From: Anaeromyxobacter sp. Fw109-5
GTDB lineage: Bacteria > Myxococcota > Myxococcia > Myxococcales > Anaeromyxobacteraceae
DNA: 64,000 nucleotides
Direction of reading: 5' to 3'
Assembly: GCF_000017505.1 (NCBI RefSeq)
Contig: NC_009675.1
Span: 1,116,001 to 1,180,000 of the forward strand
Positions 1-64,000 of this stretch are shown one piece after another. The position numbers and the translations under genes were made by a program. A model generated the notes under the pieces. The model was not told the origin of the DNA. It made no database searches and saw only the letters and a program-made list of their open reading frames with translations. Within the stretch, counting starts at the first letter, position 1. Every line of letters begins with the position of its first letter.

Positions 1-592
1 CGCCTGGCTCTCGCCGTTCCCGCTGTCCGTCGGGCTGTTCGCGGCGGCGCTCTTCGCCTTCCTCGCCGCGAGCTACCTCGCCGTCGAGGCGAAGGGCGAG
101 CTCCAGGAGGACTTCCGGCGGCGCGCCATCGGCGCGGGGGGGGTGGTGTTCGGCGCGGCCGTGCTCGCCGGGGTCCTCTCCTGGTTCGACGCACCGCTCG
201 TGTTCGCGGGGCTGACCCGGCGCGGCTTCTCCCTCCCGCTCCACGCGGCCACCGCCCTCGCGGCGGTGACGGCCTTCGCCGCGCTCTTCCGGCGGCGCTA
301 CCGCCTCGCGCGCGCGGCGGCGGCCGCCCAGGTCACCCTCATCGTGCTCGGCTGGGGCGCCTCGCAGTACCCGTACCTCGTCGTGCCGGGGCTCACGCTC
401 GCCGACGCCAGCGCGCCGCGCGCCACGCAGGTGGCCGTGCTCTGGGCGCTCGCGGCCGGCGCCGTGTTCCTCTTCCCCGCCCTCTACCTGCTCTTCCGCG
501 TGTTCAAGGGGGAGCGCCCGCTCTCGGTCGTCGATCGCGCGACCCCCGGCGCAGGCGTCGGGGACCGCCCGCGCGCCCGCGGGGACGTGTAG
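1..592 (+). CDS. cydB: Cytochrome bd ubiquinol oxidase subunit II, C-terminal part
   Basis: This is the last 196 residues of a CydB-type subunit; the gene begins before the window. CydB pairs with CydA in the inner membrane to form the quinol-oxidising, oxygen-reducing bd oxidase. The fragment has the usual run of hydrophobic helices, a charged linker reading ELQEDFRRRA, a GWGASQYPYLV segment and a LLFRVFKG tail, all typical of the C-terminal half of CydB. The reading frame is open from base 2. A charged, disordered-looking tail of about 20 residues follows the last helix. The next gene is convergent, so this gene probably ends its operon. The family assignment is firm; whether the oxidase is a standard bd type or a cyanide-insensitive variant cannot be judged without CydA. 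Confidence 0.85.
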   Translation, partial: AWLSPFPLSVGLFAAALFAFLAASYLAVEAKGELQEDFRRRAIGAGGVVFGAAVLAGVLSWFDAPLVFAGLTRRGFSLPLHAATALAAVTAFAALFRRRYRLARAAAAAQVTLIVLGWGASQYPYLVVPGLTLADASAPRATQVAVLWALAAGAVFLFPALYLLFRVFKGERPLSVVDRATPGAGVGDRPRARGDV

Positions 593-602
593 GCGAGCGC
601 AC

Positions 603-618
603 CGACCGTGAGCGGTCG
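603..618. terminator. Short hairpin between convergent genes
   Basis: A perfect 6-bp inverted repeat, CGACCG and CGGTCG around a TGAG loop, lies in the 52-bp space between cydB and the convergent aldolase gene. The position suggests a bidirectional terminator. There is no T-tract on either side, so intrinsic termination is not assured. Confidence 0.4.
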
Positions 619-644
619 TCGCGGGCGGCGGGCGCCGCTCCCGA

Positions 645-1691
645 TCAGCGGCTCGCGACCTGAGCGAGGTCCGCGGCGAGCGCGCGGACGTCCGCCTCGG
701 TCACGTCCCAGGCGCACATGAAGCGCGAGCCGCCGCCGATGAAGTCGTAGAAACGCCAGCCGCGCGCGCGGAGCGCCTCGCCGGCGCCCTCCGGCAGCGC
801 CGCGAACACGGCGTTCGCCTGCCGGGGGTGGAGGAGGCGGACGCCCGGCACGGCGCGCAGCGCCGCCTCGAGCAGGGCGGCCATCTCGTTCGCGCGGCGC
901 GCGTGGCGCAGCCAGGCCCCGTCGCGGAGCATGCCCACCCACGGCGCGGCGAGGAAGCGCATCTTGGAGGCGAGCTGCCCGGCCTGCTTGCAGCGGTAGT
1001 CGAACTCCGCGGCGAGGGCGCGGTCGAAGAACACCACCGCCTCGCCGACGGCCATGCCGTTCTTCGTCCCGCCGAAGCAGAGGACGTCCACGCCCGCCCT
1101 CCAGGTGAGCTCCTTCGGCGCCACGCCGAGGGCGGCGACCGCGTTCGCGAAGCGCGCGCCGTCCATGTGGACGCGGAGCCCGTGAGCCCGCGCCCGCTCG
1201 CCGATCGCCGCGATCTCCTCGGGCCGGTACACGGTCCCGAGCTCGGTGGCCTGGGTCAGCGAGACGACGCGCGGCTTCGGGTAGTGGATGTCGCTCCGCC
1301 GCTCGACCATGTGGTCCACGCCGGCCGGGTCGAGCTTCCCGTCCGCGCCGGGGAGGGTGAGGACCTTCGTCCCGTTGGAGAAGAACTCGGGCGCGCCGCA
1401 CTCGTCGGTCTCGACGTGGGCGGCCTCGTGGCAGAGGATCGAGTGGTAGGACTGACAGAGCGACGCGAGCGCGAGCGAGTTCGCGGAGGTGCCGTTGAAG
1501 ACGAAGAACACCTCGCAGTCGGCCTCGAAGGTCTCCCGGAGCAGGTCCGCCGCCGCCGTGGTCCAGCGGTCGTCGCCGTACCCGGGGGCGTGGCCGGCGT
1601 TCGCCTCGGCCATGGCCGCCCAGGCCTCCGGGCAGATGCCGGCGTAGTTGTCGCTCGCGAAGTGCCGCTGCGGCCCGTGCGTCGTCGTCAT
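645..1691 (-). CDS. Low-specificity L-threonine aldolase family PLP enzyme
   Basis: A 348-residue fold-type I PLP enzyme of the beta-eliminating lyase / threonine aldolase family, which cleaves L-threonine or allo-threonine to glycine and acetaldehyde in the cytosol. The N-terminus carries the family opening FASDNYAGICPEA. The PLP-ring stacking region is near His-88 (CHEAAHVETDE), the PLP nitrogen Asp is in HMDGAR (Asp-177), and the Schiff-base lysine is Lys-210 in CFGGTKNG. Length and motifs are those of a complete enzyme. It is transcribed alone towards cydB; the DUF255 gene ends 57 bases upstream on the same strand. The substrate preference, threonine or another beta-hydroxy amino acid, cannot be told from sequence. 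Confidence 0.85.
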   Translation of the reverse strand: MTTTHGPQRHFASDNYAGICPEAWAAMAEANAGHAPGYGDDRWTTAAADLLRETFEADCEVFFVFNGTSANSLALASLCQSYHSILCHEAAHVETDECGAPEFFSNGTKVLTLPGADGKLDPAGVDHMVERRSDIHYPKPRVVSLTQATELGTVYRPEEIAAIGERARAHGLRVHMDGARFANAVAALGVAPKELTWRAGVDVLCFGGTKNGMAVGEAVVFFDRALAAEFDYRCKQAGQLASKMRFLAAPWVGMLRDGAWLRHARRANEMAALLEAALRAVPGVRLLHPRQANAVFAALPEGAGEALRARGWRFYDFIGGGSRFMCAWDVTEADVRALAADLAQVASR

Positions 1692-1748
1692 GGGCCGGGC
1701 ATCGTACGGCCGAGGCGCCCGGCGCGCCAGCGCGGCGGGGAGCCGCGC

Positions 1749-3926
<2,178 letters not shown>

Positions 3927-4051
3927 GGACGGGGCTTAACGGGAGGCGCCCGCCCGCTCAAAGGGTTGTTCGGAGTTCCCCGGACCGAGCCAGGCGAGCG
4001 AGACGCAAGCAGCGCAAGGCGCGACGACCGAGCATGCCTGTAGGCCCGGCC

Positions 4052-4270
4052 TCAGAAGAGGTCCTCGAGGGCCTTGGCGATGCGCGCCTCGATCTCCGCG
4101 CGCATCTTCCTGGCCTCCTGCACGGTCTCCTCGATGGCGGCCTGGAGGTCGCCTGCCGGCCCGCCCGGGATGACGCGCAGCGCCTCGCGGGGCAGCCCGC
4201 CGCCTCCCGCCGTCTCGTCGTCGCGCCGGCCGCCCCGCACGAGGACGAGCGGCACCTTCGGCACGTCCAT
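4052..4270 (-). CDS. Small conserved-looking hypothetical protein
   Basis: A 72-residue ORF starting at the ATG at 4268-4270, with product beginning MDVPKVPLVLVRGGRRDDE. It has a glycine-rich middle and a heptad-like C-terminal helix from about residue 46 (QAAIEETVQEARKMRAEIEA) ending KALEDLF. The regular charged helix and the sensible amino-acid composition, unlike the arginine-rich shadow frames nearby, argue that it is real. It lies 101 bp downstream of rtcB on the same strand and may be co-transcribed with archease-rtcB. No family is recognised. A role with the RNA ligase would be speculation. Confidence 0.5.
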   Translation of the reverse strand: MDVPKVPLVLVRGGRRDDETAGGGGLPREALRVIPGGPAGDLQAAIEETVQEARKMRAEIEARIAKALEDLF

Positions 4271-4371
4271 GAGACAAGCTACGGTCCGGGTTCGCCCGCG
4301 GGCAGGGGGCCCGGGAAGGGCAGAGGGGATGGAGGGAGGTCGGGCCGGCCGCAGCGCGGGCTCGGGATCGC

Positions 4372-5811
4372 TCAGCCCTTGATGACCCCCATCGGCTCCA
4401 GGCGGGCGACGAGGCGGGAGATCCCTGCCGCGTCCATCACCGCGACCACCTGCGCGACGTCCTTGTAGGCGTCGCTCATCTCCTCGGCGAGCGTCTTCTT
4501 CCCGCGCGAGATGACCTCGATCCCGCGCGCAGCCAGCTCGGCCGCGATGGAGCGGCCGCGGCCGCGCCGCAGCGCCTCCCCGCGGGAGAGCAGCCGGCCG
4601 GCTCCGTGGCAGGAGCTGCCGAACGTGTCCCTCATCGCGCGCTCGGTGCCGGCGAGCACGTACGAGTAGCGCCCCATGTCGCCTGGGATGAGCACGGGCT
4701 GGCCCACGCCGCGGTAGGGCTCGGGGACGCGGGCGTCGCCGGGCCCGAAGCAGCGCGTGGCCCCCTTGCGATGGACGAGCACGCGCCGGCGCGCGCCCTC
4801 GATGTCGTGCTCCTCGAGCTTCGCCACGTTGTGGCAGACGTCGTAGAGGACCCGCGCGCCGAGGTCGCGCTCGGAGATCCGCAGGACGTGGAGGAGGGCC
4901 CGGACGGCGAGGCCGGTCATGACCTGCCGGTTGGCCCACGCGAAGTTGGCCGCCGCCTGCATCGCGCCGAGGTAGCGCTGGCCGAGCGCGCTCCCGATGG
5001 GCGCCGCGGCGAGCTGCGGGTCGGGCAGGTCCGCGTAGTCGGGGCCGAACTCGGGGCGGCGCCGCGCGATCTCCGCGACGAACTCGTCACACACCTGGTA
5101 GCCGAGCCCGCGCGAGCCGGAGTGGATCTGGAGCGCGACGCGGCCCGGCACGAGCCCGAACGCCTCCGCGGCCTGCGGATCGTAGACCTCGGCCACCCGG
5201 TCCACCTCCAGGAAGTGGTTGCCGCTCCCGAGGGTGCCGAGCTGGTCCGCCCCGCGCGCCCTCGCCCGCGCGCTCACCGCGGACGCGTCGGCGCCGGCGA
5301 GCCGCCCGCCCTCCTCGCAGCGCTCCGCGTCGTCGCTCGCGGCGGCGAAGCCGCGCCGCACCGCCCAGCGCGCGCCTCCCTCCAGCACCTCGTCCAGCTC
5401 GCGGTCCGACAGGGTGGGGATCGCCCGGCTCGCCCCCACGCCGGTGGGGACGTCGCGGAAGAGCTGGGCGGTGACGGCGTGCAGCCTCGCCCGGACGTCC
5501 TCCTCCTCGAGCGCGGTGGTGAGGACGCGCACGCCGCAGTTGATGTCGTAGCCGACGCCGCCGGGCGAGACCGCGCCGCGCTCGACGTCCATCGCCGCGA
5601 CGCCGCCGATGGGGAACCCGTACCCCCAGTGGATGTCCGGCATCGCCAGGGAGAAGCGGAGGATGCCGGGGAGGTGCGCCACGTTCGCGACCTGCTGGAG
5701 CGCGGGGTCGTCGGGCGCGGGCGGCCCCGCGCTGTACACCCGGCCCGGCACGCGCATCCGCCCCTCGCGCGGGATCTCCCACAGATCGCCCTCGATCCGC
5801 CGTAGCTGCAT
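4372..5811 (-). CDS. rtcB: RtcB RNA ligase (GTP-dependent 3'-phosphate/5'-OH ligase)
   Basis: A 479-residue RtcB. RtcB joins RNA 3'-phosphate or 2',3'-cyclic phosphate ends to 5'-hydroxyl ends through a GMP-histidine intermediate and needs Mn2+ and, in many lineages, archease. The family motifs are all present in order: GGVGYDINCGVR with the metal cysteine at residue 92, LGTLGSGNHFLEV, HSGSRGLGYQVCDEF, YDVCHNVAKLEEH, VHRKGATR, GDMGRYSYVL, and SSCHGAGR carrying the guanylylated histidine. The protein appears catalytically intact and full length. The archease gene lies 45 bp upstream on the same strand, the classic two-gene RNA-repair arrangement. Its natural substrate (cleaved tRNA, rRNA or mRNA) is unknown here. 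Confidence 0.95.
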   Translation of the reverse strand: MQLRRIEGDLWEIPREGRMRVPGRVYSAGPPAPDDPALQQVANVAHLPGILRFSLAMPDIHWGYGFPIGGVAAMDVERGAVSPGGVGYDINCGVRVLTTALEEEDVRARLHAVTAQLFRDVPTGVGASRAIPTLSDRELDEVLEGGARWAVRRGFAAASDDAERCEEGGRLAGADASAVSARARARGADQLGTLGSGNHFLEVDRVAEVYDPQAAEAFGLVPGRVALQIHSGSRGLGYQVCDEFVAEIARRRPEFGPDYADLPDPQLAAAPIGSALGQRYLGAMQAAANFAWANRQVMTGLAVRALLHVLRISERDLGARVLYDVCHNVAKLEEHDIEGARRRVLVHRKGATRCFGPGDARVPEPYRGVGQPVLIPGDMGRYSYVLAGTERAMRDTFGSSCHGAGRLLSRGEALRRGRGRSIAAELAARGIEVISRGKKTLAEEMSDAYKDVAQVVAVMDAAGISRLVARLEPMGVIKG

Positions 5812-5837
5812 GTGCTGGTTGTTAAGCCGAGCGGGGC

Positions 5838-5852
5838 GGGGGCGCAGCCCCC
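5838..5852. terminator. GC hairpin between archease and rtcB
   Basis: A perfect 6-bp stem, GGGGGC and GCCCCC around a GCA loop, sits in the 45-bp gap between archease and rtcB. It could attenuate transcription between the two genes or act in processing. No T-tract is present, so a terminator role is weakly supported. Confidence 0.3.
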
Positions 5853-5856
5853 GTGA

Positions 5857-6291
5857 TCAGATGTCGAACACCGCCTGGGCCACCCAGCCGGCGCCCTCTC
5901 GTTCGAGGCGGGCGGCGTGCCACGTCACCGCCTTGAGGTCGGCGCCCTCGGCGTGAAGCTCGGGATCGCGCCGCCCGAACGCGACCCGCGCCTCGACGCC
6001 GTCCGCGTCCGCGCGCACGATCTCGCAGGCCGCCGGCACCAGCGCCTCGGTCGCGAGCCGGTAGAGGAGCTCGCGCAGGAGCGCCACCGCGGTGCCGGCG
6101 AGCTCGGGACCGCCGGCGACGGCGACGCGCTCCTCGCGCTCGACCGCGACCTCCCTGCCGCCGGTCGCGAGCGCGGCGAAGGCGAGGACGAGCCGCGCGA
6201 GCGCCTCCTCGGCGGTCGCCCCGCGCACGCGCACGCCCACGTCGGCGGTGTGGCCGAGGTCCTCGTACGGCTGCGGCGAGGCGAGGCGCAT
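5857..6291 (-). CDS. Archease, RtcB activator
   Basis: A 144-residue archease. It accelerates guanylylation and multiple turnover of RtcB. The N-terminus carries the family motif in YEDLGHTADVGVRVRG, where the Asp and His near residues 10-16 belong to the metal site. The C-terminal half has the usual beta strands ending LKAVTWHAARLERE, followed by an aspartate near the last residue (VFDI), which the family uses in metal binding. The start at ATG 6289-6291 is chosen because the family begins a few residues before this motif. The adjacent rtcB gives strong functional context. Confidence 0.9.
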   Translation of the reverse strand: MRLASPQPYEDLGHTADVGVRVRGATAEEALARLVLAFAALATGGREVAVEREERVAVAGGPELAGTAVALLRELLYRLATEALVPAACEIVRADADGVEARVAFGRRDPELHAEGADLKAVTWHAARLEREGAGWVAQAVFDI

Positions 6292-6344
6292 CTCCGGGAG
6301 CTTAACCCCCGCCGGCGGCCGGGGCCGGAGCCTGCCGCGGGCGG

Positions 6345-7757
6345 TCAGCCGGCCTCGAGGGGCACCCGCTCCGCCAGCGGGACGATCTCGCGCGCGGAGA
6401 CGCGGAGGAAGCGGAGGAACAGGCTCGCCGCCACGGCCGTGAGGCCGAGCACGAACCCCCACCACAGCCCGGTGACGCCGAGCCCCATCGTGAACCCGAG
6501 GACCACGGTCGCCGGGAAGCCGAGCGCCCAGTGGCCGACCATGTTCGCGGCGAAGGTGAAGCGCGTCTCGCCCGCGCCGCGCAGCACGCCAGCGCCGACC
6601 CCCTGGACGCCGTCGGAGAGCTGGAACAGCGCGGCGATGCGCAGGAGCGGCACCGCCGCCTCCACGAGCACGGGATCGTCGGTCATCGCGCGCGCGAGGG
6701 CGCGCGGGAAGAGGAAGAAGACGAGCCCGGAGACGGTCATGAGCGCCGCCCCTGCGCCGAACGCGGCGAGCCCCGCCCGGCGGACCGCGGCCCGGTCGCG
6801 CCGGCCGACCGCCCAGCCCACGCGCACCGAGCCCGCGTTCCCGAAGCCGATGGCGACGGTGAAGGTGAGGCTCGCGATGGAGATGGCGAGCTGGTGCGCC
6901 GCGATGGGCAGGGCGCCGAAGCGGCCGGCGAGGAACCCGACGAGCGCGAAGATCCCCACCTCGGCCCCCATGTGCAGGCCGATGGGGACCCCGACCGCGA
7001 GCGCGGCGCGGAGCGCGACCCCGTCCGGCGCGCGCGACAGCCGCCCCGCGGGGCGGGGCACGGCGCGGGCGGCGAGGGCGATGAGCGCCGCCTGCGCGGC
7101 GGCGCAGAGGCTCGTCGCGATCGCGGCGCCAGCCGCGCCGAGCGGCGGGATGGTCCGGAGCGGCCCCGCGACGGCGGGGAGCGCCGCGCCGCCGAGCACG
7201 AGCAGCAGGTCGGCGGGCACGTTGAGCAGGTTCGCGACCACCGTCGCGACGACCATGGGGCGCGCGAGCCCGTGCGACTGCAGATAGGCGCGGCCGGAGA
7301 AGAAGAGGAAGAAGAAGGGGAGGCCGGGGAGTCGCCACAGGAGATAGCGGCCCGCCTCGCGCGCCACGTCCGGGCCGATGCCGAGCGGCTCGAGGGCGGC
7401 GGGCGTGAGGGCGAAGGGGAGCGCGAGGGCCGCGGCGAGCGCGAGCGCGAGCCAGGTGCCCTGCCACAGGAGGCGGCGCGCGCGGAGCCCGTCCCCGGCG
7501 CCGAGCGCCTGCGAGATGAGCGGGTCGAGGCCGTGCATCACCCCCATGCCGAAGGCGGCGAGCGCCATGAAGAGCGCGTTGCCGAGGCCGACGCCGGCGA
7601 GAGGGAGCGCCCCGGCCCGGCCGACGACGGCGGTGTCCACGACGCCCATGAGCGCCTGGCCGCCCTGGGCGATCGCCAGCGGCAGGGCGAGGCGCACGAG
7701 CGCGGACAGCTCGGCGCGCAGGGGCAGTGCAGGGGCGGCCACGGGGGGCGGGAACAT
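6345..7757 (-). CDS. MATE-family multidrug efflux transporter
   Basis: A 470-residue polytopic inner-membrane protein of the MATE (NorM/DinF-like) family, which exports cationic drugs or metabolites in exchange for Na+ or H+. It has about 12 hydrophobic helices in two six-helix halves. The first half opens with LALPLAIAQGGQALMGVVDTAVVGR, the usual MATE start, and ALGAGDGLRARRLLWQG follows helix 2. The ATG at 7755-7757 is preferred; a GTG at 7793 would add 12 residues. It is divergent from kup, and the 261-bp space between them must hold both promoters. The transported substrate is unknown. Confidence 0.88.
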   Translation of the reverse strand: MFPPPVAAPALPLRAELSALVRLALPLAIAQGGQALMGVVDTAVVGRAGALPLAGVGLGNALFMALAAFGMGVMHGLDPLISQALGAGDGLRARRLLWQGTWLALALAAALALPFALTPAALEPLGIGPDVAREAGRYLLWRLPGLPFFFLFFSGRAYLQSHGLARPMVVATVVANLLNVPADLLLVLGGAALPAVAGPLRTIPPLGAAGAAIATSLCAAAQAALIALAARAVPRPAGRLSRAPDGVALRAALAVGVPIGLHMGAEVGIFALVGFLAGRFGALPIAAHQLAISIASLTFTVAIGFGNAGSVRVGWAVGRRDRAAVRRAGLAAFGAGAALMTVSGLVFFLFPRALARAMTDDPVLVEAAVPLLRIAALFQLSDGVQGVGAGVLRGAGETRFTFAANMVGHWALGFPATVVLGFTMGLGVTGLWWGFVLGLTAVAASLFLRFLRVSAREIVPLAERVPLEAG

Positions 7758-8018
7758 ACCCGACCGACCCAGGGCCCGCAGCCCGAGAGGCACGCGTCGC
7801 GACGGACCACTTTCACGCTGCCGATGCCACTAAAGGGTCAGGCAAAAAGCCTTCGCGCGAGGCGCCGGGTTATACTCGAAGTGCGTGCGACGCCTGCGGC
7901 CGAGCGGCTCCCGGCGCCGGAATCCTCAGGAACCCCGGAGGCATGGACCCGATCGCGCCGTAGCCTCTCGACGCGAGGGGCGCGACATGTTTACCTCCCG
8001 ACCCTCGCTGGACCCCGG
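7758..8018 (+). promoter_or_regulatory. Intergenic leader between MATE gene and kup
   Basis: This 261-bp divergent intergenic region has the only A/T-rich patch nearby (around 7830-7876), including a -10-like TATACT at 7871-7876 reading towards kup. No good -35 hexamer lies 17 bp upstream. If transcription began near 7883, the kup message would have a leader of about 135 bases, long enough for a regulatory RNA. I could not match it to a known riboswitch. Confidence 0.25.
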
Positions 8019-10010
8019 ATGTCCGACAACCCTTCGTCACGCGCCGGTCCCGAAGTCGTACCGACCCCGCCGCCCTCTCCGGCGGCGGAGGCCGCGGTGA
8101 CGGCGTTGCCGGCCCATGGCCACCGCCCTCCCGCGACGGGCTCCGCCCTCGCGAAGCTCGCCCTGGGGGCCCTCGGCGTCGTCTACGGCGACATCGGCAC
8201 GAGCCCGCTGTACGCGCTGAAGGAGTGCTTCACCGGGCACCACGGCGTCCAGGCCACCCCAGCGAACGTGCTCGGTGTCCTGTCGCTCGTGTTCTGGGCG
8301 ATGACCTTCGTCGTCACGTTCAAGTACCTGTCCTTCGTCATGCGCGCCGACAACCGGGGCGAGGGCGGGATCCTGGCCCTCCTCGCGCTGGTGGGGAAGC
8401 ACGAGGTGCGCCGGAGCGGCAAGCAGCTCCTCATCATCCTGGGGCTGTTCGGGGCGGCGCTGCTCTACGGCGACGGCGTCATCACGCCCGCCATCTCGGT
8501 CCTGGGCGCGGTGGAGGGGCTCTCGGTCGCCGCGCCGGCCCTCGAGCACTGGGTGGTGCCGGTCACCGTCGGCATCCTCGCGCTCCTGTTCTTCATCCAG
8601 CGCCGCGGCACCGCCGCCGTCGGGGCGGTGTTCGGGCCGGTGATGCTGGTGTGGTTCCTCTGCATCGCGATCCTCGGCGTGCGCGGGATCCTCTTCGACG
8701 CCACGATCCTGCAGGCGGTCCTGCCCACCCACGCGGTGGCCTTCTTCGCGCGGAACTCCTGGCACGGCTTCCTCGTCCTCGGCGGCGTGGTGCTGGTCAT
8801 CACCGGCGGCGAGGCGCTCTACGCGGACATGGGCCACTTCGGGAAGCGCCCGATCCGCTTCGCCTGGCTCCTCGTGGCCATGCCGGCGCTGATGCTCAAC
8901 TACATGGGGCAGGGCGCGATCCTGCTCCACGATCCGCAGGCGGCGCGCAACCCGTTCTATCTGCTCGTGCCCGGGTGGGCGCTATACCCGATGATCGCCG
9001 TCGCCACCGCCGCGGCGATCGTGGCGTCCCAGGCCCTGATCTCCGGCGCCTTCTCCCTCACGCGCCAGGCGGTGCAGCTCGGCTACTCCCCGCGCGTCAC
9101 CATCCGGCACACCTCCTCGACCGAGATCGGCCAGATCTACGTCCCGGAGGTGAACGCGCTGCTCGGCGCGGCGACCATCGCCCTGGTGCTCGGGTTCAAG
9201 AGCTCCTCGAACCTCGCCGCCGCCTACGGCATCGCGGTGACCGGCACGATGGCCATCACCACGCTCCTGTTCCACAGGGTGGCGCGCGACCTGTGGCGGT
9301 GGCCTCGCTGGCGCGCCTGGCCGCTCACGCTCCTGTTCCTGCTCGTGGACCTCGCGTTCTTCGGCGCGAACATCGTCAAGGTGGAGGAGGGCGGCTGGTT
9401 CCCGCTCGCCGCCGCCGCGTTCGTGTTCACGCTGCTCTCCACCTGGAAGCGGGGCCGCGAGGGGCTCGCGGACCTGATGCGCGGCGCGGGCCTGCCGCTC
9501 GACGTGTTCCTCGAGGACATCGCGCGCCGCAAGCCCCAGCGGGTCCCCGGCACCGCCGTGTTCATGACCGGAAACACCGGCACCGTACCGCCCGTGCTCC
9601 TGCACCACCTGAAGCACAACAAGGTGCTCCACGAGCGGGTGGTGCTCACGTCGATCATGTCGGAGGAGATCCCGAGCGTCCGCGACGCGGAGCGGGTGAC
9701 GGTGAAGGAGCTCGGCTCGGGCTTCATCCAGGTGATCGCCCGCTACGGCTTCATGGAGACCCCGGACGTCCCGGCGATGTTCGCCTCGCTGCCGCACCGC
9801 AAGCTCGACGGGCCGCGCATCGAGCTGAAGCCGATGGAGACCACCTATTACCTCGGCCGCGAGACGCTGCTGCCGACGGGGCCCTCCAAGATGGCGCGCT
9901 GGCGCAAGCGGCTCTTCATCATCATGTCGCGCAACGCCCAGACGGCGAGCGCGTTCTTCGGGCTGCCGCCGAACCGCGTGGTCGAGATGGGCGCGCAGCT
10001 CCAGCTCTAG
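8019..10010 (+). CDS. kup: Kup low-affinity K+ uptake transporter
   Basis: A 663-residue KUP/HAK/KT family potassium-proton symporter in the inner membrane. The core begins LALGALGVVYGDIGTSPLYALKE, the family signature around the first helix. About 12 hydrophobic helices follow to about residue 470, then a soluble C-terminal domain with GTAVFMTGNTGTVPPVLLHH and a beta-rich tail. The ATG at 8019 is chosen: it leaves a 50-residue Pro/Ala-rich cytosolic N-terminus before helix 1, normal for bacterial Kup. The frame stays open far upstream, but only because high GC removes stop codons. It is followed by an MFS gene 84 bp downstream. Confidence 0.93.
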   Translation: MSDNPSSRAGPEVVPTPPPSPAAEAAVTALPAHGHRPPATGSALAKLALGALGVVYGDIGTSPLYALKECFTGHHGVQATPANVLGVLSLVFWAMTFVVTFKYLSFVMRADNRGEGGILALLALVGKHEVRRSGKQLLIILGLFGAALLYGDGVITPAISVLGAVEGLSVAAPALEHWVVPVTVGILALLFFIQRRGTAAVGAVFGPVMLVWFLCIAILGVRGILFDATILQAVLPTHAVAFFARNSWHGFLVLGGVVLVITGGEALYADMGHFGKRPIRFAWLLVAMPALMLNYMGQGAILLHDPQAARNPFYLLVPGWALYPMIAVATAAAIVASQALISGAFSLTRQAVQLGYSPRVTIRHTSSTEIGQIYVPEVNALLGAATIALVLGFKSSSNLAAAYGIAVTGTMAITTLLFHRVARDLWRWPRWRAWPLTLLFLLVDLAFFGANIVKVEEGGWFPLAAAAFVFTLLSTWKRGREGLADLMRGAGLPLDVFLEDIARRKPQRVPGTAVFMTGNTGTVPPVLLHHLKHNKVLHERVVLTSIMSEEIPSVRDAERVTVKELGSGFIQVIARYGFMETPDVPAMFASLPHRKLDGPRIELKPMETTYYLGRETLLPTGPSKMARWRKRLFIIMSRNAQTASAFFGLPPNRVVEMGAQLQL

Positions 10011-10094
10011 CCACCGCCCGGCGTCGGGCTCGACCGGGCCGCGCCGCCGAGGGCACGCGCCCGCCGCACGCCGCAACCCCCACGCCGGAGGAAG

Positions 10095-11339
10095 ATGCGC
10101 TGGCCCGACGCCCTCCGCTCCCTGCGCAAGCGCGACCTGCGGCTCTTCTTCGCGGGGCAGGCGGTCTCGCTCGCCGGCACCTGGATGCAGAGCGTCGCCC
10201 AGTCGTGGCTGATCTGGCGCCTCACCCGCTCCTCCGAGCTGCTCGGGATCGTGAGCTTCCTCGGCCAGGTGCCGGTGTTCCTGTTCGGCATCTGGGCGGG
10301 GTCCATCGCCGACCGCCACCCGCGCCGGCGCATCGTCCTCGCGACGCAGACGAACGCCATCGTCCAGGCGGTGCTCCTCGCCGCCCTCACGCTCGGCGGC
10401 GCGGTGCAGCCCTGGCACGTGGTGGTGCTCGCCGGGATGCTCGGCTTCACCTACGCGTTCGAGATCCCCGCGCGCCAGGCCCTCCTCGCAGACCTCGCCG
10501 GCCCCGACGCGCCGAACGCGATCGCGCTCAACTCCTCGATCGTCAACGCGGCGCGCATCGTCGGCCCGGCGCTGGCGGGCGGCCTCGTGGCCGCCGTGGG
10601 GGAGGGCTGGTGCTTCGCGCTGAACGCCCTCTCCTTCGCGGGCACCTACCGTGCGCTCTGGGTGATGCGCCCGCCGCCGCAGCCGAAGCCGGAGGGCAGC
10701 CGCCGCGCGCACCTGCTCGAGGGGCTCGCGTACGCGGGGAGGACCGCCCACGTGCGCGCGCTGCTCGCGCTCCTCGCCGTCTCGAGCTTCTTCGCCATGC
10801 CGTACCAGGCGCTCCTCCCGGTCCTCTCGTCCGAGGTCCTCCAAGGGGGCGCTGGCCTGTACGGGGTCCTGCTCGGCTGCGCCGGGGTGGGCGCGCTCGC
10901 CGGCGCCGTGGGGCTCCTCCTGCGCAAGGGCCTCGCGGGCCTCGGCCGCCGCGTGGCGCTCGGGGCGACGCTGCTCGGGGCGGGGCTCCTCGCCCTCGCG
11001 TTCTCCCGCCAACCGCTCGTCGCCGCCGCCGCGCTCGCGGTGGCCGGGTTCGGCTTCATCACGCAGATGGCGGGGACGATGACGCTGTTGCAGGGGCTCG
11101 CGCCGGCGGACATGAGGGGGCGCGTCATGGGGCTCTTCTCGACGCTGTTCGTGGGCGTGACGCCCTTCGGCGCCCTCGCCGCCGGCTTCGCCGCGAGCCG
11201 CTTCGGCGCGCCCCGCACCCTCGCGACCGGCGCCGCCGTGGTGCTCGTGGCGAGCGGCGTGTTCCACCTCGCTCTCCCGCGGCTCCGGCGTACCGTGCTC
11301 GCGCATCACCCCACGCTGTTCCCGCCGTCCTCCCAGTAG
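10095..11339 (+). CDS. MFS exporter, EntS/DUF894-like
   Basis: A 414-residue, 12-helix major facilitator protein. The opening (RKRDLRLFFAGQAVSLAGTWMQ) and the helix 2-3 loop AGSIADRHPRRRIVLATQ are typical of the EntS/DUF894 branch of MFS exporters, which includes siderophore exporters. A second GRVMGLFSTLF motif lies in helix 10-11. The ATG is preceded by GGAGGAAG at a good distance. The stop codon is followed almost at once by the 11346-11730 hexamer array. The substrate is not predictable. Confidence 0.85.
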   Translation: MRWPDALRSLRKRDLRLFFAGQAVSLAGTWMQSVAQSWLIWRLTRSSELLGIVSFLGQVPVFLFGIWAGSIADRHPRRRIVLATQTNAIVQAVLLAALTLGGAVQPWHVVVLAGMLGFTYAFEIPARQALLADLAGPDAPNAIALNSSIVNAARIVGPALAGGLVAAVGEGWCFALNALSFAGTYRALWVMRPPPQPKPEGSRRAHLLEGLAYAGRTAHVRALLALLAVSSFFAMPYQALLPVLSSEVLQGGAGLYGVLLGCAGVGALAGAVGLLLRKGLAGLGRRVALGATLLGAGLLALAFSRQPLVAAAALAVAGFGFITQMAGTMTLLQGLAPADMRGRVMGLFSTLFVGVTPFGALAAGFAASRFGAPRTLATGAAVVLVASGVFHLALPRLRRTVLAHHPTLFPPSSQ

Positions 11340-11345
11340 ACGCCC

Positions 11346-11730
<385 letters not shown>

Positions 11731-11791
11731 ATCTCTCGAGGCCGATCATCCCGGAGCGGAGTCGAGGGACCGCCGACCCGACCTCGCTGCC

Positions 11792-13042
11792 ATGTCCCCA
11801 CGCCCTCCCGACCCCACCCCTCGCCCCCAGGGCTGGCTCGCCTTCTCCGTCGTCGCCGTCGGCACCGTCATGGCGACGCTCGACGGCAACATCGTGAACG
11901 TCGCGCTCCCCACGCTCGCGCGCGAGCTGGGGGCGGAGGTGGGGCCGCTGCAGTGGGTGGTGAACGGCTACCTCATCGCCATCACCGCCACCCTCGTCCC
12001 GCTCGGCCGGCTCGGCGATCGCCTCGGGCACCGCGCGCTCTACGCCGGCGGGCTGCTCGTGTTCACGGCCGGGTCGGCGCTGTGCGGGCTCGCGGGCGGG
12101 CTCGGCGCGCTCGTGGCGGCGCGGGTGGTCCAGGCGCTCGGCGCGAGCGCCATGATGGCGATCGGGCCCGCGATCGTCACCGCGGCCTTCCCGCCCACCG
12201 TGCGCGGGCGCGCCCTCGGGGCGGTGGGCACCGTCGTGGCGCTCGGGCTCACCGCGGGGCCGCCGCTCGGCGGGCTCATCCTCTCGCACCTCTCGTGGCG
12301 CTGGATCTTCTACGTGAACCTGCCGATCGGGCTGGCGGGGGCCGCCTGGGCGCTGCGCGTGCTCGCGCGCGGCGGCGGGACCGCGGGCGGGCCGCTGCTC
12401 GATCTCGCCCTCTTCCGGATCCCTACCTTCTCGTGGGGCCTCGCGGCGGGGCTGCTCTCCTATGCGGCCATGTTCTCGCAGACGTTCCTGACGCCGTTCT
12501 TCCTCGCGCGCGTGCTCGGGCTCGCGCCGGGCGCGCTCGGGCTCGTCCTCGCCGCCGTTCCGCTGGCGCTCTCGGTGGCGTCCCCGCTCGCGGGATGGAT
12601 CTCCGATCGCTTCGGGGAGCGCCGCCTCCCGGCCGCCGGGATGCTGCTCGTCGCGGCCGGCCTGGTCGCGCTGTCCTCCGCCCGGGCGGACGGAGGGGTG
12701 GCCTCGGTCGCCGCGCGGCTGGCGCTCTGCGGCGCGGGCATGGGGCTCTTCCAGGCCCCGAACAGCGCGCTCGTGATGGGCGCGCTCCCGCGCGGCCGGC
12801 TCGGCTCGGGCGGAGGACTGCTCGCGACGGCCCGCAACGCCGGGATGGCCCTCGGCGTGGGGCTCGCCGGTGTCCTCTTCGCGCTGCGCGCCGGGCCGGG
12901 CGCGCGCGGCGAGGCGTTCCTCGCGGGCTACGCGCTCGCCCTCCGCGCCGGCGCGGGGCTGGCGCTGCTCGCCGCGGCGGCGTCGCTGGCGCGCGGCCGC
13001 GCCGCTCCGCCGGCCCGGCCCGCCCCGCCGCGCGCCGCATGA
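11792..13042 (+). CDS. MFS transporter, DHA2 (EmrB/QacA-like) family
   Basis: A 416-residue MFS drug/H+ antiporter. The N-terminus has the DHA2 motif VGTVMATLDGNIVNVALPTLAREL, then QWVVNGYLI and PLGRLGDRLGHRALY (MFS motif A). Motif C-like GLTAGPPLGGLI lies in helix 5. At 416 residues it is shorter than 14-helix DHA2 pumps (about 500), so probably 12 helices remain. The ATG at 11792 begins MSPRPPDPTPRPQGW; the frame continues open upstream through the hexamer array but without credible coding. It is the last transporter before ruvC, which starts 53 bp downstream. Confidence 0.85.
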   Translation: MSPRPPDPTPRPQGWLAFSVVAVGTVMATLDGNIVNVALPTLARELGAEVGPLQWVVNGYLIAITATLVPLGRLGDRLGHRALYAGGLLVFTAGSALCGLAGGLGALVAARVVQALGASAMMAIGPAIVTAAFPPTVRGRALGAVGTVVALGLTAGPPLGGLILSHLSWRWIFYVNLPIGLAGAAWALRVLARGGGTAGGPLLDLALFRIPTFSWGLAAGLLSYAAMFSQTFLTPFFLARVLGLAPGALGLVLAAVPLALSVASPLAGWISDRFGERRLPAAGMLLVAAGLVALSSARADGGVASVAARLALCGAGMGLFQAPNSALVMGALPRGRLGSGGGLLATARNAGMALGVGLAGVLFALRAGPGARGEAFLAGYALALRAGAGLALLAAAASLARGRAAPPARPAPPRAA

Positions 13043-13095
13043 GGCGGGGACCGGCGCGCGCTGGACCCCCGCCCGCCCTCTGCTAGATTGCCCTC

Positions 13096-13716
13096 GTGAT
13101 CGCCCTCGGGATCGACCCTGGCTCGCGCCGCTGCGGCTACGGCGTCGTCGCGCGCGAGGGGACCCGGCTCGTGGTCGTCGCCTCGGGCGTGCTCGCCCCG
13201 AGGGCGGAGCGCCCTGTGGCCGAGCGGCTCGCGCGCATCCTCGACGGCCTCGCCGAGGTGATCCGCCGCGCCGGGCCAGCCGAGTGCTCCATCGAGCAGG
13301 TCTTCTCGGGCGCCTCGGTGCGCTCCGCGCTCGTGCTCGGGCAGGCCCGCGGGGTCGCCCTCGCCGCGGCCGCGCAGGCCGGGCTCCCCGTCTTCGAGTA
13401 CGCGCCCTCGGAGGTGAAGCTCGCCTTCACCGGCTCCGGCCGCGCGACGAAGGACCAGATGATCCGCACCGCCCACATGCTCCTCGGCGCGACCCCCGGC
13501 CTCTCCGACGAGGCCGACGCGCTCGCGCTCGCCGTCTGCCACCTCGCGCGGCGCGCCGGCAGGCTCGCCGTGCCCGCGGTCCGGAACGTCGCCGTCTCCG
13601 TGCCCGGCGTCGCCGGCCGCGCCCGCCCCCTCGCGCTCCCGCCCGCCCGTGAGCGCGCCGCCCTCGCCGCCGCGCGGCTGCGGCCCTCGCGGCGCGATCA
13701 CCGGGGGCTCGCGTGA
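13096..13716 (+). CDS. ruvC: Crossover junction endodeoxyribonuclease RuvC
   Basis: A 206-residue Holliday-junction resolvase. It has the catalytic acidic set expected for RuvC: Asp-7 in GIDPGS, Glu-67 in SIEQVF, and Asp-138 and Asp-141 in [12 protein letters not shown]-terminal extension of about 45 Arg/Ala-rich residues goes beyond the normal end near residue 160. The start is GTG at 13096. Its stop overlaps the GTG start of ruvA by four bases (GTGA), indicating translational coupling. Confidence 0.95.
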
Positions 13717-14306
13717 TCGCGCGCCTCGCGGGGAAGGTGGCGGAGAAGGGCGCGGATCACGTCGTGCTCGACGTGGGCGGGGTCGGCTACCTCGTGCACC
13801 TGTCGGCCGTCTCGCTCGCCGGCCTGCCGCCGCAGGGCGGCGACGGCACGCTGCGGATCTTCACCAACGTCCGGCAGGACGCGATCGAGCTGTACGGCTT
13901 CGCCAGCGAGGACGAGGAGGCGGTGTTCCGCGCGCTCATCGACGTGAAAGGCGTCGGGCCGCGCGCGGCGCAGAACATCCTCTCCGGCATCGACGCGCGC
14001 GAGCTCGCCCAGGCGGTCGCGGGCAGCGACGTGGCGCGGCTCACCAAGGTGCCCGGCATCGGCAAGAAGACCGCGGAGCGGCTCGTCGTCGAGCTGAAGG
14101 AGAAGCTCGCGCTCTTGGCGCGCGCCGCGGGCCCCGCGCGGGCGAAGCCCGGCGCGGGCGTGGTCGAGCAGCTCCGCCAGGCCCTCGTGAACCTCGGCTA
14201 CAAGCCGCCCCAGGCCGACGCCGCCGCCGACGCGCTGCGCGACGAGGCGGAGGGGAAGAAGCTCGACGAGCTGCTCCGCGAGGCGCTGAAGCGGCTGCGG
14301 GGTTGA
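13713..14306 (+). CDS. ruvA: Holliday junction branch-migration protein RuvA
   Basis: A 197-residue RuvA. It binds four-way junctions as a tetramer and loads the RuvB motor. Domain I (OB fold) opens [13 protein letters not shown], domain II contains the two helix-hairpin-helix motifs ([13 protein letters not shown] and [12 protein letters not shown]), and domain III, which contacts RuvB, occupies the last 50 residues ([13 protein letters not shown]). The start is GTG at 13713, overlapping the ruvC stop. ruvB would normally follow but is 2.4 kb away, beyond a decayed HNH gene and a lipoprotein gene. Confidence 0.95.
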
Positions 14307-14355
14307 GCGTCCGACGCGACGCGCGCAAGCGTTGCGAATGGGGGACGCGGACGGT

Positions 14356-16144
14356 TCAGCTCGCCAGCGGCTCGGCGTCGGCGCCCACGACCGCAGGTCC
14401 GTTCCAGACCCTCCCACCCAGCATCCAGACGAGCGCGTCCGGCGCCCGTCCGAACACGGCGAGAATGCCGCCGTGGATGCAGCGCAGGTGATGGAAGGCG
14501 CACAGGCCGACCTGGTTCTCCGGATCGTCGCTGCCGCCGCGCGAGCGGAAGTCGATGTGGTGCGAGTGGGCGGCGCGGTGGCTGCAACCCGGGACCTGGC
14601 ACCAGCCCCGATCCCGCTCGCGGACCTTCTGCGAGCGCGTCTTCGAGCGTCTTCCCGCGCGTCCCCACGAAGCGAGGAAGTGGAACGCGATGATGGCGAG
14701 GCACCTCCCCGTCGAGAGCACCCGCCCGAACCGCTCCCGGACGCCCTCGATGGCGGCCGCGAGCAGCATCGCCACCCGGCGGGGCAGCGGAGCGAGCAGC
14801 TCCTGGCGCGCACGCATCTAGGATGAAACGTGTCTGCCGCTCGCGCTCGCCCTCCACGTCATGCCTCAACGCGATGCACGTCGCATCCAGTGCCCGGGGA
14901 ATCCACGGACCGATGTCGGTCTCGGGCAAGCGCGCCAGCACCCGCAGCTTCTCGTACGACACGCCGCGTCCCTGCGCCTCCCTCGGCGCCGGGGATTCCC
15001 AGAGCCGCCTCTCGAGGGCGACGCGCTGCTCCACCGCGCGCGCAGGGAGCCCCAGCCGCTCCTCCACGTACCGGCGGAAGCCGTCGTAGCCCAGCAGGCC
15101 GTGCATCCCGCTCCGCTTGACGGCGAACCCGCAGAACCCGATGAGCCGATCCCACCCCGCGCGCAGGCGGGCGAGCGCGCGGAGCCGAGCGTCGATCTCC
15201 TGCGCCGTCCGAGGTCTCCTCGAACGGGACGTCCGGCGCGGCGAGCTCCGAGACCGGGGGGAGCTCCGCCCAGCGTTCCGTCTCGTCGCCAACCGCGCCG
15301 GGTCGCGAGCCGGGGCCGTACGCCCGGAACCCTGGCCCCAGCGGGGGCGTCGCGTCGGAGTCCGCGTCCGTGGAGAACTCGGCGAGGTACTCCTGCGCGA
15401 GCGCCTCGAGCTGCTCGATCCGGGTCGAGGCTGGCATTTCTCCGCGGGCGGCGGCGAGGGCCTCGTCCACGATGAGCCGCTCGTCCGGCGGCAGATGCGT
15501 GCGCAGCCTGACCCAGTCCTCCTCGGACTCGCTCGGCTCCGCCCGCGCCACGCGGACCGCCTCCTCCAGCTCCCGGACCGTCTGCACGCGCGCGCGCTCG
15601 ACCCAGAGCGCCTCGGCCTCGCCGATCGCGACCGGCAGCACCGTCTCCGCGGCTCGGAGCCGGACGCGCCCGGACCACAGCGCGTCGCGGAGGAGGGGAC
15701 GGGTGCGCAGGTCGGCCGCGAGCCGGGCGAGGTTCTCGGCGGAGCGCTTGCCGAGGTCCAGGACCTCGCGGGCGTAGTCCTCGAGGTGATAGCCCAGCTC
15801 CGCCAGCCGGTCCCCGTGCCTGAGCGCGTCGAGCCCCTCGCCTATCGCGAGATCGAGGCTGCCCCGGGCCCGCGCCGCCCACGCGAGGAGCTGCTCGCAG
15901 GCGTCCGCCTCCGGCTCCCCGCCGCGGAACCACGTCTCGAGCTCGGCGCGGGTGAGCCGATCGCGGCGAGAGCCGCCGTGATCGAACGGGCGCGGGCGCC
16001 CGCCTCACCTCGCAGCGGCGCCGCGACACGCTCGCGGGAGCCTGGATCCCGTTCGGAGAGGACGACGAACCATGGCGGCAGATCCCGGTCGGTGTGACGA
16101 GTCACCTCCCGTGTCTGGCTGAGAGCGTTTGGCGCCGCGGACAT
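14356..16144 (-). pseudogene. HNH endonuclease (DUF222-like) broken by three frameshifts
   Basis: Four segments in three successive frame changes together make one HNH-endonuclease-like protein. Segment 1 (from ATG 16144) reads DRDLPPWFVVLSERDPG. Segment 2 (about 15990-15215) begins DHGGSRRDRLTRAEL and runs through VRELEEAVR and LPPDERLIVDEALA. Segment 3 (about 15210-14825) carries FCGFAVKRSGMHGLLGYDGF and SYEKLRVLARLPETDIG. Segment 4 (14817-14356) holds the nuclease: CQVPGC zinc pair, HSHHIDF, and GLCAFHHLRCIH. Frame breaks fall near 15990, 15210 and 14820. Each is explained by a one- or two-base indel. With three lesions a non-functional gene is likelier than sequencing error, though the latter is not excluded. 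It lies antisense between ruvA and ruvB. Confidence 0.75.
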
Positions 16145-16163
16145 CCTCTGGGAAGATTCCGTC

Positions 16164-16598
16164 ATGAGTTCCATCCCACGTCCGCTCGCGCTCGCGTCTG
16201 TCGCGCTGCTCTGCGCGTGCACGCACGGTGCCCGGATCGCTGTACGCCCCCCTGCGGCGGAACCCGGCGAGGCGGCCGCAGCGCAGCGGCGCGCGGCCGA
16301 AGACGCGGTCCGCGACGTCGCCGCGATGGGCCGCCTCCGGTGCGAGGCGCCGAAGGACGGCCACGAGTTGCTCGCTTGCTGGCCGGAGGACATTCTCGCG
16401 CGACCCATGGTGAGCCTCCACCTCACGAGCGCGGACGACGGGTACTTCGTGTCGATAGGGGTGTCGGATGCACCGTCGCGAGTCCTATGCGACCTTCAGG
16501 ATCGCCTCGTCGAGCGACTCGCGCTGCGGTTCGGCGCGGACGACGGAACCGTGGTGCTGCGGGACCCGAGCGTCTCGTGCGGAAGAAATCCTCGCTGA
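16164..16598 (+). CDS. Small predicted lipoprotein, function unknown
   Basis: A 144-residue protein with a short hydrophobic signal (residues 7-18) and a lipobox-like LCAC ending at Cys-19, so probably a lipid-anchored envelope protein. The mature part has an alanine/glutamate-rich helix (about residues 34-52) and then a beta-rich domain with four cysteines (RCEAP, LLACW, VLCDLQ and VSCGR), which may pair in the periplasm. No family is recognised. Its start codon overlaps the region upstream of the decayed HNH gene on the other strand. ruvB begins 130 bp downstream. Confidence 0.6.
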   Translation: MSSIPRPLALASVALLCACTHGARIAVRPPAAEPGEAAAAQRRAAEDAVRDVAAMGRLRCEAPKDGHELLACWPEDILARPMVSLHLTSADDGYFVSIGVSDAPSRVLCDLQDRLVERLALRFGADDGTVVLRDPSVSCGRNPR

Positions 16599-16728
16599 GG
16601 GGTCGCCCTGCACGTCACGATCGGCTCCGCCTCGTGAAAGGGCACCCTCCCTCGCGGCAGCGTCAGCACGGGATCCGAAGAGTCGGCGCGGCTGCCGCGT
16701 CGGACCCGCGTGGTAGCGTGCCACCCTC

Positions 16729-17757
16729 ATGACCCTGAAGCCCGTGCGCGAGGTCTCCCCGGGATCGCAGGAGGGCGAGGAGCGGCTCGAGCAGTCGCTC
16801 CGGCCGGCGACGTTCGAGGAGTACGTCGGGCAGGAGAAGCTGGTCGAGAACTTCCGCGTGTACGCGAAGGCCGCGCGCGCGCGGGGCGAGGCGCTCGATC
16901 ACGTGCTCCTCTCCGGCCCGCCGGGCCTCGGCAAGACCTCGCTCGCGCACATCCTCGCCCGCGAGCTGGGGGTCGCGCTGCACGTCACGAGCGGCCCGGC
17001 GCTGGTGAAGAAGGGCGACCTCGCCGGCCTCCTCACCGCCCTCGCGCCGCGCGACATCCTCTTCATCGACGAGATCCACCGGCTCTCGCCGGCGGTGGAG
17101 GAGGCGCTCTACCCGGCGATGGAGGACTACCGCTTCGACGTGGTCCTCGGGGCGGGGCTGGGCGCGCAGACGATGGAGATGAAGCTCGAGCGCTTCACGC
17201 TCGTCGGCGCGACCACGCGCACCGGGCTGCTCGCGAGCCCGCTCCGCGACCGGTTCCCCATCCAGGAGCGGCTCGGCTACTACGAGCCCACCGAGCTCCG
17301 CGAGATCGCGGTGCGGGCGGCGCGGAAGCTCGCGCTCCCGGTGGACCCCGCCGGCGCCGAGGAGCTCGCGCGGCGCGCCCGCGGCACGCCGCGCATCGCC
17401 ATCCGCCTGCTGCAGCGCGCCCGCGACTTCGCGCAGGTCGAGGGGGACGGGACGCTCACCCGCGAGATCGTCGAGACGACGCTGGAGCGCCTCGAGGTGG
17501 ACGGGCGCGGGCTCGACGCCATGGATCGCCGCATCCTGGCGGTCGTGCTCGACACCTTCGGCGGCGGGCCGGTCGGGATCGACGCCGTGGCCGCGGCGGT
17601 GGGCGAGGAGCGCGACACGCTCGAGGACGTGTACGAGCCGTTCCTCGTGCGCGAGGGCTTCCTCGCGCGCACGCCGCGCGGCCGCGTGGCGCTACCGCCC
17701 GCCTACGCGCACCTCGGGCGGGAGCGGCCGCAGGGCAAGCAGGGATCGCTGATCTAG
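16729..17757 (+). CDS. ruvB: Holliday junction DNA helicase RuvB
   Basis: A 342-residue AAA+ motor that drives branch migration with RuvA. The N-terminal FEEYVGQEKLVENF is the family opening. Walker A is GPPGLGKTS (residues 63-71) and Walker B is LFIDEIHRL (Asp-114, Glu-115). The sensor 1 region is GATTRTGLLASPLRDRF with the arginine finger. The C-terminal winged-helix DNA-binding domain ends ARTPRGRVALPPAYAHLG. Length and motifs are complete. Unusually it is not adjacent to ruvA, so it needs its own promoter in the 130 bp upstream or read-through from the lipoprotein gene. A hexamer array begins two bases after the stop. Confidence 0.95.
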   Translation: MTLKPVREVSPGSQEGEERLEQSLRPATFEEYVGQEKLVENFRVYAKAARARGEALDHVLLSGPPGLGKTSLAHILARELGVALHVTSGPALVKKGDLAGLLTALAPRDILFIDEIHRLSPAVEEALYPAMEDYRFDVVLGAGLGAQTMEMKLERFTLVGATTRTGLLASPLRDRFPIQERLGYYEPTELREIAVRAARKLALPVDPAGAEELARRARGTPRIAIRLLQRARDFAQVEGDGTLTREIVETTLERLEVDGRGLDAMDRRILAVVLDTFGGGPVGIDAVAAAVGEERDTLEDVYEPFLVREGFLARTPRGRVALPPAYAHLGRERPQGKQGSLI

Positions 17758-17758
17758 G

Positions 17759-17922
17759 TCCGCGACCGCGACCGCGACCGCGACCGCCGACCTCGGACCC
17801 CGACCCCGACCCCGACCGCGACCGCGACCTCGACCGCGACCGCGACCGCCGACCGCCGACCTCGGACCCGCGACCGCGACCGCGACCGCCGACCTCGGAC
17901 CGCGACCCCGACCGCGACCCCG
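17759..17922. repeat. GACCNC hexanucleotide array 2
   Basis: About 164 bp of GACCGC, GACCCC and GACCTC units directly after ruvB. There is a higher-order pattern: three GACCGC units followed by GCCGACCTCGGACC recurs at about 17770, 17840 and 17870, suggesting segmental duplication inside the array. It lies between the convergent ends of ruvB and the second HNH gene. Confidence 0.85.
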
Positions 17923-18121
17923 ACGCTTGTCATTCATCACATCGGCTCGTCCTGGACTCGGGACGAGGTGCCGACCGCGCGCCCGCGGTGGGCACGCGCG
18001 AGGGAGCAGTACGAGCGAGGGAAAGCGGCCTACGAGGGGCCGGAGGGGCGGCGTCGCCGCGCGTCCGCCGCGTCGCCGGAAGGCGCTGCGGCCGGAGTTG
18101 CTCCCGTTCCGTCGAGCGCGG
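17923..18121. other. Remainder of the ruvB-HNH intergenic space
   Basis: About 200 bp between array 2 and the convergent HNH gene. One plus-strand frame contains REQYERGKAAYEG (about 18005-18043), which resembles the first helix of a TPR repeat and may be a gene remnant. No start, ribosome site or continuing domain supports a gene. Confidence 0.3.
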
Positions 18122-19285
18122 TCACGTTGCCCACAAGCCCTGCTGAATGGCAGCTGGCGCCGGCATGCCCCGGCGCTCGGCGAGGTTTCCGCGCCGGAAG
18201 CGGTCCATGTGCTCGCGCCCGTAGGTCTGTTCGGCGTGCAACGTGTTGTGGGACTTGCAGGCGACCCGGAGGTTCTCGACCGTCGAGGGTCCGCCCAGGG
18301 CCTGCGGCTGGATGTGGTCGAGCTCCAGCTGCCAGCGGCTGTTGCAGCGCCGCCCGTCCGGAGCGACCCACGCGCAGCGTCCGCCGTCGCGCTTCCAGAC
18401 CTCGAGCCGCACTATCGCCGGGATCGTGCTCGTGGGCGCGGCGGGCTCGGCAGAGGGCCGTGGGTCCCGGTCCGCCTTCCGCTGCCGCTGCGGCGCGACC
18501 GCGCCCTTGCGCCTGCCGTGCTTCTCGACGGCGCAGCGGATGGCCTCGCGGAGCACCGCCGCGAGATCGCCGTCCGGGATCTTGTGCGAGAGCAGCGCGG
18601 TGAGCGTCTCGAGGTCCTCCTTGCAGCCCCGGTCGATGGTGACCCGCAGCGACCAGCCGCTCTCGCTCACGGCGCGGGTCTCCGCCCGCGTCTTCGGGCG
18701 GGGAACGTCGGGCAGCGCGGAGACCGTGGGCGGCAGCGACCCACCAGCAGCCGCTGGCGGCGCGTGGATCGCCTCCTGCGGCTCGGCAGGTCGGGCATGG
18801 ACTGTCGCCAGCGGCAGCGCCGGGGCGCTCGCTGCTGAGGCGCGGTCGGGCAGCTTGCGCACGCCCGCCCGCGGAGCGGTGCGCGCCTGGAGCGAGGCGA
18901 CGAGGTGATCCACCTCCGCCTTGGTGCGGTACGCGGCCCGGGCGACGAGGTCGGGCAGGTTCTCCTCGGTCAGCACCTGGCCGAGCAGCTGGACGGTGGA
19001 GATGCAAAGGCGGCCATCTCGCAGGGCGTCCTCGAGGCTGGGGAACCGGCGCAGCACCCGCATCGCCTGGATGCGTCGCCCGGCCGCGCCCTCGCGCAGG
19101 TGGAGCACCTCCAGGCAATACGCCCAGAGCGAGGGGTAGCCGGCCTCCACGTAGGCGCGGCGGCGATCGAACACCTCGAGGTGGAGGAGGAACTCGACCT
19201 GAACGTCGCGCTCCTGGCCTGCGAGCTCGCGCAGGCGCTGGGCGAGGAGGGTCGAGTCGAGGGCGGAAGGGGTGATCGCGGGCAT
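18122..19285 (-). CDS. HNH endonuclease-domain protein
   Basis: A 387-residue protein with a C-terminal HNH nuclease domain: CAWVAPDGRRCNSRWQLELD provides the zinc or structural cysteines, DHIQPQALGG the catalytic His and metal site, and CKSHNTLHAEQTYG the final HN(H) part. The N-terminal 100 residues are helical (LLAQRLRELAGQERDVQVEF), a middle Pro/Ala linker runs about residues 155-210, and an internal helical region (DRGCKEDLETLTALLSHKIPDGD) follows. The start at ATG 19283-19285 is fixed by a strong AGGAGG site seven bases upstream. It is flanked by hexamer arrays on both sides. Such genes are common and multicopy in Anaeromyxobacter-like genomes; mobility or defence function is unproven. 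Confidence 0.8.
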   Translation of the reverse strand: MPAITPSALDSTLLAQRLRELAGQERDVQVEFLLHLEVFDRRRAYVEAGYPSLWAYCLEVLHLREGAAGRRIQAMRVLRRFPSLEDALRDGRLCISTVQLLGQVLTEENLPDLVARAAYRTKAEVDHLVASLQARTAPRAGVRKLPDRASAASAPALPLATVHARPAEPQEAIHAPPAAAGGSLPPTVSALPDVPRPKTRAETRAVSESGWSLRVTIDRGCKEDLETLTALLSHKIPDGDLAAVLREAIRCAVEKHGRRKGAVAPQRQRKADRDPRPSAEPAAPTSTIPAIVRLEVWKRDGGRCAWVAPDGRRCNSRWQLELDHIQPQALGGPSTVENLRVACKSHNTLHAEQTYGREHMDRFRRGNLAERRGMPAPAAIQQGLWAT

Positions 19286-19791
19286 GGTGCACCTCCTGTG
19301 CACCCTTCGTAACACGCGATTTCCGCACCTCCCGAGACGCACCAGGATCGCGCCTGCGCCGCTTTCCGGGCCCGCCCCTTCGCCGTCCACGCGGCGCGCC
19401 GGACGCGCACGGCGCGCCCTGCCTACGCTCGCGAGGAGCGTGTTCCCGACGCGCCGAAGACGTGTGAGCGCGTTTCGTCTCGAACCTCGTCAAGAGGGCA
19501 ACGTTCACCCACCGCAACTGGGACTCGAGTGGCCCGCAAGCGCTGTCGCTGGAGATAGCAGGGACTCCTAGTGAATGCCGCCGTCGGCCGAGCGGCGCGC
19601 AACTTCCTCGGACCTGCTCTGCCCGCTCGTCCAGTCCTCGCGCCGACGCCGGTGAAGACGCACCGCGTGATGGGCAGAGGCGCGCCGGGAACCGGGCGCT
19701 TCTCCCCTCGATGCCCGAGCCCCATCACGGGCGACGGCACACGACCTGCCCGCAGGCGTGCGCTGTCGCCGTGGGATGTGATGAATCGAGA
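19286..19791. other. Non-coding stretch between HNH gene and array 3
   Basis: About 500 bp. It must hold the HNH promoter near its left end. Open frames cross it but have no ribosome site and poor composition. A short inverted pair GCCCGAG/GGGC lies near 19710-19730. I see nothing else I can support. Confidence 0.4.
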
Positions 19792-19850
19792 GACCCCGAC
19801 CCCGACCCCGACCTCGACCCCGACCCCGACCGCGACCCCGGCCTCGAACC
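19792..19850. repeat. GACCNC hexanucleotide array 3
   Basis: About ten units of GACCCC, GACCTC and GACCGC, ending 40 bp beyond the 3' end of the rhomboid gene. For that minus-strand transcript the array would appear as G-rich GGGGTC repeats, opposite to arrays 1 and 2 relative to their neighbouring genes. Confidence 0.85.
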
Positions 19851-19890
19851 CACGCCCGTCACCGGGCTTCGCTCTCCCGACGCGGCGAGG

Positions 19891-20634
19891 TCACCAGCTC
19901 ACTCGGCGCGCGCGCCAGGTCGACCGCCGGCCCATGACGCGCACGAGCAGCCACCCGGCCACGAACCCGAACACGTGCGCGATCACGGCCACGCCCGGCG
20001 AGCCGCCGAAGACCACCGACAGGAGCTGCAGCACGAACCAGAGCCCGATGAAGAAGGACGCCGGCACCGCCACGAGCCGGACGAAGATGAAGATGATGAG
20101 CGCGGAGAGCACGCGCGCGCGGGGGAAGAGGGTCATGTACGCCGCGAGCACGCCCGCGATCGCGCCGCTCGCGCCCACCATCGGCACCCACACGTCTCCG
20201 CTCGCAGCGGACGCGACGCTCTGCGCGAGCGCCGCCACGACGCCGGACGCGAAGTAGAAGGCGACGAACCGGCCGCGCCCGAGCGCGTCCTCGACGTTGT
20301 TCCCGAAGATCCACAGGAACAGCATGTTCGACCCGAGGTGCACGAGCCCACCGTGCAGGAACATGCTCGTGAGGATCGTGAGCGGGACCGGCACGAACGC
20401 GCGCGGCCAGGTGTCGGTCAGCGTGAGGATCTCGTAGGGGATGGCTCCGCCGCGGAGCGCCGACGCGTTGAGCCGCTCGCTCATGTGCCCGACCACGTCT
20501 CCCCCAGAGGCCGCGATCGCGGGGAGCGCGAGCGCGTCGATCTGCCAGAGGAAGGCGAGGACGTTGACGACGATGAAGGCGATGGTGACGACCGGTGTGC
20601 GCTCGAGCGGGGTGTCGTCTTTGAGTGGGATCAC
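19891..20634 (-). CDS. Rhomboid-family intramembrane serine protease
   Basis: A 247-residue polytopic membrane protease that cleaves helices within the bilayer. The catalytic dyad is visible: Ser-156 in MVGASGAIAGV and His-220 in VAVIAHVFGFVAG. The L1/helix 2 motif FLHGGLVHLGSNMLFLWIFGNNVEDALG and the six-helix pattern match the YqgP/GlpG-type family, with a long extramembrane loop between helices 1 and 2. The start is ATG 20634. Substrates are not predictable. It is divergent from lpxC. Confidence 0.9.
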   Translation of the reverse strand: MIPLKDDTPLERTPVVTIAFIVVNVLAFLWQIDALALPAIAASGGDVVGHMSERLNASALRGGAIPYEILTLTDTWPRAFVPVPLTILTSMFLHGGLVHLGSNMLFLWIFGNNVEDALGRGRFVAFYFASGVVAALAQSVASAASGDVWVPMVGASGAIAGVLAAYMTLFPRARVLSALIIFIFVRLVAVPASFFIGLWFVLQLLSVVFGGSPGVAVIAHVFGFVAGWLLVRVMGRRSTWRARRVSW

Positions 20635-20835
20635 GCGCTGGCCTCGGGGCGTGCGTGCTATAAGGCGCCGCCCCGAAAATAGTCGTTCACGCGTGCCCGC
20701 CTGACACGGATGTCGCGGTCTCGCGACAGGCGGATGGGGTGGGAGAGGCTCGGCGCCTCACGGCGGACGAGCGCTTGCCGGAGACGAGCAAATTCATCCG
20801 CAGCTACGAGGGGTTGCAGCACGCCTACGCCGGGG

Positions 20836-20855
20836 CGAAAACCGGCCGGATTTCG
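20836..20855. promoter_or_regulatory. 20-bp palindrome upstream of lpxC
   Basis: CGAAAACCGG followed by CCGGATTTCG forms a 20-bp palindrome with one mismatched base pair (41:50), centred 78 bp before the lpxC start. Its A/T flanks stand out in this GC-rich DNA. It could be an operator for lpxC or the upstream half of a hairpin; no regulator is identified. Confidence 0.35.
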
Positions 20856-20923
20856 GGGTGATTGGCACATCGATTGCTCGGAAGGGTGCCGCCCGGGCCA
20901 CCGAGCCCGCCGGACTCTCATCT

Positions 20924-21838
20924 ATGACCTACTGGAATCAGCGGACGGTGGCCAAGCGCGTGAGCTGCACGGGCGTGGGCCTCCACTCCGGCAAGCCCGC
21001 CACCCTGACCCTCGCGCCGGCCCCGGCCGACTCCGGCATCACCTTCGTGCGCATGGACCTCGACGTCGAGGTGCCGGCGCGCAACGACCTCGTCGTCGAC
21101 ACGATGCTCTCGACGAGCGTCGCGCTGGGCGCCGCCCGCGTGTCCACCGTCGAGCACGTGCTCGCCGCGCTCGCGGGGATGGGGATCGACAACTGCCGCG
21201 TCGAGGTGGACGGGCCGGAGATCCCCATCGTCGACGGCTCCGCCGCGCCGTTCGTGTGCCTCATCCAGGAGGCCGGCACGCGGCAGCAGCGCGCCGGCCG
21301 CCGCTACCTCGTCGTCGATCAGCCGGTGGAGATCCGCGACGGCGACAAGCTCGCCCGCCTCGATCCGGCCGACGGGTTCGTCGTCGACTTCACCGCCGAC
21401 TTCGACCACCCGCTCGTCACGAACCAGTCGTTCCGGGTGGCGCTCTCGGACCGCGCCTTCGAGCGCGAGGTGGCGCGGGCGCGGACGTTCTGCTTCCGGC
21501 GCGACATCGAGCGGATGCAGGCCGCCGGCCTCGCCAAGGGCGGCAGCCTCGACAACGCCATCGTCATCGACGAGTTCTCGATCCTGAACCCGGAGGGGCT
21601 GCGCTTCCCCGACGAGTTCGCTCGTCACAAGGTGCTCGACGCCATCGGCGACCTGGCGCTGCTCGGGATGCCGGTGCTCGGCGCGCTCACCGCAGTGAAG
21701 AGCGGTCACGCGCTGAACCAGGCCCTGGTCCGCAAGGTGCTCGCAGATCCGGGCTGCCATCGCGTGGTGCGCCTCACCTCCGACGCGGACGTCCCGGCGC
21801 GCCGCCCGGTGGCGCTGGGCCTGCCAGAGGCGATCTAG
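20924..21838 (+). CDS. lpxC: UDP-3-O-acyl-N-acetylglucosamine deacetylase LpxC
   Basis: A 304-residue zinc deacetylase catalysing the committed step of lipid A synthesis. The start at ATG 20924 gives MTYWNQRTVAKRVSCTGVGLHSG, the normal LpxC N-terminus; an upstream in-frame ATG at 20858 would add 22 residues without homology to it. Zinc ligands are His-78 in STVEHVLAAL and the His and Asp in FARHKVLDAIGDLALLG; the catalytic His is in KSGHALNQAL. It shows that the organism makes an LPS-type outer membrane. A small ORF begins six bases after its stop. Confidence 0.95.
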   Translation: MTYWNQRTVAKRVSCTGVGLHSGKPATLTLAPAPADSGITFVRMDLDVEVPARNDLVVDTMLSTSVALGAARVSTVEHVLAALAGMGIDNCRVEVDGPEIPIVDGSAAPFVCLIQEAGTRQQRAGRRYLVVDQPVEIRDGDKLARLDPADGFVVDFTADFDHPLVTNQSFRVALSDRAFEREVARARTFCFRRDIERMQAAGLAKGGSLDNAIVIDEFSILNPEGLRFPDEFARHKVLDAIGDLALLGMPVLGALTAVKSGHALNQALVRKVLADPGCHRVVRLTSDADVPARRPVALGLPEAI

Positions 21839-21844
21839 CGCCGG

Positions 21845-22084
21845 ATGGCGGCGCCGGCGCTCTTCCACCGCATCGCCGAGCCCGACTCCGCCGCGGCGCG
21901 ACAGCACGTCCTCGCGCTCGGGCTCGCGGGCGCGATCCAGTTCCGCAACGTCGTCTTCGACGCGCACCGAGACGCGCTCGCCGCCCTCGGGGGCGGGGCC
22001 ACGCCTGCGCTCTGGGACGGCTCGCAGCTCCACTCGGGCCTCGCCGCCGTCCGCGCAGCGCTCGACGCGATGGCGCGGAGGTAG
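21845..22084 (+). CDS. Small thioredoxin-fold-like hypothetical protein
   Basis: A 79-residue protein starting six bases after lpxC and probably co-transcribed. It reads ALFHRIAEPDSAAARQHVLA, then FRNVVFDAHRDALAAL, then TPALWDGSQLHSG. This looks like the beta-alpha-beta and cis-proline (TPALWDG) part of a glutaredoxin or GST N-terminal domain, but without a CxxC, since it has no cysteine. A redox role is therefore doubtful. Family assignment is by fold resemblance only. Confidence 0.6.
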   Translation: MAAPALFHRIAEPDSAAARQHVLALGLAGAIQFRNVVFDAHRDALAALGGGATPALWDGSQLHSGLAAVRAALDAMARR

Positions 22085-22124
22085 CGGGTTCCCGAGCGGC
22101 CTCGCGAGGTCGGCGAGGGGCGCA

Positions 22125-22162
22125 GCCCTCAGGGTTGATCACTCGTGTAGGACCCTGAGGGC
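22125..22162. terminator. Perfect 11-bp inverted repeat after lpxC operon
   Basis: GCCCTCAGGGT and ACCCTGAGGGC form an 11-bp perfect stem with a 16-base loop, 40 bp beyond the small ORF that follows lpxC. The position suggests a transcription terminator. There is no T-tract after it. Each arm is preceded or followed by a CGCAGCCCT direct repeat. Confidence 0.5.
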
Positions 22163-22202
22163 GCAGCCCTCCGGCGGCGAACGGCCGCGTGCCCGCGGAA
22201 GC

Positions 22203-22332
22203 GGGCCCCCTCGACTTCGCGCCCGCTTCGCGGGCGCTACGCTCGGGGTGAGCGGGAGGTCGAGGGGCCCCGCCGAGCAGGGGTGAGGCTCCAGCGCCCC
22301 TCGGCAGGCTCAGGACGCCGGAGCTGGGGCGC
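22203..22332. repeat. Nested palindromic intergenic element
   Basis: Two adjoining palindromic units. In the first, outer arms 22203-22215 (GGGCCCCCTCGAC) and 22259-22270 (GTCGAGGGGCCC) enclose a perfect inner stem CGCCCGC/GCGGGCG at 22219-22235. The second has arms GCGCCCC (22294-22300) and GGGGCGC (22326-22332) around CTCGGCAGGCTCAGGACG. The inner text resembles the short dispersed CTCGACAGGCTCAGGACG-type repeats seen in many GC-rich genomes. It lies between convergent genes and may be a REP-like element or terminator. Confidence 0.5.
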
Positions 22333-22350
22333 GGCGCCCGGTGCGATCGT

Positions 22351-22821
22351 TCAGTGCGGATGGGCGTCGCCGGGGTGCACCTCGCCACGCCAGGCCCCGG
22401 TCTCGCTGCCGCGCTCCTCGATGAAGCGCTTGAAGCGCTCGAGATCGCCCTCCACGCGGCGTGACACCACGCCGAGCGCGTCGCCGACCTTCTCGACGAA
22501 GCCCTGGGGGTCGTACTCGAGCGCGAGCGTCACGCGGCAGCGGTTCGCGTCGAGCGGCGTGAACAGCACGACGCCGGAGTTGATGGCGCCCGCGCGGTGC
22601 CGCCAGGCGATGCTCTGGTCCGGGATCTGGTGCACGATCTCGGACTGCCACTCCTCTCGCTTCCCGCCGATCTTCGCGACCCAGTGCAGCGTCGTGTCGT
22701 CCAGCTGGCGGACCTCCTCGACGCCCTCCATGAACCGCGGGAACTCCTCGAACTGCGTCCACTGGTCGTAGACCATCCGGAGCGGCTTCTCGATCTCGAT
22801 GTGCTTCTCCACCCGTGCCAT
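22351..22821 (-). CDS. SRPBCC (polyketide cyclase/dehydrase-like) protein
   Basis: A 156-residue single-domain SRPBCC (START/Bet v1-like) protein. It has the typical opening VEKHIEIEKPLRMVYDQWTQFEEFPRFMEGVEEVRQLDD, a strand-rich middle (HWVAKIGGKREEWQSEIV) and the long C-terminal helix (VSRRVEGDLERFKRFIEE). Such cyclase-like proteins bind hydrophobic ligands in a deep cavity; many in soil bacteria are linked to membrane stress. The substrate is unknown. It is expressed alone, convergent with the lpxC unit. Confidence 0.85.
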   Translation of the reverse strand: MARVEKHIEIEKPLRMVYDQWTQFEEFPRFMEGVEEVRQLDDTTLHWVAKIGGKREEWQSEIVHQIPDQSIAWRHRAGAINSGVVLFTPLDANRCRVTLALEYDPQGFVEKVGDALGVVSRRVEGDLERFKRFIEERGSETGAWRGEVHPGDAHPH

Positions 22822-23082
22822 GGCTCTCCCCCTCGTTCGGTCGTTCCGTCTCGCGTCGCGCCGCCGTCGCGGCGAGCGAGGCTGGGCTCGGATCGGAGGG
22901 CGACCCAGCAGCCGCGAGGCCGCCGGCCAGTGCCCTCCGCTCCTGCCCCGACAAAACGCTTCGCACGGAGGAGGGGATTGTCAGCGGTGGTGCTGGCGCG
23001 CGGCGGCATGCCCATGATCCACGCGGCTGCCAACGGAGGCGCCGCGACGTCGGGCGGACGGCGGCGGGGCGAGGGAGGGACC

Positions 23083-23322
23083 ATGAGCGGAAGCTGCGAG
23101 GTGTGCGGGAACGAGTACGACAAGGCGTTCGAGGTGGTCACCGCCGGCAAGCACCACGTGTTCGACAGCTTCGAGTGCGCCATCCAGGCGCTCGCGCCGC
23201 GCTGCGCGCACTGCGGCTGCCGCGTGATCGGCCACGGCGTGGAGGCGGGGGGGAAGACGTTCTGCTGCGCTCACTGCGCGCAGGCGACCGGCGTGCACGG
23301 GCTCCAGGACCGGGCGCAGTGA
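23083..23322 (+). CDS. Cys-rich zinc/metal-binding protein, metallothionein-like tail
   Basis: A 79-residue protein with nine cysteines. Residues 5-8 form a CEVC knuckle (SCEVCGNEYDKAFEV), then SFECAIQALAPRCAHCGCRVIG and KTFCCAHCAQATG. The second half (CxHCxC ... FCCxHCA, Cys-41 to Cys-65) resembles bacterial SmtA/BmtA metallothioneins, while the first half resembles a short zinc ribbon. The start at ATG 23083 has a GAGGGAGGGA site. It probably sequesters Zn2+ or Cu+ in the cytosol; this is inferred from cysteine spacing. It stands alone. Confidence 0.7.
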   Translation: MSGSCEVCGNEYDKAFEVVTAGKHHVFDSFECAIQALAPRCAHCGCRVIGHGVEAGGKTFCCAHCAQATGVHGLQDRAQ

Positions 23323-23378
23323 AGCCTGGGCGTCCGCCGGGCGCTCCCGCCCGGCGGCGCGGCGCCGCGGACGCCCTG

Positions 23379-23843
23379 CTACGCGCGTGGCCTGACCGGG
23401 GCGGCGTGGCCGTTCGCGCGGGCGCGGGGCGGCGCCGCCGGGGTCGGCCCGATGAAGCGGTCCACGAGCCGCCTCGCCACCGCGGTGCCGGCCGCGACGC
23501 CGGCCGCCACCAGGATCTTGTCGCGCGTGGACTGCTCGGCGGCCACGCGGTCGGGGTGCTCGAGGAGCCGGGCGACGGCGTGGCTCACCTCGCGCGCGCG
23601 CCGGCTCGGGCGCCGCTGCTCGCGCCGCGAGCGCATCGCGAGCGCGACGAGCCCGCCGATCACCAGCGCCGCTCCCGCGGCCGCCACCGCGAGCGCGACC
23701 GGGTGGCGCTTCGCCTGCAGCTTGAGGTCGAACAGCTCGTGGCGGCGCCGGTCCAGCTCGGCGACGAGGTTGCCGATGTCGCTGCGGAGCGTGTCGATCT
23801 CGCCCGAGACCCGCGAGACAAGCTCCGGGGATCCGTCCTTCAT
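23379..23843 (-). CDS. DUF3618-like membrane protein
   Basis: A 154-residue protein with an N-terminal amphipathic helix (VSRVSGEIDTLRSDIGNLVAELDRRRHELFDLK) as in DUF3618 proteins, a single strong membrane helix (about residues 55-75, PVALAVAAAGAALVIGGLVALAMRS split around the bilayer), a basic region, and a second weakly hydrophobic segment (ILVAAGVAAGTAVARRLVD). Its ATG overlaps the stop of the upstream holin-like gene by four bases, so they are translationally coupled. This pairing with DUF1469 proteins is common in actinobacteria and myxobacteria. Function is unknown. Confidence 0.75.
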   Translation of the reverse strand: MKDGSPELVSRVSGEIDTLRSDIGNLVAELDRRRHELFDLKLQAKRHPVALAVAAAGAALVIGGLVALAMRSRREQRRPSRRAREVSHAVARLLEHPDRVAAEQSTRDKILVAAGVAAGTAVARRLVDRFIGPTPAAPPRARANGHAAPVRPRA

Positions 23844-24289
23844 GCGATCCGCTCCTTCGCGAACTTCACGTTGTCCTGGAGGGAGCGGCGGGTGGTGTCG
23901 AGCGGCTTCTTCACGCGCTTCGCCCAGCCCCACAGCCCGGCCGCGGTCCCGATCGCGAGCACCACCGCGGCCACGAGCAGCGACGCGGCCCAGCCCGGCA
24001 TCACCTCCGCCTCGAACAGCGCGAAGACGACCGCCGTCAGGAGGAGCTGCAGGGTCACGAGGGCGCACACCCCCGCGACGCCGAGCCCGCTCGCCATCTT
24101 GATCTCCGAGCGGAGGTCCGCCTTCAGCTCGACCTTCGCGAGCTCGACCTCCTTCCGCGCGAGCAGGCTGGCCTTCTGGGCGAGCTGCGTCACGAGCTCC
24201 TTGACGCTCGCCGCACGCAGCGGGTCCATGGGCGTGGCGGGCGGCGTCCGCACCGCGCCCGCCTCGATCAACCGGCCATGCTGGTCCAT
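23840..24289 (-). CDS. Phage-holin-like (DUF1469) membrane protein
   Basis: A 149-residue protein with a cytosolic N-terminal amphipathic helix (VKELVTQLAQKASLLARKEVELAKVELKADL) and two hydrophobic helices (GVAGVCALVTLQLLLTAVVF and ASLLVAAVVLAIGTAAGLWGW). This is the arrangement of the Phage_holin_3_6 / DUF1469 family. These are chromosomal envelope proteins, not true phage lysis genes; no phage genes are nearby. It is coupled to the DUF3618-like gene. The role is unknown, probably envelope stress. Confidence 0.8.
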   Translation of the reverse strand: MDQHGRLIEAGAVRTPPATPMDPLRAASVKELVTQLAQKASLLARKEVELAKVELKADLRSEIKMASGLGVAGVCALVTLQLLLTAVVFALFEAEVMPGWAASLLVAAVVLAIGTAAGLWGWAKRVKKPLDTTRRSLQDNVKFAKERIA

Positions 24290-24404
24290 CCGCTCCCCCT
24301 CCGCGCCGGTCGGGCGCGCGATGCTCGAGTACAGAGAAATTGCGCCCGGGGCGAGGGCGGCGCACCGGGCCGGCGGGCTGCGCCCCCACCGCGGACCGGG
24401 CCCC

Positions 24405-25421
24405 CTAGCGGGCCACCGCGCGCTCGATGGTCCCAGGACCGGGCAGGCGCTGCCGCCTGATGAGGACCGGCTCGAAGAGGTCGCCCCTCCGCTCGACCCG
24501 GGCGAGGACGTCGGCGGCCTCGAACACGAGGCCCTCGCCCCGCCGGGTGCGGGCCGCCTTCTCCACCTCCGCCCAGGTCACGGGCGTGGACACCGTGGGG
24601 CGAGGGCGCGCCCGCAGGGAGTACACGCACACGGTCGTCTTGTGCGGGTCGTTCTGGCTCCAGTCCACGAGCACCTTGCCGGCCCGCAGCTGCTTGGTCA
24701 TCCGCTCGACGACGAGCTCCGGGTTCGTCCGCTCCATCACCTGGGCGACGGCGTGCGCGAGCGGCTTCGTGTCGTCGTAGCTCGCCGGGCCGTTGAGCGG
24801 CACGTAGAGCTGGAGCCCCTTCGAGCCGGAGGTCTTGGGGAAGGCCTCGAGCTCGAGCCTCGCGAGCAGGCGGCGGAGCAGGAGCGCCACGTCGCAGCAG
24901 GTGACCACGTCCGCGGGCGGCCCGGGATCGAGATCGAAGACGAGCAGGGTCGGGGTGTCCACCGCGCGAGCGAGCGAGAGGGAGGTGTGCAGCTCGAGAT
25001 CCGCGATGCTGGCCGCCCACACGAGCGTGGGCAGGTCGTTCGCGACGCAGTAGTCGATGAACTCGTCGTTGCCCGCGCTCCACACCTTCTCGGTGTGGAC
25101 CCACGCCGGCCGATGGCGCGGGCAGCGCTTCTCGTAGAAGAACATGCCCTCGACGCCTTCGGGGTAGCGCTTCATCGTGAGCGGGCGGTCGCGCAGGTGC
25201 GGGAGCAGCACCGGCGCGACGCGGGCGTAGTAGTCGATGACGTCGCCCTTCGTGAACCCGGCCTGCGGGTAGAAGACCTTGTCGAGGTTCTTGAGGACGA
25301 GGCGGCGGCCTGCGACCTCCACCTCGACGCCCGCCGCCCTCGACGGCGGCCGTCGCGATCCCTGCCGGCCCGGCTTCGCCACCGCCTGAGCACGCGCGGG
25401 TCCTGCGCGCCGCGGACTCAC
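24405..25421 (-). CDS. LigD-type NHEJ polymerase/primase domain protein
   Basis: A 338-residue protein matching only the polymerase (archaeo-eukaryotic primase) domain of bacterial LigD. It opens with VEVAGRRLVLKNLDKVFYPQAG and has LTMKRYPEGVEGMFFYEKRCPRHRP. The catalytic Asp pair is in LLVFDLDPGPP (Asp-163, Asp-165), and the further conserved SGSKGLQLYVPL and DWSQNDPHKTTVCVYSLRARP motifs follow. It fills gaps with ribonucleotides at double-strand breaks. No ATP-ligase or phosphoesterase domain is attached, so a ligase must lie elsewhere. The start is GTG 25421, overlapping the ku stop by four bases (GTGA): a coupled operon. Confidence 0.9.
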   Translation of the reverse strand: MSPRRAGPARAQAVAKPGRQGSRRPPSRAAGVEVEVAGRRLVLKNLDKVFYPQAGFTKGDVIDYYARVAPVLLPHLRDRPLTMKRYPEGVEGMFFYEKRCPRHRPAWVHTEKVWSAGNDEFIDYCVANDLPTLVWAASIADLELHTSLSLARAVDTPTLLVFDLDPGPPADVVTCCDVALLLRRLLARLELEAFPKTSGSKGLQLYVPLNGPASYDDTKPLAHAVAQVMERTNPELVVERMTKQLRAGKVLVDWSQNDPHKTTVCVYSLRARPRPTVSTPVTWAEVEKAARTRRGEGLVFEAADVLARVERRGDLFEPVLIRRQRLPGPGTIERAVAR

Positions 25422-26317
25422 GAGCGCGCCTTCCGGGTGGCCTTGCGCTTCTTGCCGGCGGTGCGCGCCGCCGCCGCGGGTCGGTGGCGCCGCTCGCCGC
25501 GCGCCGGCGTCGCCGCGGCCCGCTCGCGCTCCGGCGCCTCGCCACGACGGCGAGCGGCGGCGAGGCTCGCGGAGAGCGCGTCGGCGAGGCTCACCACCCC
25601 GGCCGGCGCGCGCTCCGGCTCGGGCGCCTCGATGGTCTCGCCCTCGGCCTTCCGGCGGACGAGCTCGAGAACGCGCTCGCGGTGGAGGTCGGGGTACCGC
25701 TCCGGCTCGAACGCGGCGGCGAGCGAGCCGACGAGCTGCTCGGCCATGGCGAGCTCGCGCTCGGACGGCTTCGCGCGCGCCGGCAGCTCGAGCGCCGAGA
25801 CCGGGAGGACCTCGTCGGCGCGGTTCATCGTGGAGAGCGCCAGCGCGTCGTCGATCGGCCGGACGCAGCAGAGCGACTCGCGGGTGCGGAGCACGAACGT
25901 CGCGATCGCCACCTTCCCGGAGCGGCGCATGGTCTCGCGCAGGAGCGCGTACGCCTTGGCGGCGCCGCCGTCGGGCACCAGGTAGTAGGTCTTGTCGAAG
26001 TAGACCGGATCGATCTCGGCGAGCTCCACGAAGTCGTGGATGTCGACGGTGCGCGTCGCCTTGGGATCGAGCTTCTCGAGCTCCTCCGGCGTGATCGCGA
26101 CGTACTTCCCCTTCGAGAGCTCGTACCCCTTCACGATGTGCTCGTAGGGGACCTCCACGTCCTCCTTGGCGCAGAAGCGCTTCAGCTGGATCCGCCCGCC
26201 GTCGGCGTCGTGGAGCATGTGGAAGCGCACCTCCTTCTGCGTCACCGCGGTGACGAGCTTCACCGGCACGTTCACGAGGCCGAACGTCAGCGCCCCGCTC
26301 CAGATCGCCCGCGCCAT
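25418..26317 (-). CDS. ku: Ku protein, bacterial NHEJ end-binding factor
   Basis: A 299-residue bacterial Ku homodimer subunit. The family opening MARAIWSGALTFGLVNVPVKL is exact, followed by the beta-barrel ring region (HMLHDADGGRIQLKRFCAKEDVEVPYEHIVKGYEL) and the bridge region DPVYFDKTYYLVP and AKAYALLRETM. Beyond about residue 245 is a lysine/arginine/alanine-rich tail (GKKRKATRKARS), as in long-tailed Ku proteins, where such tails affect DNA threading and ligase stimulation. It precedes the LigD polymerase gene with overlapping codons. A small acidic gene is divergent from it. Confidence 0.95.
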   Translation of the reverse strand: MARAIWSGALTFGLVNVPVKLVTAVTQKEVRFHMLHDADGGRIQLKRFCAKEDVEVPYEHIVKGYELSKGKYVAITPEELEKLDPKATRTVDIHDFVELAEIDPVYFDKTYYLVPDGGAAKAYALLRETMRRSGKVAIATFVLRTRESLCCVRPIDDALALSTMNRADEVLPVSALELPARAKPSERELAMAEQLVGSLAAAFEPERYPDLHRERVLELVRRKAEGETIEAPEPERAPAGVVSLADALSASLAAARRRGEAPERERAAATPARGERRHRPAAAARTAGKKRKATRKARS

Positions 26318-26436
26318 CGGCTCCCCCTCTCCCTACGTTCGTGCGCCCGGCGGGCCGCGGCAACGCGGGCGGCGCGGACGGGGTGCCGCTTCACGGCGGC
26401 GGCGCGCGGCCGCACCTTGTGGGCGAGGGGGAGCAC

Positions 26437-26643
26437 ATGCCGCGAAAGCCAGAGGAAGAGCGTCCGCGAGGGCGCCGGGACGAGACCCCGGCGACGGACC
26501 TGCCGCCGAGGAAGGAGCCCTACTACGAGGGGTACTTCGGCACGGAGGAGGAGGAAGGCGCCGTGCGGGAGGAGGAGAGCGGAGACGAGCCTCGCCGGGG
26601 GATGACGGAGGACGCCGCCGGCGGAGACCGCGAGATCATGTGA
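26437..26643 (+). CDS. Small acidic hypothetical protein divergent from ku
   Basis: A 68-residue, highly charged protein starting MPRKPEEERPRGRRDETPA at ATG 26437, preceded by GAGGGGGAG. The middle has a distinctive aromatic motif KEPYYEGYFGTEEEEGAVREEE, and the remainder is acidic and probably disordered. No family is recognised. It is divergent from ku with a 119-bp shared intergenic space, so co-regulation with the NHEJ operon is possible but unproven. Confidence 0.55.
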   Translation: MPRKPEEERPRGRRDETPATDLPPRKEPYYEGYFGTEEEEGAVREEESGDEPRRGMTEDAAGGDREIM

Positions 26644-26703
26644 AGGGAAGCGCCCGCGCGCTCGCACGCCGGGCGCGCGGGGCGCCGTCCACCGCCCCCT
26701 CGC

Positions 26704-27033
26704 TCAGTGGAGCGGCACCCGCTCGGCAGACGTCGCTGCGGACTGCAGCGCCTCCACGTCCACGCCGAAGTAGCGGAAGATGCGGAGCTGGTGCTGGCGC
26801 AGCCCGCGCATGAGCAGCCGCTGGCGACCCCCCGCCAGCCCGTGGGCGAGCGCCGCCACGCCGAGGTCGGCGAACTCGCGGACGAGGCTGAAGTCGAGCA
26901 CGACCTCGGTCGCCGCCTCCTGCTGCAGCCTCTGAGCCAGCTCGGCCGCGGATGCGTGATCGAAGACGCCGGACAGGCGAATCACCGTCCGGCCGCCCTC
27001 GGTCTCGCGGAGGAACACGCATGAGCCGGGCAT
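26704..27033 (-). CDS. STAS-domain protein lacking the phospho-serine motif
   Basis: A 109-residue stand-alone STAS domain, the fold of anti-sigma-factor antagonists such as SpoIIAA. It has beta strands GGRTVIRLSGVFDHASAAELAQRL and VVLDFSLVREFADLGVAALAHGL. The usual DSSG phospho-acceptor site is replaced by ADLG, so phosphorylation-switch control of the SpoIIAA type is unlikely. This suggests a constitutive scaffold or binding role. There is no kinase or sigma factor nearby. Confidence 0.75.
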   Translation of the reverse strand: MPGSCVFLRETEGGRTVIRLSGVFDHASAAELAQRLQQEAATEVVLDFSLVREFADLGVAALAHGLAGGRQRLLMRGLRQHQLRIFRYFGVDVEALQSAATSAERVPLH

Positions 27034-27273
27034 CCCCTCGCTCCTTAGCGACGCTCCCGCGTCGACAGCGGTGTGGCGGCTTCGTTTTGAGAATTTGCAC
27101 GATCGGGGCTCGCCGCAACCGGGACGGTGCGTCCGAGTCCGCCTCGAACGGCCGTATCCTGCGCGCTTTCGCGCGGCGCGCGCGCGACGATCGCGGGGCG
27201 TGTTCGTGACTTCAGCGGCGGCGAGGCCGAGGGGGGAGACTTCACGGCCGACGGGCGGCCGGCCCGGCGCCGC

Positions 27274-28548
27274 TCACCAGCTCCCGAAGCGGCGGCGCGC
27301 CTCGGCGGCGAGCGCGTCGCGGTGCTTCGGGTGCGCGATCGCGATCAGGGCAGCCGCGCGCTGGCGCAGGTTCTTGCCGAAGAGATCCGCGATGCCCTGC
27401 TCCGTCACGACGTAGTGGACGTGCGCCCGCGTGGTCACCACGCCCGCGCCGGGCCGCAGGTAGGACACGATCCGCGACTCGCCGCCGGAGGTGACGGACG
27501 GCAGGGCGATGATGGGCTTCCCGCCCTCGGAGAGCGCCGCGCCGCGGATGAAGTCCATCTGCCCGCCGACGCCCGAGTACTGGCGGTCGCCGATGGAGTC
27601 GGCGCACACCTGGCCGGTGAGGTCCACCTCGATGGCGCTGTTGATCGCGGTGACCTTCGGGTTGCGGCGGATGACGGCGGTCTCGTTCACGTACGCGATG
27701 TCGAGCATCGCCACGAGCGGGTTGTCGTGGAGGAAGTCGTAGAGCCTGCGGGTGCCGAGGGCGAACCCCGCCACGATCTTGCCCGGGTGGACCTTCTTCG
27801 CCTCGCCGGTGATCACGCCCTTCTCGACGAGATCCACGACGCCGTCGGAGAGCATCTCGGTGTGGATGCCGAGCCGCTGGTGATCCCCGAGGTACGCGAA
27901 GGTCGCCTGCGGGATGGCGCCGATGCCGAGCTGGAGGGTCGCCCCGTCCTCGACGAGCTCGGCGCAGTGCCGCCCGATGGAGCGCTCCGCCTCCGTGAGC
28001 TCGTGCTCCGGCAGCTCGTGGATGGGCTCGTCCACCTCGACGAGGTAGTCGATGTCGTCCACGTGGATGACGCCGTCGCCGTGCGTGCGCGGCATGCGCG
28101 GGTTCACCTGGGCGATCACCGTGCGCGCGGTCTGCACCGCGGCGCGGGTGACGTCCACGGAGACGCCGAGCGAGCAGAAGCCATGGCGGTCCGGGGGGGA
28201 GACGTGGATCAGGGCCACGTCGAGCGGGAGCACGCCGGACCGGAACAGCTGCGGCACCTCGGACAGGAAGACCGGCATGTAGTCCGCCCGGCCCTCCTCG
28301 ACGGCCTTGCGGACGTTGGCCCCCACGAAGAGCGCGTTCACCCGGAAGCTCTTCGCGTGCTCCGGCGCGACGTACGGGGCGCGCCCCTCGGTGTGCAGCG
28401 AGACGATCTCGACCACCCGCAGCTCGCCCGCGCGCGCGGTCAGCGCGTCGACGAGCCGCTGCGGCGCCGCGGCGACGCTGTGGATGAAGACTCGCTCGCC
28501 CGACTTGACGACGGAGAGGGCTTCCTCGGCGGAGACGTTGCGGCTCAT
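27274..28548 (-). CDS. Acetyl-CoA hydrolase/transferase family (4-hydroxybutyrate CoA-transferase-like)
   Basis: A 424-residue family I CoA-transferase related to Cat2/AbfT (4-hydroxybutyrate or succinate-acetate CoA-transferases). The fold marker VFIHSVAAAPQRLVDAL is at the N-terminus, with HVSPPDRHGFCSLGVSVD in the middle and LQLGIGAIPQATFAYLG. The catalytic glutamate is expected in VNETAVIRRNPK, and the GVGGQMDFIRGAA motif near residue 333 is the family CoA-site signature. The start is ATG 28546-28548. It moves CoA between acids and acetyl-CoA in fermentative or propionate/butyrate metabolism; the exact acids are uncertain. Confidence 0.88.
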   Translation of the reverse strand: MSRNVSAEEALSVVKSGERVFIHSVAAAPQRLVDALTARAGELRVVEIVSLHTEGRAPYVAPEHAKSFRVNALFVGANVRKAVEEGRADYMPVFLSEVPQLFRSGVLPLDVALIHVSPPDRHGFCSLGVSVDVTRAAVQTARTVIAQVNPRMPRTHGDGVIHVDDIDYLVEVDEPIHELPEHELTEAERSIGRHCAELVEDGATLQLGIGAIPQATFAYLGDHQRLGIHTEMLSDGVVDLVEKGVITGEAKKVHPGKIVAGFALGTRRLYDFLHDNPLVAMLDIAYVNETAVIRRNPKVTAINSAIEVDLTGQVCADSIGDRQYSGVGGQMDFIRGAALSEGGKPIIALPSVTSGGESRIVSYLRPGAGVVTTRAHVHYVVTEQGIADLFGKNLRQRAAALIAIAHPKHRDALAAEARRRFGSW

Positions 28549-28634
28549 CGCGGGGCTTCCTCCCGGCGGGGGTGCGTTCGCAGCCGGGCAGTCTAGCAGC
28601 GGCCGCGGGCAGGGGGGAGCCTCGCCGCGCCGTG

Positions 28635-29405
28635 TCATGGACCCCGCATGTCCCAGGCGAGCTTGGCGGCGAGCCCGAGCGCGACCACCACCACCACCCG
28701 GCGCACGAGCGCGTCCCCGCGGCGGATGGCGAGGTGCGCGCCGATCCAGCCGCCCGCGAGCTGCGCCGCCGCCATCGGCAGGGCGATTCGCCAGACGACG
28801 ACCCCCCGGGAGGCGAAGAGCGCGAGCGCGGCCAGGTTCGAGGCGAAGTTCACCACCTTGGCGCTCGCCGAGGCGTGGGCGAGCCCGTCGCCGAGCAGCG
28901 CCGCGAAGGCGACGATGAGGAAGGTGCCCGTGCCCGGGCCGAAGAAGCCGTCGTACGCGCCGATCGCGAGCGCGATCGCGGCGGCCGCGAGCGCCGCGTG
29001 CCGGGGCGGCGGCGCGTCCGCGAGGCGCGGGGGAGACCCTCGGCGCAGCCCGACGAACAGCGCGGCGAACGCGAGCAGCGCCAGCACGATGGGGCGGAGG
29101 GTCGAGGGAGGGGTCGCGAGGACGAGCGCCGCACCGGCGAGGGAGCCGGCGAGCCCCATCGGAAAGGTGACGCGCGCCCGGCGGCCGTCCACCAGGCCAC
29201 CTCGCGCGAAGCGGACCAGCGCCGCGAACGAGCCGAACACCGACTGGCCCTTGTTCGTGCCGAGCGCGAGGTGGGGCGGGAGGCCGGTCCACAGGATCGC
29301 AGGGATGGTGAGGAGCCCGCCGCCGCCCGCGATGGCGTCCACCGTGCCGGCGACGAGGGCCACCAGCGCGAGAAGGGCGATCTCCGGCGGGCCCACGTCG
29401 ATCAT
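28635..29405 (-). CDS. TSUP-family (TauE/SafE) sulfite/sulfonate exporter-like protein
   Basis: A 256-residue, seven- or eight-helix membrane protein of the TauE/SafE (DUF81) family. The two internal repeats are visible: VAGTVDAIAGGGGLLTIPAILWTGLPPHLALGTNKGQSVFGS in the first half and GAYDGFFGPGTGTFLIVAFAALLGDGLAHASASAKVVNFASN in the second. The length matches the family. It exports sulfite, sulfonates or organic acids; the substrate is unassigned. It precedes the CoA-transferase gene on the same strand with an 86-bp gap. Confidence 0.88.
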   Translation of the reverse strand: MIDVGPPEIALLALVALVAGTVDAIAGGGGLLTIPAILWTGLPPHLALGTNKGQSVFGSFAALVRFARGGLVDGRRARVTFPMGLAGSLAGAALVLATPPSTLRPIVLALLAFAALFVGLRRGSPPRLADAPPPRHAALAAAAIALAIGAYDGFFGPGTGTFLIVAFAALLGDGLAHASASAKVVNFASNLAALALFASRGVVVWRIALPMAAAQLAGGWIGAHLAIRRGDALVRRVVVVVALGLAAKLAWDMRGP

Positions 29406-29474
29406 GCGCGGCGCGTCATACCATGCCCGCCGGCGGTCGTTCGCCCGGCGGCGGTGGAGCTCCGGTCAGCCCTC

Positions 29475-29837
29475 TCAGCGCACGTTCCGCTCGACCGCCT
29501 GGAGCAGCTCTCCGAGCCCGATCGGCTTGAACAGGAACTCGGACGCGGTGATCGACTGATCCTCGAACCCCCGGCTCGCCGTCATGACGACCACGGGGAT
29601 CCCGGCGAGCCGCGCGTCGCGGAGCTGCTCCTCACGGAACTGCCAGCCGTTCATCTCGGGCATCATGAGATCGAGCAGGATGAGGGCGGGGCGCTCGCCC
29701 TTGCGCAGGCAGTCGAGGGCCACCCGTCCGTTCTCGCAGAGGCGAGCGTCGTAGCCCTCCTCCGCGAGGAGCTCGCCGATCGTCTCCCGGAGATCGTTGT
29801 CGTCGTCCACGACGAGGATCGGGCGGCCGTCGATCAT
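29475..29837 (-). CDS. Single-domain response regulator (CheY-like receiver)
   Basis: A 120-residue stand-alone receiver. It has the acidic pocket VVDDDNDL near residues 10-13, the phospho-acceptor Asp in LILLDLMMPEMNGW (about residue 56), the conserved Thr in VVMTASRG and Lys in FLFKPIGLGELL. There is no output domain, so it acts by protein contact, like CheY or Spo0F. No kinase is adjacent. Its partner kinase could be any of the three sensor kinases in the window or one elsewhere. Confidence 0.88.
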   Translation of the reverse strand: MIDGRPILVVDDDNDLRETIGELLAEEGYDARLCENGRVALDCLRKGERPALILLDLMMPEMNGWQFREEQLRDARLAGIPVVVMTASRGFEDQSITASEFLFKPIGLGELLQAVERNVR

Positions 29838-29979
29838 CTGAAGGGGCGCATCCTAGGCGAGCGAAGCGCGGAGGGCGTGCGCCCATCCGGGGAGCGCGCG
29901 CGTCACCCCGAGCCGGCCGAAAAGTCGGACGCCAGCCCGGCCCGGCGCCGAGGTATGAAGGCGGCTCCGGAGGTCTCCG

Positions 29980-30750
29980 ATGCTCATGACGCACCGTGCC
30001 GCTGCCGTCCTGCTCCTCGCGCCGCTCGCCTGCGCCGCCTCACCCGCGGCCGCCTCGCCGGACCTCGCGTCACCCGCCGCCGGGGCCGTGCTCGCCGCCG
30101 CCGCGCCGGCCGCAGACGGCAAGCCCCAGGAGCGCATGATCCGCGTCACGGGCGACGGCCGGGTGCGGGTCCGGCCCGACGTGGCGATCGTGCACGCCGG
30201 CGTGGAGGCGACCGGGAAGGTCCTCGCGCCGACGGTCGCAGACGCCTCTGCGAAGATGCGCCGCATGCTCGACGCCCTCGCGAAGGCCGGGGTCGCCGAG
30301 AAGGACGTCCAGACGACGCGGCACGACGTGCAGGTGGAGCGTCCGTGGGTCGACGGCAAGCCGCGCGACATCACCGGGTACACGGTCGTGGACGAGGTCC
30401 GGGTCACGGTGCGCGATCTGGGGAAGCTCGGGGCGATCCTGGAGCGCGTCATCGCCGCGGGCTCGAACTCGCTGCGCGGGCTCTCCTTCGAGCGCGACGA
30501 TCCCGCGCCGGAGCGTCAGCAGGCGCTCGCGCGCGCCGTGGCCGTCGCGCGCGGGAAGGCGGAGGCGATGGCGAAGGCGGCGGGCGTGACGCTCGGCGAG
30601 GTGGTCGCCCTCGAGGAGGGCGGCGCCGGGCCGCCCATCCCGTTGATGAAGTACCGCGCCGAGGCGATGGTGGCGGCCGACGGCGCGCCGGTCACGCCGG
30701 GCGAGCTCGAGATCGCCGCGAGCGTGTCCGTGACGTACGCGATCCGCTGA
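29980..30750 (+). CDS. SIMPL-domain (DUF541) periplasmic protein
   Basis: A 256-residue secreted protein. It has a signal peptide (hydrophobic core about residues 8-20, AAVLLLAPLACAASPAAA) and then the SIMPL domain (RMIRVTGDGRVRVRPDVAIVHAGVEATGK, ITGYTVVDEVRVTVRDLGKLGAILERVIAAGSN and RGKAEAMAKAAGVTLGEVVALEEG, each as part of longer runs). The family is found in the periplasm or outer membrane and is linked to stress resistance, for example E. coli YggE. Exact function is unknown. It stands alone between convergent and divergent neighbours. Confidence 0.85.
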   Translation: MLMTHRAAAVLLLAPLACAASPAAASPDLASPAAGAVLAAAAPAADGKPQERMIRVTGDGRVRVRPDVAIVHAGVEATGKVLAPTVADASAKMRRMLDALAKAGVAEKDVQTTRHDVQVERPWVDGKPRDITGYTVVDEVRVTVRDLGKLGAILERVIAAGSNSLRGLSFERDDPAPERQQALARAVAVARGKAEAMAKAAGVTLGEVVALEEGGAGPPIPLMKYRAEAMVAADGAPVTPGELEIAASVSVTYAIR

Positions 30751-30998
30751 CCTGCGCCGTCCGGGCGGGCAGCACCGCGCGGACCGTCGCGACCGCGACG
30801 AGCACGACGAACGAGACGACCGCGGACGTGGTCATTCGGACGGAGCCCCCCGGAGCCCATCCAAGCGCTTCGGCCGTCTGAGCGACAGCCCCGCGATCGC
30901 GGGGCACGGCCGGCCCGCGGCGTCCGGCCGCGGCTCACGGGCCACCGCGGCCGCGCCGGGGCGCATCCGGCGGATCGCTCGACGATCTCCTCGGCCGG

Positions 30999-32405
30999 TC
31001 AGGCCACCGGCCGCGTTCCGAGCGCGGCGGGGGCGGTGAACTGCCGCTCGAGCCAGCGCGCCGCCAGGCGGGTCACCGAGTCGAGCGCGCCCGGCTCCTC
31101 GAAGAGATGGGTCGCGCCGGGCACGACCGACAGCTCGCCGGCGCGCAGGTACGGCAGCACGGAGCGATTCAGGCGGAGGACGGTGGTGTCCCTGCTCCCC
31201 ACGACGAGGAGCACGGGGGCGCGGACCTGCAGGAGGGTTTCCGCGCGGACGAGGTCGGGGCGACCGCCCCGCGACACGATCGCCGCGACCAGCTCGGGCA
31301 GCAGGGCGGCGGCCGCCAGCGCGGCGGAGGCGCCGGTGCTCGCGCCGAAGTAGCCGATGCGCAGCTCGCGCGTGCGCGGCAGCGACGCCACCCAGCGCGT
31401 CGCCGCGACGACGCGGCCGGTCAGCAGCGCGATGTCGAACCGGAGCTCGGTCGTCACCTCGTCCTCGAGCGCCTCGGCGGGCGTGAGCAGGTCGAAGAGG
31501 AGCGTGGCGAAGCCGGCGCGCTGCAGCCCGCGCGCGACGAGCTGGTTGCGGGGGCTGCGGCGGGTCGAGCCGCTCCCGTGGACGAACATCACGAGCCCCT
31601 TCGCGCCGGGCGGGACGGCCAGCTCCGCCTCGAGCACGCCGGGCTCGGGGCCGCCGTCGAACGGGATCGCGAGGACCTCCGGCTCGTAGACGGCCGCGGA
31701 GGGCTCGGCGCCGCCCGCCTCGCCGAGCCACTCGCCGTCCCAGAGCTCGCCGAGCTCGCCTTCCGCGGGCTCCGCTCGGCCGCGCCGCAGGCAGCTCACC
31801 ACCTCGTCGTCGGACACCTGCGTGAAGCGCTCGTACCAGAGCCCCACCGCGTAGAACGGCTCGGGCAGCTCGACGGCGATCACCTCGTCGAAGTCCTCGC
31901 GCAGCTCCGGGAGGGCTCCTCCCGCGATCACCGGCGCCGCCAGGACGACCCGCGCCGCGCCGCGCTGCCGCGCGGCCCGAGCGGCGGCGCGCGCCGTGGC
32001 GCCCGTCGCGACGCCGTCGTCCACCACGATCACCGTCCGCCCGGCCAGCCCGACCATCGGGCGGTCGCCCCGGTAGACCCGCACGCGCCGCGCGAGCTCG
32101 ATCGCCTCGCCCGCGGCGAGCTCCGCGACGTCCTCGTCGCCGAGCTCCAGCTCGCGCAGCGCCTCGCGACGCACGAACACCGCCCCGCCCTCGGCGATGG
32201 CGCCGAGGGCGTACTCGGGAGAGCCCGGCGCCCCGAGCTTGCGGACCACCACGACGTCCAGCTCCGCGTCGAGCGCGCGGGCCACCTCGAAGGCGACCGG
32301 CACGCCGCCGCGCGTGAGGCCCAGCACCACCGGGCGCGCCGCCCGGAAGCGCGCGAGCTCATCCGCGAGGAGCCGCCCCGCCTGCTCCCTGTCCCGGAAC
32401 CTCAT
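30999..32405 (-). CDS. Phosphoribosyltransferase-alpha/beta hydrolase fusion protein
   Basis: A 468-residue fusion. Residues 1-225 are a type I phosphoribosyltransferase with the PRPP-binding loop VVDDGVATGATA (127-138) and the N-terminal LTRGGVPVAFEVA. Residues 240-468 are an alpha/beta hydrolase of the dienelactone-hydrolase type: oxyanion region FVHGSGST, nucleophile Ser-355 in GASTG, an acidic residue in VVGSRDTTVL and His in GATHLFEEPG. The start at ATG 32403-32405 has an AGGAGG site eight bases upstream. Both catalytic sets look intact. Related fusions occur in several proteobacteria, but their reaction is not known. It is divergent from the P-type ATPase. Confidence 0.88.
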   Translation of the reverse strand: MRFRDREQAGRLLADELARFRAARPVVLGLTRGGVPVAFEVARALDAELDVVVVRKLGAPGSPEYALGAIAEGGAVFVRREALRELELGDEDVAELAAGEAIELARRVRVYRGDRPMVGLAGRTVIVVDDGVATGATARAAARAARQRGAARVVLAAPVIAGGALPELREDFDEVIAVELPEPFYAVGLWYERFTQVSDDEVVSCLRRGRAEPAEGELGELWDGEWLGEAGGAEPSAAVYEPEVLAIPFDGGPEPGVLEAELAVPPGAKGLVMFVHGSGSTRRSPRNQLVARGLQRAGFATLLFDLLTPAEALEDEVTTELRFDIALLTGRVVAATRWVASLPRTRELRIGYFGASTGASAALAAAALLPELVAAIVSRGGRPDLVRAETLLQVRAPVLLVVGSRDTTVLRLNRSVLPYLRAGELSVVPGATHLFEEPGALDSVTRLAARWLERQFTAPAALGTRPVA

Positions 32406-32654
32406 GGCCCGCCTCCTTCGACTCCGCCGACTCCGCCGGCCGCGCCACGACCGGCGCCCGACTCGACTCGACTGAAACGCTAGCGCCACGTGCGGGCGCC
32501 GCGCCGGGACCGGCGGGGCGGGCTGTTCGGGTGGGATCGCGACGCCGCCGGGCCGGGCGCCCGCACGCGCGCTCGCTCGGGCGCCGCGCCGGGTCGCGGG
32601 GAGGTGTAAGCGGCGTGGCCGCCGTACGTTGAAGTCCACGGACGGGAGAGGCCC

Positions 32655-34832
32655 ATGGAGCGACCCGGGGATCACGCGAGCGAAGGGCAACGCGGCGCCG
32701 CTGGCGGCGCTCCCACGCCGGGACGAGCGCCTGCGAGGCCGGGCGGCCCGAAGCACCCCGAGCGGCGAGGCGGTCCGCCGGACAGCGCCCATGCGCACGG
32801 CGAGCACCCGCAGCCCGCGCACGCCGGCCACGACCGACCTCCCGAAGCGGGCGAGCACCGCGGGCACGATCGCCACGCGGGCCACAGCGTGGAGCTGTTC
32901 CGCACGCGCTTCTGGGTGAGCCTCGCCCTCACGGTGCCGACGCTGATCTGGGGGCACATGCTCCCGAGCGCGCTCGGCTGGCATCCCCCCGCTTTCCCGG
33001 GCTCGGCGTGGCTGCCGCCGCTGTTCGGCACCGCGGTGTTCGTCTACGGCGGCCGGCCCTTCCTGGAGGGGGCGGTCCGCGAGCTTCGAGATCGCCTGCC
33101 AGGGATGATGACGCTCATCGCCCTGGCGATCGGCGTCGCGTTCGCGTTCAGCGCGGCCGTCACCGTCGGCTACCCGGGCATGCCGCTCTGGGAGGAGCTC
33201 GCGACCCTCGTCACGGTGATGCTCCTCGGCCACTGGATCGAGATGCGCTCCATCTTCCAGGCGCGCGGCGCGCTCCGGGAGCTCGCGGAGCTGTTGCCCT
33301 CCGCGGCGGTGCGGCTCGTGGACGATCGGGAGGAGGAGGTGCCGCTCGCCGCGCTGCGGGAGGGCGATCTCGTCCTCGTCCGCCCCGGCGCGCGCGTGCC
33401 CGCGGACGGCTTCGTGCGGCAGGGCGAGAGCGCCGCGGACGAGTCCATGATCACCGGCGAGTCGCGGCCGGTGAAGAAGCGCCCCGGAGACCGGGTGGTC
33501 GCGGGGACCGTCAACGCGTCGGGCTCGCTCCGCGTCGAGGTCACCGGGACCGGAGAGCGCACCGCGCTCGCCGGCATCATGCGGCTCGTCGAGAGCGCGC
33601 AGTCGTCGCGCTCGCGCGCGCAGGCCATCGCGGATCGGGCGGCGCTCCTCCTCACCGTGGTGGCGCTCGCGGCGGCGGCGATCACGGCCGTCGCCTGGAC
33701 GCTCGCCGGCGCGTCCGGCGCGTTCACCGTCGAGCGCGTGGTCACGGTGCTCGTCATCGCCTGCCCGCACGCCCTCGGCCTCGCCATACCGCTCGTCATC
33801 GCCATCTCCACGACCCTCGGCGCCCGCTCCGGGCTCCTCGTCCGCGATCGGCGCGGGCTGGAGGAGGCGCGCCACATCGGCACGGTGGTGTTCGACAAGA
33901 CCGGCACGCTGACGCTGGGCGAGCACCGGGTGGTGGGCATGCTCGCCGCAGACGGCGTCGCCGAGGCGGAGGCGCTCCGCGCCGCGGCGGCGGTCGAGCG
34001 CGACTCGGAGCACCCCGTGGCCCGCGCGATCGTGCGCTCCGCGCAGGAGCGCGGGCTCGCCGTCCCAGCGTCGCAGGGCTTCGAGGCCATCGCCGGTCAC
34101 GGCGTCCGCGCGTGGGTGGACGGCCGCGAGCGGTTCGTCGGCGGGCCGAACCTGCTGCGCCGCCTGCGGGTGGCGCTCCCGCCCGGGGTCGAGGCGTTCT
34201 CGCGGACGGCGGCCGCGCGCGGCCAGTCCGTGGTGTACCTCGTGGAGGAGGGCCGGGCCGCCGCCGCGTTCGCGGTCGCGGACGCGGTGAGGCCGGAGTC
34301 GGCCGAGGCGGTCCGGCGGCTCCACGCGATGGGCCTGCGCGTGGCGATGCTCACGGGCGACTCGCGCGCGGTGGCGGAGGCCGTCGCGGGAGAGCTCGGC
34401 ATCGACTCGGTCCTCGCGGAGGTGCCGCCCGAGCGGAAGGCGCAGGAGATCGAGCGGCTCCGGCGCGGCGGCGAGCGGGTGGCCATGGTGGGCGATGGCG
34501 TCAACGACGCGCCCGCGCTCGTCACCGCCGACGTGGGCATCGCGGTCGGCGCCGGGACCGACGTGGCGGTGGAGGCCGGCGACGTGGTCCTCGTGCGCAG
34601 CGACCCGCGCGACGTGCCACGCATCGTCGCGCTGAGCCGGGCCAGCTACCGCAAGATGATCCAGAACCTGTGGTGGGCCGCGGGCTACAACGTGGTGGCC
34701 ATCCCGCTCGCGGCGGGTCTGCTCGCGCCGTGGGGGTTCGTCCTCGCTCCCGCCGTCGGAGCGGTCCTCATGTCCGCGAGCACCGTCATCGTCGCCGTGA
34801 ACGCGCAGCTGTTGCGCAGGGCCCGGCTGTAG
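32655..34832 (+). CDS. copB: CopB-type heavy-metal P1B-ATPase with His-rich N-terminus
   Basis: A 725-residue P1B ATPase. The N-terminus is a histidine-rich tail (about 14 His within residues 46-77) instead of CxxC metal domains. The transmembrane metal motif is CPH (370-372), the hallmark of the CopB (P1B-3) group exporting Cu2+/Cu+ or Ag+. The catalytic core is complete: TGES in the actuator (267-270), phosphorylated Asp-414 in DKTGTLT, the HP motif in SEHPVARAI, and [10 protein letters not shown] in the hinge. The ATG has a GGGAGAG site. It sits just upstream of the kinase-regulator operon, hinting at a metal-stress theme, although the regulatory palindrome lies after it, not before. Confidence 0.92.
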
Positions 34833-34880
34833 CGGGCCTCGACCGCCCTCGGCCTGCCGGCGTGAGCGGGCGCCGAGGCT

Positions 34881-34895
34881 GCTCAGCCCTTGAGC
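34881..34895. promoter_or_regulatory. Regulon palindrome copy 1 (proposed activator site)
   Basis: GCTCA-GCCCT-TGAGC followed by GATCTGC. This is one of four near-identical copies of GCTCA-N5-TGAGC in the block 34880-42455, here 77 bp before the first possible start codon of the sensor-kinase gene. It is proposed as a binding site of the NtrC-type regulator encoded at 36324. Confidence 0.6.
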
Positions 34896-34972
34896 GATCT
34901 GCGCGAGCTTCGAGAGACTCCCGCTTGGGCCGTGGGCCGGTCCCGGGGCGGGGACGCCGTTAAGCGTGGGGG

Positions 34973-36349
34973 ATGGAGCGAGTCCTCACGGCCGGTACGG
35001 AACTTGCGGAGCTTCGGGCCACGATGGCCGCGATCTCTCGCCTCCAGCCCACAGACGCTTTCCAGGCGGCCGTGGAGGCGCCGGTCCCCGAGGGCGTACC
35101 CCGCGCGCGCGGGCTCCCCGGAGACCTCGTCCCGCTCGCGTTTCACCTCCCGGCCCTGGCGGTGCTGGCGCTGTCCGGCCTGTCGGCCAACCGGCTCGGG
35201 GTGGTGGCCCTCGCCGCCGCGGTCCAGCAGGCCCACTACCTCACGTGGCGGAGGCAGCCCGGGAAGCTCTGCGTCAACGCCGACATCGACCAGATCGCGT
35301 GGATGGTGGTCGCGCTGCAGGCGTGCTTCCTCTTCACCGCCGGGGTCGCCGTGGCGGCGACCGGGGGGGTACGCAGCCCGCTGCTCGTGACGATCGCGGG
35401 CGGCTACGCCGCGGGCGTCGCAGCGGTGGGCGACCGGCTGCAGACGCGGGTCCTCCTCGCGGCGACCGCCCTCGTGGTCGGGGTGATCGCGCTGCTGCCG
35501 CCCGTTCTCACTGGCCCGGGGCTCGCGGGCGCTGCGCACGGCCTCCTCACCGTGATGAGCGTCCTCGGGATCGGCGCGCTGCTCGCCCCGGTGCACGCGC
35601 GGGCGCGCAAGCGGCGTGACGCCTTCGCGCGCGCCCGCAAGGAGATGGCCTCCGACGCGCTCGCCCGCGCGCAGAGCCTGGAGCAGATCGGGTCGAAGGT
35701 GGCCCACGAGCTCAAGAACCCGCTCACCGGCGTGAAGGCGCTCGTGCAGCTCGGGCTGCGCAACCCCGCGGAGGCGACCTCCCACGAGCGCCTGGAGGTG
35801 GTGGACCGGGAGGTCACCCGCATGCAGGAGATCCTGCACAACTACCTCTCCTTCACCCGGCCGCTGCAGACGGTGACGCCGCGCCGCGTCCAGCTCGGGC
35901 CGCTCGTCTCGGACACGCTGGTGGTGCTCTCCGCGCGCGCGGACGAGGCCCGCGTCCGCCTGTACGCCCAGGGCGACGCGACGCTGGAGGCCGATCCGCG
36001 CCGCATCAAGGAGGCGCTCCTGAACCTGGTCGCGAACGCCATCGAGGCCACGCCGGCCGGCGGGGAGGTCGTGGTGGAGGTCAGGCCTGCCGGAGACGAG
36101 GCCGAGATCGTCGTGCGCGACACCGGCCGCGGGATGCCCCCCGACACCCTCCGGCGCATCGGCACGCCCTTCTTCACGACGCGCGAGGACGGCACCGGCC
36201 TGGGCGTGGTCCTCGCGCGATCGGTGATCGCGCAGCACGGCGGGTCGCTGCGGTACGAGAGCGAGCCCGGCCATGGGACCCGGGTCAGGGTCACGCTGCC
36301 GCGGGTCTCCAACGGAGCGCGCCATGGTCCGTGTTCTGCTCGTGGATGA
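34973..36349 (+). CDS. Membrane sensor histidine kinase
   Basis: A kinase of up to 458 residues. There are about six hydrophobic helices between residues 51 and 206 (a short-loop membrane sensor, no large periplasmic domain), then a HisKA domain with His-245 in KVAHELKNPLTG and an HATPase_c domain with N box LVNLVANAIEATP, G1 DTGRGMPP, F box PFFTTREDG and G2 GTGLGV. The frame opens at ATG 34973, but ATG 35024 or GTG 35072 are credible because a sigma-54-like element lies at 34993-35008. The 3' end overlaps the regulator gene by 26 bp, so kinase and regulator are translated together. The C-terminal catalytic half is closely similar to the kinase at 48784. Confidence 0.9.
   Translation: MERVLTAGTELAELRATMAAISRLQPTDAFQAAVEAPVPEGVPRARGLPGDLVPLAFHLPALAVLALSGLSANRLGVVALAAAVQQAHYLTWRRQPGKLCVNADIDQIAWMVVALQACFLFTAGVAVAATGGVRSPLLVTIAGGYAAGVAAVGDRLQTRVLLAATALVVGVIALLPPVLTGPGLAGAAHGLLTVMSVLGIGALLAPVHARARKRRDAFARARKEMASDALARAQSLEQIGSKVAHELKNPLTGVKALVQLGLRNPAEATSHERLEVVDREVTRMQEILHNYLSFTRPLQTVTPRRVQLGPLVSDTLVVLSARADEARVRLYAQGDATLEADPRRIKEALLNLVANAIEATPAGGEVVVEVRPAGDEAEIVVRDTGRGMPPDTLRRIGTPFFTTREDGTGLGVVLARSVIAQHGGSLRYESEPGHGTRVRVTLPRVSNGARHGPCSARG
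34993..35008 (+). promoter_or_regulatory. Candidate sigma-54 promoter inside the 5' end of the kinase frame
   Basis: CGGTACGGAACTTGCG matches the sigma-54 -24/-12 pattern (GGCACG-N4-TTGC) with one mismatch in GG-TACG-N4-TTGC. It lies 97 bp after palindrome copy 1. If used, transcription would begin near 35020 and the kinase would have to start at ATG 35024 or GTG 35072, not ATG 34973. The spacing from the palindrome is longer than for the other three copies, so confidence is moderate. Confidence 0.4.
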
Positions 36350-37706
36350 CGAGCCCTCGGTGCGCGTCGCCCTCAAGGAGCTCGTGGAGGCCCGCGGCTG
36401 GGAGCCGCTCCTCGCGCGCTCGGGCGCCGAGGCGCTCGATCTCGTGGACCGCGCCGACGCGGTGGTGACCGACTTCTCGATGCCGGAGATGGACGGGATG
36501 ACGCTGCTGCGCGCCGTCCGCGAGCGCGACGCCAGCCTGCCCGTGATCCTGCTCACCGCGCACGGGTCGGAGCGCCTCGCCGTGCGTGCCATCAAGGCGG
36601 GCGCGTACGAGTACGTCACGAAGCCGTTCGACGTGGACGAGATGCTCGTCGCGCTCGAGCGCGCGCTCGAGGCGCGCGCGCTGCGGCAGCGGAACCGCCA
36701 GCTCACGGCGGAGCACGCCATCGGGCGCCGGGTCGTCTGCGAGTCCACCGTGATGCGCCAGCTCCTCGACGCGACGTCGCGCGTGGCGGGGAAGGAGATC
36801 ACCGTGCTCGTGCGCGGGGAGACCGGCACGGGCAAGGAGCTCATCGGCTCGCTGCTGCACGCGCAGAGCCGCCGCGCCGAGGGGCCGCTGGTGCGCTTCA
36901 ACTGCGGCGCCATCCCGGCAGAGCTGGCGGAGGCGGAGCTGTTCGGGCACACGCGCGGCGCGTTCACCGGGGCCTCCCAGGCGCGGGCGGGGTTCTTCGC
37001 CGAGGCGAACCACGGGACCCTGGTCCTCGACGAGGTGGGCGAGCTGCCGCTCGCCATCCAGGCGAAGCTGCTGCGGGCCCTGCAGGACGGGGAGATCCAG
37101 CCGGTGGGATCGGGCCGGGTCGAGAAGGTGGACGTGCGCATCGTCGCGTGCACCAACCGCGACCTCGCCGCCGAGGTCCGCGCCGGGCGCTTCCGCGAGG
37201 ACCTCTACTACCGGCTCGCGGTGGTGGAGCTCGTGGTCCCGCCGCTCCGGGATCGCCGGGAGGACATCCCGGCGCTCGCGCACGAGTTCGCGTTGCGTTA
37301 CGCGGAGCGGTTCGGCGCCGAGGAGGTCCGCCTCGCGCCCGCGCTCGTCGAGCGCCTGACCGCCGAGGAGTGGCCGGGCAACGTGCGCCAGCTCGAGAAC
37401 GTGATCGCCCGCATGGTCGCGTTGAGCGGGGGCGGCGAGCTCGGGCCGACGGCGTTCGCCGGCAGCGCCGCCGTCGAGGAGAGCCCGAGGCCCCCGGCCG
37501 TCGATGCGGCGGACGGGTCAGGGGTCCACACGCTCCGCGAGCAGCTCGACACCCTCGAGCGCAGCGTCATCGCGCGCACGATGACGGCCGTCCGCGGTAA
37601 CCAGTCGGAGGCCGCCCGGCGCCTCGGCATCAGCCGCAACACGCTCACCGAGCGGCTGCGCCGCTACGACATCGCGGCCGACTTCGGCGCCAGCGGCGCG
37701 AGCTGA
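36324..37706 (+). CDS. NtrC-type sigma-54-dependent response regulator
   Basis: A 460-residue activator. Receiver domain: DD at residues 8-9, phospho-acceptor Asp-50 in VTDFSMPEMDG, Lys-100 in VTKPFDV. Central AAA+ domain: Walker A GETGTGKE (165-172), the sigma-54 contact loop GAFTGA (212-217), Walker B TLVLDEVGEL, and the arginine-finger region REDLYYRL. C-terminal Fis-type helix-turn-helix: NQSEAARRLGISRNTLTERL. All parts needed to activate sigma-54 polymerase are intact. The start is ATG 36324, within the kinase 3' end. The four palindromes in 34881-42453 are its most likely sites, the first giving autoregulation. Confidence 0.95.
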   Translation: MVRVLLVDDEPSVRVALKELVEARGWEPLLARSGAEALDLVDRADAVVTDFSMPEMDGMTLLRAVRERDASLPVILLTAHGSERLAVRAIKAGAYEYVTKPFDVDEMLVALERALEARALRQRNRQLTAEHAIGRRVVCESTVMRQLLDATSRVAGKEITVLVRGETGTGKELIGSLLHAQSRRAEGPLVRFNCGAIPAELAEAELFGHTRGAFTGASQARAGFFAEANHGTLVLDEVGELPLAIQAKLLRALQDGEIQPVGSGRVEKVDVRIVACTNRDLAAEVRAGRFREDLYYRLAVVELVVPPLRDRREDIPALAHEFALRYAERFGAEEVRLAPALVERLTAEEWPGNVRQLENVIARMVALSGGGELGPTAFAGSAAVEESPRPPAVDAADGSGVHTLREQLDTLERSVIARTMTAVRGNQSEAARRLGISRNTLTERLRRYDIAADFGASGAS

Positions 37707-37732
37707 CCTCCACCCGTCCCGCGGCGCGCGGT

Positions 37733-37747
37733 GCTCACGCCGTGAGC
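37733..37747. promoter_or_regulatory. Regulon palindrome copy 2
   Basis: GCTCA-CGCCG-TGAGC followed by GATCTGC, 26 bp after the regulator gene and 75 bp before a sigma-54-like element. It is proposed as an upstream activator site for the membrane-protein gene at 37891. Confidence 0.7.
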
Positions 37748-37822
37748 GATCTGCGCCGCCGGCGGGCGAGCCCCCCGTCGTCCCGGGCGCGAGGGTCGCT
37801 GCGCTGCCGGGGCGGGATCGGG

Positions 37823-37838
37823 TGGCGCGCCGCCTGCA
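37823..37838 (+). promoter_or_regulatory. Sigma-54 promoter for the 37891 gene
   Basis: TGGCGCGCCGCCTGCA matches TGGCACG-N4-TTGCA with two substitutions and keeps the invariant GG and GC dinucleotides at the correct spacing. It lies 52 bp before the start codon, and palindrome copy 2 is 75 bp upstream. Confidence 0.65.
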
Positions 37839-37890
37839 ACCTCCGGTCGAGCGTCGGCGAGGCCGACTCTCGACAAGGAGGCGAGACATC

Positions 37891-38466
37891 ATGAGCGTCT
37901 ACCAGCTCCTCATCTTCGTCCACGTGCTCGGGGCCGTGGGCGTCTTCGTGGCGATGGGCATCGAGGCGGTCTCGGTGCCCCGCCTGCAGCGGGCCGAGAC
38001 GCCCGCGGAGGCCCGCGAGGCGCTGCGCGCCGTCGCGCCGTCCGGGCGGCTCGGCCCCCTCGCCATGCTCACCGCGCTCGTCTCGGGCGTGTGGATGATG
38101 GCGGTGGCCTGGCGGCACCAGGCCTGGATCGTGACCGCCTTCATCGCGCTCGTCGGCATGGGGCTGGCCGGCGGCGCCGTCACCGGCCGCGGCCTGCGGC
38201 GGCTCGGCGCCGCCCTCGCCGCCGAGCGCGGGGCGGTGCTCTCCGAGACGTTCCGCGCGGTCCGGTCGGGCGTTCCGCTCGCGGCGTCGCTGCGCGTCCG
38301 CACGGCGCTCGGGGTCGGCATCCTGGCCCTCATGACCATGAAGCCGGACACCGGCGGCGCCTGGCTCATCCTGCTGGCGGCCGGGCTGGCGGCGCTCGTC
38401 GCGGCCGTGCCGCTCGCCGGCCGCCGCGCGCCGCTGGCGCCCTCCCCGGCGCGCGACGCGAGCTGA
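37891..38466 (+). CDS. DUF2269-like four-helix membrane protein
   Basis: A 191-residue inner-membrane protein with about four or five hydrophobic helices. The start YQLLIFVHVLGAVGVFVAMGIEA has the HxxGA pattern of DUF2269 and related quinone- or haem-like membrane proteins; VSGVWMMAVAW and LRVRTALGVGILALMTMKP follow. AAGGAGGCG lies nine bases before ATG 37891. The upstream sigma-54 element and palindrome put it in the proposed efflux regulon. Function is unknown; it may modulate membrane permeability or sense the inducer. Confidence 0.75.
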   Translation: MSVYQLLIFVHVLGAVGVFVAMGIEAVSVPRLQRAETPAEAREALRAVAPSGRLGPLAMLTALVSGVWMMAVAWRHQAWIVTAFIALVGMGLAGGAVTGRGLRRLGAALAAERGAVLSETFRAVRSGVPLAASLRVRTALGVGILALMTMKPDTGGAWLILLAAGLAALVAAVPLAGRRAPLAPSPARDAS

Positions 38467-38498
38467 GCGGTGCCGGCGCCCGTGCCCGGCGCTGGCGG

Positions 38499-39479
38499 TC
38501 ACGCCGCCGCGCCGGGCGCGCGCGCCTCCTTGTCGGCGAGGTACCGCTCGAGGGAGCACCCTTCGCAGACCGGCGTGTCCTGCGTCACCGCCGCGGCCAG
38601 CCGGCCGCACCCGCAGCGCTGCAGGCGCTCGACGAGGAAGGTGGCCGCCTCGGCGACGATCCGCGCATCCCGGAGGATGCGCCGGTGCCCGAGCCCCGAC
38701 GTGCTGAGGAGCCTCGCGCCGGGCCAGGCCGCCGCCACGGCCGCGCCGTCGCCCCAGGGCACCTCGCCGTCGCCGCGATCGTGGACGACCAGCGCGGGCG
38801 TGCGGAGCGCCGCGGCGAGCCGCGGCACCGCCAGCTCCGCCATCCGGACCCCGACGCGTCGCTCGATGCGGAGTCGCAGCGCCCCGCGAGCGCGCGCGTC
38901 GAGCCGCAGGTGAGAGGAGAAGGCCTCCAGCCACTCGGTGGGGGTGCGCGGAGGCGCGACGAGCACCGCGGCGTCGAGCGCGAGGCCCCGGTGGAGCGCG
39001 AGCGCCAGCGCCGCGCCACCGAGGGAATGCCCGACGGCAGCGCGGGGGCGGAACCGGGCGGCGACGGCGCCGACGGCGGCGGCGAGCTCGGGCAGGCTGG
39101 TCGTCCTGCCCGTCGACGCGCCATGCGCAGGCCCGTCGAAGCTGACGACGGAGCAACCCGCCTCGAGGAGCGGCGGGGCGAAGGACGCGAGCTGGTCGCC
39201 GCGGCCGCCCCATCCATGCACGAGGAGCACGGCGGGCCCGCTCCCGGCGCGGAAGCCGCGCAGCGTCGCCCCGGGGGTCTCGACGACGAACGGCACCGTG
39301 CCGGCGAGCGCGTCCCGGCCGCGGCGTGGCTTCCGGGGCCGGGGGGGCGTCATGAAGAGGCGGGCGGCGAGCCGCGCCGCGACGGCGGGGGCGACGGACT
39401 GCAGGGCGCCCAGCGCCACGCGGGCGCCGCGCTGCGAAAAAGAACGACCGATCGTGCTATTTCCATGGCGTGCGCTCAC
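38499..39479 (-). CDS. Alpha/beta-fold hydrolase, TetR-linked
   Basis: A 326-residue alpha/beta hydrolase. It has the oxyanion motif LLVHGWGGRGDQ, nucleophile Ser in VGHSLGGAAL (near residue 165), an acidic residue in VVHDRGDGEVPW and His in SGLGHRRILRD. A Cys-rich C-terminal extension (CGCGRLAAAV ... CEGCSLERYLADKEA) gives four cysteines spaced like a small zinc site. The start is GTG 39479, preceded by GAGGAGAG; GTG 39419 is an alternative that would place the TetR operator (39443-39455) just outside the gene. It lies 29 bp downstream of the TetR gene on the same strand. The substrate is unknown. Confidence 0.82.
   Translation of the reverse strand: MSARHGNSTIGRSFSQRGARVALGALQSVAPAVAARLAARLFMTPPRPRKPRRGRDALAGTVPFVVETPGATLRGFRAGSGPAVLLVHGWGGRGDQLASFAPPLLEAGCSVVSFDGPAHGASTGRTTSLPELAAAVGAVAARFRPRAAVGHSLGGAALALALHRGLALDAAVLVAPPRTPTEWLEAFSSHLRLDARARGALRLRIERRVGVRMAELAVPRLAAALRTPALVVHDRGDGEVPWGDGAAVAAAWPGARLLSTSGLGHRRILRDARIVAEAATFLVERLQRCGCGRLAAAVTQDTPVCEGCSLERYLADKEARAPGAAA
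39443..39455. promoter_or_regulatory. TetR operator copy near hydrolase start
   Basis: AACGACCGATCGT, one base different from the palindrome before the TetR gene at 40121-40134. The flanking CTATTT/AAATAG is also shared in inverted orientation. It lies within the first codons if the hydrolase starts at 39479, or 24 bp upstream if it starts at 39419. Confidence 0.5.
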
Positions 39480-39508
39480 GGCTCTCTCTCCTCTTCGGTT
39501 CGACGGCG

Positions 39509-40105
39509 TCACCTCCGCGGCCGCGCGCCGGCGAGGAGCCGCTCGAACGCGGCCTCCGCCCGCTCGCGCGAGCGCGGATCTCGAAGGAGCCGGCTGTGCG
39601 AGTTCCAGGCGAGCCCGATGCCGTGGATCTCGAAGGCCAGCTGGGCGGGGTCGACGTCCGCGCGGAAGTGGCCGAGCTCCTGGCCGCGCCGCACGATCCG
39701 CGAGAGCGTGGAGAGCCACTGGCGCTGGATCTCGACGAGGAGATCCCGGGCCGCGCCAGGCCGATCGTCGAGCTCCGCCGCGGCGGCGACGAAGACGCAG
39801 CCGCCGGGCTGACGGACCCGCTTCGGCCACTCGAACCAGTTCTCGAACAGCGCGCGCAGCCGCGGCTCGCCCGCCGGGCGGGCGAGCGCGGGGCGGACGA
39901 CCACCTCGGCGAACCGCTCGGCGGCGCGCTCGAGCGTGCGAACCTGGAGATCCTCCTTCGACGCGAAGTGCGCGAAGAGCCCGCTCTTCGAGAGCGCGAG
40001 CTCCTCGGCGAGCCGGCCGATGGTCACCCCCTCGAGCCCGAGCTCGCTCGCCATCCGCAGCGCGCGATCCAGGATCACCTCGCGCGTCTTCTCGCCCTTG
40101 CGCAT
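39509..40105 (-). CDS. TetR/AcrR-family transcriptional regulator
   Basis: A 198-residue repressor. The N-terminal helix-turn-helix reads TREVILDRALRMASELGLEGVTIGRLAEELALSKSGLFAHFASKEDL, with the recognition helix SKSGLFAHF. The C-terminal ligand domain resembles the TetR_C_33/YcdC-like group (WFEWPKRVRQPGGCVFVAAAAE). The start is ATG 40103-40105. A palindrome with AACGA/TCGTT arms lies 16 bp upstream, giving autoregulation. It is divergent from the outer-membrane protein gene and shares its intergenic region with palindrome copy 3. Confidence 0.9.
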   Translation of the reverse strand: MRKGEKTREVILDRALRMASELGLEGVTIGRLAEELALSKSGLFAHFASKEDLQVRTLERAAERFAEVVVRPALARPAGEPRLRALFENWFEWPKRVRQPGGCVFVAAAAELDDRPGAARDLLVEIQRQWLSTLSRIVRRGQELGHFRADVDPAQLAFEIHGIGLAWNSHSRLLRDPRSRERAEAAFERLLAGARPRR

Positions 40106-40120
40106 GACCCCCGAAAATAG

Positions 40121-40134
40121 AACGACCGTTCGTT
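40121..40134. promoter_or_regulatory. TetR operator upstream of tetR
   Basis: AACGA-CCGT-TCGTT is a perfect 5-bp inverted repeat with a 4-bp spacer, preceded by AAAATAG, 16 bp before the TetR start codon. A related sequence lies at 39443-39455. Confidence 0.55.
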
Positions 40135-40178
40135 TCTGGAAAGGACCCGCCCGGGCGGGACCGGCGCGCGCGCCGCTT

Positions 40179-40193
40179 GCTCACGCCCTGAGC
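40179..40193. promoter_or_regulatory. Regulon palindrome copy 3
   Basis: GCTCA-CGCCC-TGAGC followed by GATCTGC, in the region between the TetR gene and the outer-membrane protein gene. It lies 84 bp before a sigma-54-like element. Confidence 0.7.
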
Positions 40194-40277
40194 GATCTGC
40201 ACAGCGCGCTGCGCACCCGCCGGGGCGGGGCGCCGCGACCTCCCGAGAAAAGCGGCGCCGCGCGTGCGCGCCTCGGC

Positions 40278-40293
40278 TGGCGCGCGCGCTGCA
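40278..40293 (+). promoter_or_regulatory. Sigma-54 promoter for the outer-membrane protein gene
   Basis: TGGCGCGCGCGCTGCA keeps the invariant GG/GC spacing and the TGC(A) end of the -12 box. It is 75 bp before the start codon at 40369 and 84 bp after palindrome copy 3. Confidence 0.6.
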
Positions 40294-40368
40294 GAGGCGC
40301 GGTCCGTCGGCACCGCCGACGTTCGACGCAGCACATCGCCGGCGACCGCCGGGGAAGGAAGGCAGGAG

Positions 40369-40986
40369 ATGAAGGCTGCAAGGTGGAGTTTCGCTCTCGG
40401 CGCGGGGCTGCTGCTCGCCGCGGCGCCGGTGATCTCGAGCGCGCAGGGCTGGCGAGGGACGGAGGCCCGCGAGCAGACGCCTTACGGCGTCTACGTCCTC
40501 CTGGGAGGCGGCGTGACCGACTTCGCCGACGAGGACGTGAAGGACCGCTTCGACGTGGGCGGGACGTGGGACGCCCGCGTCGGGATCGGCAACCGCTTCT
40601 ACGTCGGCGGCGAGCTGGCCTACGTCGGCTCGGCGCTGAAGGCGGTCGGAGCGGGCCCGGATCTCGTGACGAACGGTGCGGAGGCCGTGCTCCGGCTCCA
40701 GTATCCGATCGCCAACGGGAGCTGGCTCGTGGAGCCCTTCGCGTTCGGCGGCATCGGCTGGAACCACCTGTCCGTCCAGGACGCGGCGCCCGGCGTGGAC
40801 GACACCGACGACGCGGGGGTCGTCCCGTTCGGCGGGGGGATCACCGTGGGCTACGATCGGCTCCTCCTCGACGCACGGTTCACCTACCGCACCGCCTTCG
40901 ACGAGGATCTCGCGCTCGCCGCGGGCGACGGCCCGGCGAGCCTCGAGCGGTGGGCCGTCTCGGGATCCGTCGGGTACGCGTTCTGA
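40369..40986 (+). CDS. Outer-membrane beta-barrel protein
   Basis: A 205-residue protein with a signal peptide (hydrophobic core about residues 8-22, LGAGLLLAAAPVISSAQG). It has alternating amphipathic strands (YGVYVLLGGGVTDF, RFYVGGELAYVGSALKAVG, LVEPFAFGGIGWNHL and LLLDARFTYRTAF) and ends in VSGSVGYAF with the C-terminal Phe used by the BAM machinery. It is a small OmpA/OmpW-like 8-strand barrel. The start is ATG 40369 with GGAAGGAAGG. The sigma-54 promoter and palindrome place it in the efflux regulon. A strong hairpin separates it from tolC. Confidence 0.82.
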   Translation: MKAARWSFALGAGLLLAAAPVISSAQGWRGTEAREQTPYGVYVLLGGGVTDFADEDVKDRFDVGGTWDARVGIGNRFYVGGELAYVGSALKAVGAGPDLVTNGAEAVLRLQYPIANGSWLVEPFAFGGIGWNHLSVQDAAPGVDDTDDAGVVPFGGGITVGYDRLLLDARFTYRTAFDEDLALAAGDGPASLERWAVSGSVGYAF

Positions 40987-41017
40987 TCGTGAGCCCGCGG
41001 GCGCCGCTCGCGGAGCC

Positions 41018-41048
41018 GGAGGGACCCCGGCCGTCGAGGGGTCCCTCC
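41018..41048. terminator. 11-bp perfect hairpin between the barrel gene and tolC
   Basis: GGAGGGACCCC and GGGGTCCCTCC form a perfect 11-bp stem with a 9-base loop, 32 bp after the outer-membrane gene. No T-tract follows. It could be a partial terminator that lowers tolC expression relative to the barrel protein. Confidence 0.55.
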
Positions 41049-41106
41049 CATCCATCCCCTCTAGCGCTGACGCAGGCGCGCGCCGGACCGCGCGCGAGGA
41101 GTGATC

Positions 41107-42411
41107 ATGCCGGTGAAGGTCTTGCTCGCGGCTTGCGGGCTCCTCGTCGCGGCCAGGGCGGGCGCGCTCCAGCCGCTCGAGGAGTTCCTGGACGGAGCGC
41201 GGAAGAGCGGAGTCGACAACGCCGAGGCGCGCGCGCTCCGCAGGCAGGCCGGCGCCGAGGCGCGCGCCGAGCTGGGCCGCGCGCTGCCGCGGCTGTCGCT
41301 GCGCGGCGAATACATCCGCAACGAGTTCGAGACGGTGCTGCAGCTCCCCGGCGCGGGAGGGGGGCCGGCCGAGAGGGTGACGGTCACGCCGCGCGACCAG
41401 CTCGACGGCACGGCCACCCTCGTGGTGCCGCTCGTCGACCTCGCCAGCTTCGCGCGCATCGGCGCGGCGCGGTCCGGAGCGAGGGCCGCCGAGCGGCAGG
41501 AGACCTCCACCGACCTCGCCTCCCAGGCGCGCGTGGTCCAGGACTACTACCAGCTCGTGGCCAACGTCGCGCTCGTGGGGGCCTCGAGCCGAGCGCTCGA
41601 GGTGGCTCGGGCCGGCCTGCGCATCGCGGAGGAGCGTCACGACGCCGGCTCCACCGGGCTGCTCGACGTGGATCGCGCGCGGGCCGAGGTGGAGCGCAAC
41701 GTCCAGCAGCTCGCGAGCGCGGAGCTCCAGGTCTCGCTCGTCGCGCGCGAGCTGCGCTCGCTCACCGGGATCGCCCCCGAGGTCGGTGGCGAGGCGCCGC
41801 TCGCGGACGATCTCCACGAGGAGCCCCCGCTCGAGCGGTTCCAGCCGGCGGACGACCAGCTCCCCGCCGTCGCGGCCGCGATCGAGAGCCGCGTCGCCGC
41901 GGACCGGCAGGCGAGGGCGCAGCGGTTCGTCCTCGTCCCCAGCCTCGACGCGAGCCTGACGGAGCGGGTCAGCAACGCCGAGGGCCTCGCGGGGAGGGAC
42001 GCCTACTGGCAGGCCGTCGTCGGCCTGAGCTGGTCCATCGACCTCACCACCCTCGCCGGGATCCGGGCCCAGGAGGCGGCGGCGGACGCCGCGCGCGCGA
42101 GGGAGGAGCGCGTCCGCCTCGCGGCGCGAGACGACATCCACCGCGCGTGGGCGAGCGTGCGGACGCACATCGCGCGGAGCCGGTCCGCCCGCACGGAGGC
42201 GCAGGTCAGCGGGCGGGCGGCGGAGCTGGCGATGCAGCGATACCAGGCCGGCGCGGCGGCGCAGCTCGATCTCCTGCAGGCGCTGCGCGACGCCTTCAAC
42301 GCGGACGCCGCGCGCATCCAGGCGGATGCCGACCTGGTCAACGCGCGGGCCCAGCTCCGCCTCGCCGCGGGCGAGAGCCTGCTCCAGCGTTCGGGGAGGG
42401 GGGCGCCGTGA
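41107..42411 (+). CDS. TolC-family outer-membrane efflux channel
   Basis: A 434-residue outer-membrane factor. Signal peptide: hydrophobic residues 4-20 (KVLLAACGLLVAARAGALQ). The two-fold TolC repeat shows in long coiled helices (LASQARVVQDYYQLVANVALV and LLDVDRARAEVERNVQQL; IRAQEAAADAARAREERVRLAARDDIHRAW) and in the ending QLDLLQALRDAFNADAARIQADADLVNARAQLRLAAGE, each part of longer runs. ATG 41107 is preferred over GTG 41101 because GAGGAG lies at correct spacing. It forms the exit duct for the RND pump 167 bp downstream. Confidence 0.9.
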   Translation: MPVKVLLAACGLLVAARAGALQPLEEFLDGARKSGVDNAEARALRRQAGAEARAELGRALPRLSLRGEYIRNEFETVLQLPGAGGGPAERVTVTPRDQLDGTATLVVPLVDLASFARIGAARSGARAAERQETSTDLASQARVVQDYYQLVANVALVGASSRALEVARAGLRIAEERHDAGSTGLLDVDRARAEVERNVQQLASAELQVSLVARELRSLTGIAPEVGGEAPLADDLHEEPPLERFQPADDQLPAVAAAIESRVAADRQARAQRFVLVPSLDASLTERVSNAEGLAGRDAYWQAVVGLSWSIDLTTLAGIRAQEAAADAARAREERVRLAARDDIHRAWASVRTHIARSRSARTEAQVSGRAAELAMQRYQAGAAAQLDLLQALRDAFNADAARIQADADLVNARAQLRLAAGESLLQRSGRGAP

Positions 42412-42438
42412 CGCCCGCTCGTCGTCTCGGCCGGAGCT

Positions 42439-42453
42439 GCTCAGCGCCTGAGC
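42439..42453. promoter_or_regulatory. Regulon palindrome copy 4
   Basis: GCTCA-GCGCC-TGAGC followed by GATCCGC, 28 bp after tolC and 71 bp before a sigma-54-like element. It is proposed as the activator site for the RND operon. Confidence 0.7.
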
Positions 42454-42524
42454 GATCCGCTCAGGCGATCCGGGCCCGCGGCGGGCGGACGGCGCCAAAT
42501 CCACGCTGCGGCGCCTGCGGGCCG

Positions 42525-42540
42525 TGGCCCGCCGCCTGCA
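42525..42540 (+). promoter_or_regulatory. Sigma-54 promoter of the RND operon
   Basis: TGGCCCGCCGCCTGCA has the GG/GC spacing and sequence of a -24/-12 promoter, closely matching the element at 37823. The adaptor gene starts 38 bp after it, so the leader is short. Confidence 0.65.
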
Positions 42541-42577
42541 CGCATCCTGGAGTACTCGCTTCCCCTGGGGGCCGTTC

Positions 42578-43714
42578 ATGAAGAGCAGAACCCGGCAGTG
42601 GCTCGTGGTCGTCGTCGGTGTGGTCGTGGTCGTCGGCATCCTGGTCGGGGTGAAGGCGGGGCAGATCGTCGGCATGGTCCGCGCGGGCGAGTCGTTCGTG
42701 CCCCCTCCCGAGGCCGTCTCCTCGGCGAAGGTCGAGGCCACCCGCTGGGAGTCGGCGCAGGCGGCGATCGGCTCCCTCGTGGCGGTGCGGGGCGTGGTGC
42801 TCGGTGCCGAGCTGCCGGGCACCGTCCGCGAGATCGCGTTCGAGTCCGGGAGCACGGTGAAGCGGGGAGACGTGCTCGTGAAGCTCGACACGTCCGCCGA
42901 GGAGGCGCAGCTCGCCGCGGCGCGCGCCGAAGCGACCCTCGCGCGGCTCAGCCTGCGCCGCGCGGCGCGCCTGCGCGAGGGCGAGGCGAACGCGCAGGCC
43001 GATCTCGACGCGGCGGAGGCCAGGGCCAAGCAGGCGGAGGCCACCGTCGCGAACCTCACCGCGACCATCGCCAAGAAGACCATCCGCGCCCCCTTCGACG
43101 GGCGCATCGCGATCCGGCAGGTCGAGCTCGGGCAGGTGGTGTCGCAGGGCACCCCCATCGCCTCGCTCCAGTCCGTCACGCCGATCCACGCGGACTTCTG
43201 GCTGCCCCAGCAGGCCCTCGCGGAGCTCACGGCGGGTCAGCGCGTGCGCATGCGCACGGACGCCTTCCGCGACCAGGAGTGGGACGGCGAGATCACCACC
43301 GTCAACCCGGAGGTGGACGCCGCGACGCGCAACGTCCGCGTCCGGGCGACCTTCGAGAACGCCGATGGGCGGCTCCGGCCCGGGATGTTCGCCAAGGTGG
43401 ACGTGCTCGCCCCGGAGGAGCGCTCCGTGCTGGTCATCCCCGCCACCGCCGTGATCTTCGCGCCCTACGGCGACTCGGTGTTCGCCATCGAGGAGAAGAA
43501 GGACCCGGGCGGGAAGACGGTCGCCGTCGCCCGGCAGAAGTTCGTCCGCACGGGGGAGCGGAGGGGCGACCTCGTGGCGGTGGAGGACGGCCTCCAGGCC
43601 GGCGAGACGATCGTGAGCTCCGGCGCGTTCAAGCTGCGCAACGGCGCCTCGGTCACCGTGAACAACGCGCTCGCGCCGCGGGCGCAGCTCACCCCGAAGC
43701 CGACCGACGAGTGA
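42578..43714 (+). CDS. RND efflux periplasmic adaptor subunit (membrane fusion protein)
   Basis: A 378-residue HlyD/AcrA-type adaptor. It has an N-terminal membrane anchor (about residues 8-26, WLVVVVGVVVVVGILVGVK) with no lipobox cysteine. Then come a lipoyl half-motif (GAELPGTVREIAFESGSTVKRGDVLVKLD), an alpha-hairpin (residues 110-160), the second lipoyl half (IRAPFDGRIAIRQVELGQVVSQGTPI) and beta-barrel plus membrane-proximal domains (AGETIVSSGAFKLRNGASVTV). The start is ATG 42578. It lies 15 bp before the permease gene, in one operon under the sigma-54 promoter at 42525. Confidence 0.93.
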   Translation: MKSRTRQWLVVVVGVVVVVGILVGVKAGQIVGMVRAGESFVPPPEAVSSAKVEATRWESAQAAIGSLVAVRGVVLGAELPGTVREIAFESGSTVKRGDVLVKLDTSAEEAQLAAARAEATLARLSLRRAARLREGEANAQADLDAAEARAKQAEATVANLTATIAKKTIRAPFDGRIAIRQVELGQVVSQGTPIASLQSVTPIHADFWLPQQALAELTAGQRVRMRTDAFRDQEWDGEITTVNPEVDAATRNVRVRATFENADGRLRPGMFAKVDVLAPEERSVLVIPATAVIFAPYGDSVFAIEEKKDPGGKTVAVARQKFVRTGERRGDLVAVEDGLQAGETIVSSGAFKLRNGASVTVNNALAPRAQLTPKPTDE

Positions 43715-43729
43715 GGCGGCGGAGGCCCC

Positions 43730-46700
43730 ATGAGATTCACCGACCTGTTCATCCGCCGCCCCGTCATCGCCATCGTCGTGAGCCTCGTCATCGTCATCGC
43801 GGGGCTCCAGGCGATGCGCTCGCTCAACGCGAGGCAGTACCCCCGCAGCGAGAACGCCCAGATCATCGTGACCACGAGCTACGTGGGGGCGAACGCGGAG
43901 CTCGTGCGCGGCTTCATCACCACGCCGCTCGAGCGCGTGATCTCCTCCGCGGACGGCGTCGACTACATCGAGTCGGAGAGCAAGCAGAACCTCTCCACCA
44001 TCCGCGCCCGGCTGCGCCTCAACCACGACGCGACCCGGGCGCTCTCCGAGATCAGCGCGAAGGTCGACCAGGTGCGCGGCGACCTCCCGCCCGAGGCGGA
44101 GGTCCCCGTCCTGACCGTCGAGTCCGCCGACAGCGAGTTCGCGTCCGCCTACCTCAGCTTCTCCTCGGACATCCTCAAGCAGAACGAGATCACCGACTAC
44201 CTGGTGCGGGTCATCCAGCCCCGCCTCTCCGCCATCGAGGGCGTGCAGCGGGCCGACATCCTCGGCGCGCGGACCTTCGCGATGCGGATCTGGCTCAAGC
44301 CCGACCGCATGGCGTCCCTGAACGTCAGCCCGGCCCAGGTCCGTGAGGCGCTCGCCCGGAACAACTACCAGGCCGCGGTCGGCCAGACGAAGGGCTCGCT
44401 CGTCCAGGTCAACCTCACCACGAACACCGACCTGCGCTCGGTCCGGGAGTTCGAGCAGCTGCCCGTGCGGGAGCAGGACGGCGCGATCGTCCGGCTCGGC
44501 GACGTGGCGAGCGTGGTGCTCGGCGCGGAGGACTACGACGCCGCGGTGAACTTCACCGGCCAGACCGCGGTCTTCATCGGCGTGTGGGCGCTCCCGAACG
44601 CGAACTCGCTGGACGTCATCGAGCGCGTCCGGGCCGAGATGGACTCCCTCCAGAAGGAGATCCCCAGCCAGATCCAGGGGCGGGTCGCGTTCGACGCGAC
44701 CAGCTACGTCCGGGACGCCATCACCGAGGTGGAGCGGACCCTCGCCGAGACGCTGCTCATCGTGGTGATCGTCATCTTCCTGTTCCTCGGCTCGCTGCGC
44801 TCGGTGCTGGTGCCGGTGGTCGCCATCCCCGTCTCGCTCATCGGCGCCGTGTTCCTCATGCAGGCGTTCGGGTTCACCGTGAACCTCCTGACGCTGCTCG
44901 CCATCGTGCTCTCGGTCGGGCTCGTGGTGGACGACGCCATCGTCGTCGTCGAGAACGTCGAGCGCCACCTGCGCGAGGGGATGAAACCCGTGGACGCCGC
45001 GATCCGGGGCGCGCGCGAGCTCGTCGGCCCCATCATCGCGATGACCATCACGCTCGCCGCCGTCTACACGCCGATCGCCTTCCAGGGCGGGCTCACCGGC
45101 GCGCTGTTCCGCGAGTTCGCGCTCACGCTCTCGGGAGCGGTCGCCATCTCGGGCGTCGTCGCGCTGACGCTCTCTCCGGTGATGTCGGCGTTCCTCCTCC
45201 GCCAGGGCCGGGAGGAGCGGGGGCTCGCGGGCCGCATCAACCGTGGCTTCGATCGGTTGAGGGCGACGTACTCCCGGCACCTCGACGTCGGCCTCCGCTC
45301 CCGCGGGGCCATCTACGCAGCCTGGATCGCGGTGAGCGCCCTCACGCTCCTCATGTTCACCCAGGTCCCCAAGGAGCTCGCTCCGACGGAGGACCAGGGC
45401 TACGTGTTCGGCGTCGTCAACACGCCCGCCAACTCGACCCTGGATCAGATCACGCCGTCCACGCGGGAGGTGAACCGGACCGTGATGGCGATGCCGGAAT
45501 CGGAGTTCACCTTCCAGATCACCTTCCCGAACGGCGGCTTCTGGGGCGTCGTGTTCGAGCCGTGGGAGAAGCGGGATCGCACGGCGTTCGAGCTGCTCCA
45601 GGAGATCCAGGGCAGGGTCTCCTCCATCGCCGGCATCCAGACCTTCCCGATCCTGCCGCCCGCCCTCCCGGGAGGCGGCCAGTTCCCGGTCGAGTTCGTC
45701 ATCGCCTCGACCGCGGAGAGCGCGGAGATCCTGCAGTTCGCCAAGCAGCTGCAGGAGCGGGCCACGGCGAGCGGGATGTTCGCGTTCCCGCCGCTCATCG
45801 ACGTCAAGCTCGACCAGCCCTCGTCGGAGATCGAGATCGATCGCGAGAAGGTGGCGGAGCTGGGCCTCGACCTGCGCACCGTCGGGCAGGACCTGGGATC
45901 GGCGCTCGGGGGGGACTACGTCAACCGCTTCAGCATCGGCGGCCGCAGCTACAAGGTGATCCCGCAGCTCGTGCGCTCCGAGCGCCTCAACCCCGAGCAG
46001 CTCAAGGACATCTACGTCACCGGCCCTGCGGGCCAGCTCGTCTCGCTCGCGTCCATCGCCACGCTGCGTGACACCGTCACGCCCCGGACGCTCAACCGCT
46101 TCCAGCAGCTCAACGCCGTGAAGATCAGCGGCGTCGCCATCCGCCCGCTGGATCAGGCGCTCGGGTTCCTGGAGGACGAGGCCTCGCGGATCCTCCCCGA
46201 GGGCTACACCCTCGACTACACGGGCGAGTCGCGCCAGCTGCGGACGGAGGGGGACCGGTTCCTCCCCGCGTTCCTCCTCGCGGTGGTGCTGATCTTCCTC
46301 GTGCTCGCCGCGCAGTTCAACAGCTTCCGCGATCCGTTCGTGATCCTCGCCGGCTCGGTCCCGCTCGGCATGTTCGGCGCGGTCGTCATGATGTTCCTGA
46401 AGATGCCGAACCCCAACCTGCCGTTCTTCACCGACGGCTGGACCACCACCCTGAACGTCTACTCGCAGGTGGGCCTCGTGACGCTCATCGGGCTCGTCTC
46501 GAAGAACGGCATCCTCATCGTCGAGTTCGCGAACAAGCTCCAGGAGCAGGGGCACACCAAGCTCGACGCGGTCCGCGAGGCGGCGGCCACGCGCCTACGG
46601 CCGATCCTCATGACCAGCGTCGCCACGGTCCTCGGCCACTTCCCGCTGACCCTCGTGAGCGGGCCCGGCGCGGAGGCCCGGAACAGCATCGGCCTCGTGC

Positions 46701-46843
46701 TGGTCGCCGGCATGACCATCGGCACGGCGTTCACGCTGTTCTTCGTGCCCGCCATCTACCTCCTCATCGCCCGGGATCACCGGGCGGACCAGAAGAGCGG
46801 CGCGCGCGCGCCCGCCGCCGCGCCGGCGGCCAGCGGAGGCTAG
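43730..46843 (+). CDS. RND multidrug efflux permease (HAE1/AcrB-like)
   Basis: A 1037-residue inner-membrane proton/drug antiporter. Helix 1 is RRPVIAIVVSLVIVIAGLQAM, the HAE1 start. Twelve helices in two halves enclose two large periplasmic loops. The proton-relay aspartates are in helix 4 (VGLVVDDAIVVVENV), and helix 10 ends with the Lys-containing GLVSKNGILIVEFAN. Family motifs such as RLGDVASVVLG and MTSVATVLGHFPL are present. It forms a tripartite pump with the adaptor upstream and the TolC-like channel. It is a drug-type, not metal-type (HME), permease by its overall motifs. The last four bases overlap the convergent MocR gene. Confidence 0.95.
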   Translation: MRFTDLFIRRPVIAIVVSLVIVIAGLQAMRSLNARQYPRSENAQIIVTTSYVGANAELVRGFITTPLERVISSADGVDYIESESKQNLSTIRARLRLNHDATRALSEISAKVDQVRGDLPPEAEVPVLTVESADSEFASAYLSFSSDILKQNEITDYLVRVIQPRLSAIEGVQRADILGARTFAMRIWLKPDRMASLNVSPAQVREALARNNYQAAVGQTKGSLVQVNLTTNTDLRSVREFEQLPVREQDGAIVRLGDVASVVLGAEDYDAAVNFTGQTAVFIGVWALPNANSLDVIERVRAEMDSLQKEIPSQIQGRVAFDATSYVRDAITEVERTLAETLLIVVIVIFLFLGSLRSVLVPVVAIPVSLIGAVFLMQAFGFTVNLLTLLAIVLSVGLVVDDAIVVVENVERHLREGMKPVDAAIRGARELVGPIIAMTITLAAVYTPIAFQGGLTGALFREFALTLSGAVAISGVVALTLSPVMSAFLLRQGREERGLAGRINRGFDRLRATYSRHLDVGLRSRGAIYAAWIAVSALTLLMFTQVPKELAPTEDQGYVFGVVNTPANSTLDQITPSTREVNRTVMAMPESEFTFQITFPNGGFWGVVFEPWEKRDRTAFELLQEIQGRVSSIAGIQTFPILPPALPGGGQFPVEFVIASTAESAEILQFAKQLQERATASGMFAFPPLIDVKLDQPSSEIEIDREKVAELGLDLRTVGQDLGSALGGDYVNRFSIGGRSYKVIPQLVRSERLNPEQLKDIYVTGPAGQLVSLASIATLRDTVTPRTLNRFQQLNAVKISGVAIRPLDQALGFLEDEASRILPEGYTLDYTGESRQLRTEGDRFLPAFLLAVVLIFLVLAAQFNSFRDPFVILAGSVPLGMFGAVVMMFLKMPNPNLPFFTDGWTTTLNVYSQVGLVTLIGLVSKNGILIVEFANKLQEQGHTKLDAVREAAATRLRPILMTSVATVLGHFPLTLVSGPGAEARNSIGLVLVAGMTIGTAFTLFFVPAIYLLIARDHRADQKSGARAPAAAPAASGG

Positions 46844-48339
46844 CGGACGTGACGGCCGGCGCCGCCACGCACCGGCAGCGACTGCGCGAGGCGCCTCGCG
46901 GCCTCGCGCAGCTCGCGCTCCGCGAGCCGGGCGAACCCCGCGCGCAGCGCGGCCGGGGGCCGGCCGTGGAAGGTGAACTCGCTCGCCGGCCTGAAGCCGA
47001 CGCCGCGTTCCCGGGCGGCCGCCGCCCAGAGGTCCACGTCGACGTCGGGCGCCGCGCGGCACCACAGCGCCAGGCCGCCCGCCGGCACGGAGAACGCGAG
47101 CGCGCCCCCCAGCTCCTCCCGGAGGGCCTCGGCGAGCACGTCGCGGCGGGTCGCGTACGCGCGGCGCATGCGCCACACGTGCTGCTGGATCTCGCCGTCC
47201 TCGAGGAGCTCGGCGAGGGCCAGCTCCATCGGCCGGTCTCCCTGCCCGTCGACGTAGCGCCGATGGTCGGCGAGGCAGCGCACGACCTCCTCGGGCGCCT
47301 CGACGTAGCCGATGCGCAGCGCGGGTGCGAGCACCTTGGAGAGGGTCCCCACGTACACGACGACGCCGGCGGGGTCGTTGCTGGCGAGCGGCAGCACGGG
47401 CCGGCCGTCGTAGTGGAAGTCGCCGTCGTAGTCGTCCTCGACCAGGACGATGCGCTCGGCCGCGGCGAGCTTCAGCAGGGCCAGGCGCCTGCCCGCGGGG
47501 AGCGTGGCGGTGGTCGGGAGCTGGTGCTGGGGCGTGAGGTAGACGGCGCGCACGCGCTCGCGCCGGGTGAGCGCCTCGAGGACGTCCACCCGGAGCCCCT
47601 CGCCGTCCAGCGGGACCGGCACCAGGCGGGCGCCGACGGCGCGGAACGCCTCCCAGGCGGGCGTGTAGCCGAGCTCCTCCACCGCCACGACGTCGCCGGG
47701 CCGCACGAGGGCCCGCGCCACGAGCGCGAGCGCGTGCTGGCTCCCGCGCGTGACGATGAGCCTGGAGGGATCGGGATCCAGGCCGCGGGTGGAGCGGAGC
47801 ATCGCGCCGAGCGCCACGCGCAGGCGCTCCTCTCCGAACGGCTCGCAGTAGTCGAGGATGCCGGGCCGCCGGAGGGCGCGGCGGTGGGCGCGGGCGATCG
47901 CGTGGACCGGGACGAGGTGGAGGTCGGGGACGCCGCCGCTGAGCTCGAGGGCGCCGGGCCCGGCGGGCAGGCGGCGAGCGCGCGGGCGCGGTCCGGGCTC
48001 GAAGGCGTAGCCGGCGCGACGGCCGCCGCCGCTCGCCTCGCGGCGGGCGACCCGCGCGCGCAGGGCGACCGGGATCTCGCTCGAGACGTACGTGCCCCGG
48101 TTCGGCGAGGCGTCGACCCACCCCTCCGAGGCGAGCTCCCCGTAGGCGGCCAGCACCGTGTTCCGGTGGACGCGTAGCGTGCGCGAGAGCTCGCGCGTGC
48201 CGGGGAGTCGCTCCCCGGGGCGCAGCCGCCCGGCGGCGATGTGGGCCGCGATCGCGCGCGCGATCTGGGCCACGACCGGGGCGGCGTCGTCGCGGTCGAC
48301 GGCGAGGGTCAGGTTCCAGCTCCGCACCGGCACATGCAT
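46840..48339 (-). CDS. MocR/PdxR-family regulator (GntR HTH + aminotransferase-like domain)
   Basis: A 499-residue chimera of a GntR winged helix (residues about 10-80: IARAIAAHIAAGRLRPGERLPGTRELSRTLRVHRNTVLAAYGELASEG, part) and a fold-type I aminotransferase domain. The PLP lysine is in VGTLSKVLAPALRIGY, with YDGDFHYDG and HQLPTTATLPAGRRL typical of MocR proteins. Such regulators sense PLP, GABA or related amino compounds. It is divergent from the membrane-protein/kinase pair at 48413, with a palindrome between them, so it probably controls both transcripts. It converges on the RND gene with a 4-bp tail overlap. Confidence 0.93.
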   Translation of the reverse strand: MHVPVRSWNLTLAVDRDDAAPVVAQIARAIAAHIAAGRLRPGERLPGTRELSRTLRVHRNTVLAAYGELASEGWVDASPNRGTYVSSEIPVALRARVARREASGGGRRAGYAFEPGPRPRARRLPAGPGALELSGGVPDLHLVPVHAIARAHRRALRRPGILDYCEPFGEERLRVALGAMLRSTRGLDPDPSRLIVTRGSQHALALVARALVRPGDVVAVEELGYTPAWEAFRAVGARLVPVPLDGEGLRVDVLEALTRRERVRAVYLTPQHQLPTTATLPAGRRLALLKLAAAERIVLVEDDYDGDFHYDGRPVLPLASNDPAGVVVYVGTLSKVLAPALRIGYVEAPEEVVRCLADHRRYVDGQGDRPMELALAELLEDGEIQQHVWRMRRAYATRRDVLAEALREELGGALAFSVPAGGLALWCRAAPDVDVDLWAAAARERGVGFRPASEFTFHGRPPAALRAGFARLAERELREAARRLAQSLPVRGGAGRHVR

Positions 48340-48349
48340 AAAGTCGGAT

Positions 48350-48371
48350 CCGGTACTTTTTCAAGTACCGG
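48350..48371. promoter_or_regulatory. Perfect palindrome, probable MocR operator
   Basis: CCGGTACTT and AAGTACCGG form a 9-bp perfect inverted repeat with a TTTC spacer. It begins 11 bp before the MocR start codon and ends 41 bp before the divergent gene. It is one of the few A/T-containing patches in the area. Position and symmetry suggest the MocR operator. Confidence 0.6.
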
Positions 48372-48412
48372 CGCCATCGCATCTTCCCGGCGGATCCACC
48401 GGAGGAGAGACG

Positions 48413-48787
48413 ATGGCTCGAGAGGAGTGCTCCCCGCACGAGCACGCGCCCAGCTTCGAGGCGGCGCGTCGTTGGCGCGCCTGGCGGGAGTGGCCGGGCT
48501 TCATGGGGCTCGCGACCGGCTTCGCCCTGTGGGCGTTCGTCGTGACCGGCGTGCTCGCGCCGCTCGCGGACGCGCTGGCGCGGTTCCGCTCGCCAGCGCT
48601 CGCCCCGCAGCCCGGCTGCGTGGTGCCCGGCGACGCCCCTTTCATGGACGAGCCCTCCTGGGCGCCGCACCCCCGTGCATCCGTGCTCGCCCGGCGCGCA
48701 ACTTCGTGCATCCCGGCCGCGCCCTCGCGCGACGAAGATCCTTCGCGAGCCGCAGCGCAGCGGCCGAGCCGAGGAAGGCCGACATGA
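48413..48787 (+). CDS. Small one-helix membrane protein, coupled to kinase gene
   Basis: A 124-residue protein starting at ATG 48413 with GGAGGAGAG. The N-terminus MAREECSPHEHAPSFEAARRW is polar. A membrane helix follows (about residues 37-57, LATGFALWAFVVTGVLAPLAD) after an aromatic WREWPGF motif; the rest is proline/alanine-rich with three cysteines. The stop overlaps the start of the DUF2917-kinase by four bases (ATGA). No family is recognised. It may be the membrane-bound input partner of that soluble kinase. Confidence 0.65.
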   Translation: MAREECSPHEHAPSFEAARRWRAWREWPGFMGLATGFALWAFVVTGVLAPLADALARFRSPALAPQPGCVVPGDAPFMDEPSWAPHPRASVLARRATSCIPAAPSRDEDPSRAAAQRPSRGRPT

Positions 48788-49752
48788 CCGGGAACGCCAG
48801 GACCACACCGCCCCAGGGCGCCGCCGCTGGGACGAGGGAGCTCGTCGAGAACGGGACCACGAGCTTCCCGCGTCGCAAGGCCCCCGTCGTCGTGCGGGTG
48901 GAGCGCGGGACCGTGCTCGTCACGCGCGAGGGGGATCTGGACGACCACGTCCTCGAGGCGGGCGACGAGCTCGTGCTCCCGCCCGGCGGGCTCGCCGTGG
49001 GCTGGGCGTTCACGGCCGCCACGATCTCGGTGCGCGAGGACCGCCGCCGCGACCGCGCGCGCCAGGGGAGCGCGCCGGAGCTGCCGCGCGCCTGGGACGT
49101 CGAGGCGCTCGGGATGACGGTGGCGCACGAGCTCAAGAACCCGCTCACCGGCGTGAAGGCGCTCGTCCAGCTCGGCCTGCGCAACCCCGCGGAGGCGCGC
49201 TCCCACGAGCGCCTCGCGCTGCTCGAGCGGGAGATCACGCGCATGCAACGGATCCTGCAGCGGCACCTCTCGTCGTCGCGGCGTCAGCTCACCCGCGCGC
49301 CCGTGGCGCTCGGGCCGCTCGTCGCCGACGCGCTGGCCGTGCTCTCGGCGCGGGCGGACGAGGCGCGCGTTCGCCTGGTCTGGCGCGGGGACGCCACGGT
49401 CGAGGCCGATCCGCTCCGGCTCGAGGAGGCCCTCGTGAACCTCGTCGCGAACGCCATCGAGGCGACGCCGCGGGGCGGGGAGGTGGTGGTCGAGGTGCTC
49501 CAGCAGGGGGACAGCGCCGAGATCGCGGTCCGCGACACCGGCCGCGGGATGCGGCCCGAGACGCTCCGGCGCGTCGGCACGCCCTTCTTCACCACGCGCG
49601 AGGACGGGACGGGGCTCGGCGTGGCGCTGGCGCGCTCCGCCTTCGCCGAGCACGGCGGCTCCCTGCGCTACGAGAGCGCGCCGGGGAAGGGGACGACCGT
49701 CAGGGCGACGCTCCCGGCGCGACCGGCGCTGGAGGCGACCGCGGCGTCGTAG
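48784..49752 (+). CDS. DUF2917-histidine kinase fusion
   Basis: A 322-residue soluble kinase. Residues 18-85 form a DUF2917-type beta domain (RELVENGTTSFPRRKAPVVV, RGTVLVTREGDLDDHVLEAGDELVLPPGGLAVGWAF in part). This is followed directly by HisKA with His-115 in TVAHELKNPLTG and a full HATPase_c domain (N box NLVANAIEATP, DTGRGM, PFFTTREDGTGLGV). The catalytic half is nearly the same as in the kinase at 34973, including VKALVQLGLRNPAEA, but the sensor membrane domain has been replaced. DUF2917 usually occurs alone. It may be membrane-recruited by the small protein encoded just upstream. Its last 53 bases overlap the convergent sulfatase-fold gene. Confidence 0.82.
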   Translation: MTGNARTTPPQGAAAGTRELVENGTTSFPRRKAPVVVRVERGTVLVTREGDLDDHVLEAGDELVLPPGGLAVGWAFTAATISVREDRRRDRARQGSAPELPRAWDVEALGMTVAHELKNPLTGVKALVQLGLRNPAEARSHERLALLEREITRMQRILQRHLSSSRRQLTRAPVALGPLVADALAVLSARADEARVRLVWRGDATVEADPLRLEEALVNLVANAIEATPRGGEVVVEVLQQGDSAEIAVRDTGRGMRPETLRRVGTPFFTTREDGTGLGVALARSAFAEHGGSLRYESAPGKGTTVRATLPARPALEATAAS

Positions 49753-51622
49753 CGGCGAGCATCCAGCGGAAGAGGTCCTGGTTCACCTCGGCGCGCGAGA
49801 CGGCGAGCTCGCGCGCGGCGTGCTCGGCGAGGGCGTCGCATCGCTCCGGCGCTACCGGCTCGCCCGAGGAGGCGTCGAGGCAAGCCGGCGATCCCCAGCG
49901 CCGCTCGGCGCCGAGCCACACCAGGGCTTCCGACACGGCGGAGCCGTCCGGGAGGATCACCGGGCGGGCGGGCCCGGACACGAGGCTGCGCCCGTGGAAG
50001 AAGGTCCGCTCCCGTGGGAGGCCGAGCAGGTCCGCGATGGTCGGCGCGACGTCCAGCTGACCCGCCGGAGCGTGGCGCACCTCCGCGACCCGCCCGAAGG
50101 GGAGGCGCACGAGGAGCGGGACGCGCGCCTCGTGCAGGAGCCACACGTCGGCGCGGGTCTCCGGGAGCCCGAGCAGCGCCGTGCCCGAGGCGCGGCGCGT
50201 CACGCCGTGGTGGTCGCCGTAGACCACGAGCACGGAGCGCTCGAGCACGCCGGAGGCGCGCAGCCGGTCGACGAGGGTGCCCAGGGCGGCGTCGGTGAAG
50301 CGCGCGGAGTTCAGGTAGTAGCCGACCTCTGTCCCCTCCAGCGCGCCCAGCGCGAGCGTCCGCGGGAGGTTCGGGTCGACGAAAGGGGCGTGGTTCGACA
50401 GGGTGACGAGCACGGCGTAGAACGGCTCCGGCAGCGCCGACAGCCGCTCCGCCGCCTGCTCGAAGAAGCGCGCGTCCGAGAGGCCGAGCCCGATCACCGG
50501 GCCTCGATCGAAGTCGCGGATGCTGAGGAAGCGCTCGTACCCCATCGCCGGGTACATGCGATCGCGGTTCCAGAAGTTGGGCCAGTTCGCGTGCATCGCC
50601 ACCGTGGCGTAGCCGGCCTCCCGCAGCAGCTCGGGGAGACACCGGAAGTCCGCGTCGTAGCGCTCGGTGAACACGGCTCCGGTCTCGAGGGGATAGAGCG
50701 AGCAGCCCGCGAGCAGCTCCGCGTCCGACGTGGTGCCCTGGCGGATCTGCGAGAAGGCGTGGGTGAAGGTGAGGCTCTCGCGCGCGAGCCGATCCAGGTG
50801 CGGGGTCACGAGCGCGCCGCCCACGCGCCGCCCCGTGGCGAACGCCTGGAACGACTCGAGCTGCACCACGATGACGTTCCGGCCGCGCTGCGTCCCGGTC
50901 AGCGGGCCCGAGGGCGTCGCCCGCTCGCGGTGGTACGCGAGCGCCTCGGGCAGGGAGGCGCGCCCGGAGCGATCGAGGCGGCGCCGTACGAAGGTGGCGA
51001 CGTCGAAGAGCTGGTACCCGATCACGTTCAGCTCCGCGGCGACCTCGCCTCGTGACACCCCGAGCCGGCGCGGGCCGGTCAGCGGGCGGTCGAGCAGCGG
51101 CAGCGCGGGCAGGGTGAAGAGGAGCGCGCCCGACAGCGCGAGCGCGTTCGCGTGCCGCCGCGAAGCCGGGCGCGGGCCTCCCCGCGCCAGCGCGGCCGCC
51201 ACCGCGAGCGCCGCGACGTCCGCCCAGAGGAGCACGTCCGAGGGGTGCAACAGCGCCGCGATCGCTCCTCCCACGCGGGTCGCCTGCGCGGCGAACGCGA
51301 GCGCGGCCACCGAGGCCAGCTCCGAGAACTGCCGGTGGTAGAGGAGGTGGACGTGGTGGACCGCGGTGAGGGCGCCGTCGGCGAGGGCCAGCGCGACGAG
51401 CTGCGCGCGCCCTCGACGCCGGACCGCCACGCCCAGGACGAGCATCGCGACGGCCACGCTCGCCGCGACGGCGCTCCAGCGCACGGGAGCGTCGCCCTGC
51501 AGGGGAGGCGACCACAGGAGCTGCTTAGCGACGAGCCAGGCCCCGACCGCCGCCGGCGCGAGGGCGCGGCGAGCGGCGCGAAGGAGCGCGGAGGCGCCCG
51601 TCGCGGCGGGAGTCTGCTTCAC
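49700..51622 (-). CDS. LTA-synthase-like sulfatase-fold membrane enzyme
   Basis: A 640-residue protein with five or six N-terminal helices (residues 20-180) and a large periplasmic sulfatase/alkaline-phosphatase-fold domain. Metal ligands typical of LtaS/MdoB are visible: Glu-256 in VVQLESFQAF, the catalytic Thr-297/298 in RQGTTSDAELLAG, and VVYGDHHG for the Asp-His pair. In Gram-negatives such enzymes transfer phosphoglycerol or phosphoethanolamine to periplasmic glucans or envelope glycans, since lipoteichoic acid is absent. The start is GTG 51622. It overlaps the convergent kinase gene by 53 bp at the 3' end. Confidence 0.85.
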   Translation of the reverse strand: MKQTPAATGASALLRAARRALAPAAVGAWLVAKQLLWSPPLQGDAPVRWSAVAASVAVAMLVLGVAVRRRGRAQLVALALADGALTAVHHVHLLYHRQFSELASVAALAFAAQATRVGGAIAALLHPSDVLLWADVAALAVAAALARGGPRPASRRHANALALSGALLFTLPALPLLDRPLTGPRRLGVSRGEVAAELNVIGYQLFDVATFVRRRLDRSGRASLPEALAYHRERATPSGPLTGTQRGRNVIVVQLESFQAFATGRRVGGALVTPHLDRLARESLTFTHAFSQIRQGTTSDAELLAGCSLYPLETGAVFTERYDADFRCLPELLREAGYATVAMHANWPNFWNRDRMYPAMGYERFLSIRDFDRGPVIGLGLSDARFFEQAAERLSALPEPFYAVLVTLSNHAPFVDPNLPRTLALGALEGTEVGYYLNSARFTDAALGTLVDRLRASGVLERSVLVVYGDHHGVTRRASGTALLGLPETRADVWLLHEARVPLLVRLPFGRVAEVRHAPAGQLDVAPTIADLLGLPRERTFFHGRSLVSGPARPVILPDGSAVSEALVWLGAERRWGSPACLDASSGEPVAPERCDALAEHAARELAVSRAEVNQDLFRWMLAATTPRSPPAPVAPGASP

Positions 51623-51725
51623 TCCCGGAGACTAGCCTGAGCAGCCGCCGGCGGCCCGCGCCGTGGCGCTGCACCTCCCGCCGGTGACGGCTCGCCGGTC
51701 TCACGCGCCTGCGGCGGCGAGGCGG

Positions 51726-52607
51726 TCACGCGCTCGCCGGGACCACCGCGACCGCGAGCGGGGACGTCGCCGCGAGCTCCCGCCCGATGCTCGGCAGGAG
51801 CATGCGGTCCACCCCGGTGCGCCGCCGCGCGCCGGCGACGATCAGCGGGGAGCGCTCTCGCTCGGCGAACGCGATCGCCTCGTCGATGACGTTCCCCTGC
51901 AGCACCGTGGTGGTGTCGGGCCGAAGGCCGGCGGCCGCGACCCAGGCGGCGAGCTCGGGCTCGCCGTATCGCACCTCGTCGAGCCGCGCGCGCTCCAGCG
52001 AGGCGCTGGGCATGAACGGCAGCCCTCGTCCCGCGGGGTCGCCCACCACGTGCACGAGCGCCAGCTTCCGTCCCGTGTGCCTCGCCAGCGCGCTCGCGAA
52101 GCGGCTCGCCTCGAGGGCGTCGTCGGCGAGGCTCGTGAGGGCCACGATCGGCCCGGGTCCGACGTCTCCGAGCCGGAGGTCGGGTGGGACGACGACGACC
52201 GGCGACGGCAGGTTGCGGAGCAGTCGGCGCGCGACGCGGCCGAGCCGGACGATGCGGTGTCCCTCGCGTGCCGCGGCGCGCCCGATGACCATCGCCTCTG
52301 CGCCGGCGGCCGCGCGCACGAACTCCAGGCTCCGCTCGGCGTTCACGGCCTGGACGATCTGGAGGTCGCCGAGCCACTCCGCGCGCCCCTCACGCAAGAG
52401 CGTGCGCTTCGCCTCCTCGCGCGCGGCGTCGATGACCTCGTCGAGGTGGTGGTAACGCAGCATCGTCCGCAGGTGCTCCTCCTCGAGCACGTGCACGGGC
52501 ACGAAGCGGTCCGCGCCCCCGGCGCCAGCGTTCGCCGCGAGCCACGCGGCGAACTGCAGGGCGCCGTGGCTCAGGGGGCGAAGGTCGATCCCGACGATCC
52601 AGTTCAT
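51726..52607 (-). CDS. Tandem universal stress protein (two UspA domains)
   Basis: A 293-residue cytosolic protein with two UspA domains. The first (1-145) ends GRAAAREGHRIVRLGRVARRLLRNLPSPVVVV, of the form G-x-A...G...; the second (about 150-293) ends VAGARRRTGVDRMLLPSIGRELAATSPLAVAVVP. Both keep a glycine-rich nucleotide-binding loop pattern, although the first is degenerate. Such proteins bind ATP and respond to starvation or oxidative stress. It stands alone between the sulfatase-fold gene and the sugar dehydrogenase gene. Confidence 0.88.
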   Translation of the reverse strand: MNWIVGIDLRPLSHGALQFAAWLAANAGAGGADRFVPVHVLEEEHLRTMLRYHHLDEVIDAAREEAKRTLLREGRAEWLGDLQIVQAVNAERSLEFVRAAAGAEAMVIGRAAAREGHRIVRLGRVARRLLRNLPSPVVVVPPDLRLGDVGPGPIVALTSLADDALEASRFASALARHTGRKLALVHVVGDPAGRGLPFMPSASLERARLDEVRYGEPELAAWVAAAGLRPDTTTVLQGNVIDEAIAFAERERSPLIVAGARRRTGVDRMLLPSIGRELAATSPLAVAVVPASA

Positions 52608-52723
52608 GGCGGCACTCCCCGCGGCGCTCGCTCGAACGCGCCGCTCCGCGCGTCGAGGATTGCGCCGTTCGGCTCGAGATCACAGCCGGTCAGATGGGCC
52701 GGTCGCCCGAGCCACCGGCCCGC

Positions 52724-53956
52724 TCAGCGGGGCGTCACCTTCAGCAGGCGCCCATTCCGGTCGTCCGTGAGGAGGTAGAGGGCGCCGTCCGGCCCTTGCA
52801 CCACCTCGCGGATGCGCGCGTTCTGGTCGGTGAGGAGCCGCTCCTCGCCGACGACCCGATCGCCCTCCACGACGAGCCGCACCAGCGCGCGGCTCGACAG
52901 CCCGCCGATGAAGAAGTTGCCGCGCCACTCCGGGAAGAGGTCCCCCGAGTAGATGGTCAGCCCGGAAGGAGAGATCACCGGATCCCAGTAGTACACGGGC
53001 TGCTCCATCCCGGGACCCTGCGTGGACTCGTGGATGCGCTCGCCCGAGTACTCCTCGCCGTAGCCGATGGTCGGCCAGCCGTAGTCCTTGCCCCGCTCTA
53101 TCAGGTTGAGCTCGTCGCCGCCCTGGGGGCCCATCTCGACGATCCACAGCCGGCCTCGCGCGTCCAGGTCCGCCGAGAGGATGTTGCGGTGGCCCGACGT
53201 CCAGATCTCGGGGCGAGCACCCGCGCGGCCCGCGAAGGGGTTGTCCTTGGGGACCGAGCCGTCGGGGAGGATACGGACGATCTTGCCCAGGTGGCTGCCC
53301 AGATCGCGCGCCTGCACGCGACCCGCCAGGATCGAGCGCTCGCCGAGGGTCACGAACAGCGTGCCGTCGGGCGCGAAGACCAGCCGCCCGCCCGCGTGCG
53401 CCGTCGAGTCCAGCGTCGGCTGCATCCGGAACACGATCTGCAGATCCTCGACGCGCGGCTGCGCGCCGTCGACCAGGCGGGCGCGCGCCACGGCGAGCCC
53501 GTTGCCGCCGTCGCGCGGCTCGTAATACGTCCAGTAGACGAGCCGGCTCTCCGCGTAGTCGGGGCCGAGCTCCACGTCGAGCAGGCCGCCCTGTCCGCGG
53601 CCGTCCACCCTCGGCAACCCCGAGATCGGCGGCGATCTCCTGCCGTCGGGAGCGACGATGTACAGCGCGCCCGAGGGCTTCTCCGTCACCAGCATGCGCC
53701 CGTCGGGGAGGAAGGCGATCGCCCACGGCTCGTCGAAGCCGGACGCGATCTCGGTGACCTCGAACGGCGTCTGCGACTTCACGGCGGGGGCGCGGGTCTG
53801 GCCGGGGAACGCGGGCTTGAACTCGGGGACGTTGGGGGGCGCGGTCTCGACCGGCGCTCCGCCGGTGGTGGTCGCCGGGACCTTGACCTCACCGTTGCAG
53901 CCCACTGGCAGCAGCAGGGCGAGCGCGAGCGCAGCGGCGTCGAGCGGGTGGCGCAT
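52724..53956 (-). CDS. PQQ-dependent sugar dehydrogenase (sorbosone dehydrogenase-like)
   Basis: A 410-residue secreted six-bladed beta-propeller of the glucose/sorbosone dehydrogenase (YliI/Asd) family. The signal peptide is residues 4-18, and LLPVGC at residue 20 looks like an imperfect lipobox, so a lipoprotein is likely. Motifs: FDEPWAIAFLPDGRMLVTEKPSG, GRGQGGLLDVELGPDYAESRLVYWTY in part, AHAGGRLVFAPDGTLFVTLGER, GHRNILSADLDARGRLWIVEMGPQGGDELN. These hold the catalytic His and PQQ/Ca2+ ligands of the family. It passes electrons to a cytochrome; a triheme cytochrome gene lies 105 bp upstream on the same strand. Confidence 0.88.
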   Translation of the reverse strand: MRHPLDAAALALALLLPVGCNGEVKVPATTTGGAPVETAPPNVPEFKPAFPGQTRAPAVKSQTPFEVTEIASGFDEPWAIAFLPDGRMLVTEKPSGALYIVAPDGRRSPPISGLPRVDGRGQGGLLDVELGPDYAESRLVYWTYYEPRDGGNGLAVARARLVDGAQPRVEDLQIVFRMQPTLDSTAHAGGRLVFAPDGTLFVTLGERSILAGRVQARDLGSHLGKIVRILPDGSVPKDNPFAGRAGARPEIWTSGHRNILSADLDARGRLWIVEMGPQGGDELNLIERGKDYGWPTIGYGEEYSGERIHESTQGPGMEQPVYYWDPVISPSGLTIYSGDLFPEWRGNFFIGGLSSRALVRLVVEGDRVVGEERLLTDQNARIREVVQGPDGALYLLTDDRNGRLLKVTPR

Positions 53957-54061
53957 GCGGGGGGCTCCTCCGATGACGCGGCGGTCGTGCCGGTCGTGCT
54001 CCCTCGCGCCTAACGGCGAGCTCGGGGTCGCGCAGCCGATTGCGCACCGGCGGGCCCCCGC

Positions 54062-54598
54062 TCAATCGAACGCGTGGCAGGCCAGGCAGAGCGGCTTCGG
54101 CGTGACGCGGGTCCCAGGGGGCGGCGCGGCCTGGGGTTCGCCCTCGGCCTCGAACGTCGCTCGATCTGCGGGGTTCACGGCTCGTTTCGGAGTCGCCCCC
54201 GGCGGCAGGGCGAGGTGATCCGCCCACGGCGACCGCGGGTCGTGGCAGGTCACGCACTGCACCCTTCCATCCGGCAGGAACACGCCGCGGCGCACGACCT
54301 CGACGGCGGGCCGGAGGCTGCCGCCTCTCGCGGCGGCCGCGCCGTAGTCCGCGCCGACGGGGTGCGAGCTCGTGCCGGCATGCCCGGCGCCGTGGCACGA
54401 GACGCAATCCGCCACGAGCGCGGCGTCCGCCGCGAGGGTGCTGAGCGCGCAGCCTCCCGCGTCACCGGAAGGTCCAGCCGCTCCCTGGGCGCCCGTCTGT
54501 CCGGCGGCAGGGCTTGCCGCCGCCGGGATCTGCGCCGGGGTCCCGGCGAGGGGGACGATCGCCGTCAGGAGGAACGCGAGCGCCGTCACGCAACTCAC
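54062..54598 (-). CDS. Triheme c-type cytochrome, periplasmic
   Basis: A 178-residue protein with three CxxCH haem sites: CVSCH (65-69), CVTCH (115-119) and CLACH (171-175). The start is GTG 54598, giving a hydrophobic signal (residues 4-19, VTALAFLLTAIVPLAGT). A Gly/Ala/Ser-rich linker separates the signal from the first haem. HPVGADY and VQCVTCHDPRSPW resemble NapC/NrfH-associated or doubled-CXXCH cytochrome modules. It may take electrons from the sugar dehydrogenase encoded next. Many multiheme cytochromes are expected in Anaeromyxobacter-like organisms. Confidence 0.85.
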   Translation of the reverse strand: MSCVTALAFLLTAIVPLAGTPAQIPAAASPAAGQTGAQGAAGPSGDAGGCALSTLAADAALVADCVSCHGAGHAGTSSHPVGADYGAAAARGGSLRPAVEVVRRGVFLPDGRVQCVTCHDPRSPWADHLALPPGATPKRAVNPADRATFEAEGEPQAAPPPGTRVTPKPLCLACHAFD

Positions 54599-54756
54599 GA
54601 CGTAGCCATGGCCGGCCGCGGGCGAACCGGCCCGCCCGGAATCGGCGGCTGGTGGGGGCCCGTGCGGCGCCGTGCCGCCGAGGGCGCCCGGGAGTGCGCG
54701 GTATCCCGCGTGGTACGCTCCCCGCCGCCGCGGGAACGCCGGCGGCGAGGCCCCGA

Positions 54757-57700
54757 GTGCGCGCCCATCGCTTCTCCATCGTGCTCGTGCTGTTCGCGGT
54801 GTCCGGCCTGTCCGGCCTGATCTACGAGTCGATCTGGACGCACTACCTGAAGCTCTTCCTCGGCCACGCCGCCCACGCGCAGACGCTCGTGCTCGCGATC
54901 TTCATGGGGGGCATGGCGCTCGGCTCGGCGCTCGCCAGCCGGTGGGCAGGGCGATGGCGGGACCCGATGGTGGCGTACGCCTCGATCGAGGCCCTCATCG
55001 GCGTCATCGCGCTGGCGTTCCACCCGCTCTTCGTGACGACGACGGACGTGCTCCTCGGCCGCGTGCTGCCGCGCGTGCCGGCGGGCGTGGCCGTCGACGC
55101 CGTGAAGTGGACCGCCGCGGCGGCGCTGATCCTGCCGCAGTGCGTCCTCCTCGGGATGACCTTCCCCCTCATGACGGGAGGCGTCCTGCGCCGCTTCGGC
55201 GCGCGGCCGGGCAGGTCGATCGCGCTGCTCTACTTCACGAACAGCCTCGGCGCGGCCGCCGGCGTCCTGCTGAGCGGGTTCGTGCTCGTGCCCGCCGCCG
55301 GGCTGCCCGGGACGATCGCGATCGCCGGGTTCCTGAACCTCGCGGTCGCCGTGTCGGTCTGGTTCGTCGCCCGCCTCGATCCCACCGTCGCGCCGGTCGC
55401 GGCCCCGGAGGCGGCGACGTCCGGGAGGGATCACGCGCTGCCCGCGCTCCTGGCGGTCGCCGCCCTGACCGGCGCCACGTCCTTCATGTACGAGATCGGC
55501 TGGATCCGCATGCTGAGCCTCGTGCTCGGGACGTCCACCCACGCCTTCGAGCTGATGCTGAGCGCGTTCATCCTGGGGCTCGCGCTCGGAGGGCTCTGGA
55601 TCCAGCGGCGCATCGACGGCGCGGCGAGCCCGGTTCGGCTGCTCGGCTGGGTCCAGGTGGCGATGGGCCTGTCCGCGCTGGCGACGCTGCCGGTGTACGG
55701 CCTGACGTTCCCCCTCATGCGCTGGATCGTCGAGAGCGCACCCAGGACGGATGGCGGCTACGCGCTGTTCAACCTGTCGAGCAACGGCATCGCGCTCCTC
55801 GTCATGCTCCCGGCGACGGTCTGCGCGGGCATGACGCTGCCCCTCGTCACCTACGTGCTGCTCGCGCGAGGTCACGGCGAGCGGGCCGTGGGCGCGGTGT
55901 ACGCGTCGAACACCGCCGGCGCCATCGCCGGCGTGGTGTTCGCGATCCAGGTGGGGATGCCCGTGCTCGGCCTGAAGGGCCTCGTCACGCTGGGGGCCGC
56001 GCTCGACGCGGCGCTGGGCCTCGCGCTCCTCGTCCCTGCCGCCCGCGCCGTCCCGCGCCGCTTCGCCGCCGCCGCGGGCGCGTGCGTGCTCGCGGTGGCC
56101 GCGACGCTCCTCTTCGTCCACCTCGACCCGTACCGGATGGCCTCCGGCGTGTACCGCCTCGGGCGCATCATCGACCCGAGCCAGACCCGCGTGCTCTACC
56201 ACCGCGACGGCAAGACCGCGACGGCGAGCGTCATCGCCGAGGTCGACGGCCGCGTGCTCATCAAGACGAACGGCAAGGCGGACGCGGCGATCAACATGGC
56301 CCCCGGAGGCGAGGCGGAGCCGGACGAGGCCACCATGGTGCTCCTCGGAGCCCTGCCGCACGCGGTGCGCCCCGGCGCGAGGACCGCCGCGTGCATCGGG
56401 TTCGGCTCCGGCCTCACCACGCACGTGCTGCTCGGCTCGCCGAGCCTCGAGTCGCTCGACACCATCGAGATCGAGCCGCGCATGATCGAGGCGGCCCGCT
56501 TCTTCCTGCCCCGGGTCGCCCGCGCGTTCGACGATCCGCGCAGCCAGCTCCACGTGGACGACGCCAAGACCTTCTTCTCCTCGCGGCAGCGGACCTACGA
56601 CATCATCGTCTCCGAGCCCTCGAACCCCTGGGTGAGCGGGGTGGGCGGGCTGTTCTCCGAGGAGTTCTACCGCCACGTGCGCCGGCACCTCGCGCCGGGG
56701 GGCGTGCTCGTGCAGTGGATCCAGCTGTACGAGATCGACCCTGGCCTGGTCGCGTCGATCCTGAAGGCGCTCGACGGCAGCTTCGCGGACTGGACGGCCT
56801 TCGCCCCGAGCGACTTCGATCTCGTGGTCCTCGCCTCCGCGGATGGCGCCGTCGCGCCGCTCGCCCCCGGCATCTTCGGCGTGCCGGAGCTGGCGGCCGA
56901 GCTCCGCCGGGTCCGCATCCTGGGGCCGCAGGATCTCGAGCTGCGCAGGGTGGGAGATCGCCGCTCCTGGGCGAGGCTCCTGCGCTCGTACCCGACGCCG
57001 CCCAACTCCGACTACCACCCGGTCCTCGCCGAGGCCGCCCCGCGCGCGCGGTTCCTCCAGGCCACCGCCGTCGCGCTGGTGCAGGCGGCGCGGTTCCCGC
57101 TGCCGGCGCTGGAGGTCCTGTCGGGCGCGGTGCCCGGGTGGAGCGAGACGCGCGTGACGCCGTCGCCGCACTTCACGCCCTCTCGCCGCGCCGACGCCGC
57201 CACCGTCCTCCAGCACGCGCTGCGCGACGGCGCGCTGGGCAGGGGCGCGTGGCGGCTGCCCGAGGACCTCCTCGCCTCGTCGCAGGAGCTGCTCGGCTGG
57301 GCCACGCGGTGCGGGCCGCTGCCGGGGCAGAGCGCGCAGGACGTGGCCCTCGCCATGTTCCCTGCGCTGACCTCGGCGGAGGCCACGCTCGCCTGGCGGA
57401 CGATCGTGGAGAGCCCCTGCGCCATGGCGCTGGCGCCCCATGATCGGCTCTGGCTCGAGCTGCTCCGGGCGGTCGCGGCGCGCGAGGGCGGCGCTGCGCA
57501 CGCGGCGGCGTCGGTGCTGCTGGGCGACCCCGGGCGGCTCTCGCCCCCACAAGCGCGGTACGCGCTCGCCGCGGGCATGCTGGGTGCGCTGGGGGAGGGC
57601 GACCGCGAGGCCGCTCACCGGCTGTGGGAGCGTCACGCGGCGGTGGGCGAAGGCGACGACCTGCTGCTGCGCTGGCTCGTGGCCGAGAGCGCGGCGCGAG

Positions 57701-57816
57701 ACGGCGTCGCAGGGGCTCGCCGCCCGCTGAGCCCGCGCGGCCCTCCGCGCGCGGAGCGGCGCGGGGTGGCTGGCGCTCGAGGCCGGGCTCGACGAGCACC
57801 CCGCGGCGCCTGCTGA
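54757..57816 (+). CDS. Large fusion: MFS-like membrane domain, spermidine-synthase-like domain and C-terminal region
   Basis: A 1019-residue protein. Residues 1-460 have about 12-14 hydrophobic helices (FAVSGLSGLIYESIWTHYLKLFLGH, then FMYEIGWIRMLSLVLGTSTHAFELML). Residues about 540-770 are a SAM-binding spermidine-synthase-like fold (CIGFGSGLTTHVLLGS, IEIEPRMIEAARFF, VDDAKTFFSSRQ, IIVSEPSNPWVSGVGGLFSEEFY). The last 230 residues form an uncharacterised helical domain. It is a polyamine-aminopropyltransferase-type family fused to a transporter-like half, common in deltaproteobacteria. The start is GTG 54757. The last 30 residues turn arginine-rich, and an adjacent frame looks more natural, so a 3' frameshift is possible. 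It is divergent from the cytochrome gene. Confidence 0.8.
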   Translation: MRAHRFSIVLVLFAVSGLSGLIYESIWTHYLKLFLGHAAHAQTLVLAIFMGGMALGSALASRWAGRWRDPMVAYASIEALIGVIALAFHPLFVTTTDVLLGRVLPRVPAGVAVDAVKWTAAAALILPQCVLLGMTFPLMTGGVLRRFGARPGRSIALLYFTNSLGAAAGVLLSGFVLVPAAGLPGTIAIAGFLNLAVAVSVWFVARLDPTVAPVAAPEAATSGRDHALPALLAVAALTGATSFMYEIGWIRMLSLVLGTSTHAFELMLSAFILGLALGGLWIQRRIDGAASPVRLLGWVQVAMGLSALATLPVYGLTFPLMRWIVESAPRTDGGYALFNLSSNGIALLVMLPATVCAGMTLPLVTYVLLARGHGERAVGAVYASNTAGAIAGVVFAIQVGMPVLGLKGLVTLGAALDAALGLALLVPAARAVPRRFAAAAGACVLAVAATLLFVHLDPYRMASGVYRLGRIIDPSQTRVLYHRDGKTATASVIAEVDGRVLIKTNGKADAAINMAPGGEAEPDEATMVLLGALPHAVRPGARTAACIGFGSGLTTHVLLGSPSLESLDTIEIEPRMIEAARFFLPRVARAFDDPRSQLHVDDAKTFFSSRQRTYDIIVSEPSNPWVSGVGGLFSEEFYRHVRRHLAPGGVLVQWIQLYEIDPGLVASILKALDGSFADWTAFAPSDFDLVVLASADGAVAPLAPGIFGVPELAAELRRVRILGPQDLELRRVGDRRSWARLLRSYPTPPNSDYHPVLAEAAPRARFLQATAVALVQAARFPLPALEVLSGAVPGWSETRVTPSPHFTPSRRADAATVLQHALRDGALGRGAWRLPEDLLASSQELLGWATRCGPLPGQSAQDVALAMFPALTSAEATLAWRTIVESPCAMALAPHDRLWLELLRAVAAREGGAAHAAASVLLGDPGRLSPPQARYALAAGMLGALGEGDREAAHRLWERHAAVGEGDDLLLRWLVAESAARDGVAGARRPLSPRGPPRAERRGVAGARGRARRAPRGAC

Positions 57817-57856
57817 CCTGGGGCCTGGCTCGAGCGGCGGCTCGCGGAGTGACCGC

Positions 57857-59530
57857 TCACGCCGGCGAGGCCGCCGCTTCCTCCCGAGGCGCGGCGATGC
57901 TCACCCCCGCCGCCCGGGGGAGCCGCACGGTGAAGGCGGTCCCGCGCTCGGCGGTGGACTCGAACGAGACGGAGCCTCCGTGGGCGCGCACCACGAGATC
58001 GACGATGTACAGCCCGAGGCCGAGGCCACGCGCATGAGAGGCGTCCCGCAGGCGGGAGCCGCTGCAGAAGGGCTCGAACAGCACGGGCCTCAGCTCGGGC
58101 GGGATGGCCCCCTGGTTCTCGACGGTCACGGCCACCTGCTGGTGGTCGCCTCGCACCGTCACCCGTACCGGCGCTCCGCGGACGCCGTGCTCGAGCGCGT
58201 TCGCCACGAGGTTGGACACCACCTGCGCGAGCCGCGCCGGATCCCAGGTGCCGCGGCCGTCGCCCTCCAGCGCGACCTGGATGGTCCGGCGCGGATCGGC
58301 GGCGCGGAGCTCGTCGATCACGTCCTGGCAGACCTCGTGGAGATCCGCAGGGACGGGCGCGATGGGCAGCGCCCCCTTGAAGCGGCCGTCCGTGAAGTCG
58401 AGCAGCGTCCCGATCATCTCCAGCATGCGCCGCGCGGCGCGGTCGATCTCGCCCAGGCTCGCGTGGGCGCTGGCCGGGACGTCGCCGCGCCGAAGCAGGA
58501 GCGACGCCAGCGCGCGCACCGCGCCGAGGGGGTTGCGGAGATCGTGCCCCAGGATCCCCATCACCTGCTCGCGGAAGACCAGCGCGCGCGCCAGCTCCTC
58601 CTGCGCCCGCTTCTGATCGGTGATGTCGGTGGCGGCGCCGGTCAGGCCCACGATCGCGCCGGAGGCGTCGCGGAGCGGCTCCTCGGTCACGAGCAGGTGG
58701 CGCTGCTCGCCTCCCGGAGCGGTGATCCGCACCTCCTGCTGGACCGCGCGGCCGGACCGCAGCACGGCGTCGTCGAGCGCCTGCAGGCGGGAGGCGTCCT
58801 CGCGGGAGAGGAGCTCCGCGTTCGTCCGCCCGAGCACGTCGTCCACCCGATAGCCGAGCGGCGGGTTGTACATCCACCTGTACCGCAGCGACAGGTCCTG
58901 CTCGAAGAGCGTGATGCCCGAGTGGGCCAGCGCGACCCGGAACCGCTCCTCGGTCCGCCGGAGCTGGTGGTGGACGCGCGCGCTGTCCACGATCTGCGCC
59001 GCGCGCCGCACCAGCTCCTCGGCCAGCGCCAGGTCGTCCTCTCCGTACCTCCGCCCGGACTCGGCGGCGCTCATGACGAAGGTCACCGTCACGCGCGTCG
59101 CCGAGAGGCTCACCGGGACGACCATCACCGAGCACGGCTTCATCTGGGCGGCGAGACCGAGGTACTCGCCCTCCGTCTGCTGCTGGAGCTGCTCCTCGCC
59201 GTAGTCGCGGAGGAGCAGGGGTCGGCCGGAGCGAAGGGCCTGCGCGGCCGGGAGTCGCCGGCGCGCGGAGTGGTCCAGCGGGAAGGCGCGGAGGGCGGCG
59301 GCGAGGGACGCCCTCGCGGGGTCGCGGTGGGCCACCTCCATGCGGCGGATCTCTCCGTCGCCCACCTCGTCGACGATGCACCAGTCCGCCAGCTCCGGGA
59401 TCGACAGCCGCGCGACCGCGGCGAGCGCCTCCTCGTAGTCGAGGATCCCCGCGAGCGCCCCCATCTTGGAGAAGATGGAGAGCCTCGAGAACGATCGGCA
59501 GCTCGTCTCCCCGGCGGAAGGATTCCGCAT
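57857..59530 (-). CDS. GAF-PAS sensor histidine kinase
   Basis: A 557-residue soluble kinase, with start ATG 59528-59530 preceded by CGGGAGCTGCAGG. Residues about 20-180 form a GAF-like domain (YEEALAAVARLSIPELADWCIVDEV). A PAS domain follows (about 185-310, FRVALAHSGITLFEQDLSLRYRW ... GLTGAATDITDQKRA). HisKA has the His in GILGHDLRNPLGAVRALASLL, and HATPase_c has NLVANALEHGV, NQGAIPPELR and GLGLGLYIVDLVVRAHGG. It is an intracellular light, redox or small-molecule sensor; the ligand is unknown. No regulator is adjacent. It is convergent with the fusion-protein gene. Confidence 0.9.
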   Translation of the reverse strand: MRNPSAGETSCRSFSRLSIFSKMGALAGILDYEEALAAVARLSIPELADWCIVDEVGDGEIRRMEVAHRDPARASLAAALRAFPLDHSARRRLPAAQALRSGRPLLLRDYGEEQLQQQTEGEYLGLAAQMKPCSVMVVPVSLSATRVTVTFVMSAAESGRRYGEDDLALAEELVRRAAQIVDSARVHHQLRRTEERFRVALAHSGITLFEQDLSLRYRWMYNPPLGYRVDDVLGRTNAELLSREDASRLQALDDAVLRSGRAVQQEVRITAPGGEQRHLLVTEEPLRDASGAIVGLTGAATDITDQKRAQEELARALVFREQVMGILGHDLRNPLGAVRALASLLLRRGDVPASAHASLGEIDRAARRMLEMIGTLLDFTDGRFKGALPIAPVPADLHEVCQDVIDELRAADPRRTIQVALEGDGRGTWDPARLAQVVSNLVANALEHGVRGAPVRVTVRGDHQQVAVTVENQGAIPPELRPVLFEPFCSGSRLRDASHARGLGLGLYIVDLVVRAHGGSVSFESTAERGTAFTVRLPRAAGVSIAAPREEAAASPA

Positions 59531-59691
59531 CCTGCAGCTCCCGGAGGCGCGGTCCGCCGTCCGGGGGCGCCGCGCCAGCCGCACGGTTCGATAGCGGTCC
59601 GGGGGTTCCCCGACCACTCAACCGTGGGGGGCCGAGGAAGAGGCTCGGCGCCCGGATGACGCATCGAGGCGGCGGCGAGCAGGCGGCCCGC

Positions 59692-60186
59692 TCAGGGTCG
59701 CGCCTTTCCGTACTGCACCCCGTCGGTGGTGAGGAGCGCCGGGCCCTCCGCGAGCACGCGCGCGTCGACGACCCGGCCGATGCAGAGGAGGTGATCGCCG
59801 ACCTCGAGCGTCCGCACGACCTCGCAGTCGAGCCACGCGAGCGCGTCGTCGAAGAGCGCTGCGCCGGTGAAGCCCTCGTGCGTGCGGGCCACGTCGAGCT
59901 TCTCCTCCCCCAGGAAGCTCTGGCGCGCGAAGTGGCCGGCCAGCTTCCGCTGATCGGTCTTGAGGAGGTTCAAGGCGAAGTTCTTCGTCGACTTGAGGAA
60001 GTCGATCGAGAAGTGCTGCCGGTCCACCGCGATGAGGACGTGCGGCGGGTCGAACGACACGGGGCACGCCCACGACACCGTGAGCCCGTTCTCCGCGCCC
60101 CCGCGCCCGACGGTGACGACGCTCACCGGCAAGGGAAACCGCTTCAGGACGTCCTCGAATGCCACCGTCTCCGCGCGTGTCGCCAT
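59692..60186 (-). CDS. Flavin reductase domain protein
   Basis: A 164-residue FMN-binding protein of the flavin reductase / flavoredoxin (DIM6/NTAB) family. It has the split-barrel opening FPLPVSVVTVGRGGAENGLTVSWACPVSFDPPHVLIAVD and SFLGEEKLDVARTHEGFTGAALFDDALAWLDCEVVRTLEVGDHLLCIGRV in part. It reduces flavins with NAD(P)H for a partner oxygenase or acts in electron transfer. The start at ATG 60184-60186 is set by a GGAGGAGGCC site. It is divergent from the HATPase protein. Confidence 0.85.
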   Translation of the reverse strand: MATRAETVAFEDVLKRFPLPVSVVTVGRGGAENGLTVSWACPVSFDPPHVLIAVDRQHFSIDFLKSTKNFALNLLKTDQRKLAGHFARQSFLGEEKLDVARTHEGFTGAALFDDALAWLDCEVVRTLEVGDHLLCIGRVVDARVLAEGPALLTTDGVQYGKARP

Positions 60187-60344
60187 CTGGCCTCCTCCCT
60201 CGCGCATCCTGCCTCGGGAGCCTGCGCCGGGCCCTGGCTCCGTCGGGTCCCGAGAGGCGGGCGATCGCTTGCTCGAGAGGCTGCACGGCCGCCGGAGACG
60301 ACGGGCGCGGGTGGAATTCCGGACATCCGCCGCCAGTTCCACAC

Positions 60345-60998
60345 ATGCCGGAGGTGCAGCGAGCAGGTCCTTCTTCTTCGGCAGAGCGAGAGAACGTGTC
60401 CATCGAGACGACGACCGACGTGGAGCAGGAGTTCGTAGGATCCAGGGGCGAGGCCCGCGGGCTCGGTCGCCCCGGGGCCCCCGCCCCTGGCATCGACGGA
60501 GAATTTCCGCTCGACTGGTCGAGCACGACCCTCGCGGAGCTGTGTCCAGCGGCGATCGAGGAAGTCGGCGCGAGCGAGGATGGCGCGATCGAGTACACCC
60601 CGGATCAGGGTCGCGAGGGCTCGGGCGAGTGGGACGCGAGGCGCGTCGCGTACGCCGTCACCATCCTCCTCGAGGACGCCGTCAAGCGGAGCGGCGGCGC
60701 CGGGCCGGTGTCGCTGCGCTGGCGCGAGTACGAGGACGAGGTGGTCCTCCGCGTCCAGTTCCCGCGTCCGCTCGAGCGCGGCGATCGCTTCGTCACCTAC
60801 TTCGAGGAAGGCGTCCGGCCCGACGGCGCCGACGACAAGGTTGGTACGCTCCGCCTCGTCGTCGCGCGGAAGATCGTGCTGCAGCACGGGGGGCACCTCG
60901 CGCGCGTGCGCACACGCGCCGGGACCGCCTACGTCGCGACGCTGCCGCGGACCCGCGCCGCCGCGGGCCGCGCGGAACCCGGCCTCGAGCTCGAGTAA
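60345..60998 (+). CDS. Lone HATPase-like protein (kinase-derived)
   Basis: A protein of up to 217 residues whose C-terminal 150 residues look like a histidine-kinase ATPase domain without HisKA. WDARRVAYAVTILLEDAVKRSG stands where the N box would be, GPVSLRWREYEDEVVLRVQFPRPLE follows, and KVGTLRLVVARKIVLQHGGHLARVRTRAGTAYVATLP matches the end of HATPase_c domains. The G1 and G2 glycine motifs (DxGxG, GxGLG) are missing, so ATP binding is doubtful. The start could be ATG 60345 or GTG 60396. It may be an adaptor that mimics a kinase domain, similar to inactive regulatory ATPases. Confidence 0.6.
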   Translation: MPEVQRAGPSSSAERENVSIETTTDVEQEFVGSRGEARGLGRPGAPAPGIDGEFPLDWSSTTLAELCPAAIEEVGASEDGAIEYTPDQGREGSGEWDARRVAYAVTILLEDAVKRSGGAGPVSLRWREYEDEVVLRVQFPRPLERGDRFVTYFEEGVRPDGADDKVGTLRLVVARKIVLQHGGHLARVRTRAGTAYVATLPRTRAAAGRAEPGLELE

Positions 60999-61466
60999 CC
61001 GCCGGACCGCGTAGGCTCCCCCCGTACACGACGTCCTGTCGCGCCGCGGCCCGGCCGCGCTCCGCCACCTGGAGCGCTGCCGGGCCGTGGTCGTCCGGCG
61101 CCGAGCGAGGCGGGAACCCTCGCCGTCGCCAGCGAGGTCGCGCGGGGCGACGAAGGCGAGAGCCTCGGGGCCCGCGTGTGCCGCGGCTCGCCGAGGCGGC
61201 CGCAGCACATGACATCCGGGCCGAGAGATGATTCCGCGCTGACGTCACTCATCGTGTAAGTGTCGCGTCTACGCGGTCGGGCCGTGAGCTGCGCAGCCCG
61301 GGTGAGCACCTTGCCAAGGAAGTATGCAGCTCGCCCGCGTGACCGCTCCTGCGGCAGGCGGAGCCGGGAGTGGGGGCACCCATGCAAACGGGGCCTGACG
61401 CCTCGGTGCATCGGGGGGCCTGCGTGGCGGCCGGCGGATGGAACGTCGCGTGCAAGCTGTCCGCGC
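60999..61466. other. Gene-free stretch before the NifX-like gene
   Basis: About 470 bp. There are stop-free frames but none with a ribosome site and protein-like composition. Short inverted pairs occur near 61120-61200. I see no RNA gene or mobile element. Confidence 0.4.
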
Positions 61467-61838
61467 ATGAAGGTCGCATTCGCCACCCGGGACGGCGAGC
61501 ACGTGAACGAGCAGCTCCGCCGCGCACCCCAGCTCGTGGTCTTCGAGGTGACCGCGGCGGGGCATCGGCTCGAGCGGGTGTCCCCGTTCGAGCCCGACGG
61601 CCGGTACGGCACGGACGAGCGCATCCGCGCGATCGCCGGCTGCTCGATCGTGTACGTCTCCGCCATCGGCCCGTCCTCCGCCGCCCGGCTCGCCACGCGC
61701 GGGATCCGCGCGGCCACCGCGCCGGAGGGGACGCCGATCCAGGAGCTCCTCGCCGCGCTGCGCAGGTTGCTCACGTCGCCTGATCGCCTCGACCGATCGA
61801 GCGCGGCGCCGGGACGTAAGCTCTCCGGCCACGGCTGA
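61467..61838 (+). CDS. NifX/NifB-type dinitrogenase-cofactor-binding-like protein
   Basis: A 123-residue single domain of the NifX / dinitrogenase iron-molybdenum cofactor-binding fold: MKVAFATRDGEHVNEQLRRAPQLVVFEV, then YGTDERIRAIAGCSIVYVSAIGPSSAARLATRGIRAATAPEGTPIQELL in part. Proteins with this fold carry Fe-S cofactor precursors during nitrogenase assembly. No other nif gene is in the window, so it may be an orphan from a nif cluster nearby or serve another Fe-S role. The start is ATG 61467, with no clear ribosome site. Confidence 0.75.
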   Translation: MKVAFATRDGEHVNEQLRRAPQLVVFEVTAAGHRLERVSPFEPDGRYGTDERIRAIAGCSIVYVSAIGPSSAARLATRGIRAATAPEGTPIQELLAALRRLLTSPDRLDRSSAAPGRKLSGHG

Positions 61839-61960
61839 GGGTGAGTCCGCGGACTCTTTCAGCAGCGACGGGAGCGGATCGCTCCAAGCTCGAGGAACGC
61901 CCGTACTCGGTCGCCGGTGATGCGGCTCGCACGGGCTCGCCGCCACGCAGGCCGAGACCT

Positions 61961-62287
61961 TCAACGCCGTGTGATGGCTGCGAGGTGCTCCGGCGGGGAC
62001 TCGATCGGGAACGCCGGGATGCGCTCGACCAGCTCGTCGTCGACGTAGCACCAGGCCCAGTCCTCCCCCGGCTCGAAGGACTTCACCACGGGGTGCCCGA
62101 GCGTCTCGAAGTGTGAGGTGGCATGCCGGTTCTTCGAGTCGTCGCAGCACCCCACGTGTCCGCAGGTCATGCAGAGCCGGAGATGGACCCAGGCGTCTCC
62201 GCTCTCGAGGCACTCCTCGCAGCCCAGCGCGCTCGGCGTCACTGGGCTCGACCGGAGGCTGAGAAGGTCACTCAGGTGTCCGCACAT
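61961..62287 (-). CDS. UBP-type zinc-finger protein
   Basis: A 108-residue protein made almost entirely of a zf-UBP domain. Cys/His ligands occur in order: Cys-2/His-4, CEEC (23-26), CMTCGHVGCC (39-48), His-55, HFE at 59, and His-65. In eukaryotes this domain binds the C-terminus of ubiquitin; bacterial stand-alone copies are widespread with unknown ligand. GHVGCCDDSKNRHATSHFE and LGHPVVKSFEPGEDWAWCYVDD match the family strongly. It is transcribed away from the MBL-fold gene region. Confidence 0.9.
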   Translation of the reverse strand: MCGHLSDLLSLRSSPVTPSALGCEECLESGDAWVHLRLCMTCGHVGCCDDSKNRHATSHFETLGHPVVKSFEPGEDWAWCYVDDELVERIPAFPIESPPEHLAAITRR

Positions 62288-62604
62288 TCGTTGGCTCCGT
62301 GGTCAATGGGCTCCGGGAGCCGGCGACGAAGCGTCGTGCAGCTTCGAGCGGATCCGCGGCAGCCTGGAACCGTGATTCCGTGTCTCGAGCCGCCGGCGTG
62401 TGCCGTGACGTTTCGGAGGACGATTGGGTAGTCGAGCGCAGGTGCACGCGCTCGCCAGCGCGCGGCGAGCTCCGGCCGGAGGGCCGCGGAGCCGATGCGC
62501 GCGCGTTTGCAGGGTCGGCTCCCCTCATCCCCGGAGCGCCCGTTCGCACGGCGCGGCGCTCGCCGGACAGCGTCTCGGCGCGCAGCGCTGCCGCGGAGCG
62601 AACG
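62288..62604. other. Intergenic stretch between zinc-finger and MBL-fold genes
   Basis: About 317 bp on the upstream side of the zinc-finger gene. It should hold that gene's promoter. A plus-strand reading frame crosses it but looks random. Nothing else is supported. Confidence 0.4.
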
Positions 62605-63816
62605 TCACATCGTCTCGGGCGAGCCGCCGACTTCGGTGGCTGCGGCGCCGATCTTCGTGGCGACGATGGGATCCTGCTCCGCGGTCCTCCACGGCACCGC
62701 CGGCCACCACGCCGCCGTCGGTGACGCGGGTGGCTCGATGCTCTCGCCCGGCATGGGGAGGGCCACCGTCACGTTGGCCTTCCGGGCCGCCACGAGCACG
62801 CGTTCGACCGGTTCGGTCCACGCGTGGAACGCCAGGTTGAAGAGGCCCCAGTGAACCGGCAGAAGCACCCTGGCCCGGACCAGCTGGCTCGCGCGAACCG
62901 CCTGCTCCGGCCCGAGGTGCCAGTCGGGCCACGAGCGGCCGTAGGCGCCCGCCTCGATCATGGCGAGGTCGAACGGCCCGAGGCGGGCCCCGACGTCGTC
63001 GAGTCCGGGGAAGAGCCCCGTGTCGCCCGAGTAGTACGCTCGGTGGACCGGCCCGATGAACGCGAACCCTGCCCAGAGGGTCTGGTTCTGCCGCGAGAAG
63101 GGTGACCGGCCCGAGGCGTGGCGCGCCGGCGTGGCGACGACCTCGACGTCGCCGAGCCGGGTCCGTTCCCACCAGTCGAGCTCCACGATGCGGTCCATGG
63201 GGATGCCCCAGGACTCGAGGTGAGCTCCGACGCCGAGCGGCACGATGAACGTGGTCTCCCAGTCCTTCATGGCCTGGATCGTGGGCCTGTCGAGGTGGTC
63301 GTAGTGGTCGTGCGAGACGACCACCGCGTCGACTGGCGGCAGCTGGTCGAGCGGCAGGAGCGGGTCGTAGAAGCGGCGCGGGCCGACCCAGGAGAACGGG
63401 GAAGCCCGCTCGCCCCAGACCGGATCGATCAGCACGCGCCGCCCGTCCACCTCGACGAGGAGCGTGGAGTGGCCGAGCCAGGTGACGCGCAGCCCGGTCG
63501 ACGGCGGCCGCGCGAACCGGGTCCGGTCCACCGGCCGGGTGGGCACCGGTCCCTTCGGTCGCCGCTCGCCGCTCGCTCCGAACCAGTCGAGCAGCGCCCG
63601 CGTCATGTCGTTGTGAAGGGGTTGCGGGTTCTCGAAGCGCCCGTTCTTCCACTGCGGCGACCGCTCCATCCGCGCCCGTCGCCCGCCCGCCGGCTGCTCG
63701 CCGTGGGCGCCGCCGCCTACCGTTGCCACGCCAACCGTTGCGACTGCCAAGAAGCCTCCCAGGAGCCAGTAGCCGCGCTTCGGGCGACGCCCTCTCTTGA
63801 GCATGTAATCACTCAT
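62605..63816 (-). CDS. MBL-fold metallo-hydrolase (UlaG/NAPE-PLD-like), membrane-anchored
   Basis: A 403-residue protein. Residues 1-40 have a basic start and a membrane helix (YWLLGGFLAVATVGVATV), suggesting an anchor or uncleaved signal. The hydrolase domain has VTWLGHSTLLVEVDGRRVLIDPV, the metal site SHDHYDHLD (His-169, His-171, Asp-173, His-174), ATPARHASGR, YYSGDTGLF, and VLLPVHWGLF with the final His. The pattern resembles the NAPE-PLD / UlaG branch, which hydrolyses phosphodiesters. ATG 63816 or ATG 63804 (MLKRGRRPKRG) may be the start. A TetR gene ends 19 bp upstream, so this may be its target. Confidence 0.88.
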   Translation of the reverse strand: MSDYMLKRGRRPKRGYWLLGGFLAVATVGVATVGGGAHGEQPAGGRRARMERSPQWKNGRFENPQPLHNDMTRALLDWFGASGERRPKGPVPTRPVDRTRFARPPSTGLRVTWLGHSTLLVEVDGRRVLIDPVWGERASPFSWVGPRRFYDPLLPLDQLPPVDAVVVSHDHYDHLDRPTIQAMKDWETTFIVPLGVGAHLESWGIPMDRIVELDWWERTRLGDVEVVATPARHASGRSPFSRQNQTLWAGFAFIGPVHRAYYSGDTGLFPGLDDVGARLGPFDLAMIEAGAYGRSWPDWHLGPEQAVRASQLVRARVLLPVHWGLFNLAFHAWTEPVERVLVAARKANVTVALPMPGESIEPPASPTAAWWPAVPWRTAEQDPIVATKIGAAATEVGGSPETM

Positions 63817-63834
63817 TCATCGGTCCCAAAAAAA

Positions 63835-64000
63835 CTACGCCCTCGCGACCGCGTTCCAGAACGCCTCGAACCCGGCGGCGCTGTACCGCTCCGCCCGCTT
63901 CGGCTCCCGGGCGATGAAGTCCATGGTCGTCTCCGCGAGCGACCCCATGATCGCCGCGGCGAACGCCGGCGGATGATCGCGGAGCGCGCCGTGGGCCGTG
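63835..64000 (-). CDS. TetR-family regulator, C-terminal end (partial)
   Basis: The last 54 residues of a protein running in from beyond the window edge, ending at TAG 63835-63837. The sequence reads HGALRDHPPAFAAAIMGSLA, then TTMDFIAREPKRAERYSAAG and FEAFWNAVARA. This is like the C-terminal ligand domain of TetR regulators. It lies 19 bp upstream of the MBL-fold gene on the same strand, so they may form one transcript. Only the C-terminus is visible, so the family call is moderate. Confidence 0.5.
   Translation of the reverse strand, partial: TAHGALRDHPPAFAAAIMGSLAETTMDFIAREPKRAERYSAAGFEAFWNAVARA

Follow-up and report, generated by a model that had tools for sequence, protein, structure and literature searches.

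The domain composition of the kinase HK2

The window analysed here is a stretch of 64,000 nucleotides (C1:1116001-1180000) from an Anaeromyxobacter genome (G000) that consists of a single contig of 5,277,990 bp. Positions below refer to the window unless stated otherwise. It encodes a soluble histidine kinase, HK2, with the following domains.

48784..49752, plus strand: HK2, soluble histidine kinase of 322 aa, DUF2917-HisKA-HATPase_c (Pfam; motifs kept in A. soli and A. terrae)
48871..48999, plus strand: DUF2917 domain, HK2 residues 30-72, predicted cupin barrel (Pfam; AlphaFold2; cupin matches)
49117..49287, plus strand: HisKA domain, HK2 residues 112-168, phosphoacceptor His115 (Pfam; alignment)
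49408..49722, plus strand: HATPase_c domain, HK2 residues 209-313 (Pfam)

An initial annotation of this DNA had described HK2 as a DUF2917 domain fused straight to HisKA, with no response regulator after the kinase, and both points are borne out. The DUF2917 match (39 bits, 5e-10) lies above the Pfam gathering score of 25.5, Pfam detects no other sensor domain in the protein, and the next gene (49700-51622) is encoded on the opposite strand. The HisKA and HATPase_c matches also exceed their Pfam cut-offs, giving HK2 the domain content of a HisKA histidine kinase. The alignment shows intact H, N, G1, F and G2 boxes, so that activity as a kinase is possible. The closest solved structure is that of ZraS (9jfj). 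A full-length AlphaFold model of HK2 built from three sequences was poor and was discarded.

The AlphaFold2 model of the DUF2917 domain, built with 26 homologues, is an all-beta barrel with a mean pLDDT of 95.5. Its matches in the PDB are cupins (Foldseek TM 0.76-0.80 to 3fjs, 2ozj and ppnP; VIA Z of about 10-11 over 70-74 residues), and the domain is predicted with high confidence to be a small cupin barrel with the double-stranded beta-helix fold. No solved structure matching DUF2917 by sequence was found. The predicted fold is that of the small-molecule-binding barrels of the cupin superfamily represented by these three structures, but DUF2917 differs from them in the absence of the HxH...E...H metal ligands, as the 26 sequences have one conserved histidine and no HxH. 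The conserved motif of the domain is T-x-x-GD-x-x-DH-x-L.

Genomic context and distribution

HK2 of this soil bacterium is encoded near a two-component pair and a drug-efflux pump. The relevant features of this cluster are listed below.

34881..34899: candidate RR54 site before HK1-RR54, without sigma-54 promoter
34973..36349, plus strand: HK1, membrane histidine kinase paired with RR54 (Pfam; pair conserved in relatives)
36324..37706, plus strand: RR54, NtrC-type response regulator with receiver, sigma-54 AAA+ and Fis HTH domains (Pfam)
37733..37838, plus strand: candidate RR54 site (37733-37751) and sigma-54 promoter (37823-37838)
37888..38466, plus strand: small membrane protein gene of the putative regulon, no Pfam match (conserved in the cluster)
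40179..40293, plus strand: candidate RR54 site (40179-40197) and sigma-54 promoter (40278-40293)
40357..40986, plus strand: outer-membrane beta-barrel protein, start codon uncertain (Pfam)
41107..42411, plus strand: TolC-type outer-membrane efflux protein (Pfam OEP)
42439..42540, plus strand: candidate RR54 site (42439-42457) and sigma-54 promoter (42525-42540) of MFP-RND
42578..43714, plus strand: membrane-fusion protein (MFP) of the pump (Pfam)
43730..46843, plus strand: RND efflux pump, AcrB family (Pfam; HK2 directly after it in A. soli and A. terrae)

Systems in which a HisKA kinase acts on an NtrC-type sigma-54 regulator are of a known kind, and HK1-RR54 has the same layout as ZraS/ZraR and AtoS/AtoC. 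The catalytic half of HK2 scores best against the AtoS and ZraS models, but far below the equivalog cut-offs, with 148 bits against 479 for the ZraS model (NCBIfam PRK10364). HK2 differs from these kinases in being soluble, in carrying a DUF2917 cupin as its input instead of a periplasmic or PAS sensor, and in having no adjoining regulator.

The same fusion is encoded in two further species (G003 and G006), with matching contigs from A. terrae SG22 and A. soli SG29, and in all three genomes that have HK2 it lies within the HK1-RR54-efflux cluster. The HK2 gene of A. soli and A. terrae has the orientation of the RND pump gene and starts about 120 bases after it; MocR and the small ORF are both absent from the interval. 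Next come genes for a PPK2-type polyphosphate kinase and an MFS transporter. Each of these species has a further DUF2917 gene, a distant one, about 5.7 kb 3' of HK2 (L030 on A. terrae C110, L037 on A. soli C80). The cluster HK1-RR54-(outer-membrane genes)-MFP-RND is conserved across the genus and also occurs without HK2 (G002, G005, G007 and G011).

A search for the DUF2917 and HisKA architecture elsewhere recovered it in three genomes only, within the searches made. No further DUF2917-kinase fusion was detected in 195 Myxococcota or in plasmids, none was evident among cut-off matches from 369 genomes of the class of G195 as judged by open-frame length, and a scan of about 85,000 species genomes with two peptide patterns returned none beyond A. 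soli and A. terrae. HK2 shares its input domain and the predicted cupin fold with the stand-alone DUF2917 proteins (PF11142), from which it is set apart by the kinase fusion.

Relationship of HK2 to HK1 and HK3

The catalytic half of HK2 is about 71-74% identical to HK1, and the stretch AHELKNPLTGVKALVQLGLRNPAEA is identical in the two proteins, which agrees with the near-identical stretches first noted. The same genome encodes HK3, a sensorless kinase of 233 aa (genome position 3453203) that is 73-74% identical to the catalytic half of HK2. After HK1 and HK3, the next kinases of this genome, among about 90 kinase-like matches, go down to 40% identity with HK2.

From this similarity it had been concluded that one of the two window kinases gave rise to the other, and the phylogeny does not bear this out. 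HK1 proteins form their own clade (98/99), which excludes HK2; HK2 and HK3 fall outside it, with no supported order. AU tests rejected none of the alternatives in which HK2, HK1 with HK2, or HK2 with HK3 form a clade. An origin of HK2 from inside the HK1 clade was therefore set aside as unsupported by both the tree and the tests, and its direct descent from HK1 is likewise not supported. A soluble HK3-like kinase appears to be at least as good a parent.

In the window strain, the first phosphoacceptor helix of HK2 is identical to that of HK1 over 25 residues, and the second helix differs. Under the specificity rules of kinases and regulators an identical phosphoacceptor helix predicts the same partner, and RR54 is thus the predicted partner of HK2. 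Counting against this, the helix of A. soli and A. terrae has T changed to A at one position. HK3 has the same helix type, which leaves room for further inputs to RR54 or for a different target of HK2. As a separate observation, the HK3 protein of G007 (L075) has a degenerate H-box, AHDLKNSIT, where other HK3 proteins keep HELKNPL.

HK2 might instead signal to some other regulator elsewhere in the genome, its place behind the pump being incidental or a matter of shared expression only. The lack of an adjoining regulator, the large number of kinase-like genes and the equal closeness of HK3-type orphan kinases are all compatible with this. We consider it quite improbable, given that HK2 shares an identical phosphoacceptor helix with HK1, the kinase paired with RR54, and that a stand-alone relative of the sensor domain belongs to the same probable regulon in two species, as described below.

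A MocR cassette between the pump and HK2

In the window the pump gene and HK2 are separated by the following features.

46840..48339, minus strand: MocR/PdxR-type regulator, cassette gene between pump and HK2 (Pfam; NCBIfam PdxR; orthologues elsewhere in relatives)
48352..48369: palindrome GGTACTTTTTCAAGTACC, candidate MocR operator (kept in A. terrae, both arms changed)
48413..48787, plus strand: ORF of a small single-helix membrane protein, genuine to about codon 86, followed by read-through of the leader (A. terrae homologue beside MocR; codon-position GC)
48672..48783, plus strand: remnant of the ancestral non-coding RND-HK2 leader (alignment against shuffles; blastn)

The initial annotation had presented the small ORF as a membrane protein coupled to HK2 by a four-base ATGA overlap. 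The ORF exists, has a single hydrophobic stretch (residues 30-48) and no Pfam match, and its end overlaps the HK2 start as described, but codons 87-124 are not coding-like and are homologous to the non-coding leader DNA of the relatives. GC3 falls from 0.96 to 0.68 at codon 87, where the leader alignment begins. The segment 48672-48783 aligns to the RND-HK2 leader of A. terrae with a score of 83 (best of 200 shuffles, 47) and to that of A. soli with a score of 73 (best shuffle, 50).

The upstream part of the ORF has its relatives elsewhere. A. terrae encodes an orthologue of the MocR protein (77%) on another contig, divergent from a homologue of the small ORF whose product has 55-70% identity with the N-terminal part of the window's protein. 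Of the first 62 codons, 42 encode the same residue in both, and the changes number 16, 8 and 23 at the three codon positions, a pattern as expected for a protein under selection. The palindrome between MocR and the small gene reads GGTACTTTTTCAAGTACC in the window, where it has no second match; its A. terrae counterpart is GGCACTTTTTCAAGTGCC, in which both arms are changed. The A. terrae pair, the selection signal and the kept palindrome indicate that MocR and the small gene form a separate unit. MocR orthologues in the relatives sit at other genomic places; neither A. soli nor A. terrae has the small gene next to HK2, and none was found anywhere in the A. soli genome. The cassette MocR passes the NCBIfam model NF052282 for PdxR-type MocR regulators (342 bits versus 320) and resembles these in having a palindrome in the divergent promoter region, while its divergent gene encodes a small membrane protein and not a vitamin B6 function.

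The simplest account of this arrangement is that insertion of the cassette truncated the small gene, whose frame would now cross the old leader to the ATGA of HK2. The left-hand boundary of the cassette is close to the end of the RND gene, whose final residues differ from those in A. terrae. That the other lineage lost the cassette is conceivable but disfavoured by the cassette's position elsewhere in A. terrae and by the contiguous leader there. Insertion of MocR and the small gene between pump and kinase would have placed HK2 of the window strain on a MocR-side promoter, from which it is probably transcribed together with the small gene.

The ATGA overlap, this likely co-transcription and the 71-74% identity of the two kinases could be taken to mean that the small protein is a dedicated anchor or sensor partner of HK2, and that duplication of HK1 followed by replacement of a domain produced HK2. 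Insertion of a cassette that loses its stop codon can create a four-base overlap, and thus the overlap alone is no proof of a functional pair. The small gene is missing beside HK2 in both relatives that keep the kinase, an absence that had been named beforehand as evidence against the pairing. In A. terrae its product is the divergent partner of MocR, its end in the window is read-through of leader DNA, and the HK1 proteins form a separate clade. We therefore rejected the small protein as a conserved partner of HK2; the combined proposal is largely refuted on conservation and is extremely unlikely.

The putative RR54 binding site and regulon

A palindrome GCTCA-N5-TGAGC is found upstream of the pump operon in seven genomes (in G007 with one arm imperfect), followed about 86-112 bases further on by a TGGC[GC]C-type sigma-54 promoter sequence ending in TGCA. 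The window contains four perfect palindromes (at 34881, 37733, 40179 and 42439), which are the only perfect ones genome-wide, and they precede HK1-RR54, the membrane-protein gene, the outer-membrane genes and the MFP-RND genes, respectively. RR54, as the NtrC-type regulator of the cluster, is the natural and probable reader of this site. A version of the site with a 6-base spacer gave nothing specific, the correct spacer being 5. The scan of the whole window for the sigma-54 consensus was at chance level, and promoters were therefore judged by position and conservation. No convincing RR54-type sites were found before HK3.

Across the 5.28-Mb genome there are four composites of site and promoter. 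Three belong to the cluster, and the fourth, at genome positions 3805877-3806004, lies before a stand-alone DUF2917 gene whose product is a close relative of the HK2 sensor domain. The pattern included a TGNGC wildcard that was allowed only after the region upstream of this G000 gene had been viewed. The strict pattern recovered the corresponding site in A. terrae, where two of the three composite sites belong to the cluster and the third precedes a stand-alone DUF2917 gene on C62. A reversed composite pattern, used as a control, gave no match in 24 genomes. In G007 a homologue of the window's membrane-protein gene, located at an unrelated position, is preceded by one composite site, indicating that the site travels with the gene.

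Several local observations concern regulation within the window. The site at 34881-34899 has no sigma-54 promoter behind it, likewise in A. soli and A. terrae, and it may thus serve autorepression. No counterpart of the TetR regulator gene at 39509-40105, which diverges from the pump operon, was found in the A. soli or A. terrae cluster, and the window strain therefore has an additional local regulator. At 20863-20878, TGGCACATCGATTGCT matches the sigma-54 consensus perfectly; it precedes an lpxC-like ORF at 20923 by about 45 bases.

Stand-alone DUF2917 proteins

In the DUF2917 phylogeny, the domain of HK2 groups with the stand-alone proteins L014, L036 and L034 in a clade (99/98) without a supported inner order, and these three proteins come from the same three genomes as HK2. 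Stand-alone DUF2917 genes of the relatives mostly adjoin a divergent gene for a MocR-type or LysR-type regulator (L015-L019, L021, L023, L024 and L028; L043 and L044). A 528-aa frame of the myxobacterium G104 (L152 1111-2694), considered as a kinase fusion, proved to join DUF2917 to an EamA-type transporter in one frame, with a GntR/MocR-like frame upstream on the other strand; it is another link between DUF2917 and export. The open-access literature yielded nothing on the HK2 system and no described function for DUF2917, which one paper names in a table of expressed genes. As far as searched, the use of a DUF2917 cupin as a kinase input, with a stand-alone relative in the same regulon, is new.

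HK2 as a possible second input to RR54

Given the helix identity, the conserved cluster and the putatively co-regulated DUF2917 gene, the best reading of HK2 is that it supplies RR54 with a second input, from the cytosol, in addition to that of the membrane kinase HK1; our confidence in this is moderate. The second input to the sigma-54 regulator suggested at the outset is thus retained as a prediction, to which the candidate site also contributes. The cupin barrel would bind a ligand or partner, which may be a pump substrate or a metabolite, and this would change the kinase or phosphatase state of HK2, which would pass phosphate to RR54 or take phosphate from it. Bound to GCTCA-N5-TGAGC, RR54 would switch on the outer-membrane, MFP-RND and stand-alone DUF2917 genes by opening their sigma-54 promoters. 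HK2 follows the pump gene in A. soli and A. terrae, so that this output would there raise HK2 itself as well, creating a feedback.

Several results count against a second input. HK2 is missing from most genomes that carry the cluster, it has no RR54-type site of its own in the window, and the stand-alone DUF2917 gene of A. soli lacks such a site. In addition, the leader between pump and HK2 in A. soli (L029 1717-1832) can form a very stable hairpin of -71.8 kcal/mol (z -4.9, without a U-run), which could separate the pump and HK2 transcripts. The hairpin is weaker in A. terrae and in the window.

The same feedback position invites a different view of the effect of HK2, namely that it damps RR54 once the pump has been made instead of activating it, mainly by phosphatase activity, as a sink for phosphate or by forming heterodimers with HK1. 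Its place at the end of the RR54-driven operon in A. soli and A. terrae is what negative feedback would lead one to expect, and a shared phosphoacceptor helix combined with a different second helix is consistent with this role. The intact catalytic motifs speak against it by allowing kinase activity, and the sequence itself gives no decision on direction; we regard damping as rather unlikely.

The stand-alone DUF2917 protein, made under RR54 control, and the sensorless HK3 could together act as a split HK2, with HK2 as their Rosetta-stone fusion. This is doubtful. If true, it would make DUF2917 a general class of cytosolic receptor subunits for regulators of efflux and transport. The occurrence of DUF2917 as a kinase input and as a stand-alone gene in what is probably one small sigma-54 regulon makes the role of this domain testable.
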